64,000 bases of DNA from Clostridiales bacterium (GTDB lineage Bacteria; Bacillota; Clostridia; Christensenellales; Borkfalkiaceae), in the NCBI GenBank assembly GCA_015069425.1, contig SVIP01000001.1, positions 248,001 through 312,000 of the forward strand. Direction: 5' to 3'. The position numbers and the translations under genes are program-made. Under the pieces are notes generated by a model that ran no database searches, was not told the DNA's origin, and was given only the letters and a program-made list of their open reading frames with translations. Position 1 is the first letter of the stretch, and each line of letters begins with the position of its first letter. Shown here in pieces: positions 1 to 64,000 of the stretch.

Positions 1-2
1 TT

Positions 3-398
3 GCAATTACATCAACAATAATGTCTCTTTTCGTACATCTTAATAGAAAATATTTAACCAAACCTAATCTAAGCAAAGTCGCAAGTAAACAATTGGAACT
101 TGTTAAAAGCACGTTAACTTACATTAATGAGAATTATAAAGAAAAACTAAAGGTTGAAGACGTGGCAAATCAACTTTATTTTAGTAAAAGTTATCTTTCT
201 CATACTTTTAAGAAAGTGACGGGGATATCTATAATTGATTATATTAATCTTGTAAAATGTCAGACGGCAAAAACACTAATTCTTAATGGTTTAGAAATTT
301 TAGAAGCAGCAAAAGAGTGTGGATTTACAGATTTTTCTTATTTTACTAGAGTTTTCAAAAAAACGCTTGGTATTCTTCCGTCTAATGTTAAAAAATAA
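3..398 (+). CDS. AraC-family transcriptional regulator, C-terminal part (truncated by window edge)
   Basis: The reading frame is open to the left edge of the window, so the ATG at 21 need not be the true start and the N-terminal sensing domain probably lies outside. What is visible is a complete AraC/XylS DNA-binding domain with two helix-turn-helix motifs. The first is near 'VEDVANQLYFSKSYLSHTFK' and the second ends in the family hallmark 'GFTDFSYFTRVFKK'. Members bind DNA near sugar-utilisation promoters and usually activate them when an N-terminal domain binds its ligand. The neighbouring sugar-acid genes suggest such a role here, but the target is inferred. A strong bidirectional terminator follows. 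Confidence 0.88.
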   Translation, partial: AITSTIMSLFVHLNRKYLTKPNLSKVASKQLELVKSTLTYINENYKEKLKVEDVANQLYFSKSYLSHTFKKVTGISIIDYINLVKCQTAKTLILNGLEILEAAKECGFTDFSYFTRVFKKTLGILPSNVKK

Positions 399-408
399 AA
401 TGTAAAAA

Positions 409-438
409 CGCCCCGAAAAACAAATGTTTTTCGGGGCG
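409..438. terminator. Bidirectional intrinsic terminator
   Basis: A 13-bp inverted repeat (CGCCCCGAAAAAC / GTTTTTCGGGGCG) with a 4-nt loop separates the convergent AraC and glycerate kinase genes. The GC-rich stem base continues into A/T tracts on both sides, so it can stop transcription from either direction. Confidence 0.85.
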
Positions 439-481
439 CTAATATATTTTAACTTACAACACAAACTTAGTTTTAATACTA

Positions 482-1609
482 TTAAACCAATTTAAAAACC
501 TGCGTTGCCATGGCTTTTAAATTTGAATATGCATTATCTGTATTCATCGCCTCTTCTAAACTACAAGGTTTTTGTAAGATAGGAAAATATGCATCAATAC
601 CTGCACTATTGCACTTTTCTGCTCCATCTCCTATACAACCTGAAAAGGCTATTACCTTTTTATTATATTTTTTTGCAAGCTTTGCAACGCCTATGGGTGC
701 TTTTCCCATAACGCTTTGTTTATCTAACCGACCTTCACCCGTTACAACGATATCAGCATCTTTGACAAAAGATTCTAAATTAGTTTCTTTTATAACGAGT
801 TCTATTCCAGATTGCATTTTACCACGCAAATATGCTAAAAATGCAAAACCTAACCCCCCTGCTGCTCCTGCTCCCTCGGCATTTTTATCTGCGAACGAAT
901 ATATTTCTTTGGTCAACTCCGCATATTTTTTTAACCACTCATCCATTAGAGGAATTGTTTCATCCGTGCCACCCTTTTGACGAGCAAAAACAGACGAACA
1001 CCCATTTTCACCACAAAGTGGATTTTTCACGTCGCAAGCGACCAAGAATTCGCAACCTCTTAAATCCTTATTTGCATTGTCGGTTACTATAGTTTTGAGA
1101 GTTTTTAAACCTATCGCGCCATGGGAAACTTGTTTACCTTTATCATCTAAAAAATCAAAGCCCAATGCTTGCAACATTCCAACACCGCCATCGTTTGTTG
1201 CACTACCACCAATACCAACAATAAATTTTCTACAGCCCTTATTAATAGCATCTAAAATCATTTCTCCTACACCATAGGTGGTTGTAAATAAAGGATTTCT
1301 TTCCTTGTCTTCAATCAGTGTCAACCCTGCGGCAGTAGCCATCTCAATTACAGCCGTTTTCCTTTTAGGAATGATTCCATATTTTGCAATTATTCTTTTA
1401 CCAACTGGGTTTAAAACAGATACTTCGTGTATTTCTCCTTCATTAGATAACACTATCGCCTCCATTGTTCCCTCGCCACCATCTGCAAGTGGGCAAACCG
1501 AAACCTCCGCTTCTGAAAAAACATTTTTAACTGCTTCTGAAATTGCTGTTCCCGCTTGAAAAGAGGATAAACTTCCTTTAAAGGAGTCTATTGCAACTGT
1601 TATTTTCAT
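482..1609 (-). CDS. glxK: Glycerate kinase (GlxK/GarK family)
   Basis: At 375 residues it has the family's normal length. It opens with 'MKITVAIDSFKGSLSS', the signature start of glycerate kinase family 1, and carries the glycine-rich stretches 'LADGGEGTMEAI', 'GIGGSATNDGG' and 'VTGEGRLDKQS'. The enzyme phosphorylates glycerate, normally to 2-phosphoglycerate, feeding lower glycolysis; glycerate commonly arises from glucarate, galactarate or related sugar acids. It has its own consensus promoter and an AAAGGAG ribosome-binding site just upstream. It is therefore separate from the amidohydrolase/FGGY-kinase transcript, although both lie in the same sugar-acid island. The substrate is inferred from the family. 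Confidence 0.93.
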   Translation of the reverse strand: MKITVAIDSFKGSLSSFQAGTAISEAVKNVFSEAEVSVCPLADGGEGTMEAIVLSNEGEIHEVSVLNPVGKRIIAKYGIIPKRKTAVIEMATAAGLTLIEDKERNPLFTTTYGVGEMILDAINKGCRKFIVGIGGSATNDGGVGMLQALGFDFLDDKGKQVSHGAIGLKTLKTIVTDNANKDLRGCEFLVACDVKNPLCGENGCSSVFARQKGGTDETIPLMDEWLKKYAELTKEIYSFADKNAEGAGAAGGLGFAFLAYLRGKMQSGIELVIKETNLESFVKDADIVVTGEGRLDKQSVMGKAPIGVAKLAKKYNKKVIAFSGCIGDGAEKCNSAGIDAYFPILQKPCSLEEAMNTDNAYSNLKAMATQVFKLV

Positions 1610-1687
1610 TTAATCTCTCCTTTGCTTATTTTACATTTTGGATTAACAAAATAAAAAATACATATTAAGTTCTGTATCATAGTGCAT

Positions 1688-1716
1688 ATAATAGCAAAAA
1701 ATTAACTGCAAGTCAA
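1688..1716 (-). promoter_or_regulatory. SigA-type promoter of glycerate kinase
   Basis: On the minus strand TTGACT, a 17-bp spacer and TATTAT lie about 70 nt before the glycerate kinase start. The match and spacing are near consensus. Confidence 0.7.
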
Positions 1717-1818
1717 ATCAAATTTTATATTACCAGCGACCAGGTATAAGTTTTCTGCACTTAAATTTGATTTAAATTATAACTTTATTCAATCATCTGA
1801 ATCATATAATCAACGAAA

Positions 1819-1846
1819 AAAAAACCGCATTTTATGCGGTTTTTTT
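1819..1846 (-). terminator. Intrinsic terminator after the FGGY kinase
   Basis: CCGCAT/ATGCGG with a 3-nt loop is flanked by A and T runs that extend the pairing. It lies 18 nt beyond the FGGY kinase stop codon and ends that minus-strand operon. Confidence 0.8.
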
Positions 1847-1863
1847 CTTTTAATTTATTAATT

Positions 1864-3159
1864 TTATTTTATAAACGCTCTTATTGCTGCTCCAACTGCA
1901 CCACTATCAACACCGTACACTACTTCAACAGGTTTATTAATAACGTAACGTATTATATCCACCCATAGTTTACTTTGTGAAGGACCTCCTGCCATCTTAA
2001 CCGAATTAAACTCGATACCAATACTTCTTAAATAATCAAGTTTTTCACTTAATAAATTAGCAGCACCCTCCATTAATGCTCGTGCAATATTCTCTTTTGA
2101 ATACTTAGAAAAATCATTATCAAAATCGGTAACGGGATTAATCATTAATCCGCCAGCACCACGCTCGGCTTTTTCAGCACATTCGTTAAATATTTGTATT
2201 TTGTTCTCTTTTGCAATGTTTTTTTCTATGATATAATCTATTTTTTTAGATACTTGTGCAACCGAAGACATTCCGCCCCACAAACCTTTTTGTTTGCTCA
2301 AAAAAGTATCGCACAAAAGTCTATTTTCGATAAGCGTTTTCCTATCGTGATAAGGGAAAAACAACACCCAACTCGTACCACAAGAAAGTAAAAGTTCACC
2401 TTCACTTATCACGTTATTTGCAATCGCCCCACTGGGATGGTCAAAACTTCCCAAGAAAACCTTACAATCTTTGTCCAAACCGTATTTATTAGAAAAATCT
2501 TCTGTAATTGTTCCTAAAAGTTCTCCACTTTCATATACTTTAGGTAATTGCTCTTTATTAATGCCAAGTTTATCTAAGTACGGTGTATGATATTCTCCTG
2601 TTTCTTGCTCCAATAAATAAAATGGAACAGCCGTTGACTTATCAATTCCCCACTTGCCTGTCATTTTGAAAAGCAAGTACTCAGTTGACATACATATTTT
2701 ATCGCACTTAATAAATATTTCTGGACTATGTACTTTAATATGCGCTAAATGTGCTAGCGGAAAGGTATTTGAATACCCCCAGCCAGAAACATAAGCAGCA
2801 TCTTTTCTGTCAATTACTCCATAAACGCTATCACTTTCTTCTTTGCAAGCAGGATTTGTCCAAGAATATGCATCAATTAAAGCGTTACCGTCCTTATCGC
2901 AAACGACAGTATTACCACTTGCCGACGCCATTGAAATACCACAAATGTTACCATCAACACTTTTAGCCAAATCACTAATAACGCTAAAAACCGTTTGAGC
3001 ATAATCTTCAATCGAAAAGCCTAAATATTCAGCGCCATCGCTAAGACTACAAGTTTTAATTAAAAATGGTGCAGACGCTTTTTTAACGACGCTCTTTCCG
3101 TCGAACAAAACGGCTTTAACAGATGATGTACCTAAATCTAAACCAATAGAATATTTCAT
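1864..3159 (-). CDS. FGGY-family carbohydrate kinase
   Basis: The N-terminal ATPase motif 'GLDLGTSSVKAVLFDG' and the late glycine motif 'AGGPSQSKLWVDIIR' identify an actin-fold FGGY sugar kinase of the xylulokinase/gluconokinase group. At 431 residues it is shorter than classic members of about 500, but both lobes are present. The start follows the amidohydrolase stop by only 9 nt, so the two are co-transcribed. In context it should phosphorylate a keto-sugar, sugar alcohol or aldonate made by the cluster. The true substrate cannot be read from the sequence. It is not a PfkB-type KDG kinase, so it does not obviously complete the KduI/KduD route. Confidence 0.85.
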   Translation of the reverse strand: MKYSIGLDLGTSSVKAVLFDGKSVVKKASAPFLIKTCSLSDGAEYLGFSIEDYAQTVFSVISDLAKSVDGNICGISMASASGNTVVCDKDGNALIDAYSWTNPACKEESDSVYGVIDRKDAAYVSGWGYSNTFPLAHLAHIKVHSPEIFIKCDKICMSTEYLLFKMTGKWGIDKSTAVPFYLLEQETGEYHTPYLDKLGINKEQLPKVYESGELLGTITEDFSNKYGLDKDCKVFLGSFDHPSGAIANNVISEGELLLSCGTSWVLFFPYHDRKTLIENRLLCDTFLSKQKGLWGGMSSVAQVSKKIDYIIEKNIAKENKIQIFNECAEKAERGAGGLMINPVTDFDNDFSKYSKENIARALMEGAANLLSEKLDYLRSIGIEFNSVKMAGGPSQSKLWVDIIRYVINKPVEVVYGVDSGAVGAAIRAFIK

Positions 3160-3168
3160 AGCTTACCT

Positions 3169-4185
3169 TTAAAATTTCACGTTAAATAAATTTGCAGCGT
3201 TATTACACATAACGTCCGCAACATCTTCTTTTGTTAAAGAAAGTTTTTCTGCGGTCTTTTTAAACCCACGAATTATTTCATAAGTGAAATTCGTAACGTT
3301 TTCTTCATCCGTCTCTCTCATGTGTTCCGCACCCGTTACGTCACCATATAGTCCACGTGGAATGACGTTTATGTAATATCCATCTTCAGAGATACGATAC
3401 ATTCTCATTTTTGCTATCGGCATATCCGTTCCGTACATTACCCTTTTAGTGCCAACCGCATTAATAGCTTGTTCTGTTGCAAGAGGTAAAGTATTAGCAC
3501 AAAAATCAAACATCATGTTTTTTGTATGTTTTAACGTGTCAAAAGCATTGCCTAAATCTTCAGGAGCATAAGCACGTCCAATGTGTGCAACGATTAATTT
3601 AACGTTTGGATATTTTTGTTCAATTTCCATTAAGTCTTTAATATTTTGTGGGTCTTTCAATCTATCTGGACGAGAAATATGTAAAATTACTTTCCAACCA
3701 TATTTATCGGCAACCTTTAAATGTTCATGTGATAAAAACTCAAATATTCTTGCGTCTTTACCAAGAACTCCGTCTTTACAGTTGTTTAAATATGGCTTTA
3801 ATCCTTGGAAACCACCTTTAATTACTTGTTCTTCTAAAAATTCCGCAGAATCGTTATAATGAGAAAGGAAAAGAGTGGGATAACCATATTCTTTTGCAAC
3901 TCTTGAACAATAATCATTGCTTTGATCTAAATACGCACTAGGAGAGCCAAAAATTACAGGCACAACCTTTTGATTTGGAAATAAATCCTTATAGGTTTGT
4001 ACAATATCCTCAATAGTGTTATCAACCGCTACTCTTGCTGGCCAATAAACAGGGCCTTTTTTAGGCTTTTTTACACTTAAAGGATAAACGTGAGTATGCA
4101 CGTCAACAATATTTTGAGGCACAAATTCATTTATTTCTTCTTCGTATACTTTCTTATCATAATCAGTTAATTGAAATCCAAACAT
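3169..4185 (-). CDS. Metal-dependent amidohydrolase (amidohydrolase_2 family)
   Basis: This 338-residue TIM-barrel hydrolase shows the N-terminal HxH metal pair in 'VDVHTHVY', later histidines in 'KVILHISRPDR' and 'IVAHIGRA', and the C-terminal aspartate in 'MYGTDMP'. These are the conserved positions of the COG2159-like amidohydrolase branch, whose members act as lactonases, decarboxylases or hydrolases on sugar acids and aromatics. It is the first gene of a two-gene transcript with the FGGY kinase and has a consensus promoter upstream. A lactonase-type step in sugar-acid breakdown is plausible but not demonstrable from sequence. There is no signal peptide, so it should be cytosolic. Confidence 0.82.
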   Translation of the reverse strand: MFGFQLTDYDKKVYEEEINEFVPQNIVDVHTHVYPLSVKKPKKGPVYWPARVAVDNTIEDIVQTYKDLFPNQKVVPVIFGSPSAYLDQSNDYCSRVAKEYGYPTLFLSHYNDSAEFLEEQVIKGGFQGLKPYLNNCKDGVLGKDARIFEFLSHEHLKVADKYGWKVILHISRPDRLKDPQNIKDLMEIEQKYPNVKLIVAHIGRAYAPEDLGNAFDTLKHTKNMMFDFCANTLPLATEQAINAVGTKRVMYGTDMPIAKMRMYRISEDGYYINVIPRGLYGDVTGAEHMRETDEENVTNFTYEIIRGFKKTAEKLSLTKEDVADVMCNNAANLFNVKF

Positions 4186-4214
4186 AGTCTACCACCACAG
4201 ATAATTTTTTTTAC

Positions 4215-4243
4215 ATTCTATCACTACCACTTTTTAATGTCAA
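4215..4243 (-). promoter_or_regulatory. SigA-type promoter of the amidohydrolase-kinase operon
   Basis: On the minus strand TTGACA, a 17-bp spacer and TAGAAT lie 30 nt before the amidohydrolase start. This gives the pair a promoter separate from the kduI transcript upstream. Confidence 0.72.
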
Positions 4244-4385
4244 GTGAAATGACTTATTCTAACAATTAACTCCACAAAAATTAACTATTTTTTGACATTA
4301 TAAATTTATCAGACATCGGGATTTCTAATTATCTTTCGTTTATATTATTAGGCTTAAAATAAATTGATATACTTTTAATTCGCTA

Positions 4386-5183
4386 TTATTTAGGTTGCTT
4401 TCCTATATATGCTAAAATACCACCGTCAACGTATAAAACATGTCCGTTTACAAAGTTTGAAGCATCTGATGCTAAAAACACAGTAGGTCCTGCTAAATCA
4501 TCTGGGTTACCCCAACGAGCGGCAGGAGTTTTTGCTATTATAAAACTATCAAACGGGTGACGTGAGCCGTCTGCTTGTCTTTCACGAAGCGGTGCAGTTT
4601 GACTCGTTGCAATATATCCCGGTCCTATACCATTACATTGAATATTGTATTCACCATATTCACTTGCAATGTTTTTAGTAAGCATTTTAAGTCCGCCTTT
4701 TGCCGCAGCATAGGCAGAAACTGTTTCACGACCTAATTCACTCATCATTGAACAAATATTTATAATCTTTCCGCCACCTTTTTTAATCATCGACGGTATT
4801 ACTGCTTTTGCACAGATAAAGGGTGCAACTAAGTCAACGTCTATCACTTGCTTAAATTCATTCAAAGTTGTATCGCACATGGGTATTCTTTTTATAATAC
4901 CTGCGTTGTTAACGAGAATATCAATAACGCCAAGTTCACTTTCAATTTGTTTAACCATTTTTGTAACCGCAACTTCATCAGTAACGTCACAGACATAACC
5001 TTTGGCGTCAATACCATCGGCTTTATAACTTTCAAGCCCTTTTTCCATTGATTCAAGATTGCTTGAATTAAAAGCAATCTTTGCCCCTGCCAACGCAAGA
5101 GCTTTTGCCATTGCGTAACCTATGCCGTGTGCAGCACCTGTAACTAAAGCAACTTTACCATTTAAACTAAATATGTTTTCCAT
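4386..5183 (-). CDS. kduD: SDR oxidoreductase, gluconate 5-dehydrogenase / DhuD-type KDG dehydrogenase
   Basis: A 265-residue short-chain dehydrogenase with the NAD-binding motif 'TGAAHGIG', the 'NNAG' motif and the catalytic 'YAAAK'. The stretches 'ICSMMSELGRETVSAYAAAK' and 'CNGIGPGYIAT' closely resemble proteins annotated as gluconate 5-dehydrogenase in streptococci. There the homologue in glycosaminoglycan clusters (DhuD) reduces the 2,5-diketo-3-deoxygluconate made by the isomerase to 2-keto-3-deoxygluconate. It lies 18 nt downstream of kduI in the same operon, which favours the KduD-like reaction over true gluconate oxidation. That assignment rests on context; the fold and cofactor motifs are seen directly. 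Confidence 0.88.
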   Translation of the reverse strand: MENIFSLNGKVALVTGAAHGIGYAMAKALALAGAKIAFNSSNLESMEKGLESYKADGIDAKGYVCDVTDEVAVTKMVKQIESELGVIDILVNNAGIIKRIPMCDTTLNEFKQVIDVDLVAPFICAKAVIPSMIKKGGGKIINICSMMSELGRETVSAYAAAKGGLKMLTKNIASEYGEYNIQCNGIGPGYIATSQTAPLRERQADGSRHPFDSFIIAKTPAARWGNPDDLAGPTVFLASDASNFVNGHVLYVDGGILAYIGKQPK

Positions 5184-5201
5184 TTCATTTTCTCCAAAAA
5201 A

Positions 5202-6881
5202 TTACAATAAATCTTTCGTTTCAATAAAGTCCATATCTGTAAATTCTTGGTTTTCACCACACATCGCCCATATAAACGAATAGTTCTTAGTGCCAACACC
5301 TGAGTGAATTGACCAAGACGGGGAAATTACAGCCTCTTCATTATGCATAATGATATGTCTTGTTTCGGTTGGCTCTCCCATCATATGGAATACTACGTCG
5401 TTTTCGCCCATGTCTAAGTACATATACACTTCCATTCTTCTATCGTGTGTATGGCAAGGCATTGTATTCCAGTTTGAGCCAACTTCTAATTGAGTTAATC
5501 CCATTGCAAGTTGACAACTTTTAATAACTTCTGGGTGAATGTATTGATTGATAACACGCTTGTTACATTCTTCCACGCTACCGCAAGGTACTTTCTTTGC
5601 CTTGGTTATATCTATCTTAACGATAGGATAACTCGTGTGTGCAGGACATGAACTTACGTAGAATTTTGCTGGTGCGTTTTCATCAACACTCTCAAAAGTG
5701 ATATCCTTATTTCCCATACCAATATAAATGCCGTCTCTTGGGTTCATTTCGTATTTTACACCGTCAATTGTTATAATACCTTTGCCCCCCACGTTAATAC
5801 AGCCCATTTCTCTTCTTTGTAAAAAGTAGTCAGCTGCAAGTTCTTTACCAGCTTCTAACTTCAATATCTGGCGAACAGGCATAAGTCCTGCCGTAATAAT
5901 ACGGTCTATGTGGCTATATACCATTCTGATATTGTCTTTCGTGAAAAGATTTTTGATATGAAATTCTTCTCTTAATCTTTCAGTCGTATAGTGTTTTACG
6001 TCTTTTGCATTACTTGCTTGTCTTACTTCCATTTTATCTAAATTCTCCTTTATATATCTTCCATAAACTTCTATTTGTGATAATGCTGCAAACGACAACT
6101 GTTCTGTCGCTTGCACAAAGTTATATAATTTTATTGTTTTAGTAACTTTTTTATCTTTTAATTGAACTACTTTTCCCTTTCTATTTTCTTCACTTGGGAA
6201 AGTATCTCTATCTAACACAAAGTTGCCTTGTACTATCTCTCCGTCTGAAAATTCTATGTCGATTGACTTCCAGTAACTATCGTGTGGTTCGCCCAAATGG
6301 TCTTTGATAAAATCCGCACGAAGATAAAATGTTATTTTATCTACTTCTACCTCTCTTCCAAAATCAAGTGTAAACTCTAAATCGTTTCTTGCTCCACCAG
6401 CCCAAGAGTGATAAGGATATCCCCCGTGCCCTTGATTATCGTAATCGCCGTCTATTGCGTTCCTTTCATAAAAGCACGCCTCGTCCCTCGTGACAAAATT
6501 TGCACTTGCGTGTGGATAACTTCTTGCCTTTCCTCTTAAATCGTGACTGTTAAGCGCTATGTTTCTATATCCGTAAATTTCTTCGTCCTCAACTTCCCTT
6601 ACTACAATATTATGTTTATTACCCTTAAAGGCGTTTTTATTATAACAAGCCAACTGTTCACTTTCATTTGGGATAACAAACTCAAAACTTCTTGACGGTA
6701 AATATACGATACTTTCTCTTAGCGTATCGTCAAGTTTTACGCTAATAAAATCACAACCATCAAGCAAAACTTTTATTTTGTCGCCAACTTCCCAAACCTC
6801 GTCGTAAGTGAAGTGAAGAGCACTTCCTTTTTTTGCAAGTTTAACATTCCCTTTACTGTCTAATATTTTTAAGTTAAGCAT
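5202..6881 (-). CDS. kduI: 5-dehydro-4-deoxy-D-glucuronate isomerase (KduI) with N-terminal beta-sandwich extension
   Basis: Residues about 285-559 are a full KduI isomerase, which converts 5-keto-4-deoxyuronate from unsaturated uronates into 2,5-diketo-3-deoxygluconate. The zinc ligands are visible in 'CHTHDRRME' (H477, H479, E484) and 'SIHSG' (H526). As far as I recall, this spacing matches E. coli H196, H198, E203 and H245 with a constant offset. The first ~280 residues are extra. About 1-100 are beta-rich, and 105-275 resemble a discoidin/F5-8C-like sugar-binding sandwich ('LEFTLDFGREVEVDKITFYL'). Ordinary KduI is about 278 residues. No signal peptide is visible. Good SD AAAGGAG; first gene of the operon with the dehydrogenase, divergent from an AraC gene. 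Confidence 0.93.
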   Translation of the reverse strand: MLNLKILDSKGNVKLAKKGSALHFTYDEVWEVGDKIKVLLDGCDFISVKLDDTLRESIVYLPSRSFEFVIPNESEQLACYNKNAFKGNKHNIVVREVEDEEIYGYRNIALNSHDLRGKARSYPHASANFVTRDEACFYERNAIDGDYDNQGHGGYPYHSWAGGARNDLEFTLDFGREVEVDKITFYLRADFIKDHLGEPHDSYWKSIDIEFSDGEIVQGNFVLDRDTFPSEENRKGKVVQLKDKKVTKTIKLYNFVQATEQLSFAALSQIEVYGRYIKENLDKMEVRQASNAKDVKHYTTERLREEFHIKNLFTKDNIRMVYSHIDRIITAGLMPVRQILKLEAGKELAADYFLQRREMGCINVGGKGIITIDGVKYEMNPRDGIYIGMGNKDITFESVDENAPAKFYVSSCPAHTSYPIVKIDITKAKKVPCGSVEECNKRVINQYIHPEVIKSCQLAMGLTQLEVGSNWNTMPCHTHDRRMEVYMYLDMGENDVVFHMMGEPTETRHIIMHNEEAVISPSWSIHSGVGTKNYSFIWAMCGENQEFTDMDFIETKDLL

Positions 6882-6960
6882 TTTTCTCCTTTTTTTACTT
6901 TCGGTTAAAAGACTTACGCTATTTTTTAATAATATACTAACCCTAATTATTGATAATTAT

Positions 6961-6989
6961 ATTATACAATATTGTAATTATTTTTTCAA
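6961..6989 (-). promoter_or_regulatory. kduI operon promoter with embedded palindrome
   Basis: On the minus strand TTGAAA, a 17-bp spacer and TATAAT lie about 80 nt before kduI. The spacer and -10 overlap a perfect 12-bp palindrome, TACAATATTGTA (6965-6976). This is a candidate operator for a repressor; the divergent AraC protein is one possible ligand-dependent regulator of the same region. Confidence 0.68.
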
Positions 6990-7096
6990 GATCAACTAAT
7001 AACACAAAACAGCAATAATTTTGGACTTTTTAGACAAAGATGCCTATATTATTTAGTATTTGGTTTGGATTTTTTTGGAGAATATAGAAAAATGTG

Positions 7097-7125
7097 TTGA
7101 TTTTTTAGAGCATGACTGATACAAT
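7097..7125 (+). promoter_or_regulatory. Promoter of the divergent AraC gene, apparently leaderless
   Basis: TTGATT, a 17-bp spacer and TACAAT end only 6 nt before the ATG at 7132. The expected transcription start therefore falls on or next to the start codon, and no Shine-Dalgarno sequence is present. Confidence 0.65.
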
Positions 7126-7131
7126 AAAGTC

Positions 7132-7905
7132 ATGGCAATAGTTAATTATATTGAAAAACATTTAAAAACCTTTTCAGTCACTTCCCACAAGCATCATTAC
7201 TGGGAAATAATTTACGTAACCGAAGGCTTGGGAAAGATTAAAACCCAAGACAACACCGTTGTTGAGTACAAAAAAGGCGAGATAATATGCATTCCACCAA
7301 ACTTGCAACATCTAAATTATTCATCTTCGGGTTTTAAAAATATTCACTGTACGATTGAAGATTGGACACCGTCAATTAGCACTATATTTTTAATTAAAGA
7401 ATCAGCATTAACTAAAGATTTTTATTCGCTTTTTAAGTTATTGCATAGTTATGCGCATTCTTTGCCTGCAAATCACCCCATCAATCTCTCTCTTTACACT
7501 TGTATAACTGAATTTTTAAATCACCTATTAAACGAATCGACCACAAGTAAACAAACACAAATTATAGCAAACGAGATTATGGCACGCTATACGGACAGTA
7601 AATTCGATATTGACGATGCATATAAATTAATACCGTTATCAAAAGAGTATTTGCGGAAAATTTTTATACAAGAACACGGAATTTCTCCGTCGAATTTTTT
7701 AACTTCCAAGAGAATAGCTTTAGCTAAACAACTAATTTTAAAAAAGAAAGACAATAATCTTAGAATTTCTGAAATCGCTGAATTATCTGGCTTTGACGAT
7801 TTAGCTTATTTTTCACGCATTTTTAAAAAAGAAACGGGCTTTGCACCAACTGAATATGAGTTAAAACATCTAAAAACCAACAAAATTGAAAGTGAAGAAA
7901 GATAA
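7132..7905 (+). CDS. AraC-family transcriptional regulator with N-terminal cupin domain
   Basis: A 257-residue regulator. Residues about 10-90 form a cupin-like sensor ('HHYWEIIYVTEGLGKIKT', 'KKGEIICIPPN'). The last ~100 are the double helix-turn-helix DNA-binding domain, ending in the hallmark 'GFDDLAYFSRIFKKETG'. Such proteins sense a sugar and activate adjacent catabolic genes. It is divergent from kduI, so it is the best candidate regulator of the kduI operon and perhaps of the amidohydrolase and glycerate kinase units. The target is inferred from position. The promoter abuts the ATG with no visible SD, so the mRNA may be leaderless. It is followed directly by a broken oxidoreductase gene. 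Confidence 0.9.
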   Translation: MAIVNYIEKHLKTFSVTSHKHHYWEIIYVTEGLGKIKTQDNTVVEYKKGEIICIPPNLQHLNYSSSGFKNIHCTIEDWTPSISTIFLIKESALTKDFYSLFKLLHSYAHSLPANHPINLSLYTCITEFLNHLLNESTTSKQTQIIANEIMARYTDSKFDIDDAYKLIPLSKEYLRKIFIQEHGISPSNFLTSKRIALAKQLILKKKDNNLRISEIAELSGFDDLAYFSRIFKKETGFAPTEYELKHLKTNKIESEER

Positions 7906-8172
7906 GTAGATGTTGTATCTTATGAAAACGGTAAAGTTGTAATAGATTATGGCCACGCAATCATTCCCTTAAACAACGGCGAAGTTTTAACAGCTAAAAC
8001 AACAAATGGTGGTACAATTTACAGACGGTAAGGACTACTGAACCTTTCAACACATTCGTAAAATTCTGATTTTTACGATGCGGTTATAAATGATAGAGAA
8101 CCTAAAGTTAGCGCAAAAGAGGCGTTAAAAATTCAAAAATTAATTTGCGAAACACACAACAATAATTTCTAA
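7906..8172 (+). pseudogene. Remnant of a Gfo/Idh/MocA-type oxidoreductase, C-terminal end
   Basis: This fills the 332-bp stretch without an intact gene. Starting directly after the AraC stop, the frame reads 'VDVVSYENGKVVIDYGHAII', then stops. A shifted frame gives 'TTEPFNTFVKF', and after another shift 'YDAVINDREPKVSAKEALK' runs to a normal stop at 8172. Together these resemble the C-terminal sheet and the 'VS..EALK' helix that ends Gfo/Idh/MocA dehydrogenases. At least two frame disruptions and the absence of an N-terminal half mark it as decayed. The family call is from short similarity only. It suggests the regulator once had a sugar dehydrogenase partner downstream. Confidence 0.55.
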
Positions 8173-8181
8173 AAATAATTA

Positions 8182-8222
8182 AATAATAAGCGGTGCATCT
8201 TGACGATGCACCGCTTATTATT
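8182..8222. terminator. Bidirectional intrinsic terminator
   Basis: Two perfect 18-nt arms (AATAATAAGCGGTGCATC / GATGCACCGCTTATTATT) enclose a 5-nt loop. The hairpin lies between the plus-strand pseudogene and the convergent PIG-L gene and can serve both. Confidence 0.82.
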
Positions 8223-8237
8223 ATAAAATATAATTTA

Positions 8238-8960
8238 TTATTTTGGTAAAATATTTTTAGCCGTTCCTCTTTGAGCGTGTTCACACATTTTAAATGCCTC
8301 GGCATATTTAGTGCAACATAACGTTCCAAAAACCGAACCCAAAGATTTAATATAATCTAAAGTACTCATACCATCATGTTCGGTAAGCCATTCTAATTGA
8401 GATTTATGGCACGCCATCGCCTTAAGTTTTACTTCCATTTCTTCCGTTATATCAACGTAATCCGTTCCTGTAAATACGGGAATAGAATCTGCAGACATAT
8501 AATAAATAGGAATATCTGACGGAACGCTTTCAGGATATACGCCTTCTTTTGTACAATAATGTGGAAGTGTGGACATAAACGCCGCCCTATTTACCAAAGC
8601 ACTTGATTCAACGTGATCCATCATATAATCATCTGGGTATTGAGTGATAATAGCGTCTGGCTTAACTTTTCTAATATAATCTATAAGTTTATGAAGTGCA
8701 ACCATGTCGTATCTCGAAACAAGCACGTCATGCACACCCAAATTGTAGTATTCTTTTGCTCCAATCATTTCCGCTGCAGATTTTGCCTCTTCATATCTAA
8801 TTTTTGCAAGTTCTTCAGGCAATATGCGATAATGCCCTTGATCGCCGTTAGTAATACCGCACACATAAACTTCATCTCCACGCTTAACAAATTTTGCAAG
8901 CGTACCAAAACAGTTTATTTCCAAATCGTCAGGATGACATCCTATTGCAAGTATTTTCAT
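8238..8960 (-). CDS. PIG-L family (LmbE-like) deacetylase
   Basis: A 240-residue protein with the family signature 'HPDD.E' at residues 9-14 ('GCHPDDLE') and a further metal histidine in 'DDYMMDHVES'. PIG-L/LmbE enzymes are zinc-dependent N-deacetylases acting on GlcNAc-containing or other small glycosidic substrates. No signal peptide is visible, so it should be cytosolic. It has its own promoter, an AGGTG ribosome-binding site and a terminator, so it is monocistronic. On both sides lie decayed sugar-dehydrogenase genes, suggesting it is the survivor of a larger sugar-degrading locus. The substrate is unknown. Confidence 0.9.
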   Translation of the reverse strand: MKILAIGCHPDDLEINCFGTLAKFVKRGDEVYVCGITNGDQGHYRILPEELAKIRYEEAKSAAEMIGAKEYYNLGVHDVLVSRYDMVALHKLIDYIRKVKPDAIITQYPDDYMMDHVESSALVNRAAFMSTLPHYCTKEGVYPESVPSDIPIYYMSADSIPVFTGTDYVDITEEMEVKLKAMACHKSQLEWLTEHDGMSTLDYIKSLGSVFGTLCCTKYAEAFKMCEHAQRGTAKNILPK

Positions 8961-8988
8961 TTTTTCACCTATTTAAATATTTTTTCTA

Positions 8989-9207
8989 TTATCTATTATT
9001 AATCACACCGAGCAAATAGTCAAGCGTTTCAAAGCCAAGTTTTAAACTTATCTCTTTTATTTCTTCATTTGCCTTAATTTTATCAGCAAAATAGGTTAAT
9101 TCGTAAAAACATTATCTTAAATCGTGAAGAAAAGTCGGCAAACAAACGTCAATTGTATCTATGTTTGCCTTGCCCACAAATCCACAACCAATTAAATTAA
9201 GACATAC
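8989..9207 (-). pseudogene. Remnant of a second Gfo/Idh/MocA oxidoreductase with internal deletion
   Basis: This occupies most of the 311-bp gap upstream of the PIG-L gene. One minus-strand frame reads 'NLIGCGFVGKAN', a Rossmann start typical of Gfo/Idh/MocA. It passes at once into 'IDTIDVCLPTFLHDL', which in intact members lies about 50-60 residues later, then meets an in-frame TAA. It continues in frame with 'YELTYFADKIKANEE' and 'LGFETLDYLLGVINN' to a final stop. The short length, deletion and stop show it is not functional. The PIG-L promoter lies inside it. Its orientation is opposite to the remnant on the other side of PIG-L. Confidence 0.6.
8995..9023 (-). promoter_or_regulatory. Probable promoter of the PIG-L deacetylase
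   Basis: On the minus strand TTGACT, a 17-bp spacer and AATAAT lie 35 nt before the gene, inside the oxidoreductase remnant. Confidence 0.55.
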
Positions 9208-9213
9208 AAACAC

Positions 9214-9242
9214 AAAAGCACGGAAAAAACTTCCGTGCTTTT
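9214..9242 (-). terminator. Intrinsic terminator of the ABC exporter gene
   Basis: AAAAGCACGGAA and TTCCGTGCTTTT pair around a 5-nt loop, 30 nt beyond the ABC exporter stop. The stem is flanked by A/T runs and could also work in reverse. Confidence 0.8.
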
Positions 9243-9271
9243 ATAGTTTTTATTAAATTAAGTCGGCTTGT

Positions 9272-11158
9272 TTATAATGCTTCTAAACCTATTTTTGCCT
9301 CTTCTTCTCTAATTCTACTCATTCTTTCCAACTCGCAAAATCTGCCGTTTAACGCCATCAACTCTTCATAAGTTCCCACTTCAACCATTTTTCCCTCTTC
9401 CATAACGATGATGCGGTCAGCATTTCTAATGGTTGAAAGACGATGTGCGACAATAAAAGTGGTTCGTTGATGCACAAGTTTATCAATCGCCTTTTGAACG
9501 TGATACTCAGACACGTTGTCTAGTGCGGAAGTTGCCTCGTCTAAAATTAAAATTTTGGGATTCCTAATTAATGCTCTCGCAATAGAGATTCTCTGTTTTT
9601 GTCCGCCAGAAAGTTTGTCACCGTGTTCTCCAACTTGAGAATCAATGCCGTTTGGCAACAAATCCAAAAACTCCGTGATATTTGCATCCTTAACGGCTTT
9701 TTGAAATTCTTGCTCGTCATAATTTTTCAATCCGTAAGTAATATTATCACGAATAGTTCCCGAAAAAAGAATACTATTTTGCGGTACGACTGACAAGAAT
9801 TGTCTATACGATTGCAAAGACATTTCCGACATTGGAACGCCGTCTATGTAAATTTCTCCACTTGTCGGTGACAAAAGTCCGATAATTAAATTCATAACCG
9901 TACTTTTCCCTGACCCTGAAGAGCCGACGATAGCAATACGCTCACCTTGTCTAACACTTAAATTAAAATTATTAACAACAAGTTTGTCGCTGTTAGGGTA
10001 ATGATAACAAACGTTTTCAAAGATAAAACTACCTTCAACGTTTTTAACAACTATTCTGTTTTTATCAACTTCAACGTCGTCCGCACGCATAATTTCCGCA
10101 ATAGACCTAACTGAATCACGCCCTGAAACCAAAGATGGATAAATAGCAATAAGCGTTAAAATTAAACCGCTAATCGAATTAAAGAGTGACTGAAATAACA
10201 CTACTTCACCCGACGATATAACCCCGTTAATGCAAATAAAAACACAAAAGAACAAACATCCAACCGAAAAGATTTGCGAACAAACCCAAGACGCTGAGCC
10301 AAACCAGGCATTAGTTTTATCAAGCACTAACCCTGAATGCTTTACTGCTTCCAAGCGTTTTCCAACTTCCTGTTCTTCCAGTTTATTAAGACCGTGTGAC
10401 TTTGTAAGTTGCATCATTTGTAAGGTGGTCGTCAATTTTGCAGAAAGTTGTTCATTTTCTTTTCTTAAAACAAAACTGTCCTTTTTAAGTTTCTTTCTAA
10501 AAGCGTAAGAGAGCAACAAGTTGGCAGGAATAATTACCATAAAAAAAAGTGCGACAACTGGACTTTTAACAATCGCTATAGTAGAAGAAATAATTGCGCT
10601 TATTATATAAGGAATAAAATTAAATAAAAAGGTTCTATAATAAACTTCAATTCCCTCAATATCTCTTAAAATTTTAGATTGAATCCTGCCCTCTTCAATT
10701 TCACGGTGATATGTAATAGAAAGTTTTTGAAGTTTTCTAACTACAGCACGTTTAACTTCAGCAGAACGAGAACGGATTGTTTTATTAAGAATTCCGTTTC
10801 GCCAAACGGTAACTGGAATGTTCAGTAAAATTAACAAAACGCTAATAATGGCGTCAATAATTATTCTAAAAATAAAGTTTTCTGGTCTTGTTGCCAACAA
10901 ATCTATTGCGTCGCTAATAATAAGGGGCATAACCCACACTGGTGCGTTTTGAAATAAAAAAAGAAAACTCGCCCAAATAATAGGTTTTTTATCTTTGTTA
11001 AGCAAACGCCCAACAAATCCTTTACCCTCATTGTTTCCTACTAAGTCTTCGCCTTTAAAAAAAGACTCGTAATCTGGAATTTTATTGTTTACGTGTCTAC
11101 TTTTGCCTGTTATTTGTTGACTTTGTTCTTCAACTGTTTCAGTAACATCCTTTGACAT
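9272..11158 (-). CDS. ABC exporter, fused permease and ATPase (MsbA/BmrA-like half-transporter)
   Basis: A 628-residue half-transporter. After about 60 hydrophilic residues comes a six-helix transmembrane domain (about 60-340) and then an ATPase domain with Walker A 'GSSGSGKST', Q-loop 'VVPQNSILFSG', signature 'LSGGQKQR', Walker B 'ILILDEATSALD' and H-loop 'VAHRLST'. Such proteins work as homodimers or heterodimers to export lipids, drugs or peptides across the membrane. No partner gene is adjacent, so a homodimer or a distant partner is likely. It has its own extended -10 promoter, divergent from the T-box transcript, and its own terminator. The substrate is unknown. Confidence 0.92.
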   Translation of the reverse strand: MSKDVTETVEEQSQQITGKSRHVNNKIPDYESFFKGEDLVGNNEGKGFVGRLLNKDKKPIIWASFLFLFQNAPVWVMPLIISDAIDLLATRPENFIFRIIIDAIISVLLILLNIPVTVWRNGILNKTIRSRSAEVKRAVVRKLQKLSITYHREIEEGRIQSKILRDIEGIEVYYRTFLFNFIPYIISAIISSTIAIVKSPVVALFFMVIIPANLLLSYAFRKKLKKDSFVLRKENEQLSAKLTTTLQMMQLTKSHGLNKLEEQEVGKRLEAVKHSGLVLDKTNAWFGSASWVCSQIFSVGCLFFCVFICINGVISSGEVVLFQSLFNSISGLILTLIAIYPSLVSGRDSVRSIAEIMRADDVEVDKNRIVVKNVEGSFIFENVCYHYPNSDKLVVNNFNLSVRQGERIAIVGSSGSGKSTVMNLIIGLLSPTSGEIYIDGVPMSEMSLQSYRQFLSVVPQNSILFSGTIRDNITYGLKNYDEQEFQKAVKDANITEFLDLLPNGIDSQVGEHGDKLSGGQKQRISIARALIRNPKILILDEATSALDNVSEYHVQKAIDKLVHQRTTFIVAHRLSTIRNADRIIVMEEGKMVEVGTYEELMALNGRFCELERMSRIREEEAKIGLEAL

Positions 11159-11232
11159 AAAAGCACCTCTTAAATCAAACTAGTCAAAAATTCTAAACTG
11201 ATTTTCTATTAAGTTACCACATATTTTTCGGT

Positions 11233-11261
11233 ATTATAACATAGCCATTTTCAAAAAGCAA
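11233..11261 (-). promoter_or_regulatory. Extended -10 promoter of the ABC exporter
   Basis: On the minus strand TTGCTT, a 17-bp spacer and TATAAT carry a TGT extension directly before the -10. The promoter is about 75 nt upstream of the gene. Confidence 0.65.
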
Positions 11262-11313
11262 TACTTTAACACCAAAAAACATGCAAAATAAAAAAGATTT
11301 TTCTTTCACTCGC

Positions 11314-11342
11314 TTGACATATTAGATTTATGAAGTTATAAT
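11314..11342 (+). promoter_or_regulatory. Consensus promoter of the T-box transcript
   Basis: A perfect TTGACA, 17-bp spacer and TATAAT. Transcription should start near 11349, just upstream of the T-box stem I. Confidence 0.85.
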
Positions 11343-11348
11343 GAAGAA

Positions 11349-11630
11349 AATGAAATAAAACCTATGATGGAGAGTAAGTAAAATTCTTTACCTTTTTTCT
11401 AGAGAGTTGCAGATGGTGAGATTGCAATAAAAAGACTGAATTTGAATGGACTTCTGAGGGCGAACGAACGCAAAGTTTTGCAAGTAGCAATCGACGGGAA
11501 CTGCACCCGTAAAAAGGCAGAGCGTATAATTGTACGCAATAAAAGTGGACTTTATAGTCAATTTGGGTGGCACCACGGTAGTAATTATCGTCCCGAAGAA
11601 CAGTTGTTCTGCTCTTCGGGATTTTATATT
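11349..11630 (+). promoter_or_regulatory. T-box riboswitch, tryptophan-type (specifier UGG)
   Basis: This explains most of the 488-bp gap before the ECF gene. The conserved T-box 'GGGTGGCACCACGG' (about 11565-11578) precedes a terminator whose arms are TCCCGAAGA / TCTTCGGGA (11591-11620) with a T-rich tail. Upstream the stem I elements 'AGAGAG' and 'GATGGTGAGA' and the specifier context 'GAATGGAC' are visible; the triplet TGG at 11447-11449 reads as Trp. The antiterminator 'UGGC' would pair with a tRNA ending GCCA, matching the G discriminator usual for bacterial tRNA-Trp. Uncharged tRNA should promote read-through into the transporter and trpB2. Confidence 0.9.
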
Positions 11631-11646
11631 TTAGGAGAAAACTATT

Positions 11647-12162
11647 ATGCAAAAAATCAATACGAAAAAACTCGTTTTAACAGCACTCTTTACTGCTCTA
11701 ATTATCGTGGCAACTATGTTTATTAGAATACCGCTACCGTACGGCTACGTAAATTTAGGCGATGCTTTTATCTTTTTATCCGTTTTGATTTTAGGACCGA
11801 TTCTGGGAACTTTAGCCGCTGGAATCGGCTCTGCAATAGCCGACACTTTTGGATACATTACCTATGCACCCGGAACGCTGATTATTAAAGCACTAATGGC
11901 TATAACCGCATACTTAACTTATGCAATACTACTTAAAACAACTAAGAAGAAAATTATATCGGAAATTTTAGCAGGAATTGCGGGCACAATAGTTATGGCT
12001 TTTGGATATTTTGCTTATGAAAGTTTATTCTTTATATCTGTTGGTGCATCAATAATAAACGTTCCGTATAATATCGTACAAGGTTTAGTAGGTGTTTTCA
12101 TTGCTATTGCTATTATGAGAGTATTAACAACTACTAAAGTATTAGACAAAATACAAAAATAA
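11647..12162 (+). CDS. ECF transporter S component, T-box regulated
   Basis: This 171-residue membrane protein of about five to six helices has the ECF substrate-binding-component pattern: an N-terminal 'LTALFTALIIVATMFIRIP', then 'GYVNLGDAFIFLSVLILGP' and a glycine-rich 'AAGIGSAIADTFGY'. S components capture a small molecule and dock onto a shared EcfA-EcfT module encoded elsewhere. It is first under the tryptophan-type T-box and directly upstream of trpB2. Tryptophan, indole or a close precursor is therefore the likely ligand, but this is inference from regulation. SD AGGAG precedes the ATG at good spacing. Confidence 0.85.
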   Translation: MQKINTKKLVLTALFTALIIVATMFIRIPLPYGYVNLGDAFIFLSVLILGPILGTLAAGIGSAIADTFGYITYAPGTLIIKALMAITAYLTYAILLKTTKKKIISEILAGIAGTIVMAFGYFAYESLFFISVGASIINVPYNIVQGLVGVFIAIAIMRVLTTTKVLDKIQK

Positions 12163-12177
12163 CAAAGGAGAATGGTT

Positions 12178-13551
12178 ATGAAAAAACAAATTCCTTACAA
12201 AATTTATCTTTCAGAAAAAGAACTTCCTAAAAAATGGTTAAATTTAAGGGCTTTTATGGACAAAAAACCCGCACCATTACTTAACCCTGAAACTTTAAAG
12301 CCAATCACAGAAGAAGAACTTTCTAAAGTTTTTTGTACAGAACTTGCAAGACAAGAAATTGACGATACGACACCTTATATAGATATACCGGAAGAAATCC
12401 GCAATTTCTATAAAATGTACCGTCCTGCTCCGCTAATTAGGGCATATTGCTTAGAAAAAGCGCTCGGCACTCCCGCAAAAATTTACTATAAATTTGAGGG
12501 CAATAATACTTCTGGCTCACACAAATTAAACTCTGCAATTGCTCAAGCATATTACGCCAAAAAGCAAGGACTTAAGGGCGTTACTACTGAAACGGGTGCA
12601 GGTCAATGGGGAACGGCTCTTTCTATGGCTTGTTCTTATTTTGGATTAGAGTGTAACGTTTATATGGTTAAATGTTCTTATGAGCAAAAGCCATTCCGTC
12701 GTGAAGTCATGCGTACTTACGGTGCATCGGTTACCCCGTCTCCATCGGAGACAACGGCTGTTGGTAGAAAAATTCTTGAAGAATTCCCTGGTACAACTGG
12801 TTCTCTCGGCTGTGCAATCTCAGAGGCTGTTGAGGCTGCATCTAAAAATCCCGAATATCGTTACGTACTAGGTAGCGTACTAAATCAAGTACTTTTGCAT
12901 CAATCCGTTATAGGTTTAGAAACTAAAACAGCACTCGATAAATATAAAATTAAAGCAGACATAATTATAGGTTGCGCAGGTGGTGGTTCAAACCTTGGCG
13001 GGCTTATCGCTCCGTTTATGGTAGAAAAAATCAAAGGTAAAGCCGATTACCAAATTATAGCAGTTGAGCCTGCGTCTTGTCCAACCTTAACACGTGGTAA
13101 ATATGCATACGATTATTGCGACACTGGCAAAGTCTGCCCTATCGCAAAAATGTATACTTTAGGAAATGGTTATATCCCCTCTTCAACACACGCTGGCGGA
13201 CTGAGATACCACGGCATGACCACTACCCTTTCTGAACTTTACGACCAAGGACTTATGGAGGCAAGATCGGTAGAACAAACCGAAGTCTTTAGTGCTGCAG
13301 AACAGTTTGCAAGAGTTGAGGGCATTCTTCCCGCCCCCGAATCCTCGCATGCAATCCGTGTTGCGATAGACGAAGCAATGAAATGCAAAGAAACGGGCGA
13401 AGCAAAAACCATAGTCTTTGGACTAACTGGAACGGGATACTTTGACATGTATGCTTATAAAAAGTTCAACGACGGTGAAATGAGCGATTATATTCCCACC
13501 GAAGAAGATATTAATAAAGGGCTAAAAAGTCTCCCTGACATAAAGGCGTAA
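12178..13551 (+). CDS. trpB: Tryptophan synthase beta chain-like protein, TrpB2 type
   Basis: A pyridoxal-phosphate enzyme of the TrpB2 (TrpB-like) branch, longer at the N-terminus than standard TrpB ('YLSEKELPKKWLNL'). The PLP lysine is in 'GSHKLNSA' and the phosphate-binding glycines in 'GCAGGGSNLGG'. It condenses serine with indole to tryptophan. No trpA or other trp gene is nearby, so it may salvage free indole. The AAAGGAG site ends 1 nt before the ATG at 12172 but 7 nt before the ATG at 12178, so the second ATG is chosen (457 residues). It shares the Trp-type T-box leader with the ECF S component. Confidence 0.93.
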   Translation: MKKQIPYKIYLSEKELPKKWLNLRAFMDKKPAPLLNPETLKPITEEELSKVFCTELARQEIDDTTPYIDIPEEIRNFYKMYRPAPLIRAYCLEKALGTPAKIYYKFEGNNTSGSHKLNSAIAQAYYAKKQGLKGVTTETGAGQWGTALSMACSYFGLECNVYMVKCSYEQKPFRREVMRTYGASVTPSPSETTAVGRKILEEFPGTTGSLGCAISEAVEAASKNPEYRYVLGSVLNQVLLHQSVIGLETKTALDKYKIKADIIIGCAGGGSNLGGLIAPFMVEKIKGKADYQIIAVEPASCPTLTRGKYAYDYCDTGKVCPIAKMYTLGNGYIPSSTHAGGLRYHGMTTTLSELYDQGLMEARSVEQTEVFSAAEQFARVEGILPAPESSHAIRVAIDEAMKCKETGEAKTIVFGLTGTGYFDMYAYKKFNDGEMSDYIPTEEDINKGLKSLPDIKA

Positions 13552-13572
13552 AATCAATTAAATCGTAATGAC

Positions 13573-13605
13573 AAAATCCCTTAGGCAAATTACCTAAGGG
13601 ATTTT
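13573..13605 (+). terminator. Intrinsic terminator after trpB
   Basis: AATCCCTTAGG and CCTAAGGGATT pair around a 7-nt loop and are followed by a T run. It ends the T-box operon. Confidence 0.85.
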
Positions 13606-13654
13606 AATTTCGTAATATTGTGCTAATTATTAGTATATACAGTAATATTTTCCA

Positions 13655-13683
13655 TTTAAAAGTTAAATTTTTCGTGTTATAAT
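13655..13683 (+). promoter_or_regulatory. Extended -10 promoter of the GH2-like gene
   Basis: TGT-TATAAT is a good extended -10. The -35 (TTTAAA, 17 bp upstream) is weak, as expected for this promoter class. It lies 28 nt before the ATG. Confidence 0.55.
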
Positions 13684-13711
13684 TAAAATATAAATTTTAG
13701 GTAGGTCAAAT

Positions 13712-16081
13712 ATGAAAACTAATGGGATAAACTTAAAATTAAAATTAGAAGATTTAACTGGCAAATTTACACTTTCAGTTACTTCAGATGAAAGTGAATT
13801 AAAGGGTATCGACCTTGATTTAATCGAAAATAAAACGGGGCGTGTTTTAACTTTTTCTTTTGCGCTTTCTGATAAAAGCGATACAAAACGGTTTGAAATA
13901 GAAAAACCTACCCTTTGGTCAATAGAAAATCCCAACCTATACTCTTACAATGCAACCGTTTATCACTTAAAAGGTCAAACGAAAATAAGCGGTAAGTTTG
14001 GTGCAAGAATTATTTCGAAGAATAAGAAAAATGTGCTAATAAACGGCAAGAAAGTTTTTATTAAAGGATATATTCGTGGTGCAAGAGCGCACGAACATTT
14101 AAACAACGAAAATTTAAGCGAATACGATTTTTACCGCAAAAACATTTTGCAAGCAAAAAAGTATGGATTTAACTATATTAGATTTCACACAACTATTCCC
14201 AAAAAGGAATTATTTGAAGTTGCAGATGAATTAGGTATGCTAATTCACATTGAATTGAGAACTTCAGAATACGACAATTTATCAGAAATGAGTTTTGGTA
14301 AAGTTTCCCTTGTTGACGACCAGTTTATTTTGGGGATTATTGACGAGTTTTACGACCACCCGTCGCTTGCAGTATACTGTATTGGCAACGAATTAAAATC
14401 ATTAGTCGAACCACAAAGAATTGAAGAAATTGGTGAACTTATCAAAAAGACCGACTCTACAAGGTTGTTTTTAGATACTTGTGCTTGGGGAGAAATTGGA
14501 AGAAAGAATGTCGACATTGACGTCCAACACATGAGTTATTTTTTCCCCTTTAATAAACACTCTAAAATGTTCGATGACTTAAGTTTTATGCATATGCTTA
14601 CCGAAGAGCAAATTGCAAAGGATGAAAACCTTTTTACCGTGCCGTTAATCGCACATGAAGTCTGCCACTACACCGCTTTAAGAGATTTCAAAAAATTAAA
14701 GGAAAAATTCATTAAAAACGGAACTGAACTTCCTTGGTGGATAGATGAAGAACTTAAAATGATTAACGAAAAGGGTTTTTCCGATAATTATGACCAACTC
14801 TATTACGCAAGTAAACTTTTTCAATTTGAATGTTGGAAAACAGCCTTCGAGGAGATTAGAACCAGTAGACTTTTAGGTGGATTTCACTTCTTGCAATTTG
14901 CAGATACCGATAAATATGAAAACTCAAATGGAGTTGTTGACTGTTTTGATGATGACTTAATTTCTTCTGAAGATTTTTTGACCTTTAACGGCGATATTGT
15001 TGTATCGGTAAAACTTTCAAAACGCAATTTCTATGAAAATGAAAAGGTAGACTTTCCCGTTTATCTATCAAACTGCGGAGAAGACGATTTTGTTGATGGT
15101 CAAATCATTTACAAATTAATGAATGAAGATAGCACTTGCGTTTATGAACATACTAAAAATATAAAACTAGACAAAGGATTAAGTAAAATTGACAATTTAA
15201 GTTTCAATCTTCCTAAATTAGAGCAAGCAAAACTTTACACTCTTTATTGCACCATTAAGGCTAATGGTAGTAAAATTGCTTATAACTATTATAAATTATG
15301 GATTTATCCACACTATTTTGAACTTACATATAAAGATTTTTGCAATTACGAAAACCAAAATATAGTTATAACCGACAATGTTGAAAAAGCATTTTCCAGC
15401 CTTGACAAGGGCAAAAACGTTTGTCTAGTATATCGTAATGACTGGACTAGACACCTAAAACATCAAGATATGATTAACCCTCAATACAGTTTTAAGGCAA
15501 CTTGGAATAGATTTAAGCCTGTTATTTGGGATAGAGGAACTAATTTTGGTGGAATTTGCGAAAATGAGCTACTTAATAAATTTGGCTTTAACACTGGCAA
15601 ATACTATGATTTTAATTATTCAGTAATAAGCGAAGATTGCGATAAAATTGTTCTTGACGACTTCCCTATAAAGGTAAAATCTTTAATTAGTGGAACGGAT
15701 AAAAACAGTCGTGACCGTTTTGACGCATCACCCATCTTCAATATGCACGAACTTGAATATGATAGGACTTTAAGAAACTTTTCTTACCTTTTTGAATTAA
15801 AGGTTGGAAATGGTAATCTTTTAGTTTGCGGATTAAACTTAACGAATATGGACGAAAAAGAACCGTCAAGCATGAATTTAGCAAACTTTATAATAAATTA
15901 TTTAAATTCTGCTGAATTTAATCCAAACAATAAAATTTCTTTAGATAACCTCAAAGAATATATGAAAGAATGTGCACAACACCCTGTAAAAGAACGAATG
16001 ATGACACAGTTTTGGCAGTTAGACGAAGAGCCTGTTGAAACCGAAGAGTACTGGAAAAATTCTGAAGAATACTTAAAATAA
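13712..16081 (+). CDS. Glycoside hydrolase family 2-like protein lacking the N-terminal jelly-roll
   Basis: A 789-residue protein. Residues about 1-100 are the GH2 immunoglobulin-like domain, ending in the family phrase 'PTLWSIENPNLY'. About 105-400 form the TIM barrel, with the acid/base glutamate in 'YCIGNEL' (E227) and a probable nucleophile in 'LIAHEVCHY' (E316). The rest is a large C-terminal region of unrecognised domains. GH2 enzymes are beta-galactosidases, glucuronidases or mannosidases. The usual ~200-residue N-terminal sugar-binding domain is absent, although an extended -10 promoter and an AGGTAGG ribosome-binding site lie directly before this ATG. No signal peptide, so intracellular. 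Substrate unknown. Confidence 0.8.
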   Translation: MKTNGINLKLKLEDLTGKFTLSVTSDESELKGIDLDLIENKTGRVLTFSFALSDKSDTKRFEIEKPTLWSIENPNLYSYNATVYHLKGQTKISGKFGARIISKNKKNVLINGKKVFIKGYIRGARAHEHLNNENLSEYDFYRKNILQAKKYGFNYIRFHTTIPKKELFEVADELGMLIHIELRTSEYDNLSEMSFGKVSLVDDQFILGIIDEFYDHPSLAVYCIGNELKSLVEPQRIEEIGELIKKTDSTRLFLDTCAWGEIGRKNVDIDVQHMSYFFPFNKHSKMFDDLSFMHMLTEEQIAKDENLFTVPLIAHEVCHYTALRDFKKLKEKFIKNGTELPWWIDEELKMINEKGFSDNYDQLYYASKLFQFECWKTAFEEIRTSRLLGGFHFLQFADTDKYENSNGVVDCFDDDLISSEDFLTFNGDIVVSVKLSKRNFYENEKVDFPVYLSNCGEDDFVDGQIIYKLMNEDSTCVYEHTKNIKLDKGLSKIDNLSFNLPKLEQAKLYTLYCTIKANGSKIAYNYYKLWIYPHYFELTYKDFCNYENQNIVITDNVEKAFSSLDKGKNVCLVYRNDWTRHLKHQDMINPQYSFKATWNRFKPVIWDRGTNFGGICENELLNKFGFNTGKYYDFNYSVISEDCDKIVLDDFPIKVKSLISGTDKNSRDRFDASPIFNMHELEYDRTLRNFSYLFELKVGNGNLLVCGLNLTNMDEKEPSSMNLANFIINYLNSAEFNPNNKISLDNLKEYMKECAQHPVKERMMTQFWQLDEEPVETEEYWKNSEEYLK

Positions 16082-16103
16082 ATACTTAACTATTGATAAC
16101 GAC

Positions 16104-16161
16104 AAAAAGACGAGAGGAAGCCGAGTCCCCACAAGGGATTCGGCTTCCTCTCGTCTTTTTT
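16104..16161 (+). terminator. Strong intrinsic terminator after the GH2-like gene
   Basis: A long, nearly perfect stem (AAAAAGACGAGAGGAAGCCG pairing with its complement) ends in a run of seven T. The rest of the 246-bp gap up to 16327 shows a small CTAAC/GTTAG repeat near 16270 but no convincing promoter. Confidence 0.88.
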
Positions 16162-16327
16162 TGCGAAATAAAAGGAATTAATTATAACTAAAACAGTTAT
16201 AATTTTAGTTTTTATTTTTTAATACACTTGCTTTTTGACAATAATTTCTATTATATGATGTTTTCCCCCCGTAAACGCTAACTTGTTAGGTTTATAATCA
16301 GTTTTACCGTCAAATAAAGGGGGAAAT

Positions 16328-17059
16328 ATGAAACGATTAATAATAATGCCGTTAATTTTAATGCTAATATTGTCGTCGTTTTTACCTTTTTATCCCGTAA
16401 CGGTAAACTCAGAGCCAACTAAATACCTTAGAGTTATAACAGAAGATACTGCATTTTATAAAACCGTAAACGACACCACGCCTCTTTTCTATCTACCGTA
16501 CACTTACTACGTTAAACCACTTAAAGTCGAGGGGCTTTACACGCACGTGGAGTGTTACGGTCTAGGAGGCACAGCGGGGCTTGACGGCTACGTTTTAACA
16601 GAACTTCTTTACGACGATAAACTTCCCGTAATAAATCCTTACGTAGTATTAGAATTAACAACCGCTACTACAGCCGTATTATATAGAGATAGTAACTTAC
16701 AAGAACCAGTACAATATCTATTTGCTGAACGAAAACTAAAATATTACGGCTCCTTAACAAAGGGCGAGCAAATAATTTATTACTGTTCGTATAATAATCG
16801 TTTAGGTTACGTAAGAGAAAGCGACGTTTATCCCTTTTCTATTGCAAACCACCCAAATAAACTAACTTTCTTGCCCGAAGACCCCCCAAAAGAAGAAATA
16901 AAAACAGATACAAATAGTGGAAAAGATTTACTTACATTAAAAATTGCTATTATCTTATGCCTAGTTTTTGCTGGGATAGTCGGTCTTGTTGTAGCATTAA
17001 ATAAAAAGCCTACAAAAGCCGTGGCAATAGGATACTACGATGAAAACGACTATGAATAA
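16328..17059 (+). CDS. Membrane-anchored extracellular protein with SH3-like repeats
   Basis: A 243-residue protein of unknown function. A signal peptide (residues 1-28, 'MKRLIIMPLILMLILSSFLP') is followed by two short beta-rich units (about 32-95 and 105-170). Each ends in a 'GYV' turn ('LDGYVLTELL', 'RLGYVRESDV') like bacterial SH3 domains. Then come a proline/charged linker, one transmembrane helix (about 204-224) and a short cytoplasmic tail. The ribosome-binding site AGGGGG is clear. The same plan of signal peptide, SH3-like unit and C-terminal anchor recurs in the 867-residue protein 0.8 kb away, so the two probably work together at the cell surface. Confidence 0.75.
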   Translation: MKRLIIMPLILMLILSSFLPFYPVTVNSEPTKYLRVITEDTAFYKTVNDTTPLFYLPYTYYVKPLKVEGLYTHVECYGLGGTAGLDGYVLTELLYDDKLPVINPYVVLELTTATTAVLYRDSNLQEPVQYLFAERKLKYYGSLTKGEQIIYYCSYNNRLGYVRESDVYPFSIANHPNKLTFLPEDPPKEEIKTDTNSGKDLLTLKIAIILCLVFAGIVGLVVALNKKPTKAVAIGYYDENDYE

Positions 17060-17608
17060 TTATGCAATTAGTCGATTTTGAGAAGTTGCAATATTAGAAA
17101 CTTCCGTGTTTTTTTCTTTCTTTTCACTTTGTTCTTTTTTATTAGGCTTTTCATAAGATTTTTCGTGTTCAATGGTATGTCTATGTAAATTTTTGAAAAA
17201 ATCAACGTTCATACAAGTTTCTTCAAACCATTTATCGGTTGCGCCTAAGTTTTCTAAAATTTTTGCAATTTTTGCAATAATGATTGTTTGTCGTCTAAAG
17301 TACGCCCTACTCTTTAGGTTGATACCACTTAAATCTTGATTGTTCCTTTCTCTAAAATACTTATACCCTATTAAATCTCTTTCGATTTTTTTAAGTTTGA
17401 TAAGAGCGTCCTCAATAAGTAATTTCAGTGCAAATAAACAGTCCTTTTGATATGTAAAATCCACGATTGCCTGGCACTGTTCAATACACGGGCTATAATT
17501 ATCCATCGAAGAAACAGCGCTCCTTTCTACGTGTTCATCAATTTGCTCAGCAACCGCCTCTAAATTTGGGTATGCATAAAGCGCAGTTTTTGCATAATAT
17601 ACGTTCAT
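17060..17608 (-). CDS. Hypothetical helical protein
   Basis: I do not recognise this 182-residue protein. It is predicted cytosolic and mostly helical. The central part ('ALIKLKKIERDLIGYKYF') and 'AYFRRQTIIIAKIAKILENL' look like amphipathic helices, faintly like the helical C-terminal regions of sigma-like regulators. The last ~35 residues are a low-complexity Lys/Glu tail. It has a good promoter (TTGCAT-17-TATAAT) and an AAAGGAG ribosome-binding site, which supports it being real. Its stop codon abuts the stop of the SH3 protein with no base between them. It sits between the two SH3-anchored surface proteins; a functional link is only suggested by position. Confidence 0.7.
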   Translation of the reverse strand: MNVYYAKTALYAYPNLEAVAEQIDEHVERSAVSSMDNYSPCIEQCQAIVDFTYQKDCLFALKLLIEDALIKLKKIERDLIGYKYFRERNNQDLSGINLKSRAYFRRQTIIIAKIAKILENLGATDKWFEETCMNVDFFKNLHRHTIEHEKSYEKPNKKEQSEKKEKNTEVSNIATSQNRLIA

Positions 17609-17655
17609 AAATGTCTCCTTTGTCAGTTAAAAATTTTCACGTCAACGTTACCGCA

Positions 17656-17684
17656 ATTATACTTTTAAAAAATTTCAAATGCAA
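17656..17684 (-). promoter_or_regulatory. Promoter of the helical hypothetical gene
   Basis: On the minus strand TTGCAT, a 17-bp spacer and TATAAT lie about 48 nt before the start. Confidence 0.65.
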
Positions 17685-17841
17685 TATTTTATGTCACTAA
17701 AAACGAACATTTGTTTGTTTTTTATTTAATTTTACTCTTTTAATATGCCACTGTCTGTCATATTGGACTGACTTTTAAAAATAATTTCCATATTTTGGAA
17801 TAGGAAAAGTGTAAAAATATAAAATAAAAAGTCGAAATATA

Positions 17842-17870
17842 ATGACAAAAGGTAATTTATGTGATAAAAT
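17842..17870 (+). promoter_or_regulatory. Extended -10 promoter abutting the 867-residue gene, apparently leaderless
   Basis: ATGACA, a 17-bp spacer and TGA-TAAAAT end 7 nt before the ATG at 17878. Transcription should start at the ATG itself; no SD is present. Confidence 0.62.
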
Positions 17871-17877
17871 GTAAATT

Positions 17878-20481
17878 ATGAAACAAATCGGTTGGAATAT
17901 AAATAAAGTAATAATATGTATAGTGTTAGTTTTTGCGAGTGTGCTCTGTTATTTTTTTGCAAGCGCATCTTTTAGTTTTGTAAAAGCGGACAGCGCACAG
18001 GTTGAATATTTTTTACCTGTAGACAACATGCAATATAAGACTTTAAACGCCCCTATTGACGTTTACTCTGACGACGACGTAACAGCAATCGCTAGTGGTG
18101 ACCAAAAATTGTATGTATACTATGATGGAAAATACACTGAACTTGACGGTTTTAGTGCAATAAAGCAAGTGAAAAAATTTGACAATGCCACTTTACTCGT
18201 ATCAGATTTTGGTCGTATTTATTCTATCTCTTTACTAAATAATTTTAATAAACTTGAACTCTCCCAAATAAGTGGCAACTACTTTGACGTCAATAAAGAA
18301 TATTTAATTGCTGCGTATAGCAGAACAGCAGAAGTATATAAAATAAATAATAATGGGTTTAACTATTCATCTTCCTTTTCATTAGATGCCGATAAACCCG
18401 TTGCGATTAATGATAATAATGAAATTTTCTTTTACAACTCTAACGGTATTTGTAAATTATCCGCTACAAAAACTAATGAGGAACCTGTCGTTTTATCAAC
18501 CGACGTTCCGTCTAAAATGATAGCGGATAAAAGTTATATTTATTTCTTAACCGAAAATCAAACACACGTAACTAAACTCAACATATCAACCTTAGAAAAA
18601 ACCACTCTAACTATTACAGAACTTGATAAAGACTATCAACTTGGGAATCTTATTTCCCCTAGCGGTATCAATTTTAAAAACGGAAACTTACTTTTGACCG
18701 ACACTGAACTTGATGCCGTGCAAGAATTTAAGATTGAAGAAGACCAGTTAGTCTTTACTGGCTTTGCAATCGCAAGTGGAAAAACTGCCTATAACCGCAC
18801 TAGCAAAAATGCAGTCTCAATCGAATATTACAATAATAACGTAGCCGTTCTCGATGAAAATAAACTTTTAATAACTAAAACTGAAACAGAAAATCCATAC
18901 GATAGAAGTAACTTTAAAAATTATACTAAGATAGATACATTTAAGGGAACTATGCCAAACACAATTGCTATCGGCAAAGACACGGTTTTACTCTCTTATA
19001 ATCACGAAAAAAACAACGGTTATTTAAAAATGTTAAACCTATCAGACGGAACGTTGTCTGATAGAATTGACGTATTTAATTACGTTATTCAAGAAATTTG
19101 CTATCAAAGTGGAAACTATTACGTATTGTTAATTAGACTAGAGGGTGTAACCCACAAAGAAACTTTGGTTTATAAATTATCTGAAACCGATAGACAATTA
19201 AGCGAAAAAGTATTAACTAGCGACTTTAACGCAACTGCAATGACTGTGGACGTGTTTGGAAATATATATTTAGCGGACAGTAACGGAAAGATTTGCTTTT
19301 ACGAAAAAAGTAACAAGTATTCTGAAAAAGCGATAGGCACTATTAAAAATATAAAGAAAATGTCTACAGATCTCGGTGGTGTTTTATTCGTCCTTAGTGA
19401 CGGCATTAGTTATTACGATGGCAATACCTTTAAGTCATCTAGTATTACCCCACCGGAAACTAGCGATAAAATAAAATCGTTCGCTATGAGTTTTGAAAAT
19501 AAAAACGTATACCTACTTTACAACGGAAAAGAATACGTTTGCAAAACGAAAGCACTTGATAATTTATCGCTAAGCGAAGTAACTGTATCAAATAAAGATT
19601 TTATTACAACGTCTAATACCACCAAACAAGATGCTCTCAAAATTGCAACTGTAGATAAAAGTGCAAACGTATACTCTGTATTAAGAGAAAAAGATGGTGA
19701 CAGATTTATTTATATCGGACTTGCCGAAAAACAGTCCGAATACGCACACATTTGCGATATTAAGATGAGCGATAAACTTACGCTATCGGTATTAGCAGGA
19801 CAAAACCAAATTGTTTTTGTAAACAATAAAGAAGTTACTTTATCGTTACCCAAATTTACTGATGCACCCGAAAAAGCATACGTTGCTACCGATGTTAACG
19901 CTTATTATATTCCGATAATATTAAAAGATATTGATGAAACTGAAGTTGACTATATGCCTATTAATTTTGCATTAACTGATAACGGCAATTTAGTTAGGTT
20001 GACAAAATCAACAGTAATCTCCCCCCTCTCCACCGTTAAGTTTTTAACAAGAGAACAAAGCGGAGAAACTCTTGATATTTATTTTTATTTTGCATCATTT
20101 ACCGTAAACGGAAATCATTATTCAGGATATATTCCCGTATCATTTACCGTTCCAGTATTAGCGGAAGATTTTTCTTGGAAAGAGTATAGTATTGAAACAG
20201 TCAAAAAGACCGACGTTTATATAGACGCACTTTTAGGTGGTGAAAGTATTTATTCTCTAAATGATGGCGAACAAGTTATAATAACAGAAAAAGGCGAAAG
20301 CGTTTACAAAGTAAAAATCCAAATAAATGAAAATGAATTTATTGAAGGATATATAAACGTAAACGCAATTAAAAATAAAGCAGAGACAACAGTAAGAAAC
20401 GTTATAATTTTAATTATAATTTCTATTTGTATCTTAGGAACATCGCTTTTCTTAGTATTAAGAAAAAAACCCAACAATTAA
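17878..20481 (+). CDS. Large membrane-anchored extracellular protein, propeller-like body plus SH3-like domain
   Basis: An 867-residue protein of unknown function. The N-terminal hydrophobic segment (about 10-32) with 'VKADSAQ' after it looks like a signal peptide. The long body (about 40-690) is made of short repeated beta segments such as 'DVYSDDDVTAIASGDQKLYV' and 'NIYLADSNGKICFYEKS', suggesting a beta-propeller. Then come an Ig-like stretch, an SH3-like unit near 755-825 ending 'EGYINVNAI', a transmembrane helix (about 835-860) and a short basic tail. It shares the SH3-plus-anchor ending with the protein at 16328. There is no SD, and the promoter touches the ATG. Confidence 0.78.
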   Translation: MKQIGWNINKVIICIVLVFASVLCYFFASASFSFVKADSAQVEYFLPVDNMQYKTLNAPIDVYSDDDVTAIASGDQKLYVYYDGKYTELDGFSAIKQVKKFDNATLLVSDFGRIYSISLLNNFNKLELSQISGNYFDVNKEYLIAAYSRTAEVYKINNNGFNYSSSFSLDADKPVAINDNNEIFFYNSNGICKLSATKTNEEPVVLSTDVPSKMIADKSYIYFLTENQTHVTKLNISTLEKTTLTITELDKDYQLGNLISPSGINFKNGNLLLTDTELDAVQEFKIEEDQLVFTGFAIASGKTAYNRTSKNAVSIEYYNNNVAVLDENKLLITKTETENPYDRSNFKNYTKIDTFKGTMPNTIAIGKDTVLLSYNHEKNNGYLKMLNLSDGTLSDRIDVFNYVIQEICYQSGNYYVLLIRLEGVTHKETLVYKLSETDRQLSEKVLTSDFNATAMTVDVFGNIYLADSNGKICFYEKSNKYSEKAIGTIKNIKKMSTDLGGVLFVLSDGISYYDGNTFKSSSITPPETSDKIKSFAMSFENKNVYLLYNGKEYVCKTKALDNLSLSEVTVSNKDFITTSNTTKQDALKIATVDKSANVYSVLREKDGDRFIYIGLAEKQSEYAHICDIKMSDKLTLSVLAGQNQIVFVNNKEVTLSLPKFTDAPEKAYVATDVNAYYIPIILKDIDETEVDYMPINFALTDNGNLVRLTKSTVISPLSTVKFLTREQSGETLDIYFYFASFTVNGNHYSGYIPVSFTVPVLAEDFSWKEYSIETVKKTDVYIDALLGGESIYSLNDGEQVIITEKGESVYKVKIQINENEFIEGYINVNAIKNKAETTVRNVIILIIISICILGTSLFLVLRKKPNN

Positions 20482-20499
20482 AAACAACCAAATAATTCA

Positions 20500-20531
20500 A
20501 AAGAGAGCCAAAATGAATTTTGGCTCTCTTT
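20500..20531. terminator. Bidirectional intrinsic terminator
   Basis: AAAGAGAGCCAAAAT pairs with ATTTTGGCTCTCTTT. It separates the convergent surface-protein and SSB genes. Confidence 0.82.
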
Positions 20532-20534
20532 GTT

Positions 20535-21239
20535 TTAGTCTGCATATGCGGAATCTTTATCCGTTTCACTTTGTACAAATTGTATTAAGTTAAATTCTTC
20601 ATCCACGTCAAAATTTTCCGCATTCTCATAGGCTGCAAGTTTACTTATGGAAACTTCGTACGCCGTAAGTGTCCTAACGTCATCGTCAGTAATTCTTTTT
20701 TGATATTCACGACTTTGAATACGTCCACTAACCGCAATATGCTCTCCAACCGCAAGGTTTTTTGCAAATCTCGCATTTCTACCCCAAGCAATACACGGAA
20801 TATAATCAGATTTATTATAAGAACGGTTAACAGCAATTAAAATATCTGCAATTTCTCTATTAAACGGAGTCGTTCTATAGATAGGTGGTTTACAGATATA
20901 ACCTGTAAGCACAATGTTGTTTGGATTTTTAACCGAAACGTCATCTAGAAGTTCTCTAACAAAAACCGTAAGCATAAGTTTACTTTTTCCGTCAACTAAT
21001 TTATTATACGAACGGAATTGACCTAAAGCGTTTATAGTAACCCCAACTTTCAAATCCTTGTCGTTAATAAGACGTTCCGATACGGTAACAGGCAAAATAT
21101 CTCCCTGCCCCGACAGTCTTTTTACCAGTACGTTCATTTCATAAAAACCTTCGCCGTATACTTCGTGCGAAAATTCTGCGTTTGTAACGATTTCACCACT
21201 GATAAATACTTTGTTGTTTTTTTCTTGTAAATAGTTCAT
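20535..21239 (-). CDS. Single-stranded DNA-binding protein with two OB folds
   Basis: A 234-residue protein with two SSB-type OB folds in tandem. Residues about 8-105 ('KVFISGEIVTNAEFSHE') form a divergent first fold. About 110-205 form a canonical one, with 'NIVLTGYICKPPIYRTTP' and 'IPCIAWGRNARFAKNLAVGE' as in Ssb/PriB proteins. The acidic tail ('DVDEEFNLIQFVQSETDK') is not the usual DDDIPF end. It likely coats single-stranded DNA; a classical Ssb is probably encoded elsewhere. The track's TTG start lies on the GGAGG ribosome-binding site. The ATG at 21239, 8 nt after GGAGG, is chosen. It follows the deacetylase by 23 nt in one operon. Confidence 0.82.
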   Translation of the reverse strand: MNYLQEKNNKVFISGEIVTNAEFSHEVYGEGFYEMNVLVKRLSGQGDILPVTVSERLINDKDLKVGVTINALGQFRSYNKLVDGKSKLMLTVFVRELLDDVSVKNPNNIVLTGYICKPPIYRTTPFNREIADILIAVNRSYNKSDYIPCIAWGRNARFAKNLAVGEHIAVSGRIQSREYQKRITDDDVRTLTAYEVSISKLAAYENAENFDVDEEFNLIQFVQSETDKDSAYAD

Positions 21240-21262
21240 ATATATTTCCTCCAATGAATTTC

Positions 21263-22027
21263 CTATGATTTAATTTGTGCTCCATCTACCGCCATATAAT
21301 AATTATCACGATAGATAAGTTCGCCAATTGGCACAAAAGCATAACCTTTCCCCTTTAACTCTTTAATTATTTGAGGCAAAGCATCTGCCGTGTGCAATCC
21401 TTGATTATGGAAAAGCACTATTGAGCCGTTTTTCACCTTGTTTACAACACGATTACTTATCTCGTTTGCGGATAAATTTTTCCAGTCCAAACTGTCTACG
21501 TCCCATTGAATAGTGTAAAGTCCTAATTCTTTTGCCGTTTGAATTAAAAGGTCGTCGTAATCCCCGTACGGAGGACGAAAAACTTCTACTTTTTTACCAG
21601 TAATTTCTTCAATCGCCACTCTTGACGTGGTCAGTTCGTTTATAATCGACTGCTTATCTAACTTACTCATATAAGGGTGTGTTGCGGAATGAGTTCCTAT
21701 TTCATGCCCCAAGTCTGAAATTTTTTTAACCATTTCGGGATACTTTTTCGTCCAAAATTCCACCATAAAAAAAGTGCTTTTTACTTGCTCTTTTTCCATT
21801 ATAGATAAGAGTTTTTCCGTATAATCTGTTCCCCAAGCACAGTCAAAAGAAATTGCTACTTTCTTTTCTTCGGTGCTTACATAATATATTGGTAGTTTTT
21901 TTGTCGCACTTCCAGTAACGACTTGATAGGCACCAGACTTTTGTACTAAAATGGTTAATAAAACAATAATAAGAAAAGCAGTTACTACTTTTAATATCTT
22001 TTTTTTGGAAAGGACGGTGAAATACAT
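21263..22027 (-). CDS. Polysaccharide deacetylase (NodB domain, PdaB-like), membrane-anchored
   Basis: A 254-residue protein with an N-terminal transmembrane anchor (about 10-30) and an extracellular NodB deacetylase domain. The catalytic aspartate motif is 'ISFDCAWG', the metal histidines are in 'GTHSATHPYMS', and 'RPPYGDYD' and 'VLFHN' complete motifs 3 to 5. Such enzymes remove acetyl groups from peptidoglycan or other surface polysaccharides. 'PIYYVSTEEKKVAISFD' resembles the PdaB/YlxY group linked to spore formation, but no other sporulation gene is seen here. It is co-oriented with, and 23 nt upstream of, the SSB-like gene. No convincing promoter was found directly upstream. Confidence 0.9.
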   Translation of the reverse strand: MYFTVLSKKKILKVVTAFLIIVLLTILVQKSGAYQVVTGSATKKLPIYYVSTEEKKVAISFDCAWGTDYTEKLLSIMEKEQVKSTFFMVEFWTKKYPEMVKKISDLGHEIGTHSATHPYMSKLDKQSIINELTTSRVAIEEITGKKVEVFRPPYGDYDDLLIQTAKELGLYTIQWDVDSLDWKNLSANEISNRVVNKVKNGSIVLFHNQGLHTADALPQIIKELKGKGYAFVPIGELIYRDNYYMAVDGAQIKS

Positions 22028-22120
22028 TTTATCTTTTTCCTTATATCGAATTTAAGGTTATTTTGTCGAATTTTATCGAAATTTGTAAAATCACTTAACT
22101 TCTACAAAATAAAATATGCT

Positions 22121-22151
22121 AAAAAGGGCACGGTTATGATAAACCGCACCC
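22121..22151 (-). terminator. Second of two tandem terminators after the small membrane protein
   Basis: Read on the minus strand, GGGTGCGGTT pairs with AACCGTGCCC (two G-U pairs) and is followed by five T. The C/A mismatches on the plus strand show that the minus-strand RNA is the folding one. Confidence 0.65.
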
Positions 22152-22153
22152 AT

Positions 22154-22191
22154 AAAAAAGAAAAAGCGAGTACTTTTATAAAAGCACTCGC
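22154..22191 (-). terminator. First of two tandem terminators after the small membrane protein
   Basis: On the minus strand GCGAGTGCTTTT pairs with AAAAGTACTCGC (one wobble) and is followed by a T-rich tract. It lies about 20 nt beyond the stop of the 66-residue gene. Confidence 0.75.
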
Positions 22192-22209
22192 CCAATAATC
22201 ACTTAATTA

Positions 22210-22410
22210 TCATTTGTTTTTATCTTTAACAGTTAAGGTCATAAACACTGCTACAACGTTAAAAATAAATCCTGCCCAAAACCACATAACTTCGTTCATT
22301 TCTTTATTTTTATCACGAACAATATCTACACAAATACGCCCGCAAACGTATCCGCCCAAAAGATAAATAATTACAGAAATACAAAATAAAATTATTTGAA
22401 AGGGTGTCAT
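22210..22410 (-). CDS. Small two-helix membrane protein of unknown function
   Basis: This 66-residue protein is not one I recognise. Two hydrophobic helices (about 4-25 and 41-60) flank a short polar loop with Arg, Asp and Lys ('DIVRDKNKEMNEV'). Both ends probably lie on one side of the membrane. The expression signals are exceptionally good: a perfect TTGACA-17-TATAAT promoter, a GGAGG ribosome-binding site 8 nt before this ATG and two tandem terminators, so the gene is monocistronic and likely highly expressed. The track's TTG start two codons earlier is only 2 nt from GGAGG and is rejected. Confidence 0.78.
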   Translation of the reverse strand: MTPFQIILFCISVIIYLLGGYVCGRICVDIVRDKNKEMNEVMWFWAGFIFNVVAVFMTLTVKDKNK

Positions 22411-22433
22411 AAACAAAACCTCCTTTTTTTAAC

Positions 22434-22462
22434 ATTATATTCCTAATATTTAATTTTGTCAA
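22434..22462 (-). promoter_or_regulatory. Perfect consensus promoter of the small membrane protein
   Basis: TTGACA, a 17-bp spacer and TATAAT on the minus strand, 23 nt before the start codon. Confidence 0.85.
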
Positions 22463-22506
22463 TAGTCATTTTTAAAAAATATATCGAATTTTACAACTTT
22501 AAAAAT

Positions 22507-22537
22507 AAAATCGGGATAGAGAACTATCCCGTTTTAT
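22507..22537 (-). terminator. Intrinsic terminator of the peroxide-response operon
   Basis: CGGGATAG and CTATCCCG pair around AGAA (or its complement), with a T-rich tail on the minus strand. It lies 15 nt past the BFD-like gene. Confidence 0.82.
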
Positions 22538-22551
22538 TTATCTGCGAAATC

Positions 22552-22749
22552 TTAGCCCATTAAAACTTCAGATATAACATCTAAAACTTTTTGATAACAA
22601 CCACCACAACCAGTGGTACAATGGGTTACGTTTTGTACTTCCTTAAAAACATCGATAACGTTTTCTAATTTATTGTGCGTTTCAAGAGCAGTTGCAATTG
22701 AATTATAGTCAACTTGCGCACAGTTACAAACCATATAATTCTCTTTCAT
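22552..22749 (-). CDS. BFD-like [2Fe-2S]-binding protein
   Basis: A 65-residue protein with the bacterioferritin-associated ferredoxin pattern: CxC near the start ('MVCNCAQVDY') and a second cysteine group in 'CTTGCGGCYQKV'. Proteins of this fold bind one [2Fe-2S] cluster and pass electrons to ferritins or oxidoreductases. It is the last gene of the perR-rubrerythrin operon, 17 nt after rubrerythrin, so it probably serves peroxide detoxification or iron storage. An AGGGA ribosome-binding site supports the first ATG; a later ATG at residue 6 is also possible. Confidence 0.83.
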   Translation of the reverse strand: MKENYMVCNCAQVDYNSIATALETHNKLENVIDVFKEVQNVTHCTTGCGGCYQKVLDVISEVLMG

Positions 22750-22766
22750 CTCTATTCCCTCAAAAC

Positions 22767-23312
22767 TTATTTGTTAAAATATCTCTTTAATAAGCCCTCA
22801 AATGCTTTACCGTGACGAGCTTCGTCTCTTGCCATTTCATGAACGGTATCGTGAATAGCATCAAGATTGAGTTCTTTTGCTTTTTTAGCAAGTTCAAATT
22901 TACCAGCCGTTGCACCATTTTCTGCTTCTACACGCATTTCAAGGTTTTTCTTGGTTGAATCGGTAACGCATTCACCTAAAAGTTCAGCAAACTTAGCAGC
23001 GTGTTCTGCTTCTTCATAAGCCGCTTTTTCCCAGTAAAGACCGATTTCTGGATATCCTTCTCTATGAGCAACTCTTGCCATTGCGAGATACATACCAACT
23101 TCAGTACATTCACCTGCAAAGTTCATTCTTAGTCCTTCAATAATTTCAGGATCAACACCTTTAGCAACGCCTACAACGTGTTCAGCAGCCCAAGCCATAC
23201 CTTCTTTCTGCTCGTTGAATTTAACAGCAGGTGCGCCACATGTTGGGCATTTAGCAGGGGCAGAATCCCCTTCGTGAACATAACCACAAATAGTACAAAC
23301 AAATTTTTTCAT
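22767..23312 (-). CDS. Reverse rubrerythrin
   Basis: A 181-residue non-haem iron protein with domains in reversed order. A rubredoxin-like FeS4 site comes first ('[10 protein letters not shown]' and 'CPTCGAP', residues 1-35). A di-iron four-helix bundle follows, with carboxylate/histidine ligands in 'FAGECTEV', 'EEAEHAAKF' and '[10 protein letters not shown]'. It reduces hydrogen peroxide to water with electrons from NADH via a rubredoxin-type partner, a key defence in anaerobes. It lies between perR and a BFD-like ferredoxin in one operon, so it should be induced when PerR is oxidised. Confidence 0.94.
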
Positions 23313-23355
23313 AATTTCTCCTTTTGGTTTTTTAACCTATATATATTTTTATTTT

Positions 23356-23733
23356 TTATTCAGCTATATCATTACAACAATCCATACATTGTCCGTAATA
23401 AACACATTTCTCACCAATTACTTTTAATCCCAACTCTTCAATCTCGTCAGGAGTTTTAGTTGGCTTAAACAAGTCTATTATTTTACCACATTTGCTACAG
23501 ATAAAATGACTGTGCCGTGACGTGTCTCCATCATAATGCAACCTTTTATCTTCGGTTTCAAGGGTAATTATCTCCCTTTCGTCAGTAAGAAGTTTTAAGT
23601 TGCGATATACCGTGCCTAAACTAATATTAGGCTCAAACTCTCTTGCTGAACTATAAATCATATCAGCAGTCGGGTGATCACTTCTGCCCTTTATGATTTC
23701 AGTTATCAATTCTCTTTGCCTTGAATAACGCAT
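23356..23733 (-). CDS. perR: PerR-type Fur-family peroxide-sensing repressor
   Basis: A 125-residue Fur-family regulator. The winged helix ('HPTADMIYSS', 'SLGTVYRNLKLL') precedes the metal region: the regulatory site around 'RLHYDGDTSRHSHFIC' and two CxxC zinc-binding pairs ('CSKCGK', 'CMDCC'). The histidines and the missing iron-uptake context favour PerR over Fur. It heads the operon with reverse rubrerythrin and BFD. Its own promoter contains a near-PerR-box inverted repeat, so it should autoregulate. An AGGAGG-like site gives a clear start. Confidence 0.9.
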   Translation of the reverse strand: MRYSRQRELITEIIKGRSDHPTADMIYSSAREFEPNISLGTVYRNLKLLTDEREIITLETEDKRLHYDGDTSRHSHFICSKCGKIIDLFKPTKTPDEIEELGLKVIGEKCVYYGQCMDCCNDIAE

Positions 23734-23761
23734 CTTAATACCTCCTTTTCAAATCGTTATC

Positions 23762-23806
23762 AGTAATGATTACTATTATTATAATAAAGATAAAACGTTT
23801 TGTCAA
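23762..23806 (-). promoter_or_regulatory. perR promoter with PerR-box-like operator
   Basis: On the minus strand a perfect TTGACA-17-TATAAT (23778-23806) is followed at once by AGTAATCATTACT (23762-23774). This 6-1-6 inverted repeat resembles the PerR/Fur box TTATAATNATTATAA and covers the expected transcription start, as an autorepressor site should. Confidence 0.78.
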
Positions 23807-23837
23807 GGGTTTTTTAAAATTTTTTAAAAAATCTTTT

Positions 23838-23870
23838 AAAAAAATTACGGCAAGTAAAAACTTACCGTAA
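23838..23870 (-). terminator. Intrinsic terminator of nadE
   Basis: On the minus strand TTACGGTAAGT pairs with ACTTGCCGTAA through one G-U wobble and is followed by seven T. The plus-strand version has a C/A mismatch, so the minus-strand transcript is the real one. Confidence 0.8.
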
Positions 23871-23904
23871 ACACAAACATTATATATAACCTAATATATA
23901 CAAC

Positions 23905-25809
23905 CTATAAATTTTCTAATTCATCAAGCCATAATTTTGAAACAGCGTCTGATGGCATTTTATAGCCAGTTCTTGGTGAAAGAGATATTTCTGTTACTTT
24001 TACACCATCGGGCATACAAGAACGCTTAAATTGTTGATTAAAAAATCTTCTAACAAAAGTTTTAAGCCATTTTAATATTGTTTCATCTGTAAATTCTCCC
24101 TTAAAGGTATTAACAGCAGTATAGTAAATCTTTTTAGGAGAAAAGCCCTTTTTAATCATTGAATACAAGAAATAATCGTGTAAAATATACGGACCGACTA
24201 TATCTTCAGTTACTTGTTTAATTTTTTTATCCTCGGACGGAATAAGTTCAGGACTAACTGGAGTATCTAAAATATCAAGTAATACGGCTTTTAGTTTACC
24301 TTTATTAGTGTTAGCGGTATAATTTACCAAGTGTCTAACTAGAGTTTTTGGAACAGAACCGTTAACCGCATACATGCTCATATGGTCACCATTATACGTT
24401 GCCCAACCAAGAGCAAGTTCTGATAAATCCCCCGTACCAATAACCAAGCCATTACACATATTAGCAATGTCCATTAATACTTGGGTGCGCTCTCTAGCTT
24501 GAGCGTTTTCATACGCAGCGTCGTGCAAATTTTCACTATGTCCAATATCTTTAAGGTGACGTTTAACCGATTTTGTTATATCCACCTTTTTAAGAGAAAC
24601 ACCGTAAGATTTAGCAAGTGCAATACTGTTATCTAGAGTTCTTAAACTTGTTCCAAAACACGGCATAGTTATTGCTAGAATATCCTTTAGCGGACGATTA
24701 AGCATTTTCATTGCTTTTACTGCAACTATTAAAGCAAGGGTAGAATCTAGCCCCCCAGAAAGTCCCAAAACAACAGTGTTTGCATTGACGTGTGTGATAC
24801 GTTTTATTAAACCGCTTGCTTGTGCTGTAATTAAAAATTCTTCTTCGCCCTTTTTAATAAACGGAGTTTTATCATAAACTCTGTCACTTGCAAAATCTTC
24901 AATATCTAAAGAAAAACCTACTGTAAAATATTCTTTTTCCTTTATATCAAATTTTTGGTTAAAAATCTTAGAACGATTATAATTTAATATTTCAAGGTCA
25001 ATATCCGCATATATTAGTCCGCTAGTAAAGGGCTGACTTTCGTTTAGAATTTCGCCATTTTCACAAATCATACTATGCCCTGAAAAAACACAGTCGGTTG
25101 TTGATTCACCGTTACCCGCATTAGAATATATATAAGCGCAAACGGCTTTTTCTGAATGGCTTTTTACTAAATTTCTTCTAACTTCACAGCGTCCAGAAAA
25201 TTCAGGACTAGCAGAATGGTTAACAATTATTCTCGCACCGTTCAATGCGTGATATAAAGATGGAGGAACTGCCGTCCATAAATCTTCACAAATTTCCACG
25301 CCAACTTTTAACCAATCATTTTTTCCATCTGCAAAAATAATGTTTCTAGAAAAAGGTATTAAACCTTCACTTTCTATTTCTTTTAAGTTAACGTAAGAAA
25401 TCTTATCGTCCCCACTAGAAAAATACCTTTTTTCATTAAAAGCATCATAATCAGGCAAATAACTTTTAGGTACTATTCCTAATATTACCCCGTCAGAAAT
25501 TGCAACCGAACAATTGTATACAAGTGAGTCTTTTTCAATAGGCGCACCGATAAAAACTAATAAGTTCTTGCCTTTAGTAAAATCTGCAATTTCTATAATT
25601 GCCTTTTTAACGCTTAAAAGCAAAGTCTTTTGATAAAATAAATCTCCAGCCGTATAGCCTGTTAAACAAAGTTCTGGAAAAGATAAAATATGCACAGCAC
25701 ACTCTTTTGCTTTATCTATACCTTTTTTAATTTCGCCTAAATTGTAATTTACGTCCGCAACCTTTATCTCAGGAGTATAAGACGCACATCGAACATAGCC
25801 TAAATTCAT
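23905..25809 (-). CDS. nadE: Glutamine-dependent NAD+ synthetase
   Basis: A two-domain enzyme of 634 residues. The N-terminal nitrilase-type glutaminase (about 1-290) carries the triad Glu in 'FPELCLTGYT', Lys near 'LPDYDAFNEK' and Cys in 'GVEICEDLW'. The C-terminal synthetase carries the PP-loop 'GLSGGLDSTL'. It turns deamido-NAD+ into NAD+ using glutamine and ATP, with ammonia channelled between domains. The track start is 12 codons too early. AAAGGAG lies just before 'MNLGYVRCAS', so the ATG at 25809 is used. It is monocistronic, with its own promoter and terminator. Confidence 0.95.
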   Translation of the reverse strand: MNLGYVRCASYTPEIKVADVNYNLGEIKKGIDKAKECAVHILSFPELCLTGYTAGDLFYQKTLLLSVKKAIIEIADFTKGKNLLVFIGAPIEKDSLVYNCSVAISDGVILGIVPKSYLPDYDAFNEKRYFSSGDDKISYVNLKEIESEGLIPFSRNIIFADGKNDWLKVGVEICEDLWTAVPPSLYHALNGARIIVNHSASPEFSGRCEVRRNLVKSHSEKAVCAYIYSNAGNGESTTDCVFSGHSMICENGEILNESQPFTSGLIYADIDLEILNYNRSKIFNQKFDIKEKEYFTVGFSLDIEDFASDRVYDKTPFIKKGEEEFLITAQASGLIKRITHVNANTVVLGLSGGLDSTLALIVAVKAMKMLNRPLKDILAITMPCFGTSLRTLDNSIALAKSYGVSLKKVDITKSVKRHLKDIGHSENLHDAAYENAQARERTQVLMDIANMCNGLVIGTGDLSELALGWATYNGDHMSMYAVNGSVPKTLVRHLVNYTANTNKGKLKAVLLDILDTPVSPELIPSEDKKIKQVTEDIVGPYILHDYFLYSMIKKGFSPKKIYYTAVNTFKGEFTDETILKWLKTFVRRFFNQQFKRSCMPDGVKVTEISLSPRTGYKMPSDAVSKLWLDELENL

Positions 25810-25852
25810 AAAAAACTCCTTTCTTAGTAATTTTTGAATTTTCAATAATTAT

Positions 25853-25881
25853 ATTTTACATCGATTTTATCAATTTTGCAA
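25853..25881 (-). promoter_or_regulatory. nadE promoter
   Basis: On the minus strand TTGCAA, a 17-bp spacer and TAAAAT lie 43 nt before the chosen nadE start. Confidence 0.65.
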
Positions 25882-25899
25882 TAATTTAACAAACAAAAA

Positions 25900-25935
25900 A
25901 ACGACAAATATGCATTTTTTTGCAAAATTGCCGTT
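25900..25935 (-). terminator. Probable terminator of the galE operon
   Basis: On the minus strand AACGGCAATTTTGCA can pair imperfectly with TGCATATTTGTCGTT and is followed by T7. The stem has mismatches, so confidence is moderate. Confidence 0.55.
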
Positions 25936-25960
25936 TTCGTTATTAGAAATTATAATATTT

Positions 25961-26974
25961 TTATTCGCCGTAACCGTCAGGATTTTTCGTTTGCCAGTTC
26001 ATTGCGTCTCGACACATATCTTCAAGTGTTTTTTCCGCCTTAAATCCTAGAACTTCTTTTGCTAAACTTGGGTCGGCATAACACTCGTCTATATCTCCAG
26101 GACGACGTGGCATAATCTTATATGGTATTGGTTTACCAGTAACCTTTTCAAAGGCTTTAAGCATATCTAAAACACTGTATCCCTGTCCAGTACCAAGGTT
26201 TACAATAAGTAATCCAGGATTTTCAGCAAGTTTATTAACCGCTAAAACGTGACCTTTTGCTAAATCGACAACGTGAATAAAGTCTCTTACCCCCGTACCG
26301 TCATGCGTATCGTAATCGTTACCAAATACCCCAAGATATTCTCTCTTTCCAACCGCTACTTGCGTAATATACGGACAAAGATTATTTGGAATACCTTTTG
26401 GATCTTCGCCTATCAAACCGCTTTCATGCGCTCCTACTGGATTAAAATATCTTAAAATAGCAATATTAAATGACTTGTCAGCAGAATAAAGGTCTTTAAG
26501 TATATATTCGATAAACAATTTTGTGCTTCCATAAGGATTGGAAGTTGAAAGTGGGAAATCTTCTTTAATCGGAACGCTCTTAGGTTTACCGTAAACCGTA
26601 GCAGACGATGAGAAAACTAGGTTTTTAACGTTGTAATCACGCATAGCAAAAGCTAAAACTAAAAGCCCCTCTATGTTGTTTTCGTAATACTCTAAAGGTT
26701 TAGCGCAAGATTCACCAACCGCTTTAAGCCCAGCAAAATTAATAACTGCGTCAATTTTATTTTCAGTAAAAATTTTATCGAGTATTTTTCTATCCCTAAT
26801 ATCACCCTCGTAAAACTTAATTTTTTTGCCTGTAATTTGTTCAACTCTTTTAACAGCCTCGTACTTGCTGTTCATAAAATTGTCAATGCAAACCACACTA
26901 TGCCCCGCATTAAGCAATTCCACGCTTGTATGCGAACCTATATATCCTGCACCACCAGTTACTAAAACGTTCAT
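25961..26974 (-). CDS. galE: UDP-glucose 4-epimerase
   Basis: A 337-residue extended SDR with the NAD motif 'TGGAGYIGSH', the catalytic serine/threonine region 'VFSSSATVYG' and the 'YGSTK' YxxxK pair. The substrate-binding stretch 'LRYFNPVGAHESG' is typical of GalE. It interconverts UDP-glucose and UDP-galactose in the Leloir pathway and supplies UDP-galactose for surface polymers. It is the last gene of the methyltransferase-galT-esterase-galE operon, 14 nt behind the esterase. No galK is present in the window. Confidence 0.95.
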   Translation of the reverse strand: MNVLVTGGAGYIGSHTSVELLNAGHSVVCIDNFMNSKYEAVKRVEQITGKKIKFYEGDIRDRKILDKIFTENKIDAVINFAGLKAVGESCAKPLEYYENNIEGLLVLAFAMRDYNVKNLVFSSSATVYGKPKSVPIKEDFPLSTSNPYGSTKLFIEYILKDLYSADKSFNIAILRYFNPVGAHESGLIGEDPKGIPNNLCPYITQVAVGKREYLGVFGNDYDTHDGTGVRDFIHVVDLAKGHVLAVNKLAENPGLLIVNLGTGQGYSVLDMLKAFEKVTGKPIPYKIMPRRPGDIDECYADPSLAKEVLGFKAEKTLEDMCRDAMNWQTKNPDGYGE

Positions 26975-26988
26975 AGTTTATTACTCCT

Positions 26989-27837
26989 TTATTTATTAAT
27001 TATATTTTCGTATGCCTCAAAAAATCTTTGTCCTAAAATGCGAAGTGATTCTTTGCAAAAATGTATATAATCTCCATTGCCAACTTCTTCATCATTGCTT
27101 TTTAAATCACTTGCTTTAACAAATTCTCCATTACCCATATCCTTAAACAAATCAACTTGTGCTTTATATATGGCGTTTACTTGAGATGAATGATCTTTCG
27201 ACCAATGGTTGCAAAATTCTCCTGATATTATTGGAATTTCCTTGCCAAAATTATCTCTTACTGCGTTAAACACACAAGCAACTTTGTTCTTATAATACTT
27301 ATATTTGCCTTCAGATTTATTCTCTTCAGGGGTAAATCTAATTTCACCATCATCAACTTCGTGTTCACCTTGATGCCATAAAAAAGCAACCACTCTGTTT
27401 TCTTCGTTCATCTTAAGAGCAGAACTAACCATATCCAACATTCTGTTATATAGAATTTCACCTTCACCCCAATGCTTAGCAAAAAAGCCTGTTCCGCCAA
27501 CTGGTGCAAACACTATAAGCAGTTGTCTGTCTTTTTCTAAGTATTTATCTGCGTAAAGTTTAGCAAATTCTAAAGCAAAACATCCACGGTTAAATTCTCC
27601 GTCATATCTTTCAGTTGCCACTTCTATATGTGCCTTTTCATCCGCATCAACGACAACGTATTCATAACCGTCAGGATGTTTTCCCGCACTCCATAAAAAC
27701 TCATTTTTCAACGTTAAAATATCTTCTCTAGGTATCCACGGAACGCTACTTTTCCCTATTCCCGTTCCTTCTGCATTGGATTGCCCTGCTAATATAATTA
27801 TGTCGACCTTTTTCTTATTTGGATTTATTATTATCAA
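26989..27837 (-). CDS. SGNH-type carbohydrate esterase (SASA / CE6-like), cytosolic
   Basis: A 282-residue hydrolase of the sialate O-acetylesterase/CE6 type. Block I with the nucleophilic serine is 'LAGQSNAEG', the oxyanion-hole glycine is in 'APVGGTGF', block III is 'LWHQGEHE', and a C-terminal Asp/His pair lies in 'GDYIHFCKE'. Members remove acetyl groups from sugars such as acetylated xylose or sialic acid. No signal peptide is present, so it should act on imported mono- or oligosaccharides. It sits between galT and galE with 12-14 nt gaps, so it may deacetylate a galactose-containing substrate before Leloir metabolism. That substrate is inference. Confidence 0.85.
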   Translation of the reverse strand: MIIINPNKKKVDIIILAGQSNAEGTGIGKSSVPWIPREDILTLKNEFLWSAGKHPDGYEYVVVDADEKAHIEVATERYDGEFNRGCFALEFAKLYADKYLEKDRQLLIVFAPVGGTGFFAKHWGEGEILYNRMLDMVSSALKMNEENRVVAFLWHQGEHEVDDGEIRFTPEENKSEGKYKYYKNKVACVFNAVRDNFGKEIPIISGEFCNHWSKDHSSQVNAIYKAQVDLFKDMGNGEFVKASDLKSNDEEVGNGDYIHFCKESLRILGQRFFEAYENIINK

Positions 27838-27849
27838 TTTCTTTACTCC

Positions 27850-29385
27850 CTATTTAATATTTAAACTATTTAGGAACCTAACAAAACCTTGTTCCCCGTT
27901 ATCATCAGGCTTAAATACAGCGGTATTTAAAAGTATGTTTTTACAAGTTACGTTTACTTTTTCTTCCACGCGTTTTTGTGCGTCCTCAATATCTTTAGAT
28001 AAACCGCCTTGCATTAATTCTTTTATCATATCTCTATGTGCGAATAAATAATTTTCCTTATTGAAAATAGCCTTTTCATCGTACGGAACTTGACCACAAA
28101 GAATTTCAGCAATCATATAAAGTTGTTTTTTGAGTCTACCTGGTAATATAAATAATCCCATAGCCTCTATTAAGCCGATACCCTCTTTTTTAATGTTATG
28201 ATACTCTGGGTGAGCGTGGAATATCCCATCTGGATATTCTTCGCTAGTTCTATTGTTTCTAAGTATCATATCTATTATATAAGTATTTTTAACTTTTCTA
28301 CAAACGGGTGATAAGGAGTTGTGTTTTACGTCCAACGTCTTTGCAAATATATCGCATTTTTCGTCAGTATAAACTTCCCAAGCCTTTATAATATCAGTAG
28401 CAAACAAACGGATTGATTCTCTGTCTTCGCTTTCCAATCTAACGACACTGTTGTACCAGTCAACAATACCCACTTTTACCGTAGGATATTTTTCGCTGTT
28501 AAAATACTTCTTAACAGGTGCTTTATGCATAGGCATTAAATGTTCACCGCCTTGGAAATGTTCATGATTTAAAATTGAACCGCCAATTATAGGCAATGCT
28601 GCATTTGAACCTATCATATAGTTGGGGAAAAAGTCCACAAAATCCAAAACTTTACAAACAGTATCTTCTGCAATGTGCATTGGAGCGTGTTTATTTGATA
28701 TGGCAATCATGTGTTCGTTATAATAAGCGTAAGGCGAATACTGAACAAACCAATCTTCTCCGCCTAATTTTAATGAAATCGTGCGAATATTTTCACGTGC
28801 AGGGTGAGTAAGAGTCCCTGCAAATCCCTCGTTTTCTTTACACAATAAACAAGCAGGATATTTGGCTTTTTTAGGTGCGGTCAAAAGTTTTGCAATTTCC
28901 TTGTTGTCCTTTTCTGGTTTACTTAAATTAACGGTAATTTCTAAAAATTTGTCGCCGTCGGGATATTCCCACTTAAGATTTCTTTCTATTGCCGTTTTTT
29001 GAACGTAGTTATTCTTTACAGAGAGATTATAAAAGTATTCGCAAGCCTTTTCAATACCCTCTTTTTCTTTAATTCTATAAAAAGTTTCATTAACCTTTGA
29101 CGGAAGTGGTGATAGCAATCCAAAAATATAAGTGCTGTAAAGATTTTCTTTTCCCTCTTCAACAAGGTTATTTTCTAACGCAAATTTTTCTAGATCACAT
29201 ACTATTTGATCGGGAACAGTAAGGTTGTCAATAAAGGATAAATCTATCGTTTCTTCATTTGGCTCGTCTAAATTAAATTCCCTAAGCAATAAATTGCGGA
29301 AATAAATTTCATCACGCACCTCTAAATGCAAAAACTTTTCCGCATATCTTAAAAGTTGTTCAACTAAAATTTTACCGTTAACCAT
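27850..29385 (-). CDS. galT: UDP-glucose-hexose-1-phosphate uridylyltransferase, class 2 (Firmicutes type)
   Basis: A 511-residue class 2 GalT, typical of low-GC Gram-positives and unlike the ~350-residue E. coli type. The catalytic-histidine region is 'ILNHEHFQGGEHLMPMHKA', with a further 'FHAHPEYHN' later. It exchanges UMP between UDP-glucose and galactose-1-phosphate. The track ORF starts 42 codons too early, inside the upstream methyltransferase. AAAGGAG directly precedes 'MVNGKILVEQ', so the ATG at 29385 is chosen. That gives an 8-nt overlap with the methyltransferase stop and suggests translational coupling. Confidence 0.94.
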   Translation of the reverse strand: MVNGKILVEQLLRYAEKFLHLEVRDEIYFRNLLLREFNLDEPNEETIDLSFIDNLTVPDQIVCDLEKFALENNLVEEGKENLYSTYIFGLLSPLPSKVNETFYRIKEKEGIEKACEYFYNLSVKNNYVQKTAIERNLKWEYPDGDKFLEITVNLSKPEKDNKEIAKLLTAPKKAKYPACLLCKENEGFAGTLTHPARENIRTISLKLGGEDWFVQYSPYAYYNEHMIAISNKHAPMHIAEDTVCKVLDFVDFFPNYMIGSNAALPIIGGSILNHEHFQGGEHLMPMHKAPVKKYFNSEKYPTVKVGIVDWYNSVVRLESEDRESIRLFATDIIKAWEVYTDEKCDIFAKTLDVKHNSLSPVCRKVKNTYIIDMILRNNRTSEEYPDGIFHAHPEYHNIKKEGIGLIEAMGLFILPGRLKKQLYMIAEILCGQVPYDEKAIFNKENYLFAHRDMIKELMQGGLSKDIEDAQKRVEEKVNVTCKNILLNTAVFKPDDNGEQGFVRFLNSLNIK

Positions 29386-30538
29386 TTTTCTCTCCTTTTT
29401 TGCCGTAATAATAATAAAATTTGCACTCTTTGTTCGAATTGTAAAGTTTTCTTTCTCTATCACACTTTTTGCCGAAATGTTTTTCAAAATTATTAGCACT
29501 CGTAATAACAAAAGCCGACCAACCGTCTAATTTTGCATACGCTTTGCCAAAAGATTTATAACACTCTTCCGCCTCTTTTTTGTCGTACACACGCTCTCCG
29601 TAAGGTGGATTAGTGACGATAGTCCCATTTTTATAATCTGAAACAAAATTTTTAACGTCTTTTACTTCAAATCTAATCTTGTCTTTAAGTCCCGCTCTCT
29701 CTGCGTGCCTTTTAGCAAGAGCAATAGCTTTCGGGTCAATATCAGATGCATAAAACTCAATATTTCTACCCCTATTTTCCCTATCTTTTGCTTCTGTAAA
29801 AGCCATATCGAATAACTTTTGGTCGAAATTTTTCCAGTCGTTAAAAGCAAATCTTCGTCCTATTCCGCCTGCAATATCGAGCGCTATTTTCGCACCTTCT
29901 ATCGCTATCGTTCCAGAACCGCAAAAGGGATCTGCAAAAGGTCTATCTTTATAAAAATCACTAAGTAACAATAAAGACGAGGCTAATGTTTCCTTAATAG
30001 GTGCAATTCCAACCAAATCACGATAGCCACGCTTATGCAACCCAACACCACTGGTGTTAAGATACAAAGATACAGTGTCTTTAAAAATTGAAAACTCCAC
30101 TTGGTACTGCGCTCCGTTCTCTAAAAGACGATTTATTTTATAGTGTCCACACAGTCTATCGGCAATGGCTTTTTTAATTATCGATTGACAAGACGAAATT
30201 GCAAAAAGTTTACTCTTAACACACTTTCCATTAACTGTAATTTTTGCATTTTCGGGGAAAAACTCTTCTAGTTTTAAACTTTTCACGCCCTCAAAAAGTT
30301 CATCAAAAGTTGTTGCAATAAACTCTGAAAGTTTAATATATACCCTATCAATTGAACGCATAAAAATATTACACCTTGCAACGGCAAGCATATCGCCGTT
30401 AAAAGTTAGCGTCCCGTTAAGGGCGGGTGCGTCGTCATAACCTAAACGCTTTAATTCACTTTTTACAACCTTTTCTACCCCCGACGCACAAGTGACTGTT
30501 ATGGGAAAAGAATCAGGCAAACATCTAATTTTCTCCAT
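29378..30538 (-). CDS. THUMP-domain 23S rRNA (guanine-N2)-methyltransferase, RlmL/K-like
   Basis: A 386-residue protein. An N-terminal THUMP RNA-binding domain (about 1-160, 'VTCASGVEKVVKSELKRLGY') precedes a class I SAM methyltransferase with motif 'ADPFCGSGTIAIEGA' and the catalytic 'NPPYGERV'. It resembles the N-terminal half of RlmL and the YcbL/YpsC group, which modify 23S rRNA G2445. The track start lies 35 codons upstream, where the sequence is only AT-rich and contains the promoter. The ATG before 'EKIRCLPDSF' is better. The -10 box ends 7 nt before it with no SD, so the mRNA may be leaderless. First gene of the galT-galE operon. Confidence 0.9.
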   Translation of the reverse strand: MEKIRCLPDSFPITVTCASGVEKVVKSELKRLGYDDAPALNGTLTFNGDMLAVARCNIFMRSIDRVYIKLSEFIATTFDELFEGVKSLKLEEFFPENAKITVNGKCVKSKLFAISSCQSIIKKAIADRLCGHYKINRLLENGAQYQVEFSIFKDTVSLYLNTSGVGLHKRGYRDLVGIAPIKETLASSLLLLSDFYKDRPFADPFCGSGTIAIEGAKIALDIAGGIGRRFAFNDWKNFDQKLFDMAFTEAKDRENRGRNIEFYASDIDPKAIALAKRHAERAGLKDKIRFEVKDVKNFVSDYKNGTIVTNPPYGERVYDKKEAEECYKSFGKAYAKLDGWSAFVITSANNFEKHFGKKCDRERKLYNSNKECKFYYYYGKKGEKNG

Positions 30539-30545
30539 TATCTTA

Positions 30546-30574
30546 ATTTTAAACAAAATCTTGGTTTTTTGCAA
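30546..30574 (-). promoter_or_regulatory. Promoter of the methyltransferase-gal operon, apparently leaderless
   Basis: On the minus strand TTGCAA, a 17-bp spacer and TAAAAT end 7 nt before the ATG at 30538. No SD lies between them. Confidence 0.65.
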
Positions 30575-30728
30575 GCATTTTACTAAGAATTTTTTATACA
30601 AAACGATATTTATTATCACTATTTTATATATATTCAAAAACAAAGCTTTATAAGTTAAAATTATACCTATTATAACTATAAAATGTTTGCAAAAAAAACT
30701 TATTTTATTAATAACTTTTTTATGCTAA

Positions 30729-30757
30729 TTGACAAAATCGTTTATATTTGTTAAAAT
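30729..30757 (+). promoter_or_regulatory. Promoter of the NusG-II/Gx/Rnf operon
   Basis: TTGACA, a 17-bp spacer and TAAAAT. The track's TTG start at 30729 is the first three bases of this -35 box and cannot be translated. The rest of the 30539-30782 gap is AT-rich with no other feature seen. Confidence 0.8.
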
Positions 30758-30782
30758 ATATTATAAGTGGGAGTGTTGGGTT

Positions 30783-31262
30783 TTGAAAGAAAAAATAGTG
30801 GAAAAAATACGAAACAGAAAGCCGTTTGAAAAGGCTGATATCATCATATATAGTGTATGTTTATTATTAATCGTATCTTTGTTTATACTTGTTCCACTTT
30901 CAAAGAACAGCCAAGAAAACACTGGCTTTAAAATAAGCGTTGACGGAGAGATTGCTGTCATTTTGGAATTCGATAAAGAAATCGTTGTTGAGTCTGATTA
31001 TAGCGATTTGGTGTCGGTTGAAAAAAAACAAGATTTATACCAAGTTAAAATACTAACTAAAGATAAAAACGGATATAATCTAATTGAGTTTGACTTAAAG
31101 GAAAAAACCGCTAAAGTAATAGAAAGTAACTGTTCTAGTTCCAAAGATTGCGTGCATTTCCCCAAAATTAAGACAAGCGGAACTATTTATTGTGCGCCAC
31201 ACAAACTTAAAATTTCCCCGCTGAAAGAAGAATTTAAATCCCCTGTCGTTGGTGAAATATGA
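30783..31262 (+). CDS. NusG domain II-containing membrane protein of the Rnf locus
   Basis: A 159-residue protein with a short basic N-terminus, one transmembrane helix (about 20-42) and an extracytoplasmic NusG-II-like beta domain ending in the paired-cysteine pattern 'CSSSKDCVHFPKI' and 'GTIYCAPHKLKI'. Proteins like this regularly precede rnf operons in Clostridia; their exact role is not established. The start is set at TTG 30783, about 9 nt after GTGGGAG, because the track start lies in the promoter. Its stop overlaps the next start (ATGA), so the two are coupled. Confidence 0.85.
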   Translation: MKEKIVEKIRNRKPFEKADIIIYSVCLLLIVSLFILVPLSKNSQENTGFKISVDGEIAVILEFDKEIVVESDYSDLVSVEKKQDLYQVKILTKDKNGYNLIEFDLKEKTAKVIESNCSSSKDCVHFPKIKTSGTIYCAPHKLKISPLKEEFKSPVVGEI

Positions 31263-31771
31263 GAAAAACAAAGATTTTAAAAGTTTGTCTTGCGGGAGTG
31301 TTTGCAACTTTAGCAACGCTAACTTTCATGTTAGAAAACTTGTTTCCACCAATAATTTTACCCGGGGCAAGAATGGGGCTTTCACACGTCTTTATTCTTT
31401 TATCGGTATTACTTCTAGGTCCGTGGCATGGAATTTGCGTTCTTTTAATTAAAACGCTAGTTGGAAGTCTGTTCTCTGGAAACCTTTCTGCTATTATGTA
31501 TTCAATCCCGTCGGGGCTAATATCTTTGGCAATAGAAATCATATTCATATATTACGCTAAAAAAACAAGCCTATTATCAATAAGTGTTTTTGGGGCAGTA
31601 TTAAACATAATTATTCAAACCGCCATCTTTTGTCTAGTCACGAACACTTTGGAATTTTTAGTTTTTATACCGTATTTAACCATTATAAGCGCAGTTTCGG
31701 GCTTACTTGTTGGTTTTATTTTATATTTAATTATGAAAAAACTCCCAGAAAAATATTTAACGGGCGTTTAA
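31259..31771 (+). CDS. Gx transporter family membrane protein (HepI-like)
   Basis: A 170-residue integral membrane protein of about five helices. The pattern 'LFPPIILPGARMGLSHVFIL' and 'LLLGPWHGICVLLIKTLVGS' is typical of the Gx transporter family, often mis-named heptaprenyl diphosphate synthase component I. Distant similarity to ECF S components suggests small-molecule transport. In Clostridia it regularly accompanies NusG-II proteins and Rnf genes, perhaps supplying a flavin- or quinone-related compound, but that is a guess. It overlaps the preceding gene by 4 nt and is followed 15 nt later by rnfC. Confidence 0.85.
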   Translation: MRKTKILKVCLAGVFATLATLTFMLENLFPPIILPGARMGLSHVFILLSVLLLGPWHGICVLLIKTLVGSLFSGNLSAIMYSIPSGLISLAIEIIFIYYAKKTSLLSISVFGAVLNIIIQTAIFCLVTNTLEFLVFIPYLTIISAVSGLLVGFILYLIMKKLPEKYLTGV

Positions 31772-31786
31772 CAAAAGGAGAATAAA

Positions 31787-33091
31787 TTGAGTATTAGAAA
31801 AGGAAAACGTTATCGGTACGGAATTCACGTGCCGGACATGAAAGATTTGTGTGCAGAAAATCCAATCATAAAGATGCCTGCGCCCAAAAAAGTATACATT
31901 AGCATGAATCAGCACATCGGTGCACCTGCTATCCCGATAGTAAACGTTGGCGATAAAGTCACCAAAAGACAACTTATCGGTAAAGAAAGCGGTGTGATTT
32001 CCGCAAACGTGTTCTCTTCGGTTTGCGGAACGGTTACCGCTATTGAGGATATCGTTACAGCAAGCGGAATCAAGATGAAACACGTCGTAATTGAAAACGA
32101 TGGTAGAGATGAAGAAATTTTCTTTGACAACATTGAAAACTTTGAGCCTAAAACCATAATCGAGCGTATTCGTCTTGCAGGTATAGTTGGTCTTGGCGGA
32201 GCAGGTTTCCCCACTGCGGTTAAACTTTCGCCCTCAACCAAACTCGACACGCTTATTATAAACGGAGCAGAGTGCGAGCCATACCTTAACTGTGACTACC
32301 GCTTAATGATTGAAAATACCGAAGATATTTATAGGGGCGCAAAATATTGTGCCTTAGCACTTGGTATAAAGAAAATAGTTATAGGTATTGAGGCAAATAA
32401 ACCAAAGGCAATCGAGGCATTTTCTAAATATGACGACTTAGACGTCGTTATACTTAAAAAGCAATACCCTATGGGCAGTGAAAAACACTTGATTTATTGC
32501 ACCACTGGCAGAAAAGTTCCGATAGGCAAGATGCCGTTTGACGTTGGTTGTTGCGTTCAAAACATAAAGACGGTTATTGCAATCAAACACGCAATTGAAG
32601 ACAACAAAGCCTTATCTTCAACCGTGCTTACAGTTAGTGGTAACGGAATTAAAGAACCCAAAAACTTGCGTATTCAAATAGGAACACCATTAGAAGATAT
32701 AATTGAATTTTGCGGTGGACTTGTAGGCGAAACTGTTAAAATTATTGCAGGTGGACCGATGATGGGCAAAGGTATGATTGGTATTAATTCTTATACAAGA
32801 AAAACCAATTCTGGATATTTATTTTTAACAAGTGAAGAAACTTGCTTAAAAGAGCCCACAAACTGTATTAACTGCGGTGTATGTGCAAAAAATTGTCCTA
32901 TGCGTCTTATGCCAATGTATATTGAAAGTTACGCACTTAGCGGAGATTTCGCTAATGCGGAAAAATACGGTGCTATGAACTGCATTGAGTGCGGTTCGTG
33001 TGCATTTAACTGTCCCGCTAAGCGTTCACTCGTTCAAAGTATATCTATGGCAAAATCTAAAATAAAGGAGATGAAACAAAATGGCAGATAA
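31787..33091 (+). CDS. rnfC: Rnf electron transport complex subunit C
   Basis: A 434-residue peripheral subunit of the ion-translocating ferredoxin:NAD+ oxidoreductase. It has the N-terminal RnfC barrel ('KKVYISMNQHIGAPAIP'), the NADH/FMN-binding glycine-rich region 'GIVGLGGAGFPTAVKL' and two 4Fe-4S clusters at the end ('CINCGVCAKNCPM', 'CIECGSCAFNCP'). Translation starts at TTG 31787, 6 nt after AAAGGAG. It transfers electrons between ferredoxin-linked subunits and NAD+, while the membrane subunits pump Na+ or H+. Its end overlaps rnfD by 11 nt. Confidence 0.95.
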   Translation: MSIRKGKRYRYGIHVPDMKDLCAENPIIKMPAPKKVYISMNQHIGAPAIPIVNVGDKVTKRQLIGKESGVISANVFSSVCGTVTAIEDIVTASGIKMKHVVIENDGRDEEIFFDNIENFEPKTIIERIRLAGIVGLGGAGFPTAVKLSPSTKLDTLIINGAECEPYLNCDYRLMIENTEDIYRGAKYCALALGIKKIVIGIEANKPKAIEAFSKYDDLDVVILKKQYPMGSEKHLIYCTTGRKVPIGKMPFDVGCCVQNIKTVIAIKHAIEDNKALSSTVLTVSGNGIKEPKNLRIQIGTPLEDIIEFCGGLVGETVKIIAGGPMMGKGMIGINSYTRKTNSGYLFLTSEETCLKEPTNCINCGVCAKNCPMRLMPMYIESYALSGDFANAEKYGAMNCIECGSCAFNCPAKRSLVQSISMAKSKIKEMKQNGR

Positions 33092-34082
33092 AATTTATAA
33101 ATTTTCTTCTTCTCCGCACGTAAGAGCACCGAGAACGACACGCCAAATAATGATTCACGTCTGTATCGCACTAATGCCCGCTTGTATTATGGGCGTAGTC
33201 CTTTTCGGATTAAAAGCGCTTTTACTTTTAGTCTTGTCGCTAGTTAGTGCAATTCTAAGCGAAGTTGTTTATCTTTTAATTGCAAAACAAAAGCTTAACG
33301 ATATTATAAAAGGTTTTGATTTTACTTCTTGCGTAACAGGGCTTCTTATCGGACTTTCGATAGGCGTACAAACACCTTGGTACGTTCCAATTTTAGCAAG
33401 TATGTTTGCAATTATCGTTGTAAAAATGATTTTCGGTGGAACGGGCAAAAACCTTGTAAACCCTGCGGTAACAGGTAGAGTTTTCGCATTTATGTCATTT
33501 ACTTCAGTTATGGCAAGTGGTTGGATTGCCCCCACCATAGGCTCTCTTGTTGGCGGAGTAACGCTTAACCCAACTACGGGCGCTACCACTTTAACGGATA
33601 TTTTCACAAACGGAACCTTACCCACCCTATCAAATTTAGATTTATTCTTGGGAACAGGTCTTAGCGGGTGTATCGGTGAAACTTGTAAACTTGCACTTAT
33701 CATTGGTGGAATTTATTTAGCGGTAATGGGAATTATTAATATTGGTTATCCAATAATTTACATAGCCGTTGCAGGATTATTTACCGTTGCACTTAATGGA
33801 TTTAATTTTGCATACTTCTTACCATCTATTCTTTCTGGTGGACTAATTCTAGGCGCTATCTTTATGGCAACCGATTATACCACCACGCCAAACACCACGC
33901 TTGGCAACGTAATATACTTTGTTGCACTTGGTTTGGTTACGGCAGGATTAAGACAAGCTACAGGAATTGAAGTCGTTTCATTTGTAATTTTATTAATGAA
34001 TTTATTTGTTCCATTAATTGATAAATTCGTTATAAATAAGCCCTTTGGCTACAAAAAAGTTAAAAAGGTAAAGGGGGCTTAA
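33081..34082 (+). CDS. rnfD: Rnf complex subunit D
   Basis: A 333-residue polytopic membrane subunit with about nine to ten helices. The periplasmic-side flavinylation motif S/T-GAT appears in 'NPTTGATTLTD', where a threonine normally carries covalent FMN added by ApbE. The start follows AAGGAG inside the end of rnfC (11-nt overlap). RnfD forms part of the ion channel with A and E and passes electrons from RnfG. No apbE is in this window, so the flavin transferase must be encoded elsewhere. Confidence 0.95.
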   Translation: MADKIYKFSSSPHVRAPRTTRQIMIHVCIALMPACIMGVVLFGLKALLLLVLSLVSAILSEVVYLLIAKQKLNDIIKGFDFTSCVTGLLIGLSIGVQTPWYVPILASMFAIIVVKMIFGGTGKNLVNPAVTGRVFAFMSFTSVMASGWIAPTIGSLVGGVTLNPTTGATTLTDIFTNGTLPTLSNLDLFLGTGLSGCIGETCKLALIIGGIYLAVMGIINIGYPIIYIAVAGLFTVALNGFNFAYFLPSILSGGLILGAIFMATDYTTTPNTTLGNVIYFVALGLVTAGLRQATGIEVVSFVILLMNLFVPLIDKFVINKPFGYKKVKKVKGA

Positions 34083-34088
34083 AAGGAT

Positions 34089-34673
34089 ATGAAAAAGTTT
34101 TTTAAGAGCGATTGGTTTAAATGCACTGCAGTTTTACTTGGTCTTTTAATAGTATTAGGCGGAACATTGGCAGTTCTTAACGACGTGCTATTTGTCTCTC
34201 CAGAAGAGCGAACGGCAAGAGCAATAAGCAAATTTTACGACACGACACCTAGTTATGAAGTAATATTGGACGCTGATGCTGAGAATAGCAAAAGAGAAGA
34301 AAACCAATTTGGTTATATTGAAAAAATATTTGAAATTGGCGATGAAACTTTATTTAAGTCTACAGGAATAAATGGTTATAAAGGCGGAACAATAACTTTA
34401 TGGCTTAAAGTAGTTAAAAACGAACAGGGCTATAAAATTGAGAAAATCGTTTTGGACGGATATGAAAAACAAACTCTTATGAGTAAGTTTGATGCAAAAT
34501 ATTTCCGTACCTTTACAGACGTTACTTTTGACTACGAAAATAAAAATTCTATTTTCTCCCCTAAAAACAACGGAGAAGGGTTAACCGCTCCGATGACTGG
34601 CGCAACTTATAGCGCAAACGCTGCTTGTAACGCAGTCAACTGTGTTCTTGCCTACTTAGGAGGTATGGAGTAA
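34089..34673 (+). CDS. rnfG: Rnf complex subunit G
   Basis: A 194-residue subunit with one N-terminal transmembrane helix (about 12-32) and an extracytoplasmic FMN-binding domain. The covalent-FMN motif is 'MTGATYSANA' near the C-terminus, where the threonine of GAT is the expected attachment site. It carries electrons on the outer face between RnfD and RnfB/E. It starts 6 nt after rnfD and its TAA overlaps the rnfE ATG by 1 nt. Confidence 0.94.
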   Translation: MKKFFKSDWFKCTAVLLGLLIVLGGTLAVLNDVLFVSPEERTARAISKFYDTTPSYEVILDADAENSKREENQFGYIEKIFEIGDETLFKSTGINGYKGGTITLWLKVVKNEQGYKIEKIVLDGYEKQTLMSKFDAKYFRTFTDVTFDYENKNSIFSPKNNGEGLTAPMTGATYSANAACNAVNCVLAYLGGME

Positions 34674-35314
34674 TGAAAACCAACTTTAAGAAAATTGCTA
34701 AAGACGGAATACTTACTAATAACCCGACCTTAAAACTTGTTTTAGGTACATGCCCCACTTTGGCTCTAACCACTATGGCAATGAACGGAATCGGCATGGG
34801 TGCTGCGGTAACTTTCGTTTTGATTTGCAGTAACGTACTAATTTCTTTGCTTAGAAAAATAATACCTAATCAAGTGAGAATACCTGCATTTGTTTTAATA
34901 ATCGCAACTTTCGTAACCATTGTTAGACTTTTGCTTGATAAACTTCTTCCCGATATTTACGAAAGTTTAGGTTTATATTTACCGCTTATAGTTGTAAACT
35001 GCATAATACTTGCAAGAGCGGAAAGTTTTGCAAGCAAGAACCCCATTCTTGCGTCTGCAGCAGACGGTTTGTTCATGGGTTTAGGCTTTACTCTTGCTCT
35101 TACACTTATGGGTGCAGTTAGGGAACTTTTAGGTAGCGGTGCAATCTTTGGTGTTAAACTTTGGGATTTCCAAATTGGATTTTTTGCACAAAGTGCGGGT
35201 GCGTTCTTCACTTACGGTATTTTTATCGCATTGTTTGCACTAATTTCAAACCTTATTGAAAAAAAGAAAAAACAAAAAACTCTCGCTGTAAACGAGATTG
35301 GTGCGGAGGTTTAA
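34673..35314 (+). CDS. rnfE: Rnf complex subunit E
   Basis: A 213-residue, six-helix membrane subunit homologous to RnfA. It has the typical start 'NPTLKLVLGTCPTLALTTMA' and an internal conserved cysteine there that can share an Fe-S centre with RnfA in the membrane. 'GLGFTLALTLMGAVRELLGS' is the family's signature helix. It overlaps rnfG by 1 nt and is followed by rnfA after 1 nt, so the order C-D-G-E-A-B matches the usual clostridial operon. Confidence 0.95.
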   Translation: MKTNFKKIAKDGILTNNPTLKLVLGTCPTLALTTMAMNGIGMGAAVTFVLICSNVLISLLRKIIPNQVRIPAFVLIIATFVTIVRLLLDKLLPDIYESLGLYLPLIVVNCIILARAESFASKNPILASAADGLFMGLGFTLALTLMGAVRELLGSGAIFGVKLWDFQIGFFAQSAGAFFTYGIFIALFALISNLIEKKKKQKTLAVNEIGAEV

Positions 35315-35315
35315 T

Positions 35316-35921
35316 ATGGAATATTTAATGATTATAGTCTCTGCAATATTTATTAATAACTTTGTAGTAGTACAATTTTTAGGAATTTGTCCTTTCTTAG
35401 GTGTTTCCAAAGATTTTAAGAGTGCGCTCGGAATGGGGCTTGCAGTAACTTTCGTTATGACTCTAACTTGCCTAATCACCTATCCACTTTACACTTTTAT
35501 TTTAGTACCACTAGGTTTAGAGTATTTGGAAATCATCGTGTTCATTTTCGTAATTGCATCACTTGTTCAAATGATTGAAATGGCACTCAAAAAATTCTCA
35601 CCTACTCTTTATAACGCTATGGGTATTTATTTACCACTTATCACTACTAACTGTGCGGTATTGGGAGTTGCAGAATTGGTTATCGACTCTGCGCAAATTG
35701 CGTCGCTAATTAATATTGCGGAGAGCAGTATGAATATGGGTTACGCAGTATTATACGGAATTTTTGCTGGACTTGGGTTTACCCTTTCTATTGTTTTAAT
35801 GAGCGGTATGCGTGAAAAAATTGCAAGGCTTAAAATTGCAAAGTGCTTAAAAGGTTTCCCTATTGCAATGATAGCAGCTTGCTTTATTGCTATGGCATTC
35901 TACGTGTTCGCACTTATATAA
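35316..35921 (+). CDS. rnfA: Rnf complex subunit A
   Basis: A 201-residue, six-helix membrane subunit paired with RnfE in inverted topology. 'NNFVVVQFLGICPFLGVSK' carries the conserved cysteine, and 'GLGFTLSIVLMSGMREKI' the matching signature. The track's GTG start is six codons early. GGAGG lies 7 nt before the ATG at 35316, which is also the start seen in family members ('MEYLMIIVSAIFINN'). Confidence 0.95.
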   Translation: MEYLMIIVSAIFINNFVVVQFLGICPFLGVSKDFKSALGMGLAVTFVMTLTCLITYPLYTFILVPLGLEYLEIIVFIFVIASLVQMIEMALKKFSPTLYNAMGIYLPLITTNCAVLGVAELVIDSAQIASLINIAESSMNMGYAVLYGIFAGLGFTLSIVLMSGMREKIARLKIAKCLKGFPIAMIAACFIAMAFYVFALI

Positions 35922-35933
35922 GGAGAAGAAAAA

Positions 35934-36749
35934 ATGTTTAATCTTTTACTTAGACCAATTAACGTTCAATCTTTATTTACAGTACTTGGTATTGTTGCGG
36001 TTATAGCAGTCATATTTGCAATACTTATCGTTTTAGTATCTAAACTTTGTTTTGTTAAAGAAGATGAAAGAGCAAAAGCAGTATCTGAACACTTAGCAGG
36101 CGCTAACTGTGGCGGTTGCGGATACGCAGGATGTGCAGATTTTGCAAAAGCACTCGCTGAGGGCAAAGCAAGTATAAACGATTGCGGTGCAACCGCTAAC
36201 GAAGAAAAAGAACAAATTGCTAAAGTTTTGGGAATTCCTTTTAGTGCGTCAGCCCAATCTTTTGCAGTGGTAAGATGTGCGGGCGGTAGCAACGCAAAAG
36301 ACAAATACGATTACGTTGGAAATAAAGGCTGTGACTTCCAAAACGCTTTCCAAGGTGGTAGAAAGGTTTGCCCCGAAGGATGTTTGGGTGACGGAACTTG
36401 TGCTTTGGTTTGCACAAACGACGGAATTAAAATCAATAACGGTGTTGCTAAAACTGATAAATCACTTTGCTCCGCTTGTGGAGCATGTGTTAAAAAATGC
36501 CCTAAAAATCTTATTGAATTAATCCCTGTTACTGCAAAAGTTTACGTGGCGTGTTCAACAAAATGCCGTGGTAAAGACGTAATGGGAGCTTGCACGGTTG
36601 GTTGTATCGGTTGTGGACTTTGTGCTAAAAACTGCCCCGAAAATGCAATAACTATGGAAAATAACCTACCGAAAATTGATTACGAAAAATGTTCGGGTTG
36701 TTTAACATGTGTAGCAAAATGCCCAAGAAAAACAATTAAAGAAATTTAA
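35934..36749 (+). CDS. rnfB: Rnf complex subunit B (ferredoxin-type)
   Basis: A 271-residue subunit with one N-terminal helix (about 18-40), the 4Fe-4S domain 'ANCGGCGYAGCADFA' with a further cysteine later, and several ferredoxin-like clusters ('CSACGACVKKCP', 'CIGCGLCAKNCP', 'CSGCLTCVAKCP'). It accepts electrons from soluble ferredoxin. It is the last gene of the Rnf operon, preceded by AGGAGAAG and followed by a strong terminator. It completes the six-subunit set, so the complex should be functional. Confidence 0.95.
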   Translation: MFNLLLRPINVQSLFTVLGIVAVIAVIFAILIVLVSKLCFVKEDERAKAVSEHLAGANCGGCGYAGCADFAKALAEGKASINDCGATANEEKEQIAKVLGIPFSASAQSFAVVRCAGGSNAKDKYDYVGNKGCDFQNAFQGGRKVCPEGCLGDGTCALVCTNDGIKINNGVAKTDKSLCSACGACVKKCPKNLIELIPVTAKVYVACSTKCRGKDVMGACTVGCIGCGLCAKNCPENAITMENNLPKIDYEKCSGCLTCVAKCPRKTIKEI

Positions 36750-36765
36750 ATAATAACATCAAATA

Positions 36766-36798
36766 AAAATGGTGAGAAGTTTTGCTTCTCACCATTTT
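36766..36798. terminator. Bidirectional terminator after rnfB
   Basis: AAAATGGTGAGAAG and CTTCTCACCATTTT pair around a 5-nt loop and continue into T runs. It separates the Rnf operon from the convergent ABC-FtsX gene. Confidence 0.85.
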
Positions 36799-36821
36799 TA
36801 TTTTCTAGTAGCTAATTTTAA

Positions 36822-39815
36822 TCAAAGCGTTCTTATACTATCCACTGGAGACTTTCTTGCCGCTCTACTAACAGGCAATATCGTTGCAAGTGTTGAAACA
36901 ATTACAACTATTCCAAAGGAAATCAAAACATTTACTATTTTATAATTTAGAAGTGAAATCTTCACACCTGACGTTATTGTGTAAGCGTTTATATAAATAC
37001 AAGCAATACCGCTTAAAATGGTTGAAATTATAAAGCAAGTTAAAGTAATAATCAGTGCTTCGATTAAGAAGATACTAAACACATCTATTTTCCTTGCACC
37101 AACTGCTCTTAAAATACCTATTTCTTTATTTTTTGACGATATTGAAACGCTTATAAAGTTGAATAGCATTAGTGCCGCAAATAATCCGAACACTGTGGCC
37201 GAAGCATAAAACAAAAGTTTCATTTCATAAATTATTCTTGCCGTTCCCATAGTTGTTTTATATACTGCATTATTCATAACGTAAGTTGCACCGTTTTTAC
37301 CACCACTTAGCATAAAATATGATTGAGCCATACTCTTATCGGTTGCAGTAATTAAAGAACCATATTTTTCTTTTTTAACGTCCATTTGATAATCTGTAAA
37401 ATATTGGTGCAAAACAATACCAGAGTTATTATTCTCAACCGTATACTTATCTATAAATTCGTCTGAAACAGCGTAACCGTAATCAACCGTAGTCATTCCA
37501 CCTATAAACGTGTAAATACCTTTAACATTTAAATCAACCTTTTCATCTCTTAAATTTTTAGCGTAAACTTTATCATTTATTATAAGTTTTTCATCAAAAA
37601 CCTTCTCATATACGGTAAAAATATTTTCAGTTATAATTTGCATTTCTTTAACACTGAGTCTTGAGGTACTTGCATCCTGCTTACTTAAAAGTTCTTTAAG
37701 CAATAAACAATCTTCATCAGTATATTTTCCCGTATTTAATTCATTTTTAAGTTCTCTTGCATAACGAGCAATTAACACTTGACTTGAAATATAGACGTCC
37801 GTTTCAGCAAAGTCGGGGAAAGATATAGCGTTTCCGCTTAAATCGTAAAACTTAACTAAATGATCATTTTGCCAAATTGATTTAGGAGTTAAAAAGGTTT
37901 CACTACGACTGTCAGAAATTTTTGTTTCAATAGGATCATTTGAAATTATAATGCCGTAAACGGTTTTAAAATCAATTCGTACAGTTGCGAACTTATATTG
38001 CTCGTAAAAATCTGGAGAAACGAAAACTACTGTATGAAAACTATTCTCAAGCAAATCTTTTAATTCAGTCACCATTGAAACAATTGAATTTGCGTCCATT
38101 TTTGTTTTCATATTCAACAGTTCGTTAAACCTTGAAGGAATATCCCCCACGTCATAAACACCCGTCACAGTAAATTCCGTACCGTTTACGTTTATAATTT
38201 GATTTATTATCTCACTAGGAGAATTATAGTTGAAATTCGGCTTTTCTATATCCGTATTTTTTGAATGTTCGTAAATCTCGTAAATATATTCGGGAATTGC
38301 AATCTCTTTATAATTCTCAGGATATCTACCTGCAAGCAACCTAAAACCACATTTTTTTAAATATTCCGCACCACAATCGGAAAAACCCAAAATTGTTCCT
38401 ACATTATAATATCTAGCGTAATCATAATCAATCGAAATATTACCTAAAGACAATCTATTGCTTTTATAGCCATTCACGCTCTCATAATCATTTTCATATG
38501 CACCAAAATCCATTATCCCCGCAAATTTTAACCCAACAGAATTTAAATTCATCCTATCAACTTCTTCTTGCGTAAATGCCGTCCTTAAAGAAACGTTTTT
38601 ATTTTCTGTAACATATTCAGTGTTATTGCTCCCTATCTGTGTCTGTTCATAATAAGCAACATATTCTTTATACAAAATAATATTTGAATAATCCGACTTT
38701 GAAATAGCGTCAGCAATAGAAAAATTTGGGTTATACATCATTAAAACTGAAGAAATTCCAAAAAAAGTAAACGCTATAACGGCAAGCAATATCGTAAATG
38801 TTAATCTAATCGGTTTGTTTTTTATCCCATCAAACGCAAGTTTCAAAGCGTGTCGAAAAGGCAACCTTGATTTAATAAACTGCGTTTGTTCTAAATTATT
38901 ATCCCTATTTTCTTTAGGTTTAGTTTTTAAGAATTTAGCATTTTCCTTATCTTCAACACCACAAATTTTCTTAATTTCTTTAAGTTCTTTTTCTTTTAAG
39001 GAAATTACCGTTTCTTTCTTCAATTTTTTTAAAGTTGAAATTATCTGCTCGGCTTCGTTTTCCGTAACTCTATCCCAGTCTTTGACAACTATAACATCAT
39101 CATTAATGGTTACGTTTTCACTTGTCTTGTAATTTTTTAAAAATTCTTTACTAATATCGCTAATTACCTTGCCATCAGACAGTTCAATAATTCTATCCCC
39201 GTATTTTTCTGCAAAACCCCTATCGTGCGAAACTACTATAACTAGCCTATCTTTTGATAATTTTTTAAGCGTTTCGAAAATCTGTTCACCTGTGTTTGAA
39301 TCAAGTGCCCCAGTAGGCTCGTCTGCGAGGATTATTTTAGGATTTTTTATCAATGCTCTTGCTATTGCTACGCGTTGTCTTTGTCCTCCCGATAACGTTT
39401 TCGGTTTCCGATTATTCACATCCACTAAATCAACTTGAGATAAAATTTCGTTTACGGCATTTCTATCGCTGCTTTTATTTTGAAGTTGCAACGCAAGCAA
39501 AATATTTTGTTCAACTGTAAATTCTTCTAATATATTATACTCTTGAAAAATAAAACCAACATAAGTATTTCTGTAACTGTCAAAATCAGTAACTGTAAAA
39601 TCCTTACTACTTTTTCCATTAAGAATAATCTCCCCAAAAGTGGGCACGTCAAGGCCACCTGCGATGTTTAAAAGAGTAGATTTACCACAACCGCTACGAC
39701 CTAGCAAAAATACCATACCCGTATTGTTAAACTCAATTGAAATGTCATCAAGTGCTCTTACCCCAACTCCACCTTTAGTATTGTAAATTTTTGTTATGTT
39801 TTTTACAGATAGCAT
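36822..39815 (-). CDS. ABC ATPase fused to FtsX-type permease (MacB-like)
   Basis: A 997-residue fusion. Residues about 1-220 are an ABC ATPase with Walker A 'GRSGCGKST', signature 'LSGGQRQR' and Walker B 'IILADEPTGALD'. A charged linker leads to one transmembrane helix (about 335-360). A very large extracellular domain (about 365-860) precedes three C-terminal helices with the FtsX phrase 'KEIGILRAVGARKIDVF'. This is the type VII exporter architecture (MacB, BceAB-like). It probably acts as a homodimer in peptide or lipoprotein handling or in antibiotic-peptide sensing. No two-component system is adjacent. It has its own promoter and a GGGGG ribosome-binding site. Confidence 0.92.
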   Translation of the reverse strand: MLSVKNITKIYNTKGGVGVRALDDISIEFNNTGMVFLLGRSGCGKSTLLNIAGGLDVPTFGEIILNGKSSKDFTVTDFDSYRNTYVGFIFQEYNILEEFTVEQNILLALQLQNKSSDRNAVNEILSQVDLVDVNNRKPKTLSGGQRQRVAIARALIKNPKIILADEPTGALDSNTGEQIFETLKKLSKDRLVIVVSHDRGFAEKYGDRIIELSDGKVISDISKEFLKNYKTSENVTINDDVIVVKDWDRVTENEAEQIISTLKKLKKETVISLKEKELKEIKKICGVEDKENAKFLKTKPKENRDNNLEQTQFIKSRLPFRHALKLAFDGIKNKPIRLTFTILLAVIAFTFFGISSVLMMYNPNFSIADAISKSDYSNIILYKEYVAYYEQTQIGSNNTEYVTENKNVSLRTAFTQEEVDRMNLNSVGLKFAGIMDFGAYENDYESVNGYKSNRLSLGNISIDYDYARYYNVGTILGFSDCGAEYLKKCGFRLLAGRYPENYKEIAIPEYIYEIYEHSKNTDIEKPNFNYNSPSEIINQIINVNGTEFTVTGVYDVGDIPSRFNELLNMKTKMDANSIVSMVTELKDLLENSFHTVVFVSPDFYEQYKFATVRIDFKTVYGIIISNDPIETKISDSRSETFLTPKSIWQNDHLVKFYDLSGNAISFPDFAETDVYISSQVLIARYARELKNELNTGKYTDEDCLLLKELLSKQDASTSRLSVKEMQIITENIFTVYEKVFDEKLIINDKVYAKNLRDEKVDLNVKGIYTFIGGMTTVDYGYAVSDEFIDKYTVENNNSGIVLHQYFTDYQMDVKKEKYGSLITATDKSMAQSYFMLSGGKNGATYVMNNAVYKTTMGTARIIYEMKLLFYASATVFGLFAALMLFNFISVSISSKNKEIGILRAVGARKIDVFSIFLIEALIITLTCFIISTILSGIACIYINAYTITSGVKISLLNYKIVNVLISFGIVVIVSTLATILPVSRAARKSPVDSIRTL

Positions 39816-39845
39816 AACATCCCCCTAGCAGAAAACTTATAACTT

Positions 39846-39873
39846 ATTATATAACAAAATAAAAAAATGTCAA
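39846..39873 (-). promoter_or_regulatory. Promoter of the ABC-FtsX gene
   Basis: On the minus strand TTGACA, a 16-bp spacer and TATAAT lie 30 nt before the gene. Confidence 0.72.
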
Positions 39874-39920
39874 CAGGTTGTTTTAATATATATACCCTTA
39901 AAAATATTTTGTAAAACTTT

Positions 39921-39955
39921 TAAAAAACAAAATCGCCATGTTAAACCACGGCGAT
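39921..39955 (-). terminator. Terminator of the 13-gene yifB-yfcE operon
   Basis: On the minus strand ATCGCCGTG pairs with CATGGCGAT (one wobble) and is followed by TTTTGTTTTTT, 17 nt past yfcE. Confidence 0.78.
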
Positions 39956-39971
39956 AACTTTGTTCTATCTA

Positions 39972-40508
39972 TTAAATGTCTTGTTGAACAATAACTTTCC
40001 CATCTAAATCTTTTAAGAAAAGTTTTCCCTCATCAAGAATTAAATAACTGTTAGGAGTATCGTTTTTAGGTAGTGACATTGAGCCTGCATTTGCAAATAC
40101 CACACCGTCTATTTTCTCAATAAATCCAGTATGGAAATGTCCGTAAACGACTGCGTCAAATTTTGTCTTGGGTTTATTATCTTTATTATAGACGTGTCCG
40201 TGCGTACAAAGAACACTCTTCCCTCCGCTAACTAATACCACTTCTTCAATAAAATCAAAATTAGAAATCATTGTGTCAACTTGACTATCACAATTTCCTT
40301 TTATTACTAACATTTGTTCTTTTATAGCGTTAAGATTTTCAGCAACCTTAAGCGGTGCATAATCTTCGGGGAGAGGATTTCTTGGTCCGTGATTATATAT
40401 ATCACCAAGAAGTATAAGTTTATCTGCTTTTTCTTCACTTAAAATTTTTATTAATTTCTCAGTATAAAAATTTGAACCGTGAATATCTGATGCTATTAAA
40501 TATTTCAT
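39972..40508 (-). CDS. yfcE: YfcE-type phosphodiesterase
   Basis: A 178-residue calcineurin-like metallophosphoesterase of the YfcE branch. Metal-binding motifs are 'IASDIHGS', 'LLGDIYNHGPRN', 'GNCDSQ', 'THGH' and 'GHFHTG'. Such enzymes hydrolyse small phosphodiesters; the physiological substrate is unknown. It is the last gene of the long operon, 2 nt after tcdA, with the operon terminator directly behind it. Confidence 0.93.
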   Translation of the reverse strand: MKYLIASDIHGSNFYTEKLIKILSEEKADKLILLGDIYNHGPRNPLPEDYAPLKVAENLNAIKEQMLVIKGNCDSQVDTMISNFDFIEEVVLVSGGKSVLCTHGHVYNKDNKPKTKFDAVVYGHFHTGFIEKIDGVVFANAGSMSLPKNDTPNSYLILDEGKLFLKDLDGKVIVQQDI

Positions 40509-40510
40509 AT

Positions 40511-41224
40511 TTACTCCTTATTTATAATGTCAAAAACAACTTCTCTTGCCAGTATTAGTCCTGCGGTTGCGGGAACAAAAATCATACTAGGCGGAGCTGT
40601 TCTGTCTTTCCCCTTATTTTCCGTCTTTTCTCCGTCCGCAATAATATTTTGCTCCTCTGAATAAACGACTTTGACGCCTTTAATTCCACGCTCTTTTAGT
40701 TCTTTCCGCATAACACGAGCAAGTGGACACCCTTTAGTCTTTTCTACGTCGTCAACTTTAAGCATTGTTGGATTTGTCTTTCCACCCGTCCCCATGCAAG
40801 AAATAACGGGAACACCCCACTCTTTTGCTCTTTTGATTATTTCGATTTTAGCGGTCACTGTGTCTACTGCGTCTACAATATAACTATAATCCTTAAAATT
40901 GAACTCATCTGCCGTTTCAGGAAGATAAAAAACATTATGTGTTTCAATTTTCAAGTCTGGATTTATAGATAAAAGGCGGTCTGTTACCGCCTTAATTTTA
41001 TCTTGTCCTAAAGTCTCGGTCGTCGCAATAATTTGACGGTTTATATTGGATAAAGCAACTTTATCGTTATCAAACAAAGTTATTTTACCTATTCCGCTAC
41101 GAACGAGTGCCTCAGCAGTATAACCACCAACGCCTCCAACGCCAAAAACCACAACCGACGAGTTTTGTAGTTTATTAAAATTTTCACTGCCAATAAGCAG
41201 TTTAACTCTATCAAATTTTTCCAT
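40511..41224 (-). CDS. tcdA: tRNA threonylcarbamoyladenosine dehydratase
   Basis: A 237-residue E1-like enzyme of the ThiF/MoeB superfamily. The ATP-binding motif is 'GVGGVGGYTAEALVRSG', followed by 'DNDKVALSNINRQ' and the 'VDAVDTVTAK' region. The length, and the lack of a rhodanese or ubiquitin-like partner, fit TcdA (CsdL). TcdA cyclises t6A37 of ANN-decoding tRNAs to ct6A. The 1-nt overlap with asnA and the 2-nt gap to yfcE show tight co-expression. Confidence 0.92.
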   Translation of the reverse strand: MEKFDRVKLLIGSENFNKLQNSSVVVFGVGGVGGYTAEALVRSGIGKITLFDNDKVALSNINRQIIATTETLGQDKIKAVTDRLLSINPDLKIETHNVFYLPETADEFNFKDYSYIVDAVDTVTAKIEIIKRAKEWGVPVISCMGTGGKTNPTMLKVDDVEKTKGCPLARVMRKELKERGIKGVKVVYSEEQNIIADGEKTENKGKDRTAPPSMIFVPATAGLILAREVVFDIINKE

Positions 41225-42207
41225 TATAAAAGATGTATTCCCGCTTTAGCGTATTCTTCTATACTTTCATCCGACCAAACAGATGATTGAACTTCGCCAA
41301 TATGTGCTTTGTGTAAAAAATACATACACAGTCTTGACTGCCCAATCCCTCCGCCAATGGTTAGCGGAAGTTTTTCAGATATAATATCTTTGCAGTATGG
41401 GTTTTCAAGTTTATTCAGTTCACCCTTTTTCTTTAATTGCTTAACTAAACTATCGGCATCTACTCTAATTCCCATAGATGAGATTTCTAAAGCTATACCC
41501 AAAACGTCATACCACAAGATAATGTCACCGTTAAGTTTCCAGTCGTCATAATCAGCCGCCCTGCCATCGTGTGGTTTTCCATCCTTTAGTGGCCAACCTA
41601 TTTTGTAAAGGAAAATTGCACCGTGTTTTTTAGCGGCTTCCTTTTCCCTTTCTTTTCTAGATAAATTGGGATATTCTTTTTCAAGTTCTAAAGTTGAAAT
41701 AAAAGTAATTTGCTCAGGCAAAGTGTTTTCGATTTCAGGATACTTTTTATTAACCAAAACAGAAAGTTTTTTTAAAGCCTTATAAATACTTTTAACCGTC
41801 TTTTTAAGATATGTAAAGGTGCGATCTTCTTTATTTATAATTTTTTCCCAATCCCACTGGTCAACGTAAACCGAGTGAATAGCGTCCAAATCTTCGTCAC
41901 GACGAATAGCGTTCATGTCGGTATAAAGTCCCGTTTCTGGCTCAAAGCCGTATTTAGCAAGAGCCATACGCTTCCATTTAGCGAGGGATTGAACGATTTC
42001 AACTTCCTTTTTTAGCGTCAAAATATCGAATTTAACAGCACGCTCAAATCCGTTTAAGTTGTCGTTAAGTCCAGTTTCTGGTTGAACGAAAAGAGGTGCG
42101 GAAACTCTTGTAAGTTTTAACGCTTTAGCAAGTTCCTTTTCAAACGTATCTTTTATAAACTTTATTGCTATTTCCGTTTCAAGCAAGTTAAGTTTTGAAC
42201 TGTACAT
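41224..42207 (-). CDS. asnA: Aspartate-ammonia ligase
   Basis: A 327-residue class-II-synthetase-like enzyme that makes asparagine from aspartate and ammonia with ATP. It aligns along its whole length with AsnA: '[17 protein letters not shown]' at the start, 'DQWDWEK' in the middle and '[16 protein letters not shown]' (motif 3) near the end. It directly abuts glyA and overlaps tcdA by 1 nt. Use of ammonia rather than glutamine suits an anaerobe in an ammonia-rich habitat. Confidence 0.95.
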
Positions 42208-43458
42208 TTATTTTATTGCTCCTTCATATAAGGGATATTTGTCAATAAGTTTTTTAACTTCAGCACGAACAAAATCAAATGCGTCTTCTTTCTTGTTGAT
42301 AATTTCTGTGATAAGTTCTGCAATTTTTCTACAATCATCTTCTTTAAATCCACGAGTAGTAACGCTAGGCGTACCGATACGAACACCGCTCGTTACAAAC
42401 GGCTTTTGCTTATCGAATGGGATTGCGTTTTTATTTAAGGTAATGTTAACTTCATCAAGAAGATGTTCTAATTCTTTACCCGTAATATCCTTGTCCGATA
42501 AATCTAAAAGCATTAAGTGGTTATCCGTTCCACCAGAAACGAGTTTAACGCCGAGTTCTAAGAATCTTTCGCTCATTGCCTTTGCATTCTTTAAGATTTG
42601 TTCTTGATAAGTCTTAAATTCAGGCTTTAATGCTTCGCCAAACGCGATTGCTTTTGCAGCGATAATATGCATTAAAGGACCGCCTTGAGTTCCAGGGAAC
42701 ACTGCCTTATCAATAGCCTTTGCATATTCTTCTTTACATAAAATCATACCGCCTCTAGGACCTCTTAAAGTCTTATGAGTAGTAGTGGTAACAAAATCTG
42801 CATACGGAACGGGGCTTGGGTGAAGTCCAGTTGCGACAAGACCAGCAATGTGTGCGATGTCAACCATCATGTAACAACCAACTTTATCACAGATTTCTCT
42901 AATTCTCTTAAAGTCCAAAATTCTGGGATATGCACTAGCACCACATACGAAAATATTTGGTTTAACTTCTAAAACACTCTTTTCTAAATCGTCATAGTCA
43001 ATTGCACCAGTTTCTTCTTTAACACCGTAACCAACCGCATTAAAATACTTACCAGAAACGGCAACAGGGCTACCGTGGGTTAAGTGACCACCATGTGCTA
43101 AACTCATACCCATAATGGTATCGCCCGGTTTAAGAACTGCAAAATAAACTGCAAAGTTTGCGTTTGCACCACTATGTGGTTGAACGTTTGCATGGTCTGC
43201 ACCGAATAATTTTTTAGCACGCTCAATGGCAAGATTTTCTACGATATCAACGCATTGGCAACCGCCGTAATATCTGTGTTCTGGATAGCCTTCTGCGTAC
43301 TTATTAGTAAGCATACTACCAGCCGCTATCATAACGTTTTCAGAAACAAAGTTTTCACTTGCGATAAGTTCAATGTTATTTCTTTGACGAACAAGTTCCT
43401 TTTGTAATCCTTCATACACTTCGGGATCTGCTAATTTAATAGAAGTTAAATCAATCAT
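42208..43458 (-). CDS. glyA: Serine hydroxymethyltransferase
   Basis: A 416-residue PLP enzyme converting serine and tetrahydrofolate to glycine and methylene-THF. Visible are 'LIASENFVS', '[10 protein letters not shown]', the PLP-lysine region '[14 protein letters not shown]' and '[13 protein letters not shown]'. The track start six codons upstream uses TTG and overlaps the AAAGGAG ribosome-binding site. The ATG at 43458 ('[10 protein letters not shown]'), 7 nt behind it, is chosen. It sits 32 nt after trxA in the long operon. Confidence 0.96.
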
Positions 43459-43490
43459 TTTATTTCTCCTTTGCAATAAATATTCTTATA

Positions 43491-43814
43491 TTAAATATGT
43501 TTAATAATCATTTCAGATAATTGTGCCTTAGTAGAAAGTCCAACCGACTTTTCCACTAATTCGCCCTCTTTAAAAAGCAACAGCGTAGGTATTGATAAAA
43601 TGCCAAAATCTTTTGCAATGTCGGGGTTTTGGTCTACGTCTACTTTTATAATTTCTACTTTTTCTTTTATTTCTGCTTTAAAATCGTGAAGAATCGGTGA
43701 CTGCATTTTGCAAGGACCACACCAAGTAGCATAAAAATCTACAAGTACTAATTTATTATCCAAAAGCACTCCTGCAAATTCTTCTTTTCCTAATATTTCT
43801 TTAATATCATTCAT
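43491..43814 (-). CDS. trxA: Thioredoxin
   Basis: A 107-residue thioredoxin with the active site 'ATWCGPCKMQSP' and the cis-proline loop 'SIPTLLLF'. It reduces protein disulfides using electrons from thioredoxin reductase, which is not in this window. The track's TTG start overlaps the ribosome-binding site AAAGGAG; the ATG eight codons later is used. It then overlaps the stop of the RseC-like gene by 8 nt, suggesting coupling. Confidence 0.94.
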   Translation of the reverse strand: MNDIKEILGKEEFAGVLLDNKLVLVDFYATWCGPCKMQSPILHDFKAEIKEKVEIIKVDVDQNPDIAKDFGILSIPTLLLFKEGELVEKSVGLSTKAQLSEMIIKHI

Positions 43815-44235
43815 CTTTATTTTCTCCTTTATTTTCAATAATGCTAATTATATGAGGACAAAAATCCTTTTTATTTTTAAGTTTCTTATCTATAACCGCT
43901 AAAATAGTATACCACAAAATTATGAATATTACACTAAAAATAAGCACCCAAATTTCATTATTTAAAAATGTATAAGTAATTACACAAGATAAACCTATCA
44001 AAACAAGCGGAACTAAGAACACTAAAAGTGCGCTAATAAGTTTTGTGTCTTTTGTAGTTTCAATAATAACAGTATCGCCTTGTTTAGCGTTAACTTCATT
44101 AACTGCATTAAACTCAATACTATTCGCATTTTTAGGAAACATGCAAAGTCCACACTTACTACATTCATCTTTTTTGTCGACTTTAACTACTGCTCTGTCT
44201 TTATCTATCTTAGTAACAAATCCTAATTCTTTCAT
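43807..44235 (-). CDS. RseC/SoxR-reducing-system family membrane protein
   Basis: A 142-residue protein with an N-terminal beta domain bearing the family cysteines in 'CSKCGLCMFP' and a short hydrophobic hairpin of two helices (about 65-118) followed by a basic tail. This matches RseC/MucC proteins, linked in proteobacteria to sigma-E control and the Rsx/Rnf-type SoxR reducing system. In Clostridia the role is unclear; the presence of Rnf in the same genome makes a redox link plausible. It overlaps hisS by 4 nt and trxA by 8 nt. Confidence 0.85.
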   Translation of the reverse strand: MKELGFVTKIDKDRAVVKVDKKDECSKCGLCMFPKNANSIEFNAVNEVNAKQGDTVIIETTKDTKLISALLVFLVPLVLIGLSCVITYTFLNNEIWVLIFSVIFIILWYTILAVIDKKLKNKKDFCPHIISIIENKGENKDE

Positions 44236-45479
44236 TTAACAAACTCAATAAGGTCATCAAAGGCTACGTCAGTTTCCGTACCCTCTTGCATATTTTTAAC
44301 TCTAACAACTCCCGACGCTAATTCGTTTGAACCGATAACCGCAACAAATTTTGCGCCTATTTTGTCTGCATATTTAAACTGTGCTTTTATACCTCTTCCC
44401 ATATGGTCGAAGTCCGCACTAATCCCCTCTTTTCTAAGTTTAGCAGTAAGTTCAAACGCTTTAACCAATTCGTTTTCACCCATAGGTGCAAGGTAAACTT
44501 TAACTTTGTTAGGATTTTCAATTTGCTTGTTGGTGTTTTCAAGTAACATCAAAATTCTTTCAATGCCTACGGCAAAACCTATACCAGGCACGTCTTGTCC
44601 ACCAAGTTCAGCGATAAGTCCATCGTACCTACCGCCACCACAAACTGTTCCTTGTGCGCCTATATTTTCAGAAACAAACTCAAATACCGTTCTAGTATAA
44701 TAATCAAGCCCCCTAACGATATTAGGATTAATTTTATAACTAACGTTGGCAACGTCTAATAATTTTTTAACCGTTTCTAAGTGATTAGAACAATCTTCAC
44801 AGATATAATCTAAAATCTTAGGTGCGCCCTCGTTAATCTTTTTACAATCGTCGTTTTTACAGTCTAAAATTCGTAAAGGATTTTTATTAAGTCTATCTTT
44901 ACAAAGTGCACATAAGCCGTCGTAGTTGCTGTTAAAATATTCTTTTAACGCTTGTTCATACTTTTTCCTACATTCCTTGCAACCAATACTGTTAATATAT
45001 AAAACGACGTTTTCTATGCCAACACTTTCTAAAAATGTTTTTGCTAGAATAATAACTTCCGCATCAATATCAGCATTTTTAGCCCCTAAAAATTCCACGC
45101 CAAATTGATGAAACTCACGAAGTCTTCCAGCTTGTGGGCGTTCGTAACGGAAACATTGGGTAATGTAAAAAAGTTTTGCAGGTAAAACGCTATTACTTAG
45201 ACCGTTTTCCACAAAAGCCCTTGCAACGCCAGCTGTTCCCTCTGGCTTTAAGGTTATTGACCTACCGCCTTTATCATTAAAAGTATACATCTCTTTGTTT
45301 ACAATGTCAGTTGTTTCGCCAACCCCACGCAAAAAAACTTCAGTATGCTCAAAAGTCGGCGTTCTGATTTCACTTGCGCCGAAAACTTTAGCCGTTTCTC
45401 TAGCTTTATTTTCTACAAACTGCCACTTATAACTATCTTGTGGCAATACATCTTTAGTTCCTTTAGGTACGTTTATCAT
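44232..45479 (-). CDS. hisS: Histidyl-tRNA synthetase
   Basis: A 415-residue class II aminoacyl-tRNA synthetase. It begins 'MINVPKGTKDVLP' with motif 2 in 'FYITQCFRYERPQAGRLREFHQ', the histidine motifs 'GLDYYTRTVFEF' and 'GGGRYDGL', and a C-terminal anticodon-binding domain. The track start is 24 codons early and lies within the end of hslU. The ATG at 45479 matches the family start and follows AAGGA. hisS is 13 nt downstream of hslU. Confidence 0.95.
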   Translation of the reverse strand: MINVPKGTKDVLPQDSYKWQFVENKARETAKVFGASEIRTPTFEHTEVFLRGVGETTDIVNKEMYTFNDKGGRSITLKPEGTAGVARAFVENGLSNSVLPAKLFYITQCFRYERPQAGRLREFHQFGVEFLGAKNADIDAEVIILAKTFLESVGIENVVLYINSIGCKECRKKYEQALKEYFNSNYDGLCALCKDRLNKNPLRILDCKNDDCKKINEGAPKILDYICEDCSNHLETVKKLLDVANVSYKINPNIVRGLDYYTRTVFEFVSENIGAQGTVCGGGRYDGLIAELGGQDVPGIGFAVGIERILMLLENTNKQIENPNKVKVYLAPMGENELVKAFELTAKLRKEGISADFDHMGRGIKAQFKYADKIGAKFVAVIGSNELASGVVRVKNMQEGTETDVAFDDLIEFVK

Positions 45480-45492
45480 ATCTGTATTTTCC

Positions 45493-46800
45493 TTAAAGAA
45501 TAAATTTTTTGAGATCTTTAATTTTTGTTTCGCCACCAAGCTTATCGGCAACGTATTGTCTGTCTATTATAATTTCTTGCTCTTTATCCCCACACGCTTG
45601 GTAAGAAATTTCCTCAATTAATTGTTCCATAACCGTATGAAGTCTTCTAGCCCCAATATCTTCTCTTGTTGCGTTCATGTCTTCTGCAATTCGCGCAATT
45701 TCTTCAATAGCCGTATCGGTAAACTTAAGTTCAACGCCGTCCACTTTTAAGAGCATTGCATATTGCAAGGTAATTGCGTTTTGTGGCGTTGTTAATATCT
45801 TTATAAAGTCGTCTTTTGAAAGACTGTTTAATTCCACAAGTATTGGGAATCTTCCTTGAAGTTCAGGGATTAAATCGCTCACTTTAGAAACGTGGAAAGC
45901 CCCCGCTGCAATAAATAATATATAGTCTGTTTTTATTGCGCCATACTTAGTCATAACGGTAGAGCCTTCAACGATAGGAAGAATATCCCTTTGAACGCCT
46001 TCTCTAGAAACGTCTTGCCCACCGCCTTTATTACCTTTAGCCGCAATTTTATCTATTTCATCAATAAAGATAATACCTTCATTTTCTGCGCGATGAATTG
46101 CTTCTTCATTAACAGAATCGTTATCAATTAATTTATCAGCCTCTTCTTGAAGTAAAATTTTCCTAGCCTCTTTAACAGAAAGTTTACGCTTTTTTCTCTT
46201 TTTGGGCATCATGTCGCCAAATATACTGCCAATACTTATTTCTGCACCACCTGGTACTAATTCCATGGGCTTAGGATTATCTGCAATTTCGACTTCGATA
46301 ACTTCGTTATCATAATAGCCCTTTTTTAGTCCCTCAGCAATATTTTTTTCAAAAATATCTTGCGGAGTTTCTCCTTTATCTAAACGACGAACTTCTGCTA
46401 AAATTTTAACTAATTTTGCGTCTACTACAGCGCCTGCCTTTTCGGTAACTTTATTAAAACGTTCTTGTTTAACTAATCTAACAGAACATTCTACTAAATC
46501 CCTAACCATGGACTCAACGTCTCTTCCAACGTATCCAACTTCGGTATATTTAGTAGCCTCGACCTTAACAAAAGGAGCACCGACAAGCTTTGCAAGTCGC
46601 CTTGCAATTTCCGTTTTACCTACACCCGTAGGTCCTTTCATTATAATATTTTTTGGAGTTATTTCTTCCATTTGTTCTACTGGAAGTTGACTTCTTCTAT
46701 ATCTATTGCGAAGAGCGATAGCAACTGCTTTTTTCGCACTATCTTGACCTATTATATACTTATCTAACTCTGCAACTATCTGTTTTGGACTTAAATTCAT
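45493..46800 (-). CDS. hslU: HslU (ClpY) ATPase subunit of the HslUV protease
   Basis: A 435-residue AAA+ unfoldase. It has the N-terminal '[22 protein letters not shown]', Walker A 'GPTGVGKTE', the pore loop '[10 protein letters not shown]', an I domain of about 100 residues, Walker B 'IIFIDEIDK' and the C-terminal 'FKKFIL'-type tail that docks into HslV. It unfolds substrates for HslV. It starts 9 nt downstream of hslV. Confidence 0.96.
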
Positions 46801-46809
46801 ATTGCCCCC

Positions 46810-47343
46810 TTATAACACTTCACAAGTTATATTGTCGTTCGTAAACACGCATATTTCACTTGCAATTTTAAGAGATTTTTTTACAATTTCTTCTGCTGAA
46901 TAATCAGTTTCTTGACGGAGTGCCCTTGCCGCCGCCAAAGCATAGTTACCGCCACTACCGATAGCGCAAACACCACCGTCTGGTTCAATAACTTCACCCG
47001 TACCAGAAACGACTAACAAGGTGTCTTTATCGGCAGTAATCATCATTGCCTCTAGTTTTCTCGCCTTGTCACTTCTCCACAACTCTGCAAGTTCTACCGC
47101 ACTTCTCATTAAATTCCCAGAATACTTGCTGAGCATTTCTTCAAAGCGTTCGGTAAGTGTAAAAGCATCTGAAACAGAGCCTGCAAACCCTAAAATAACC
47201 TTTCCATCGTAAATACGACGAACTTTTACCGCATTGTTTTTAAATATAACCGATTGCGACATGGTTACTTGTCCGTCACCAGCGATTGCCGTCTTTCCGT
47301 CCTTTTTAACCGCGCAAATTGTCGTTCCTCTAAATTCAATCAT
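46810..47343 (-). CDS. hslV: HslV (ClpQ) protease subunit
   Basis: A 177-residue proteasome-like Ntn hydrolase. The start chosen is the ATG at 47343, 8 nt behind AAGGAG, and overlaps trmFO by 8 nt. The track's longer version is rejected. The N-terminus reads '[12 protein letters not shown]'. Self-processing before the TT pair would expose the catalytic threonine, as in Bacillus ClpQ-type proteins with a short leader. 'GDGQVTMSQ' and '[16 protein letters not shown]' are family hallmarks. Confidence 0.95.
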
Positions 47344-48646
47344 TATTAATCTCCTTAATAAACTCAGACACACTTTCAAGACTTCTCTCTGCTAGTGCAT
47401 TTTTTCTTTGTGCTTTATCTTTAACAACCCTATTTAAAGGCGGTAAAACACCAAAGTTTGCATTCATTGGTTCAAAATCTTTATTTTCAGTAGTGATATA
47501 TCTTGCCAAAGCACCTAAAACAGTGGTGTCTGAAATATATACTTCTTTTTTACCTTTAATTTTTCTTTCCAAATATATAGCAGACATTAAACCACTAGCC
47601 GCACTTTCAACATACCCTTCAACGCCTGTAATTTGCCCTGCAAAAAAAGTCTTTGGATAATCTTTTAACGAATAATCAATATTTAAAAACTTAGGCGAAT
47701 TTATAAAAGTATTTCTATGCATAACTCCATAACGCAAAAATTCTGCACGTTTTAGCGCTGGAATGATAGAAAACACGCGCTTTTGTTCGCCCCATAACAA
47801 ATTGGTTTGAAAACCAACCAAATTGTACATGTTTCCATTTTCATCTTCTTTCCTTAATTGTAAGCACGCATACGCCCATCTGCCCGTTTTGGGATTAGTA
47901 AGTCCAACCGGCTTAAGCGGACCAAACCGCAAAGTGTCAATCCCACGCTCAGCCATAACTTCAATCGGCATACAACCTTCAAAAACAGCCGTGGATTCAA
48001 AACCGTGCAATTCTGCTCTTTTCGCGCCTCTTAAAGCATCAATAAACTCTAAGTACTGCTCTTTGTCCATTGGACAATTTATGTGGTCACCGTTTCCTTT
48101 ATCGTATCTATCGCCAAAAAAGGCGTTGTCCATATCAATACTTTCAAAATCAACGATAGGCGCAGACGCATCAAAGAAAGACAACCCGTCACCGACGATT
48201 TTACTTATACTTTGAGAAAGTGTGTCGGTTGTAAGTGGACCACTTGCTATTATAGTATATTCATCAAAATCTATCTCGGTAACCTCTTCAGAATAAATAT
48301 TGATATTTTTATGATTTTTTAATTTCTCAGTTATGATAGAGGCGAATTTTTCTCTATCAACCGCTAAAGCGTTGCCGGCAGGCACTCTTGTCTGGTCTGC
48401 CACGGAAATAACCATAGAACCTAAAAGACGCATTTCCTCTTTTAGCAGTCCGCAAGCGTTTCCATAAACGTCGTTACTCTTAAGTGAATTAGAGCAAACT
48501 AACTCCGCATAATTTTCGTTGTGATGTGCTGGTGTAAACTTTTTAGGTTTAATATCAAATAGGTCTACGCTAATACCCTTTTCCGCAAGGTAATAAGCGG
48601 CCTCCGCGCCTGCAAGCCCAGCACCTATAATTTTAACTTTCCGCAT
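47336..48646 (-). CDS. trmFO: TrmFO, folate/FAD-dependent tRNA (uracil-54-C5)-methyltransferase
   Basis: A 436-residue flavoprotein with the N-terminal FAD motif '[19 protein letters not shown]', then '[12 protein letters not shown]' and '[17 protein letters not shown]', all typical of TrmFO (Gid). It makes ribothymidine 54 in tRNA using methylene-THF and FADH2. It follows topA with a 1-nt stop/start overlap. The topA-trmFO-hslVU order is the classical Firmicutes arrangement, here without the usual xerC and codY. Confidence 0.96.
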
Positions 48647-50802
48647 TATTTTTGTGTATATTTACAATTCTTTCCTGAACATTTAACCTTTCCGTCTACG
48701 CTAATAAGATAGCTTCCGCACTCAGGGCACTTTTCACCCGTCGGAATATCCCAACTCATAAACTTACAACCTGGATAATTTGAACAACCGTAAAAGAGCT
48801 TTCCGCCACGGCTGGTCATTTTTTTAGTTGGTTTGCCACATTCAGGACAAACTCCAACTGACTCTGTCATACTCACTGTGTTTTTGCATTTTGGATAGTT
48901 AGAACAAGCAAGAAATTTACCAAATTTTCCTTCTCTTTCCACCATCATTCCGCCACACTTAGGACAAATTTTGTCTGTGGGAATGGCAACCTTTTCGTTT
49001 ACCGCTTTTATGTTCTGACATTTTGGATAATTAGAACAAGCGTAATAATTGCCGTATTTACCACTATTAATTATCATTGGTGCACCACATTTTTCACATA
49101 ATACACTCGTGATTTTTGCATTTCTTAACTGTTCTTCAAACGGGCCGTAAAAGGTAGCAACCAGTTTTCTCCAATCCTTTCCGCCCTCGCCTATATCGTC
49201 TAAGTCATCTTCCATCTTAGCCGTAAAAGAAATGTCCATAATATCGGGGAAATACTTAACCAAAAAATCTATAAGCTCATAACTGATAGGATTTGGAACG
49301 AGATATTTTTTCTCTTTTTTAACGTACTCACGCTTTTTATCCGAAAGTTTTGCCATAATAGTAGCGTAAGTAGACGGTCTACCAATACCTTTATCTTCCA
49401 TACTCTTAATGAGCGTCGCTTCAGTATATCGTGTGGGTGGTTTAGTGAACTTTTGCTCCTTAGTTATAGCGTTAAGTTTTAAGCCCTCGTTTACTGAAAG
49501 AGCAGGTAACAAAGCGTTGCCACTGTCTTCATCTTCTTCCTTTTTAGTGTCGTCATAAACGGCGGTATAGCCTTTAAATATCAAGGTTTTACCGCTTGTT
49601 TTAAGTCCGAAATCACCGCAAGAGACGTCTACCGACACACTGTCATATTTAGCCTCAGCCATTTGTGACGCAATAAAACGGTCGTAAATAAGTTTGTACA
49701 ATTTATATTGGTTCTTATCAAGTATATCCTGAACACTTTCTGGCGTTCTATTTATATCAATAGGACGAATTGCCTCATGGGCATCTTGAGCGTCCTTTTT
49801 AGAACGATACACGTTAGGTTTAGATGGTACGTAATCCTCTCCATATTGTGCACGAATATACTCTAACGCACTTGCTTGTGCCTCTTGTGAAATTCTAACA
49901 GAGTCCGTTCTCATATAAGTGATAAGTGCGATGTGTCCGCGAGGAGTTTCCACACCCTCGTAAAGACGTTGTGCCACTTGCATCACTTGTGGAGCGGTCA
50001 AATTTAATCTAATAGAGCCGTCTTGTTGCAAAGTACTGGTAATGTAAGGAGCAGGTGCGTGGGATTTCATAACCGCACGCTTAACGTCCTTAACAAAAAT
50101 AGGATTACTCTTAATAAATCTTTCAACTTCAAGCGCCTCTTGTTCACAGCTAGGCTTATATTTTTTTCCTGCCTTTTCAACAAGTAAAACCTTAAAGTTA
50201 CTCTTTCCGTTTGGCTCAACGTCGGCTTTTAAGTTCCAATATTCTTGTGGCTTAAACGCAGTTATTTCCCTTTCACGGTCAACAACCATTTTAAGCGCAA
50301 CCGATTGGACACGACCAGCAGAAAGGTTTTCGTTAAGCCTTGAACTTGCTGCGGGTGAAATACTGTAACCCACGATTCTATCAAGCACACGCCTTGCTTG
50401 CTGAGCGTCTACTAAATTTTTATCAATCTTTCTTGGATTTTCTAATGCCTTTTTAACGGCTTTTTCAGAAATTTCATTAAATTCAATTCTGTTTGGTTGA
50501 TTCTCGTCCAAACCTAAAACTTCGGCTAAGTGCCAAGAAATTGCCTCTCCCTCTCTATCAGGGTCGGTTGCAAGAAAAACTTTTTCAGCTTTTTGTGCCA
50601 AACTTTCGAGACGCTTAATATCTTGTTTCTTTTCGGGAGAAATTACGTAATGCGGTTCAAAATTGTTAGCAATACTAACGCCCATATAATTAACGGGTAA
50701 ATCTCTGATGTGCCCCTTGGACGCGTCAACTTTATAATCGCTTTTTAAGAATTTTTCTATCGTCTTTGCTTTATGTGGTGATTCGACTATAATGAGTTGC
50801 AT
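48646..50802 (-). CDS. topA: DNA topoisomerase I
   Basis: A 718-residue type IA topoisomerase. A Toprim domain ('IVESPHKAKTIEKFL', 'FLATDPDREGEAI') is followed by the catalytic tyrosine region 'ALITYMRTDSVRIS'. At the C-terminus are three four-cysteine zinc ribbons ('CEKCGAPM', 'CPKCGGMM', 'CPECGKPT') plus a fourth short one ('CPECGSYL'). It relaxes negatively supercoiled DNA. It directly abuts dprA and overlaps trmFO by 1 nt. Confidence 0.96.
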   Translation of the reverse strand: MQLIIVESPHKAKTIEKFLKSDYKVDASKGHIRDLPVNYMGVSIANNFEPHYVISPEKKQDIKRLESLAQKAEKVFLATDPDREGEAISWHLAEVLGLDENQPNRIEFNEISEKAVKKALENPRKIDKNLVDAQQARRVLDRIVGYSISPAASSRLNENLSAGRVQSVALKMVVDREREITAFKPQEYWNLKADVEPNGKSNFKVLLVEKAGKKYKPSCEQEALEVERFIKSNPIFVKDVKRAVMKSHAPAPYITSTLQQDGSIRLNLTAPQVMQVAQRLYEGVETPRGHIALITYMRTDSVRISQEAQASALEYIRAQYGEDYVPSKPNVYRSKKDAQDAHEAIRPIDINRTPESVQDILDKNQYKLYKLIYDRFIASQMAEAKYDSVSVDVSCGDFGLKTSGKTLIFKGYTAVYDDTKKEEDEDSGNALLPALSVNEGLKLNAITKEQKFTKPPTRYTEATLIKSMEDKGIGRPSTYATIMAKLSDKKREYVKKEKKYLVPNPISYELIDFLVKYFPDIMDISFTAKMEDDLDDIGEGGKDWRKLVATFYGPFEEQLRNAKITSVLCEKCGAPMIINSGKYGNYYACSNYPKCQNIKAVNEKVAIPTDKICPKCGGMMVEREGKFGKFLACSNYPKCKNTVSMTESVGVCPECGKPTKKMTSRGGKLFYGCSNYPGCKFMSWDIPTGEKCPECGSYLISVDGKVKCSGKNCKYTQK

Positions 50803-51894
50803 TTATACCTCCAAATTGTTACGGGCAAGCCCGTACACGTTTCCGCTCTTAACTATTAAGCCTTTAATCTCAAGCATAGATAAAAACGGTGTTATTTCAA
50901 ATACCTTTTTGTTAAGAAGTGCACAAAGTTTTTCCACGTGCAATTCTCCGTCAGAAAGTATTAATACTATATTTTTCTCTTCTAAAGAAAGATTTAATCC
51001 CTCTTCACTTTTTTCCTTTCCAAAATAATTTAGAATATCTTCAGGCGAGTCGCAAAGTATCGCACCCTTTTTAATTAAGTCGTTACAACCTACACCAGAT
51101 GACACACCTACACTATACGGAATTGCAAATACTGGTTTACTTAATTGATCTGCGTATTCTGCGGTATAAAGAGTTCCACTTCTTTTCCCCGCACTAACCA
51201 CTAAAACGCCCTTAGATAATCCCGCAATAATTCTATTACGAACGGGAAAATGGTAAGGCTTTGGAACTATTTCTGGTGGATACTCAGCAATAATTAGCCC
51301 CTTTTCTAAAACTTTATCTAAAAGATGAGCATTACTCTTTGGATAAATATTATCAATTCCGCCCGCTATAACCGAAATGACCTTTCCGCCATTTTCAATA
51401 GCAGTATGTAGGACGGTACTGTCTACACCCTCGGCAATCCCCGTAACTAAAGTAAAGCCAACAGAAGATAACTCCTTTGCAAAGTCTTCTGCAAGTTTAA
51501 GAGAGATTGGCAAAGTTTTCCTGCTTCCAACAATCGAAAAGTTTTCCCCATTAAGTAGCTTAGTTTCTCCTATGCAATACAAAACTAACGGTGGACATTC
51601 AACGTTTAATAAATCCTCTGGATATCCGTTCGAAACAAAAGTTATCGCCTTTATTTTCCTACTTTCTAATCCCTTTATAACAAACGTTAAATATTCCTTA
51701 TTGGAAGAACTTATTAGGGTATTAAAGTTTTCCGCACCAATAAGTTTTTCAAGATAATCTTTATTCTCTTGAAAAACTTTATTTATGCTGTCACTGCCTA
51801 CAAGTTCAATTATCTCTTTTTTATACTTGTATTCAAGGCACAAAAAACTATCTACCCAAATACAAGCGAGTTCTTCTTTCGTATAATTATTCAT
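50803..51894 (-). CDS. dprA: DprA/Smf DNA-processing protein
   Basis: A 363-residue protein with a central Rossmann-like DprA domain ('IVGSRKTLPISLKLAEDFA', 'LVTGIAEGVDSTVL', 'VIAGGIDNIYP', 'FPVRNRIIAGLS') and a C-terminal winged helix. It loads RecA onto incoming single strands in natural transformation. Co-transcription with the ComM-type gene yifB hints at DNA uptake, but both are also common in non-competent species. It starts 2 nt after yifB and abuts topA. Confidence 0.94.
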   Translation of the reverse strand: MNNYTKEELACIWVDSFLCLEYKYKKEIIELVGSDSINKVFQENKDYLEKLIGAENFNTLISSSNKEYLTFVIKGLESRKIKAITFVSNGYPEDLLNVECPPLVLYCIGETKLLNGENFSIVGSRKTLPISLKLAEDFAKELSSVGFTLVTGIAEGVDSTVLHTAIENGGKVISVIAGGIDNIYPKSNAHLLDKVLEKGLIIAEYPPEIVPKPYHFPVRNRIIAGLSKGVLVVSAGKRSGTLYTAEYADQLSKPVFAIPYSVGVSSGVGCNDLIKKGAILCDSPEDILNYFGKEKSEEGLNLSLEEKNIVLILSDGELHVEKLCALLNKKVFEITPFLSMLEIKGLIVKSGNVYGLARNNLEV

Positions 51895-51896
51895 TT

Positions 51897-53408
51897 TTAA
51901 TTATGTCGGTAACTTACCGCTTCTAAAATATGTTCAGGGCGAATTTCATCATAAAGTGCCATATCGGCAATCGTTCTTGCCACCTTTATAATTCTACTGC
52001 GTGCTCTAGGTGATAAATGCAAACTTTCGTATGCATTTTTTAAAATATTTTCACATTCTTGTGTAAGTTTACAGTATTTTTTTATGTGACGCTCACCCAT
52101 ATCGCTATTAGTCAAAATCCCATCGTCCTTAAAACGATTTTCTTGTATTTTTCTCGTCCTATTAACGCGTGCTCTTACGGTTTCAGATTTTTCCTGTTCA
52201 CTATCATCAGATAGTTCTGCGTACTTAACGCTATCAACTTCCACTTGAATATCTATTCTATCTAATAGCGGTCCACTAATTCTCGCCTTATACTTTTCTA
52301 TTTGTTGTGGTGTACAAGTACAAACTTTTTCACTACTTCCATAATTACCACACGGACACGGGTTCATACTTCCACAAAGCATAAAGTTTGCAGGGTAAAT
52401 AATAGTCCCTACTGCTCTTGAAACACTTATAATTCTATCTTCTAAAGGTTGACGAAGAGCCTCTAAGGTTGACCTATTATACTCGGGCATTTCATCTAAA
52501 AACAAAACCCCGTTATGTGCAAGGCTTATTTCACCTGGCTTTAAATTAGAACTTCCACCCGTTAACGCAACACTCGTTGCAGTATGGTGTGGACTTCTAA
52601 ACGGTCTAGAAAAAACTATACCGTCCTTATCGTTAATCAATCCGCATACAGAATGAATTTTAGTCGTTTCTAACGCCTCTTCAAAAGTCATATCGGGCAT
52701 TATGGTTGGAATACATTTTGCGAGCATAGTCTTTCCCGTACCAGGAGCACCGACAAAAAGTAAATTATGCCCACCAGAAACGGCAACTTCTAAAGCACGC
52801 TTAGCCACAGCTTGTCCTTTAACAAAACAAATATCCGTATCGTAAGAATTCTTAATTCCTTTTGTTAAAAACTCGTGTTTTTCAATTGGCACACAAGGCT
52901 TTAATCCTGACAAGTGGTCGATAACCTCGCTTAAATTATTGAGGGCATAAACAGTTGCCCCCTTAACGTAAGAGGCTTCGATTTGATTGTCCTTTGGAAT
53001 AATAAACTTTTTGTAACCGTGTGAAAGTGCGGAAATAATAATGGGTAAAACACCGTTTATTCTTCTAAGAGAACCGTCAAGCGACAATTCACCTAAAAAA
53101 ACAATATCTGAAGTGTCTGCAACTAATTGACCGCTAGCAACCAACACTCCTATAGCAAGAGGCAAATCAAGAGCAGAGCCTTCCTTTTTAACGTCAGCAG
53201 GGGCAAGATTTGCGGTTAATCTGCGAGTTGGCACAGTTCTTCCGCTATTCTTTATCGCAGAGCGCACGCGCTCTTTTGATTCCTTAACGGCAGTATCCGC
53301 AAGTCCCACTACTTCAAAAGCAGGCAATCCGTTATTCACGTCCACTTCTACACTGACTGGTATTCCTTTAAGTCCTATCAGCGCAAAACTGCAAATTTTT
53401 GCAATCAT
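51897..53408 (-). CDS. comM: YifB/ComM family Mg-chelatase-like AAA+ ATPase
   Basis: A 503-residue protein. It has an N-terminal ribosomal-S5-like/Lon-type domain ('VEVDVNNGLPAFEVVGLADTA'), an AAA+ domain with Walker A 'GAPGTGKTMLAK', Walker B 'GVLFLDEMPEY', a cysteine cluster 'NPCPCGNYG...CTC', and a C-terminal helical lid. ComM is a helicase that promotes branch migration during transformation recombination. It is the first gene of the 13-gene operon, with an AT-rich promoter about 60-90 nt upstream. Confidence 0.93.
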   Translation of the reverse strand: MIAKICSFALIGLKGIPVSVEVDVNNGLPAFEVVGLADTAVKESKERVRSAIKNSGRTVPTRRLTANLAPADVKKEGSALDLPLAIGVLVASGQLVADTSDIVFLGELSLDGSLRRINGVLPIIISALSHGYKKFIIPKDNQIEASYVKGATVYALNNLSEVIDHLSGLKPCVPIEKHEFLTKGIKNSYDTDICFVKGQAVAKRALEVAVSGGHNLLFVGAPGTGKTMLAKCIPTIMPDMTFEEALETTKIHSVCGLINDKDGIVFSRPFRSPHHTATSVALTGGSSNLKPGEISLAHNGVLFLDEMPEYNRSTLEALRQPLEDRIISVSRAVGTIIYPANFMLCGSMNPCPCGNYGSSEKVCTCTPQQIEKYKARISGPLLDRIDIQVEVDSVKYAELSDDSEQEKSETVRARVNRTRKIQENRFKDDGILTNSDMGERHIKKYCKLTQECENILKNAYESLHLSPRARSRIIKVARTIADMALYDEIRPEHILEAVSYRHN

Positions 53409-53470
53409 TTGCTCTTTAGTTCCCTTTTATTTTTTTACTTTATTATTTTATCTGCACTTAGTATTATATA

Positions 53471-53499
53471 ATTATATAATATTTTAAAACAAAAGTAAA
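53471..53499 (-). promoter_or_regulatory. Promoter of the 13-gene yifB-yfcE operon
   Basis: On the minus strand TTTACT, a 17-bp spacer and TATAAT; a second TATAAT lies just downstream. It is the only recognisable promoter for the tightly packed genes down to 39972. Confidence 0.58.
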
Positions 53500-53543
53500 A
53501 TGCTTTATAACAAAAAACGATAAAAAAGCCAGCGATAAAAAAA

Positions 53544-53566
53544 GAACTTACCTTTTGGGTAAGTCC
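53544..53566 (-). terminator. Intrinsic terminator of rplS
   Basis: On the minus strand GGACTTACC pairs with GGTAAGTTC (one wobble), followed by T7. It lies 15 nt past the rplS stop. Confidence 0.8.
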
Positions 53567-53580
53567 TTAATCTTTCGTTA

Positions 53581-53928
53581 TTATCTCTTAACTTCTTTAA
53601 CCTTAGCAGCTTTACCAGTTCTTGCACGTAAATAATAAAGTTTCGCACGACGAACTTTACCTTTTCTAACAACCTGAATGTCTGCAACCTTTGGTGAGTG
53701 GATTGGGAAAGTCTTTTCAACACCTACGCCGAAAGAAATTCTTCTTACGGTAAAGGTTTCTGAAATTCCACCGTGTTTTCTAGCGATAACGATTCCCTCA
53801 AAGGCTTGTAATCTTTCTCTATCACCTTCGATAACCTTAATCATTACCTTAACGGTATCACCAACGTTAAATTCGGGAATACTTGTCTTTACGTTTTCCT
53901 GATTGATAGCTTCAATAATACTACTCAT
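53581..53928 (-). CDS. rplS: 50S ribosomal protein L19
   Basis: A 115-residue protein matching L19 throughout: '[20 protein letters not shown]', '[20 protein letters not shown]', '[14 protein letters not shown]'. It sits at the 30S/50S interface of the ribosome. In most Firmicutes it directly follows trmD. Here rbgA, rnhB and yraN lie between, and rplS has its own promoter, leader and terminator. GGAGG precedes the ATG. Confidence 0.97.
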
Positions 53929-53931
53929 AAT

Positions 53932-53994
53932 GCTTTTACCTCCGTTTTATTAAACGTTCATTGTCAAATTTTTGCAAGAGGAACGCCCAAAGCG
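53932..53994 (-). promoter_or_regulatory. Structured 5' leader of rplS, candidate L19 autoregulatory element
   Basis: The ~65-nt leader contains an AACGC-TTTGG-GCGTT hairpin, followed by a second weaker AACGTTT/AAAACG pairing just before GGAGG. L19 leaders that bind the protein are known in low-GC Gram-positives (Rfam L19_leader). The match here is not verified. Confidence 0.4.
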
Positions 53995-54000
53995 TTTATT

Positions 54001-54029
54001 ATAATACCACATTTTTTAGTAAATAGCAA
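54001..54029 (-). promoter_or_regulatory. rplS promoter
   Basis: On the minus strand TTGCTA, a 17-bp spacer and TATTAT lie about 75 nt before rplS and directly after the yraN stop. Confidence 0.65.
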
Positions 54030-54035
54030 GCATTT

Positions 54036-54401
54036 TTACATACTAAATGCATCTAAAATGTGATTTATTTGTCCGTTTTCAATTTCTATCACGTCAAATC
54101 GACAAATACTATCGGTTTTTTTCTCTTTTACTAAAAATTCTTGTGCGACCTTATAATATTTTTCTTGTTTCTTAAATGTAACCGCCTCACTTGGACTACC
54201 AAATTCCTGTCCCGAGCGCGTCTTTACTTCAACAAAAACTATTACCCCGTCGTCTTCTACAATTATATCAATCTCGCCCACGTGCGTCTTATAATTGGTT
54301 TTTAGTATCTTATAACCTTTTTTCTTTAAATATTCACCTGCTTTTAATTCGCCGGCTCTACCCAGAAATTTTTTATAAAAGTTTTTCTGTGCAATTTGCA
54401 A
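54036..54401 (-). CDS. YraN/UPF0102 family nuclease-like protein
   Basis: A 121-residue protein with the PD-(D/E)xK nuclease core 'GEIDIIVEDDGVIVFVEVKTR', characteristic of YraN. Its role is poorly known; neighbours of rnhB across bacteria suggest DNA repair or replication. It starts at TTG 54401, 8 nt after AAGGAG, and overlaps the end of rnhB by 58 nt in another frame. That overlap is unusually long, but the ribosome-binding site supports it. Confidence 0.88.
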   Translation of the reverse strand: MQIAQKNFYKKFLGRAGELKAGEYLKKKGYKILKTNYKTHVGEIDIIVEDDGVIVFVEVKTRSGQEFGSPSEAVTFKKQEKYYKVAQEFLVKEKKTDSICRFDVIEIENGQINHILDAFSM

Positions 54402-54952
54402 GGTCCTATCTCCTTGATTTTTTCTATATGACTTTTCGTCCCGTACCCTTTATGTTTTTCAAATCCATATTCGGGAAATTCTTTAGCGTATTCCACCATT
54501 AAATTATCTCTATAAACTTTTGCAAGTATCGACGCACAACTAATCGTGTAACTGTTAGCGTCACCCTTAATTACGTACTCTGCGTTTATAGAAAGATTCG
54601 TATCCACACCGTCAACCAAGGTAATATCGGGTTTTACAGTCAATCCGTTCACCGCCTCAGTCATGCATTTTTTAACGGCGTTAAGAATGTTTATACTGTC
54701 GATTTCGTCTTGCCAAATCTCCTTTATACAGTACGCAACCGCCTTGTTCTTAATAATTTCAGCTAATTTTTCACGCTTTTTTTCTGAAAGTTTTTTACTG
54801 TCATCAACACCGTCTATTATATCGTCTAGTGGCATTATAACAGAGGCACACACGACTGGTCCTGCAAGCGGACCACGCCCGACTTCATCTACACCAGCAA
54901 CGAGTTTTAAGCCCTTTTCAATATGTTTTCTTTCGTAACTTAATTTATCCAT
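54344..54952 (-). CDS. rnhB: Ribonuclease HII
   Basis: A 202-residue enzyme with the RNase HII active-site start 'GVDEVGRGPLAGPVV' (Asp-Glu), the later aspartate in 'ITLVDGVDTN' and 'SCASILAKVYRD'. It removes single ribonucleotides and RNA primers from DNA. It begins 1 nt after rbgA, a classical neighbour, and its end overlaps yraN. Confidence 0.95.
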   Translation of the reverse strand: MDKLSYERKHIEKGLKLVAGVDEVGRGPLAGPVVCASVIMPLDDIIDGVDDSKKLSEKKREKLAEIIKNKAVAYCIKEIWQDEIDSINILNAVKKCMTEAVNGLTVKPDITLVDGVDTNLSINAEYVIKGDANSYTISCASILAKVYRDNLMVEYAKEFPEYGFEKHKGYGTKSHIEKIKEIGPCKLHRKTFIKNFWVEPAN

Positions 54953-54953
54953 C

Positions 54954-55787
54954 TTAGTCTAAAATAATTTTACCTATTCTGCCCTTTCTAAAGTCGTCGA
55001 TAATAGCAACTGCGCATCTATCGTAATCATATTCTCCGCCACGGCGTAAAAAACCACGACGCACGCAGATAGCGTCAAACAGTTCTAAGGTTTCAACTTC
55101 AGTATTTTCAATTCCGTACTTACTCTTAAGCAAATTGGGATATTTTTCTTTTAATTCCTTTAGTAATTCAAACGCCAAATCGTTAAAATCTATATTTGCG
55201 TCGTTCATACTACCAATAAAAGCAAGGTGCTTCGCTAAGGTTTGATTTTCAAAAGCAGGGGGCATTGTCCCCGGTGTATCTAAAAGTTCAAGCTCACGAA
55301 GTCTTACCCATTGCTTACCCTTTGTCACGCCCGCTTTATCGCCTGTAATAGCCTTTTTCCCTCCGCAAAGTGCGTTTATTATGGTTGATTTTCCTGTGTT
55401 GGGAATTCCAGCGACCATAAATCTTATAGGCTTAAAAACGCCTTTTTCCTTGTTCCTTTCAAGTTTATCTTTAAGTAGCGAAAACAGTTTTGCGTATAGT
55501 AAATCAACAGCACGCTTATCCATCGCACTTATTGCAACCGTTTCTTTACTTTCGTTTTTAAATTCGGCAATAGTACGATTTACGTCCTTTGTCTCAACAA
55601 GGTCGGTTTTATTTAAGACGTATAGAACCTTTTTATTAGAAAAAAGCCTATCTAGTTTAGAATTAAGCGACGCCCTAGGCGCTCTAGCGTCGAGGACAAC
55701 CATAACTCCGTCTACGGCTTTAAGATTTTCTTCCATCATTCGCATTGCCGCAGTCATATGCCCTGGAAACCATTGTAAATGTTGCAT
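54954..55787 (-). CDS. rbgA: Ribosome biogenesis GTPase RbgA (YlqF)
   Basis: A 277-residue circularly permuted GTPase. The G4 motif 'LNKTDLVE' comes before G1 'GIPNTGKSTIINAL' and G3 'DTPGTM', which is diagnostic of the YlqF/RbgA group. 'QWFPGHMTAAMR' is its N-terminal signature. It acts late in 50S assembly. It is 2 nt downstream of trmD. Confidence 0.95.
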   Translation of the reverse strand: MQHLQWFPGHMTAAMRMMEENLKAVDGVMVVLDARAPRASLNSKLDRLFSNKKVLYVLNKTDLVETKDVNRTIAEFKNESKETVAISAMDKRAVDLLYAKLFSLLKDKLERNKEKGVFKPIRFMVAGIPNTGKSTIINALCGGKKAITGDKAGVTKGKQWVRLRELELLDTPGTMPPAFENQTLAKHLAFIGSMNDANIDFNDLAFELLKELKEKYPNLLKSKYGIENTEVETLELFDAICVRRGFLRRGGEYDYDRCAVAIIDDFRKGRIGKIILD

Positions 55788-55789
55788 AG

Positions 55790-56461
55790 TTACTCCTTAT
55801 TTATTAGGTCTGGGCGATTTTTTTCGGTAATTTCTCTAGCTCTTTCAGCACGCCACTCGTCAATCTTTTTGTGATTTCCGCTCCTTAAAACTTCAGGAAC
55901 TTTAAGCCCCATAAACTCTTGTGGACGAGTATAATGTGGGTATTCTAGCATTCCACTGGCAAAACTTTCTTGCTTTAAGGATTCTCCGTTAATAACCCCG
56001 TCAATATATCTTGCAACCGCGTCAACAACTGCCATTGCGGGAATTTCTCCACCCGTTAAAACAAAGTCGCCAATAGACAATTCTTGATCAATAAAAAGGT
56101 CGATAACCCTCTGGTCAACCCCCTCGTAATGTCCACAAAGAAGTAAAAGTCTATCTAGCTTAGCGTACTCTAAAACCACCTTTTGACTAAAGGTTTTTCC
56201 TTTTGGTGACATATAAACCCTTAATGCCTCGTGGTTAGGGTCTACTGCCTCTATAGCACTAGCGATAGGCTGAACCATCATAACCATACCCGCTCCACCA
56301 CCAAATGGTGTATCGTCACATTTTTTATGCTTGTCTAATGTATATTCACGTATATCTACTACGTTAATTTCCAGTTTGTTACTCTCAACCGCCCTACCGA
56401 TAATGCTGGTTTTAAGGGGTGAGAACATCTCGGGAAAAAGGGTTAAAATATCAATCCTCAT
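55790..56461 (-). CDS. trmD: tRNA (guanine-37-N1)-methyltransferase
   Basis: A 223-residue SPOUT enzyme with 'LTLFPEMFSPL', the knot region 'LLLCGHYEGVDQRVID' and 'IGDFVLTGGEIPAMAVVDA'. It methylates G37 of tRNAs to prevent frameshifting. It overlaps rimM by 11 nt. Confidence 0.96.
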   Translation of the reverse strand: MRIDILTLFPEMFSPLKTSIIGRAVESNKLEINVVDIREYTLDKHKKCDDTPFGGGAGMVMMVQPIASAIEAVDPNHEALRVYMSPKGKTFSQKVVLEYAKLDRLLLLCGHYEGVDQRVIDLFIDQELSIGDFVLTGGEIPAMAVVDAVARYIDGVINGESLKQESFASGMLEYPHYTRPQEFMGLKVPEVLRSGNHKKIDEWRAERAREITEKNRPDLINKE

Positions 56462-56957
56462 AACACGAAATCTCCGAGAGTCGTTTTTTATTCGCTACAA
56501 TTTTTTTGCTTTGCACGTCAATATTAATAATTGCATCTTTTAAGAAAGGGAAACGCATAATTTTTCCGTCCAGACACTTAACTGTAAAAATATCCGTCCT
56601 TGCTGAAAACACGTCTATAATTTCCCCGATTTTTTGTTCTTCAACCATTAAAGCACAACCAATAATATCGGTAATAAAGTATCTACCCTCTTGTAAAGGA
56701 ATAGCGTTTTCTCTAGTAACACGCAAAAACTTACCACGGAAAGTTTCAGCGGTATTGCGGTCAATAACACTATCAAGCGAAACTAACACCATATTACCAG
56801 CAATTACAGTGTTAGACACGCGATAAGTATTATCTTCAATAATAACTTCTTTTAAGTTTTTAAAGCGGTTTATATCGTCCGTTAAAGGCTGAACCTTTAA
56901 TTCACCACGAATACCTTGCGGTTTGACGATAAGACCAATTTTTAGGGTATCAATCAT
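56451..56957 (-). CDS. rimM: Ribosome maturation factor RimM
   Basis: A 168-residue protein with the RimM N-terminal domain ('IGLIVKPQGIRGELKVQPLT') and the PRC-barrel C-terminal domain. It binds S19 and helps 30S head maturation. The track's TTG start is replaced by the ATG at 56957, but neither has a recognisable ribosome-binding site. The 27 nt between khpA and rimM hold a terminator-like hairpin and a T run. Translation or transcription of rimM may therefore be controlled here. Confidence 0.92.
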   Translation of the reverse strand: MIDTLKIGLIVKPQGIRGELKVQPLTDDINRFKNLKEVIIEDNTYRVSNTVIAGNMVLVSLDSVIDRNTAETFRGKFLRVTRENAIPLQEGRYFITDIIGCALMVEEQKIGEIIDVFSARTDIFTVKCLDGKIMRFPFLKDAIINIDVQSKKIVANKKRLSEISCYED

Positions 56958-56971
56958 ACTTAACAAGGAAG

Positions 56972-57000
56972 AAAAACGGGGAAATTATTCCTTTTCCCCG
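56972..57000 (-). terminator. Terminator-like hairpin at the khpA/rimM junction
   Basis: On the minus strand CGGGGAAA pairs perfectly with TTTCCCCG, with the khpA stop codon in the loop, and is followed by TTTTT. It would cut transcription between khpA and rimM, inside an otherwise continuous operon. Confidence 0.65.
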
Positions 57001-57230
57001 CGTTCTTCAATTTCAATATTGTACTTTTTGTTTTCCTTAACTGAGCCAACGCGAACGAGAGTTCTGAGTGCCTTTGCAATTTTGCCCTTGCGTCCAATAA
57101 CCTTGCCCATGTCGTCAGATGAAAGAATAACCGTTACGGAAACGTTTTTTCCGTCGTCGTCAATTATATACTCGACCTTATCGGGATTTTCCGCAAAACG
57201 GCCGACTACATATTTAATAAGTTCTATCAT
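56985..57230 (-). CDS. khpA: KhpA, KH-domain RNA-binding protein
   Basis: An 81-residue single KH domain with the GxxG loop in 'KVIGRKGKIAKALRTLV'. It is the usual partner of rpsP in Firmicutes and binds many RNAs together with KhpB, affecting cell division and translation. Its last codons form the left arm of a hairpin terminator. It is 21 nt downstream of rpsP. Confidence 0.94.
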   Translation of the reverse strand: MIELIKYVVGRFAENPDKVEYIIDDDGKNVSVTVILSSDDMGKVIGRKGKIAKALRTLVRVGSVKENKKYNIEIEERGEKE

Positions 57231-57251
57231 AACTGCTCCTTAAATCCCAAA

Positions 57252-57548
57252 TTATTTTGAAGATTTACGAACTTTCGTTTTAGCAGGTGAAAGTTTTGCA
57301 GATTTTTCGATAACGCCCTTGTTTACGAGAATGTTCTTAACTGTTTCAGTAGGTTGAACACCCTTGCTAATCCAATCTTTTGCCTTTTCTACGTCGATTA
57401 CGATTTCAGCGGGTTGTGCGGTAGGATTGTAGTGACCTACTTTGTCAATATACGCTCCATCACGTGCGTTTCTCGAATCGGTTACAACGATACGGTAGAA
57501 GGGTGATTTCTTGTCGCCCATTCTGGTCAATCTCATTTTTACTGCCAT
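57252..57548 (-). CDS. rpsP: 30S ribosomal protein S16
   Basis: A 98-residue protein with the S16 start '[22 protein letters not shown]' (after two residues) and 'DRVGHYNP'-like '[12 protein letters not shown]'. It helps 30S assembly. AAGGAG precedes the ATG. It lies 53 nt after ffh and 21 nt before khpA in the SRP/ribosome cluster. Confidence 0.97.
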
Positions 57549-57601
57549 TTTAGTTTTCTCCTTAAATGTAATTTATTTATATTTTTTATTTTTTTACTTT
57601 T

Positions 57602-58915
57602 TTAGAAACCTTTAAAAAATCTATTATTTTTCATCTGTTTCATCATAACTTTTGTCTGTTCAAACTGCTTAAGTAACCTATTTACTTCTTGAACACTCGT
57701 TCCGCTACCCTTTGCAATCCTATTCTTTCTCGAAAAGTTCAAAACAGATGGGTTTTCACGCTCATACATAGTCATTGACTGAATAATGGCTTTTGTTCTA
57801 AGCATCTGCTTTTCGTCAATATCTTCTTCACGAATTTTGAATTTTCCGCCCATTCCAGGGAGCATTGCAAGAACGTCCTTTATTCCCCCCATCTTACTCA
57901 TCGTTTCAAACTGAGTTAGATAGTCGTCTAGGGTAAAAGAATTTTCCCTAAACTTTTTCTCCATCTTCTTTGCTTGCTCTTCGGTAACCGCTTCTTGTGC
58001 TTTTTCAATAAGCGATAAAACGTCACCCATGCCAAGAATACGGTTTGCCATTCTATCGGGATAGAACGGCTCTAAATCGCCGAGTTTTTCACCCACAGAA
58101 CAGAATTTAATAGGCTTGCCCGTAACGGCTTTCATCGAAAGAGTTGCACCACCCCTTGTGTCACCGTCAAGTTTAGTCAAAACTAAACCAGTAACTTCTA
58201 AGCGTTTATTAAAAGTATCTGCAACTTCTACTGCAACCTGACCGGTCATTGAGTCAACGACGAGCAATATTTCCGAGGGATTAACTTCTTGCTTGATATT
58301 TTCAAGTTCTTTCATCAACTCTTCGTCGATTTGAAGTCTACCTGCAGTATCTATAATAACGGTGTCAAATCCGTACGATTTAGCGTACTGAACACCCTCT
58401 TTGGCTATTTTAACAGGGTTTCCTTGTCCCTTTTCAAAAACAGTACAACCCGCCTTTTCGCCAACTACTTTGAGTTGATTAATTGCCGCTGGACGATAAA
58501 CGTCACAAGCAACTAAAAGAGGTTTTCTGCCCTGTTTTTTAAGCATTAGACCAAGTTTACCCACGAGAGTAGTTTTACCAGCACCTTGCAAACCAGCCAT
58601 CATTATGACAGTAGGAGGATTGGTAAAATTAAGTTTGCTGTTACTACTACCCATTAATGAAATGAGTTCTTCGTTAACAACTTTAATAACTTGTTGCGTT
58701 GGGCTTAAACTTTTTAAAATTTCTTGTCCAACCGCACGTTCTGACACCTTTGCAACGAACTCTTTAACGACCTTAATATTGACGTCCGCCTCTAAAAGTG
58801 CGATACGCACTTCACGCATAGCCGTCTTTATTTCAAGTTCAGTAAGTTTGCCGTGCTTTGTCAGTTTACTGAAAATATGATTAAGTTTATCCGATAATCC
58901 CGAAAAAAGTGCCAT
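57602..58915 (-). CDS. ffh: Signal recognition particle protein Ffh
   Basis: A 437-residue SRP54 GTPase. The N domain is followed by the G domain with G1 'GLQGAGKTTLVGKLG', 'DTAGRLQ' and 'TKLDGDTRGG'. A methionine-rich M domain ends it ('MGGIKDVLAMLPGMGG', 'MMKQMKNNRFFKGF') and binds signal peptides and the 4.5S/6S RNA. It targets nascent membrane proteins to FtsY, encoded 4 kb upstream. It overlaps ylxM by 1 nt. Confidence 0.97.
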   Translation of the reverse strand: MALFSGLSDKLNHIFSKLTKHGKLTELEIKTAMREVRIALLEADVNIKVVKEFVAKVSERAVGQEILKSLSPTQQVIKVVNEELISLMGSSNSKLNFTNPPTVIMMAGLQGAGKTTLVGKLGLMLKKQGRKPLLVACDVYRPAAINQLKVVGEKAGCTVFEKGQGNPVKIAKEGVQYAKSYGFDTVIIDTAGRLQIDEELMKELENIKQEVNPSEILLVVDSMTGQVAVEVADTFNKRLEVTGLVLTKLDGDTRGGATLSMKAVTGKPIKFCSVGEKLGDLEPFYPDRMANRILGMGDVLSLIEKAQEAVTEEQAKKMEKKFRENSFTLDDYLTQFETMSKMGGIKDVLAMLPGMGGKFKIREEDIDEKQMLRTKAIIQSMTMYERENPSVLNFSRKNRIAKGSGTSVQEVNRLLKQFEQTKVMMKQMKNNRFFKGF

Positions 58916-59214
58916 TATATTTCCAGTATCTCCCTTAAAGCGGTTGCGATTTTCTCATCATTAATATCGCTTAAAAGAGCAAAAATCTTGTCTTTTTTCT
59001 CTTTAATTTTAAGCGCATTTTCGTATTCAAGCAACTTTTTTTTAACCTTTTTAACAGCGTCGTATACACTTTGCCTCGTTCCACCCTCTTCTTCTGCAAT
59101 CTCCGCAAGCGATAAATCAAATAGATAATGCGAAGAAAAAAGTTCACGTTGTTTTTCCGTTAAAAGGTCTTTATACAATTCAAAAAGTTCTATAAATTCT
59201 AAATCTTTTTCCAT
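58915..59214 (-). CDS. ylxM: YlxM family helix-turn-helix protein
   Basis: A 99-residue protein with 'YKDLLTEKQRELFSSHYLFD' and 'SLAEIAEEEGGTRQSVYDAVKK', the sigma-4-like helix-turn-helix of YlxM/UPF0122, the standard neighbour of ffh. In streptococci it modulates SRP activity. The ATG at 59214 is preferred to the track's TTG. No Shine-Dalgarno lies between the upstream hairpin and the ATG; the only AGGTG is inside the hairpin. Stop and ffh start overlap. Confidence 0.93.
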   Translation of the reverse strand: MEKDLEFIELFELYKDLLTEKQRELFSSHYLFDLSLAEIAEEEGGTRQSVYDAVKKVKKKLLEYENALKIKEKKDKIFALLSDINDEKIATALREILEI

Positions 59215-59226
59215 AATCAAACAAAA

Positions 59227-59254
59227 AGGTGTAAAACACTTTTGCTTTACACCT
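59227..59254 (-). promoter_or_regulatory. Hairpin with T-tract in the ylxM-ffh leader
   Basis: On the minus strand GGTGTAAAGC pairs with GTTTTACACC around a short loop, followed by TTTTTG. It begins at the expected transcription start of the ylxM promoter and ends about 13 nt before the ATG. It may terminate the upstream lipoprotein transcript, attenuate ylxM-ffh, or protect the 5' end. Confidence 0.6.
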
Positions 59255-59258
59255 CTCT

Positions 59259-59286
59259 ATTATACAGATTTTAACCTTTATGTCAA
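59259..59286 (-). promoter_or_regulatory. Promoter of the ylxM-ffh operon
   Basis: On the minus strand TTGACA, a 16-bp spacer and TATAAT, both hexamers perfect. Confidence 0.75.
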
Positions 59287-59313
59287 GCATTTTTACTTGT
59301 CGGAATGATTTTT

Positions 59314-62300
59314 TTAATTTTCTTTACAATTCCAATGCACGGTTGCATAGCAGTTAATGTTCCAACTTTCACTCCAACCACTGGGCTGAGATTGTGCCTC
59401 ACAATAAATATCAGTTAAATCATTACAATATTCAAATGCGTAAATATCAACAGAAGTTACGCTAGCGGGGATTTTTATACTCTTTAAAGATTCACACATA
59501 CAGAACGCACCTTCGCCTAGAGTCGTAACTTTTGCATTTTTAGCAAAAGTTACATTTTGCAAATTAGCACAATAATAAAACGCATACATTTCTATGCTTG
59601 TAACACTAGCAGGAATTTCTACACTTTCCAAACAATTAGCCTTATAGAATGCAAATTGCTTAATCTTTGTTGCTGTTGTTAATTTCAAATCTTTTACAAG
59701 TACATTATTAATATATAAGTTTTTTGCAATGTATAAAGGATTAGAACTATAATTATAAAAATCAATTTCTACCCATTGGTCTATAGTCCCCAAATAATTT
59801 ACTTTATTAAGTGAATAACACAAATCAAACGCGTAACCATCAATAAACTTCAATCCAGCAGGAAGTTCTATTGCCGTTAAGTTCTCACACCCAGCAAACG
59901 CAGCAAAGCCAATTCTTTGCAAGTTACTATTTTTAGCAAAAGTAACACTCTGCAAAGCTGTTTCTTGCGCATAATTCGAAAAAGCATTAGTACATATAGT
60001 AATTACACTCGCAGGAATTTCAAGATTAAGCAAATTATTACAATCAGAAAAAGTATTTTCTCCTATAAGTTTTGTTCCCTCTTGAATTTTATAACTAGAT
60101 AAACTTGTATCTAGTACGTCACATAAAAGATAATAAGGGTTATCGTTTGCTTTCATATACTTTAAATTATCAATTTCAGTGTAAGTCAATGCATCGCAGT
60201 TATTAAATGCACTCAACTCCAATTCAATCAACTTACTATTTTCACCAAAACTTATATTCTGTAAATTAGCACAACGACTAAAAGCACCACGACATATTGA
60301 AACAACACTCGCAGGAATTTCAATGTTGACTAAACTTTCACAGTAATAAAACGCATATTCATCTATTTTTTCTAACTTACTATTTTCTTCAAAAGTAACT
60401 TTTTGTAAATTCTTACAGAGTTGGAAAGCACCAAAATTTATATTCGTAACACTTGCAGGAATTATTATCTCCCTTATACTCGTCTCACAAAATGCATCGT
60501 CGTCAATTATTTTTACAGGCAAGTTTTGATAAGTTGGAGCGATATTAATTTTTGTCCAACTGCCGTTATAATCAACAACTATTGCGTAAGTACCGTCGCT
60601 AGAAATCTCGTACTCTATACCACTCGTTGAAGAAACGGCTTTTCCACAAACACAAAAACCCGATCCGTCTGACGAATGCTCTTTATACTCGCCTTTTACG
60701 TTACAACCGCAAGTAGTTTCTTTGTAGTGGTGGGTATCTGTAACAATCCAACCATCTTTATATGTATGTTCGCCAAAATTACCGTACTCTTTTCCGCACA
60801 CGCCACACTCTGCTCTCTTACTACACGTTGCACTTCCGCCCGAATGTGGTTTAATCTCTATTTTGTCCCCACACTTACATTCCCACCAATGATTTTCCCC
60901 GTCATAGTTAAGTTTACTGTGGTCGTGTTCGTCTTTTTGGATTATAACACTATCTTTATCAGTTATTTCAATTGTTGCACTATTATCGGTAAACCATTTA
61001 CCACAAGTACAAACGTAGTATTCTATATTACCCTCTTTTTCACAACTTTGCTCTGCAAAGTCTACTTTTGTTAAATGTAAATCATGCACGTGTCCTAACG
61101 CAGGAGCCATAACTATACCGCAAGTAGAACAAACTTGATCTGTATTTTCCGTCGCTTCCGCACCCGCATTGTGTGTTGCTAAATTTTTCTTTTCACCACA
61201 CTCACACTCATACCAATGCTCTGTTTCATTATGTTTCAACGTGCCAAAATCGTGGAACTTTATCGGTTCGCCCAATTTGATTACTATTGCAGGAACAATA
61301 CCACCTACGTTTTTATCAAAATTAAAAGAATCAACCTTGCCGTCACTATAAACACGGTATTGATGATTATTATAAACATAGTGAGGTGACCTTAACCACC
61401 AATAACCATTGCCGAATTTGAGATCTAAATTTATCCATGCACCCGTCGCTCTTGAATAGTCAGTAGTAGTTTTCTCTCTTGCCTCGTCAAACATATACTC
61501 AGAATCAAATCCGTAACTTGTATTAGAAATGTCCTTTCTGCTTAATAAGAAAACCTTATCTTGCGTGTTTGCGCATACATATGGATTTTCTTCCCAACCA
61601 GTACTCTCCACACTATTATCAATGGTAGTCGTCAATATAATTTTTTGTGCCAAATCACTAAAGGCAGTATTATAAAACTCATCATTAAGCCATTGACGAA
61701 TTGTGCTTTCTTTATAGTTATTTGAATTATCGTCGTATTGTCCGTTTGCTATTATGCTTTCGCAAAGCAATAATGCAGTGCCGTTTTGTTGACTTAAAAT
61801 TCTCCACTTTATTGGTTCAACCTTAAAATAATATACAGCATTATCTTCAATTTTTGAACCATTACTAAATTTATTATGTGTACTCATAAATGGTGTCGCC
61901 ACCACTTTAGCATACTCTTCTCCGTCACTACCAGTATAGTAACCGTTTGAGTTTTTATTTAAAGAAACAATTACATTGTCTTTTTTTAGGCTTTGGGGAT
62001 ATTTCCCAAAGTAAATGTAATTACCCTCTCTACCATAAAGGTGAACTTCTCTTTCATTACACCATTTACAATAACCATTGACATATACACATGAGGCTAG
62101 CGTTCCGTAAGCCTCGTTACAAACTTGGCACAACGCCTTACTTTTACAAGTCGCTTTTCCGCCTTTATGCCCTTCTAAACCATCGACCTCACCGCACTCA
62201 CACTCAGTCCAATGCTGTATTTCGTTATACTTTATTTGTTCAAATTTATGCTTATCTTTTTCAACAATTATACTATTCTCATCGGTTATTTCCGTTGTAG

Positions 62301-63126
62301 CACTACTATCTAAGAACCATTTTCCGCAAGAACAAACATAATACTCAATACGTCCCTCTTCAGTGCAAGATTGGGGCTTAGCATCTTGTTTGATTAAATT
62401 TTCACTATGCACGTGTCCTAACGCAGGAGTTATAATAATACCACACTCTGTGCAAGTTTGCTCAGTTGTTTCCGTTGCCTCGTCTCCTGGAATATGAAGA
62501 GCTATTCTTTCTTTTTCACCACAATCACACTCATACCAGTGTTCGGTCTGATTAAATTTAAGTTGATTAAATTTATGTTCGTGTGGTTTAACTATGTGTT
62601 TTGTCATACCACAATCAAAACACATTTCAGTATCTTCAGAAACAGACGTCCATTGGTGCGGAGCAACACCTTTTTTGTTACCACAAGAACACTCCATCCA
62701 ATGGCTTTCGGCATTGTACTTTAGTTCATTATAGTTACAAACGTGTTCTTCTTTTAATTTTTCATAACCACATTCACACACGCCATTTATAAAAATATGT
62801 TCGCTTTCCGTACTCTTATCGCCACATATACATTCTTTCCAGTGAACTTCTTCTCTACTATTCCAGTTTGTATATTGGTGTTCTTTTAAGTCGCCGAATA
62901 AAAAGGTTTCATCTCCCTTTTCTCCGCATTCACACGAATAATAATATTTTGCTTGTTCCGTACATGTCGCATCACTTTCCTTAAACGCTTCTTTAACTAC
63001 TTGCTTGTTGAATTCATGATTGTGCATTGGTTTTTGATTTTCCCCACCATTACACGCCGTAAAAAATGATAGCACTGAACACAGTGCTATACAAAAAATC
63101 AAGAACTTTACAAATACCTTTTTCAT
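59314..63126 (-). CDS. Large surface lipoprotein with Cys/His repeats, DUF6273-like domain and BspA-type leucine-rich repeats
   Basis: A 1270-residue secreted protein. A lipoprotein signal peptide ends at 'LSFFTAC' (Cys25). Residues about 55-355 and 628-830 contain repeats of the type 'HWYECDCGEKE' and 'TCTECGI', rich in CxC, CxxC and His, which may bind metal. About 360-620 resemble DUF6273 ('YIYFGKYPQS', 'EPIKWRILSQQNGTALLLCE', 'GNGYWWLRSP'). About 840-1265 are BspA-type leucine-rich repeats ('IPASVTSIEMYAFYYCANLQ'). Such proteins mediate adhesion or host interaction. It lies between ftsY and the ylxM-ffh operon, 45 nt after ftsY, with AGGGG before the ATG. Function inferred. Confidence 0.88.
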   Translation of the reverse strand: MKKVFVKFLIFCIALCSVLSFFTACNGGENQKPMHNHEFNKQVVKEAFKESDATCTEQAKYYYSCECGEKGDETFLFGDLKEHQYTNWNSREEVHWKECICGDKSTESEHIFINGVCECGYEKLKEEHVCNYNELKYNAESHWMECSCGNKKGVAPHQWTSVSEDTEMCFDCGMTKHIVKPHEHKFNQLKFNQTEHWYECDCGEKERIALHIPGDEATETTEQTCTECGIIITPALGHVHSENLIKQDAKPQSCTEEGRIEYYVCSCGKWFLDSSATTEITDENSIIVEKDKHKFEQIKYNEIQHWTECECGEVDGLEGHKGGKATCKSKALCQVCNEAYGTLASCVYVNGYCKWCNEREVHLYGREGNYIYFGKYPQSLKKDNVIVSLNKNSNGYYTGSDGEEYAKVVATPFMSTHNKFSNGSKIEDNAVYYFKVEPIKWRILSQQNGTALLLCESIIANGQYDDNSNNYKESTIRQWLNDEFYNTAFSDLAQKIILTTTIDNSVESTGWEENPYVCANTQDKVFLLSRKDISNTSYGFDSEYMFDEAREKTTTDYSRATGAWINLDLKFGNGYWWLRSPHYVYNNHQYRVYSDGKVDSFNFDKNVGGIVPAIVIKLGEPIKFHDFGTLKHNETEHWYECECGEKKNLATHNAGAEATENTDQVCSTCGIVMAPALGHVHDLHLTKVDFAEQSCEKEGNIEYYVCTCGKWFTDNSATIEITDKDSVIIQKDEHDHSKLNYDGENHWWECKCGDKIEIKPHSGGSATCSKRAECGVCGKEYGNFGEHTYKDGWIVTDTHHYKETTCGCNVKGEYKEHSSDGSGFCVCGKAVSSTSGIEYEISSDGTYAIVVDYNGSWTKINIAPTYQNLPVKIIDDDAFCETSIREIIIPASVTNINFGAFQLCKNLQKVTFEENSKLEKIDEYAFYYCESLVNIEIPASVVSICRGAFSRCANLQNISFGENSKLIELELSAFNNCDALTYTEIDNLKYMKANDNPYYLLCDVLDTSLSSYKIQEGTKLIGENTFSDCNNLLNLEIPASVITICTNAFSNYAQETALQSVTFAKNSNLQRIGFAAFAGCENLTAIELPAGLKFIDGYAFDLCYSLNKVNYLGTIDQWVEIDFYNYSSNPLYIAKNLYINNVLVKDLKLTTATKIKQFAFYKANCLESVEIPASVTSIEMYAFYYCANLQNVTFAKNAKVTTLGEGAFCMCESLKSIKIPASVTSVDIYAFEYCNDLTDIYCEAQSQPSGWSESWNINCYATVHWNCKEN

Positions 63127-63171
63127 AATTTACTTACCCCTTATCATATGCATAATATAAAACAATTTATA

Positions 63172-64000
63172 TTAGAACATACCCTCAATAAATTCTTTTG
63201 CATCAAAATCTTCTATATCGTCAATCTTCTCACCCGTTCCCACAAACGCAACTGGGACTTCTAATTCGTATGAAAGAGAAATTATAAATCCTCCTTTAGC
63301 CGTACCATCAAGTTTAGTTAAAATTATGCCATCTATACCAACCGCCTCGTTAAATACTTCCACTTGATTGTAAGCATTTTGACCAGTTGTAGCGTCTAGC
63401 GCAATAAGTTTATAGTAGTTTGCCTCAGGATATTCACGCTTAACAACCCTATCCATCTTTTTAAGTTCTTCCATAAGATTGGCTTTAACGTGTAATCTTC
63501 CAGCGGTATCAATTATTAAAACGTCGGTTTTTCTAGCCTTGCTAGACTCAATTGCATCAAATACGACAGCGGAAGCATCTGCCCCCTCAGAGTGCTTAAC
63601 AATTCTAACCTTAGCCCGCTCAGCCCATACGGAAAGTTGGTCTGATGCTGCCGCACGGAAAGTATCCGCCGCCGCAATAGTAACGCTTTTACCCTCTTTA
63701 ACTAACTTATTTGCAAGTTTACCTATAGTAGTAGTTTTACCAACACCATTTACACCAACCACCATAATAACAGCAGGGGTTTTAATAGAAAGTGCGTCCG
63801 CATAATTAATCGTGTCAAAAAGTTCGGTTTTTAAGAGTTCAACGACGTAATCTTTGTCTTTACATTTTTCCTTTATAGCAGTATCTCTTATTTCGTCCAC
63901 AATTTCCATAGTGGTTTTAACCGAAACGTCTGCAGAAATTAAAATATCTTCAAGTTCATCATAAAAATCATCACCGATTTTATCTTTTGAAAATAATTCG
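63172..64000 (-). CDS. ftsY: Signal recognition particle receptor FtsY (N-terminus beyond window)
   Basis: The frame continues upstream of the track's ATG to the right edge and reads '[18 protein letters not shown]', a typical FtsY N domain, so the gene is cut by the window. The NG GTPase core shows G1 '[15 protein letters not shown]', '[11 protein letters not shown]', '[13 protein letters not shown]' and '[10 protein letters not shown]'. FtsY docks SRP-ribosome complexes at the membrane, partnering with the Ffh encoded 4 kb downstream. A large lipoprotein gene separates it from ylxM-ffh. Confidence 0.95.

Follow-up and report, generated by a model that had tools for sequence, protein, structure and literature searches.

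What joins two membrane-anchored SH3-like proteins to a helical protein encoded between them on the opposite strand? The three genes lie in the following part of the window, by which we mean the whole 64,000-nt stretch of DNA analyzed:

16328..17059, plus strand: P1, open reading frame of 243 aa
17060..17608, minus strand: P2, open reading frame of 182 aa
17878..20481, plus strand: P3, open reading frame of 867 aa

The order and orientation of the trio are constant throughout the genus (P1 in 39/44, P2 in 42/44 and P3 in 36/37 genomes), and because the layout is the same across the genus it is not due to chance: P1-P2-P3 is a real unit. The initial annotation had made its proposal of a joint system depend on the genes not occurring independently in relatives and on their domains not proving unrelated; within the genus the layout is constant and the SH3-like domains of P1 and P3 are homologous.

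Membrane-Anchored SH3-Like Proteins

Both plus-strand proteins had been described as carrying a signal peptide, SH3-like units, a C-terminal transmembrane (TM) helix and a short tail, a description borne out by the open reading frames, by homology and by a structural model of P3. Their features are as follows:

16328..17059, plus strand: P1 domains, comprising signal peptide, tandem SH3-like units, C-terminal TM and acidic YYDENDYE tail (genus alignment, homology to P3, weak SH3_3)
16934..16999, plus strand: P1 TM helix, residues 203-224, approximate (hydrophobic stretch in the sequence)
17000..17056, plus strand: P1 C-terminal tail, NKKPTKAVAIGYYDENDYE (alignment)
17842..17870, plus strand: conserved promoter-like sequence of P3 (genus upstream sequences, window sequence)
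17878..20481, plus strand: P3 domains, comprising signal peptide, beta-propellers, SH3-like units and C-terminal TM (alignment, model, PDB matches)
18004..19572, plus strand: P3 propeller region, residues about 43-565, approximate (model, Foldseek)
19855..20358, plus strand: P3 part with SH3-like units, homologous to P1, residues about 660-827 (hhalign, model)
20386..20460, plus strand: P3 TM helix, residues 837-861 (model)

Direct family searches returned nothing for P1 and chance-level matches alone for P2 and P3, with no SH3_3 family match for the window's own P1 and P3. We use the SH3-like label because Pfam SH3_3 is weakly matched by 5 of 38 P1 homologues (best E 0.0027) and 3 of 39 P3 homologues (best E 3.4e-4), because the P3 model contains such units, and because P1 is homologous to the C-terminal SH3-like part of P3, of which residues 676-832 are aligned (hhalign 95.6%, E 1.1e-8). 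In the P3 model (pLDDT 88), beta structure predominates from residue 43 onward; sheets of propeller type run to about residue 565 and SH3-like units come next. The top PDB matches of the model in Foldseek are mostly double propellers, in agreement with the propeller-like body first noted for the larger protein. The short tail of P3 after the C-terminal TM is RKKPNN. Upstream of P3, the conserved, sigma-A-like promoter sequence (ATGACA, a 17-bp spacer with TGTG, TAAAAT) stops 7 bp short of the ATG, a leaderless-type arrangement. Cell-wall binding or sensing is a possible role for P1 and P3.

P2 Resembles Phage Late Regulators

All of the P2 model (pLDDT 88) is helical, in line with the helical protein first noted between the two surface proteins. 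Two features were delineated:

17060..17608, minus strand: P2, small, basic, helical, Ltr-like or sigma-70 region-4-type (model, sigma region-4 matches, phrog_36)
17234..17401, minus strand: sigma region 4 helix-turn-helix part of P2, residues about 70-125 (alignments, PDB profile matches)

The helix-turn-helix part contains the motifs YKYF and SRxYFRxQ. The window's own P2 has no direct Pfam match and the helix-turn-helix of the genus P2 is degenerate. Of 37 relatives, which we regard as P2 homologues because the genus profile matches them family-wide, 20 match Sigma70_r4_2 (best 3.2e-10) and 8 match DUF1492 (best 5.1e-5); phrog_36 is matched by a relative from family f3. PDB profile matches of P2 are mostly to sigma region 4, the region-4 matches all falling within profile positions 62-130, and the top Foldseek match is a sigma -35-binding domain, although this fold match alone is weak (E 0.6). 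The comparison of profiles A1 and A4 includes rows common to both and so is not independent evidence. Matches are to region 4 only, with no region 2 (-10 recognition), and P2 thus falls short of a full sigma-70 or ECF factor.

DUF1492 is the Ltrb family of late regulators (PMC5601072), and in Gram-positive phages such regulators are located directly upstream of the packaging genes (PMC13123087). In many families of the order, P2 has this position, on the same strand as the terminase gene (TerL) and upstream of it, in the order P2, P1 (opposite strand), TerL; this order is not present in the window's own genome. Judged by its sequence relatives, P2 is a sigma-70 region-4-type regulator like the phage late regulators (Ltr/DUF1492). 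We also considered P2 as the small terminase, and rejected this since a separate TerS-like protein of ~100 aa comes after TerL and the P2 relatives are sigma-region-4 proteins. By eye, ATGACAAA and TTTGTCATA in the promoters of P3 and TerL suggest a common operator for P2, but they are too short to be told apart from a -35 consensus, and we do not propose one.

Association with a Phage-Type Head Module

P1 or P2 is found <3 kb from TerL in 50 loci representing 12 families of the order. The genes beside them encode a terminase (Pfam, PHROG), a P22-like portal, a scaffold and a capsid, the major head protein matching phrog_14242 (4e-65); a guess from gene lengths that these flanking conserved genes were the mnmE/mnmG region was wrong, as they are terminase and portal. 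TerL was detected in 141/248 and the capsid in 137/248 sampled genomes of the order (about 57%), mostly in single copy, and the head module is present in 43/44 genomes of the genus. Head genes occur in 117/120 genomes with P1 or P2 versus 26/128 without, counts drawn from phylogenetically non-independent genomes, and 26 of the 143 head-positive genomes have no detectable P1 or P2. In family f3, P2 is unlinked to head genes, as is P1 in some genomes of families f24 and f16.

The linkage in 12 families and the strong co-occurrence with head genes make it very probable that P1-P2(-P3) is associated with the head module. They also argue against a plain cell-wall surface system that adjoins phage genes by accident, a reading that we consider very unlikely even though most genomes of the genus have the trio at a distance from the head genes, often adjoined by ssb and pdaB, and the trio is intact where head genes are damaged. 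The initial proposal of one surface system of no known family stands, within the genus, as regards the trio being a unit with homologous SH3-like domains in P1 and P3, and gives way where P2 is a sigma-70 region-4-type regulator and P1-P2 are tied to a phage-derived packaging and head module.

The module is vertically inherited in much of the order, being mostly single-copy and with TerL tracking the host tree: 16 of 25 internal branches of the TerL tree are shared with the host LepA tree. Active prophage turnover is disfavored because the TerL tree is host-like. All six genes have pN/pS <1, reading frames of the head genes are mostly intact across the order, and the invariant motifs of the TerL ATPase and nuclease (GGNRSGK, WFDEEP, DPGLNNP and DDHxLDE) are retained. 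Host genes follow the module directly in the flanks of several genomes. Searches of open reading frames and a few family scans in the flanks of several genomes recognized no integrase or replication genes, and no tail or lysis genes were identified in the head module or the genes directly downstream.

In the genome that the window comes from, about 112 kb separates the trio from the head genes, which are damaged: the reading frame of TerL is broken and the capsid gene is without 67 N-terminal residues, while P1-P3 are intact. A random assembly error behind the capsid deletion is disfavored by the same deletion in a 99.98% identical IMG/VR contig, which may not be independent of the window's genome. 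The TerL frame break is outside the coverage of this contig and could be an error. With head genes unlinked and damaged in the window's species, the trio there may now have another use, or the head genes may have decayed only recently. Such damage, together with the lack of recognized tail, lysis and integration genes in the locus, speaks for a defective prophage remnant with decaying head genes or for a PBSX-like particle that kills relatives, with the trio recruited to unrelated cell-wall work. The mostly single-copy distribution, mostly intact frames and host-like phylogeny across the order, as well as the conserved TerL motifs, make this origin improbable.

A Candidate Gene Transfer Agent

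We propose, with a probability of about 0.6, that the trio supplies the regulator and the surface proteins of an order-wide head and packaging locus of phage origin that passes vertically and is probably a gene transfer agent (GTA) of podovirus type. Two features expected of a GTA are present, namely head and packaging genes in the chromosome (TerL, portal and major head protein) and vertical, clade-wide, single-copy inheritance. For Christensenellaceae, a study of virus-like particles from the human gut reports GTA-type packaging (PMC12946183). In relatives with an intact module, GTA function is probable.

P2 is the likely activator of the head operon: its helix-turn-helix would bind promoters of the operon for terminase, portal, scaffold and capsid and turn on transcription, presumably in a small number of cells, and the resulting particles would carry host DNA. 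P1, and in some lineages also its larger relative P3, would be expressed from its own promoter in the orientation opposite to the head operon, with the SH3-like domains facing the envelope. Their most likely part, which we put forward tentatively, would be to sense or gate, coupling the state of the envelope either to P2 or to the release or uptake of particles. The same caution applies to the fuller picture of a domesticated capsid in much of the order, whose late regulator may be coupled to SH3/propeller surface proteins, as a switch that responds to the envelope or as a receptor system devoted to gene transfer.

P1 and P3 might instead act on the recipient side, as fast-evolving surface receptors or immunity proteins of ordinary cells that choose attaching particles (of the GTA or a related phage), with P2 regulating the producer genes. 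The opposite orientation of P1 and P3 to the head operon, P3's conserved sigma-A-like promoter and the big extracellular propeller and SH3-like parts are consistent with this, as is their faster divergence (median identity 0.45 for P1 and 0.33 for P3 versus 0.70 for TerL). However, cytosolic P2 diverges about as fast as P1, and P3 is absent beside P1-P2 in many families of the order, leaving a recipient role somewhat unlikely.

A more specific form of the proposed GTA control is a transmembrane anti-sigma-like system, in which the acidic P1 tail would hold P2 at the membrane until an envelope change released it. The sigma region-4 domain to which the P2 fold comes closest was solved together with its anti-sigma factor, the P1 and P2 genes are convergent and abutting, and the P1 tail is strongly conserved in the genus. 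Against this, family f18 keeps P2 but is missing the P1 tail, and known anti-sigma factors bind via a larger folded cytosolic domain. Docking of the P1 tail to P2 is moreover unsupported because their charges do not covary across 76 loci. We consider this form unlikely.

Implications

To our knowledge, GTAs are almost unknown outside the Alphaproteobacteria, and in gut bacteria only that of Faecalibacterium has been described. The Christensenellaceae packaging signal was previously without a gene locus, and the present module, found mostly once per genome across the order, is a concrete candidate. Two uncharacterized surface-protein families and a regulator are now tied to a head module, so that it becomes possible to test, gene by gene, how abundant gut anaerobes produce, control and take up GTAs. 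Our results also suggest that many short "viral" IMG/VR contigs are chromosomal copies of this module. We found no description in the literature of GTA control through membrane-anchored SH3/propeller proteins.

Comparison with Known Systems

Among surface proteins, the double-propeller sensor BT4663 (4a2l) resembles P3 in having two extracellular beta-propellers and is its top fold match, with a TM-score of only about 0.3. P3 is without a kinase or output domain; a single TM and a short tail form its C-terminus. Bacterial SH3_3 surface proteins share SH3-like extracellular units and a signal peptide with P1 and P3, which differ in their C-terminal TM, conserved cytosolic tail and genetic association with a phage-type head module.

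FpGTA I of Faecalibacterium prausnitzii is described as a compact operon that encodes both terminase subunits, a portal, a scaffold, the major capsid protein and a few hypothetical proteins, is without replication genes, is of short-tailed phage type and is present throughout a lineage (PMC12946183). The gene content of our module, which is from a different bacterial group, agrees with this description. Unlike for the trio, SH3/propeller surface proteins and a sigma-4-type regulator are not mentioned for FpGTA in the sections consulted, and the second FpGTA operon, with baseplate, fiber and lysis genes (PMC12946183), has no counterpart found in the present head module or directly downstream.

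The late regulators RinA, ArpU and Ltr/DUF1492 are, like P2, small and basic, and their genes likewise precede those of the terminase on one strand. P2 differs in being chromosomal and vertically inherited, in the degenerate helix-turn-helix of its genus version, and in having a membrane-protein gene on the other strand between it and TerL. GafA, the activator of RcGTA, has local similarity to sigma-factor DNA-binding domains (PMC9638019). It is also DnaA-like, binds RNA polymerase omega and has another domain layout; its likeness to P2 lies in being a dedicated GTA activator with a sigma-like DNA-binding part, the role that we propose for P2.

Surface proteins and their conservation

The initial annotation described two membrane-anchored SH3-like surface proteins flanking an unrecognized helical protein, and the three open reading frames are present in the window as follows:

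16328-17059, plus strand: P1, 243 aa; signal peptide, SH3-like beta units, single C-terminal transmembrane segment and a tail ending YYDENDYE
17060-17608, minus strand: P2, 182 aa; all helix with a basic tail
17878-20481, plus strand: P3, 867 aa; signal peptide, large beta body, SH3-like units, one transmembrane segment and a short basic tail

A family search of the window proteins found no Pfam or NCBIfam family claiming P1, P2 or P3. The architecture was described correctly: P1 is homologous to the SH3-like C-terminal part of P3 (profile comparison, 95.6%, E 1.1e-8), and AlphaFold models based on genus alignments are good for both the all-helical P2 (pLDDT 87.9) and P3 (88.2). The propeller-like P3 body resembles double beta-propellers, including the BT4663 sensor domain and AIP1, with Foldseek TM-scores of only about 0.3, which indicates likeness of architecture and not of family.

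Co-occurrence holds in the window organism's genus (P3 in 36/37 genomes, P1 in 39/44 and P2 in 42/44, with P1 and P2 each in all 18 good genomes), and order and orientation are constant wherever one contig shows the trio. P1 and P2 are always convergent on opposite strands, their stops usually 0-20 bp apart in the genus. In most members of the genus P2 ends (window 17060-17070) in an alanine preceded by S, T or I, perhaps as a degradation tag or because the abutting stops constrain the sequence. Homologous loci occur in Clostridia/Clostridiales MAGs from ruminant and other guts, one being Christensenella sp. UBA1259, and the order holding them appears to be Christensenellales; P3 is found in the genus and in parts of families f1, f9, f19 and f28. 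Most of the genus also conserves a two-part SSB-like protein (PRK05813) and a PdaB-like sporulation deacetylase beside P3 (window 20535-22027). A 1270-aa BspA-type leucine-rich-repeat protein with DUF6273 lies at window 59314-63126, and its relatives recur near the trio or P1 in other genomes (loci L101, L108 and L203).

A predicted phage-type regulator beside a head module

Compared with PDB folds, P2 comes closest to a sigma-factor domain that binds the -35 element (3hug; probability 0.98, with 27% identity across 66 aligned columns), a match weak by itself (raw E 0.6). The genus profile identified relatives in other families whose matches are clearer: of 37, 20 match Sigma70_r4_2 (best 3.2e-10) and eight match DUF1492, which represents the Ltrb-type late transcriptional regulators (PMC5601072). 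Searched against the PDB, the P2 family profile recovers chains of sigma region 4 (SigF at 6.6e-6, SigW, SigL and FliA), and a relative in family f3 matches phage regulator family phrog_36 at 2.6e-12. Late transcriptional regulators are sited just upstream of the late packaging-gene promoter that they switch on (PMC13123087). On these profile matches P2 is predicted to be a sigma-region-4-type regulator and, since the matches are confined to region 4, not a complete sigma factor.

In other families P1-P2 has constant phage-type neighbors, in the order P2, P1 (opposite strand), large terminase (TerL), a small-terminase-like protein of ~100 aa, P22-like portal, scaffold-like protein and major head protein (capsid), followed by proteins of ~185, ~400-490 and ~300 aa and then host genes. 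Across 12 families, 50 loci have TerL within 3 kb of P1 or P2; at least five species of the genus to which the window belongs are among them (loci L104, L105, L111, L119 and L125). The proposal of one surface system thus stands insofar as the trio is a real unit, and is not supported as it was stated, in that P2 is a putative regulator and P1-P2 adjoins phage head genes elsewhere.

TerL was found in 141 and capsid in 137 of 248 genomes sampled across the order, nearly always in single copy, and each in 43/44 genomes of the genus. Head genes are present in 117/120 genomes with P1 or P2 versus 26/128 without (Fisher 2e-40, counting relatives that are not independent). Of the 25 internal branches of a TerL tree built from 28 genomes, 16 also occur in the LepA host tree; most families and a deep split are recovered. 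This agreement disfavors active prophage turnover. All six genes tested have pN/pS below 1, from 0.28 (TerL) to 0.61 (P3), with synonymous sites near saturation, and the capsid is only about 30% identical to those of the nearest isolated phages. The head module appears to be domesticated, with the profile of an element like a gene transfer agent (GTA).

The head module makes up dozens of short IMG/VR 'viral' contigs (L308-L363), to several of which P1, P2 or P3 is attached; they are probably chromosomal fragments labelled viral. One f28 genome has a tandem pair of capsid genes (L378 8035-10379). In another (L377 and L204), about 50 kb separates portal, scaffold and capsid from TerL-P1-P2, indicating that the module can split and persist.

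Head-gene decay in the window genome

The window genome carries its head module at about 147.6-153.0 kb of the contig that also holds the trio, which lies some 112 kb further on (264.3-268.5 kb). The TerL frame appears broken near residue 122, and through a deletion the scaffold gene has lost its end and the capsid its first 67 residues (L248 15276-19900). A 99.98% identical IMG/VR contig (L337) has the same capsid deletion, the TerL break being outside its coverage. P1, P2 and P3 are intact despite this damage, and nothing else weighs as heavily against reading the trio of this species simply as a 'GTA accessory'; either the head genes decayed recently or the trio has a task other than particles.

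Promoters and a possible mechanism

Across much of the genus the TerL promoter follows a recurrent layout, with GTCATA, TTGCAA, a 16-17 bp spacer (approximate length) and TAnAAT, and our best guess is that this is where P2 would act to turn on the head operon. The sigma-A-like promoter of P3 is strongly conserved, its extended -10 ending 6-8 nt before the ATG (window 17842-17880; homologues L091-L135); this leaves no space for a Shine-Dalgarno sequence, which P1 and P2 each have, and P3 appears to be leaderless. P1 and P3 are transcribed opposite to the head operon, which, together with the P3 promoter, is less suited to lysis or structural proteins than to proteins that ordinary cells carry, for example sensors or receptors. 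A role as receptors is only a little less favored than one as sensor or gate, which we slightly prefer because no pair is retained as widely as P1-P2. A charge covariation test for docking of the acidic P1 tail on P2 was negative.

Comparison with known elements

The initial observation is thus confirmed and its interpretation upheld in part. The locus proves more interesting than first proposed: a GTA-like element, of a known kind, combined with a phage-type regulator and with surface proteins not linked to it before. A recent study that sequenced virus-like particles from the gut by nanopore detected GTA-type packaging in Christensenellaceae (3/25 events) but named no locus (PMC12946183), and the head locus described here may be a natural candidate for its source. 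The same study describes FpGTA I, a similar head operon in Faecalibacterium (PMC12946183).
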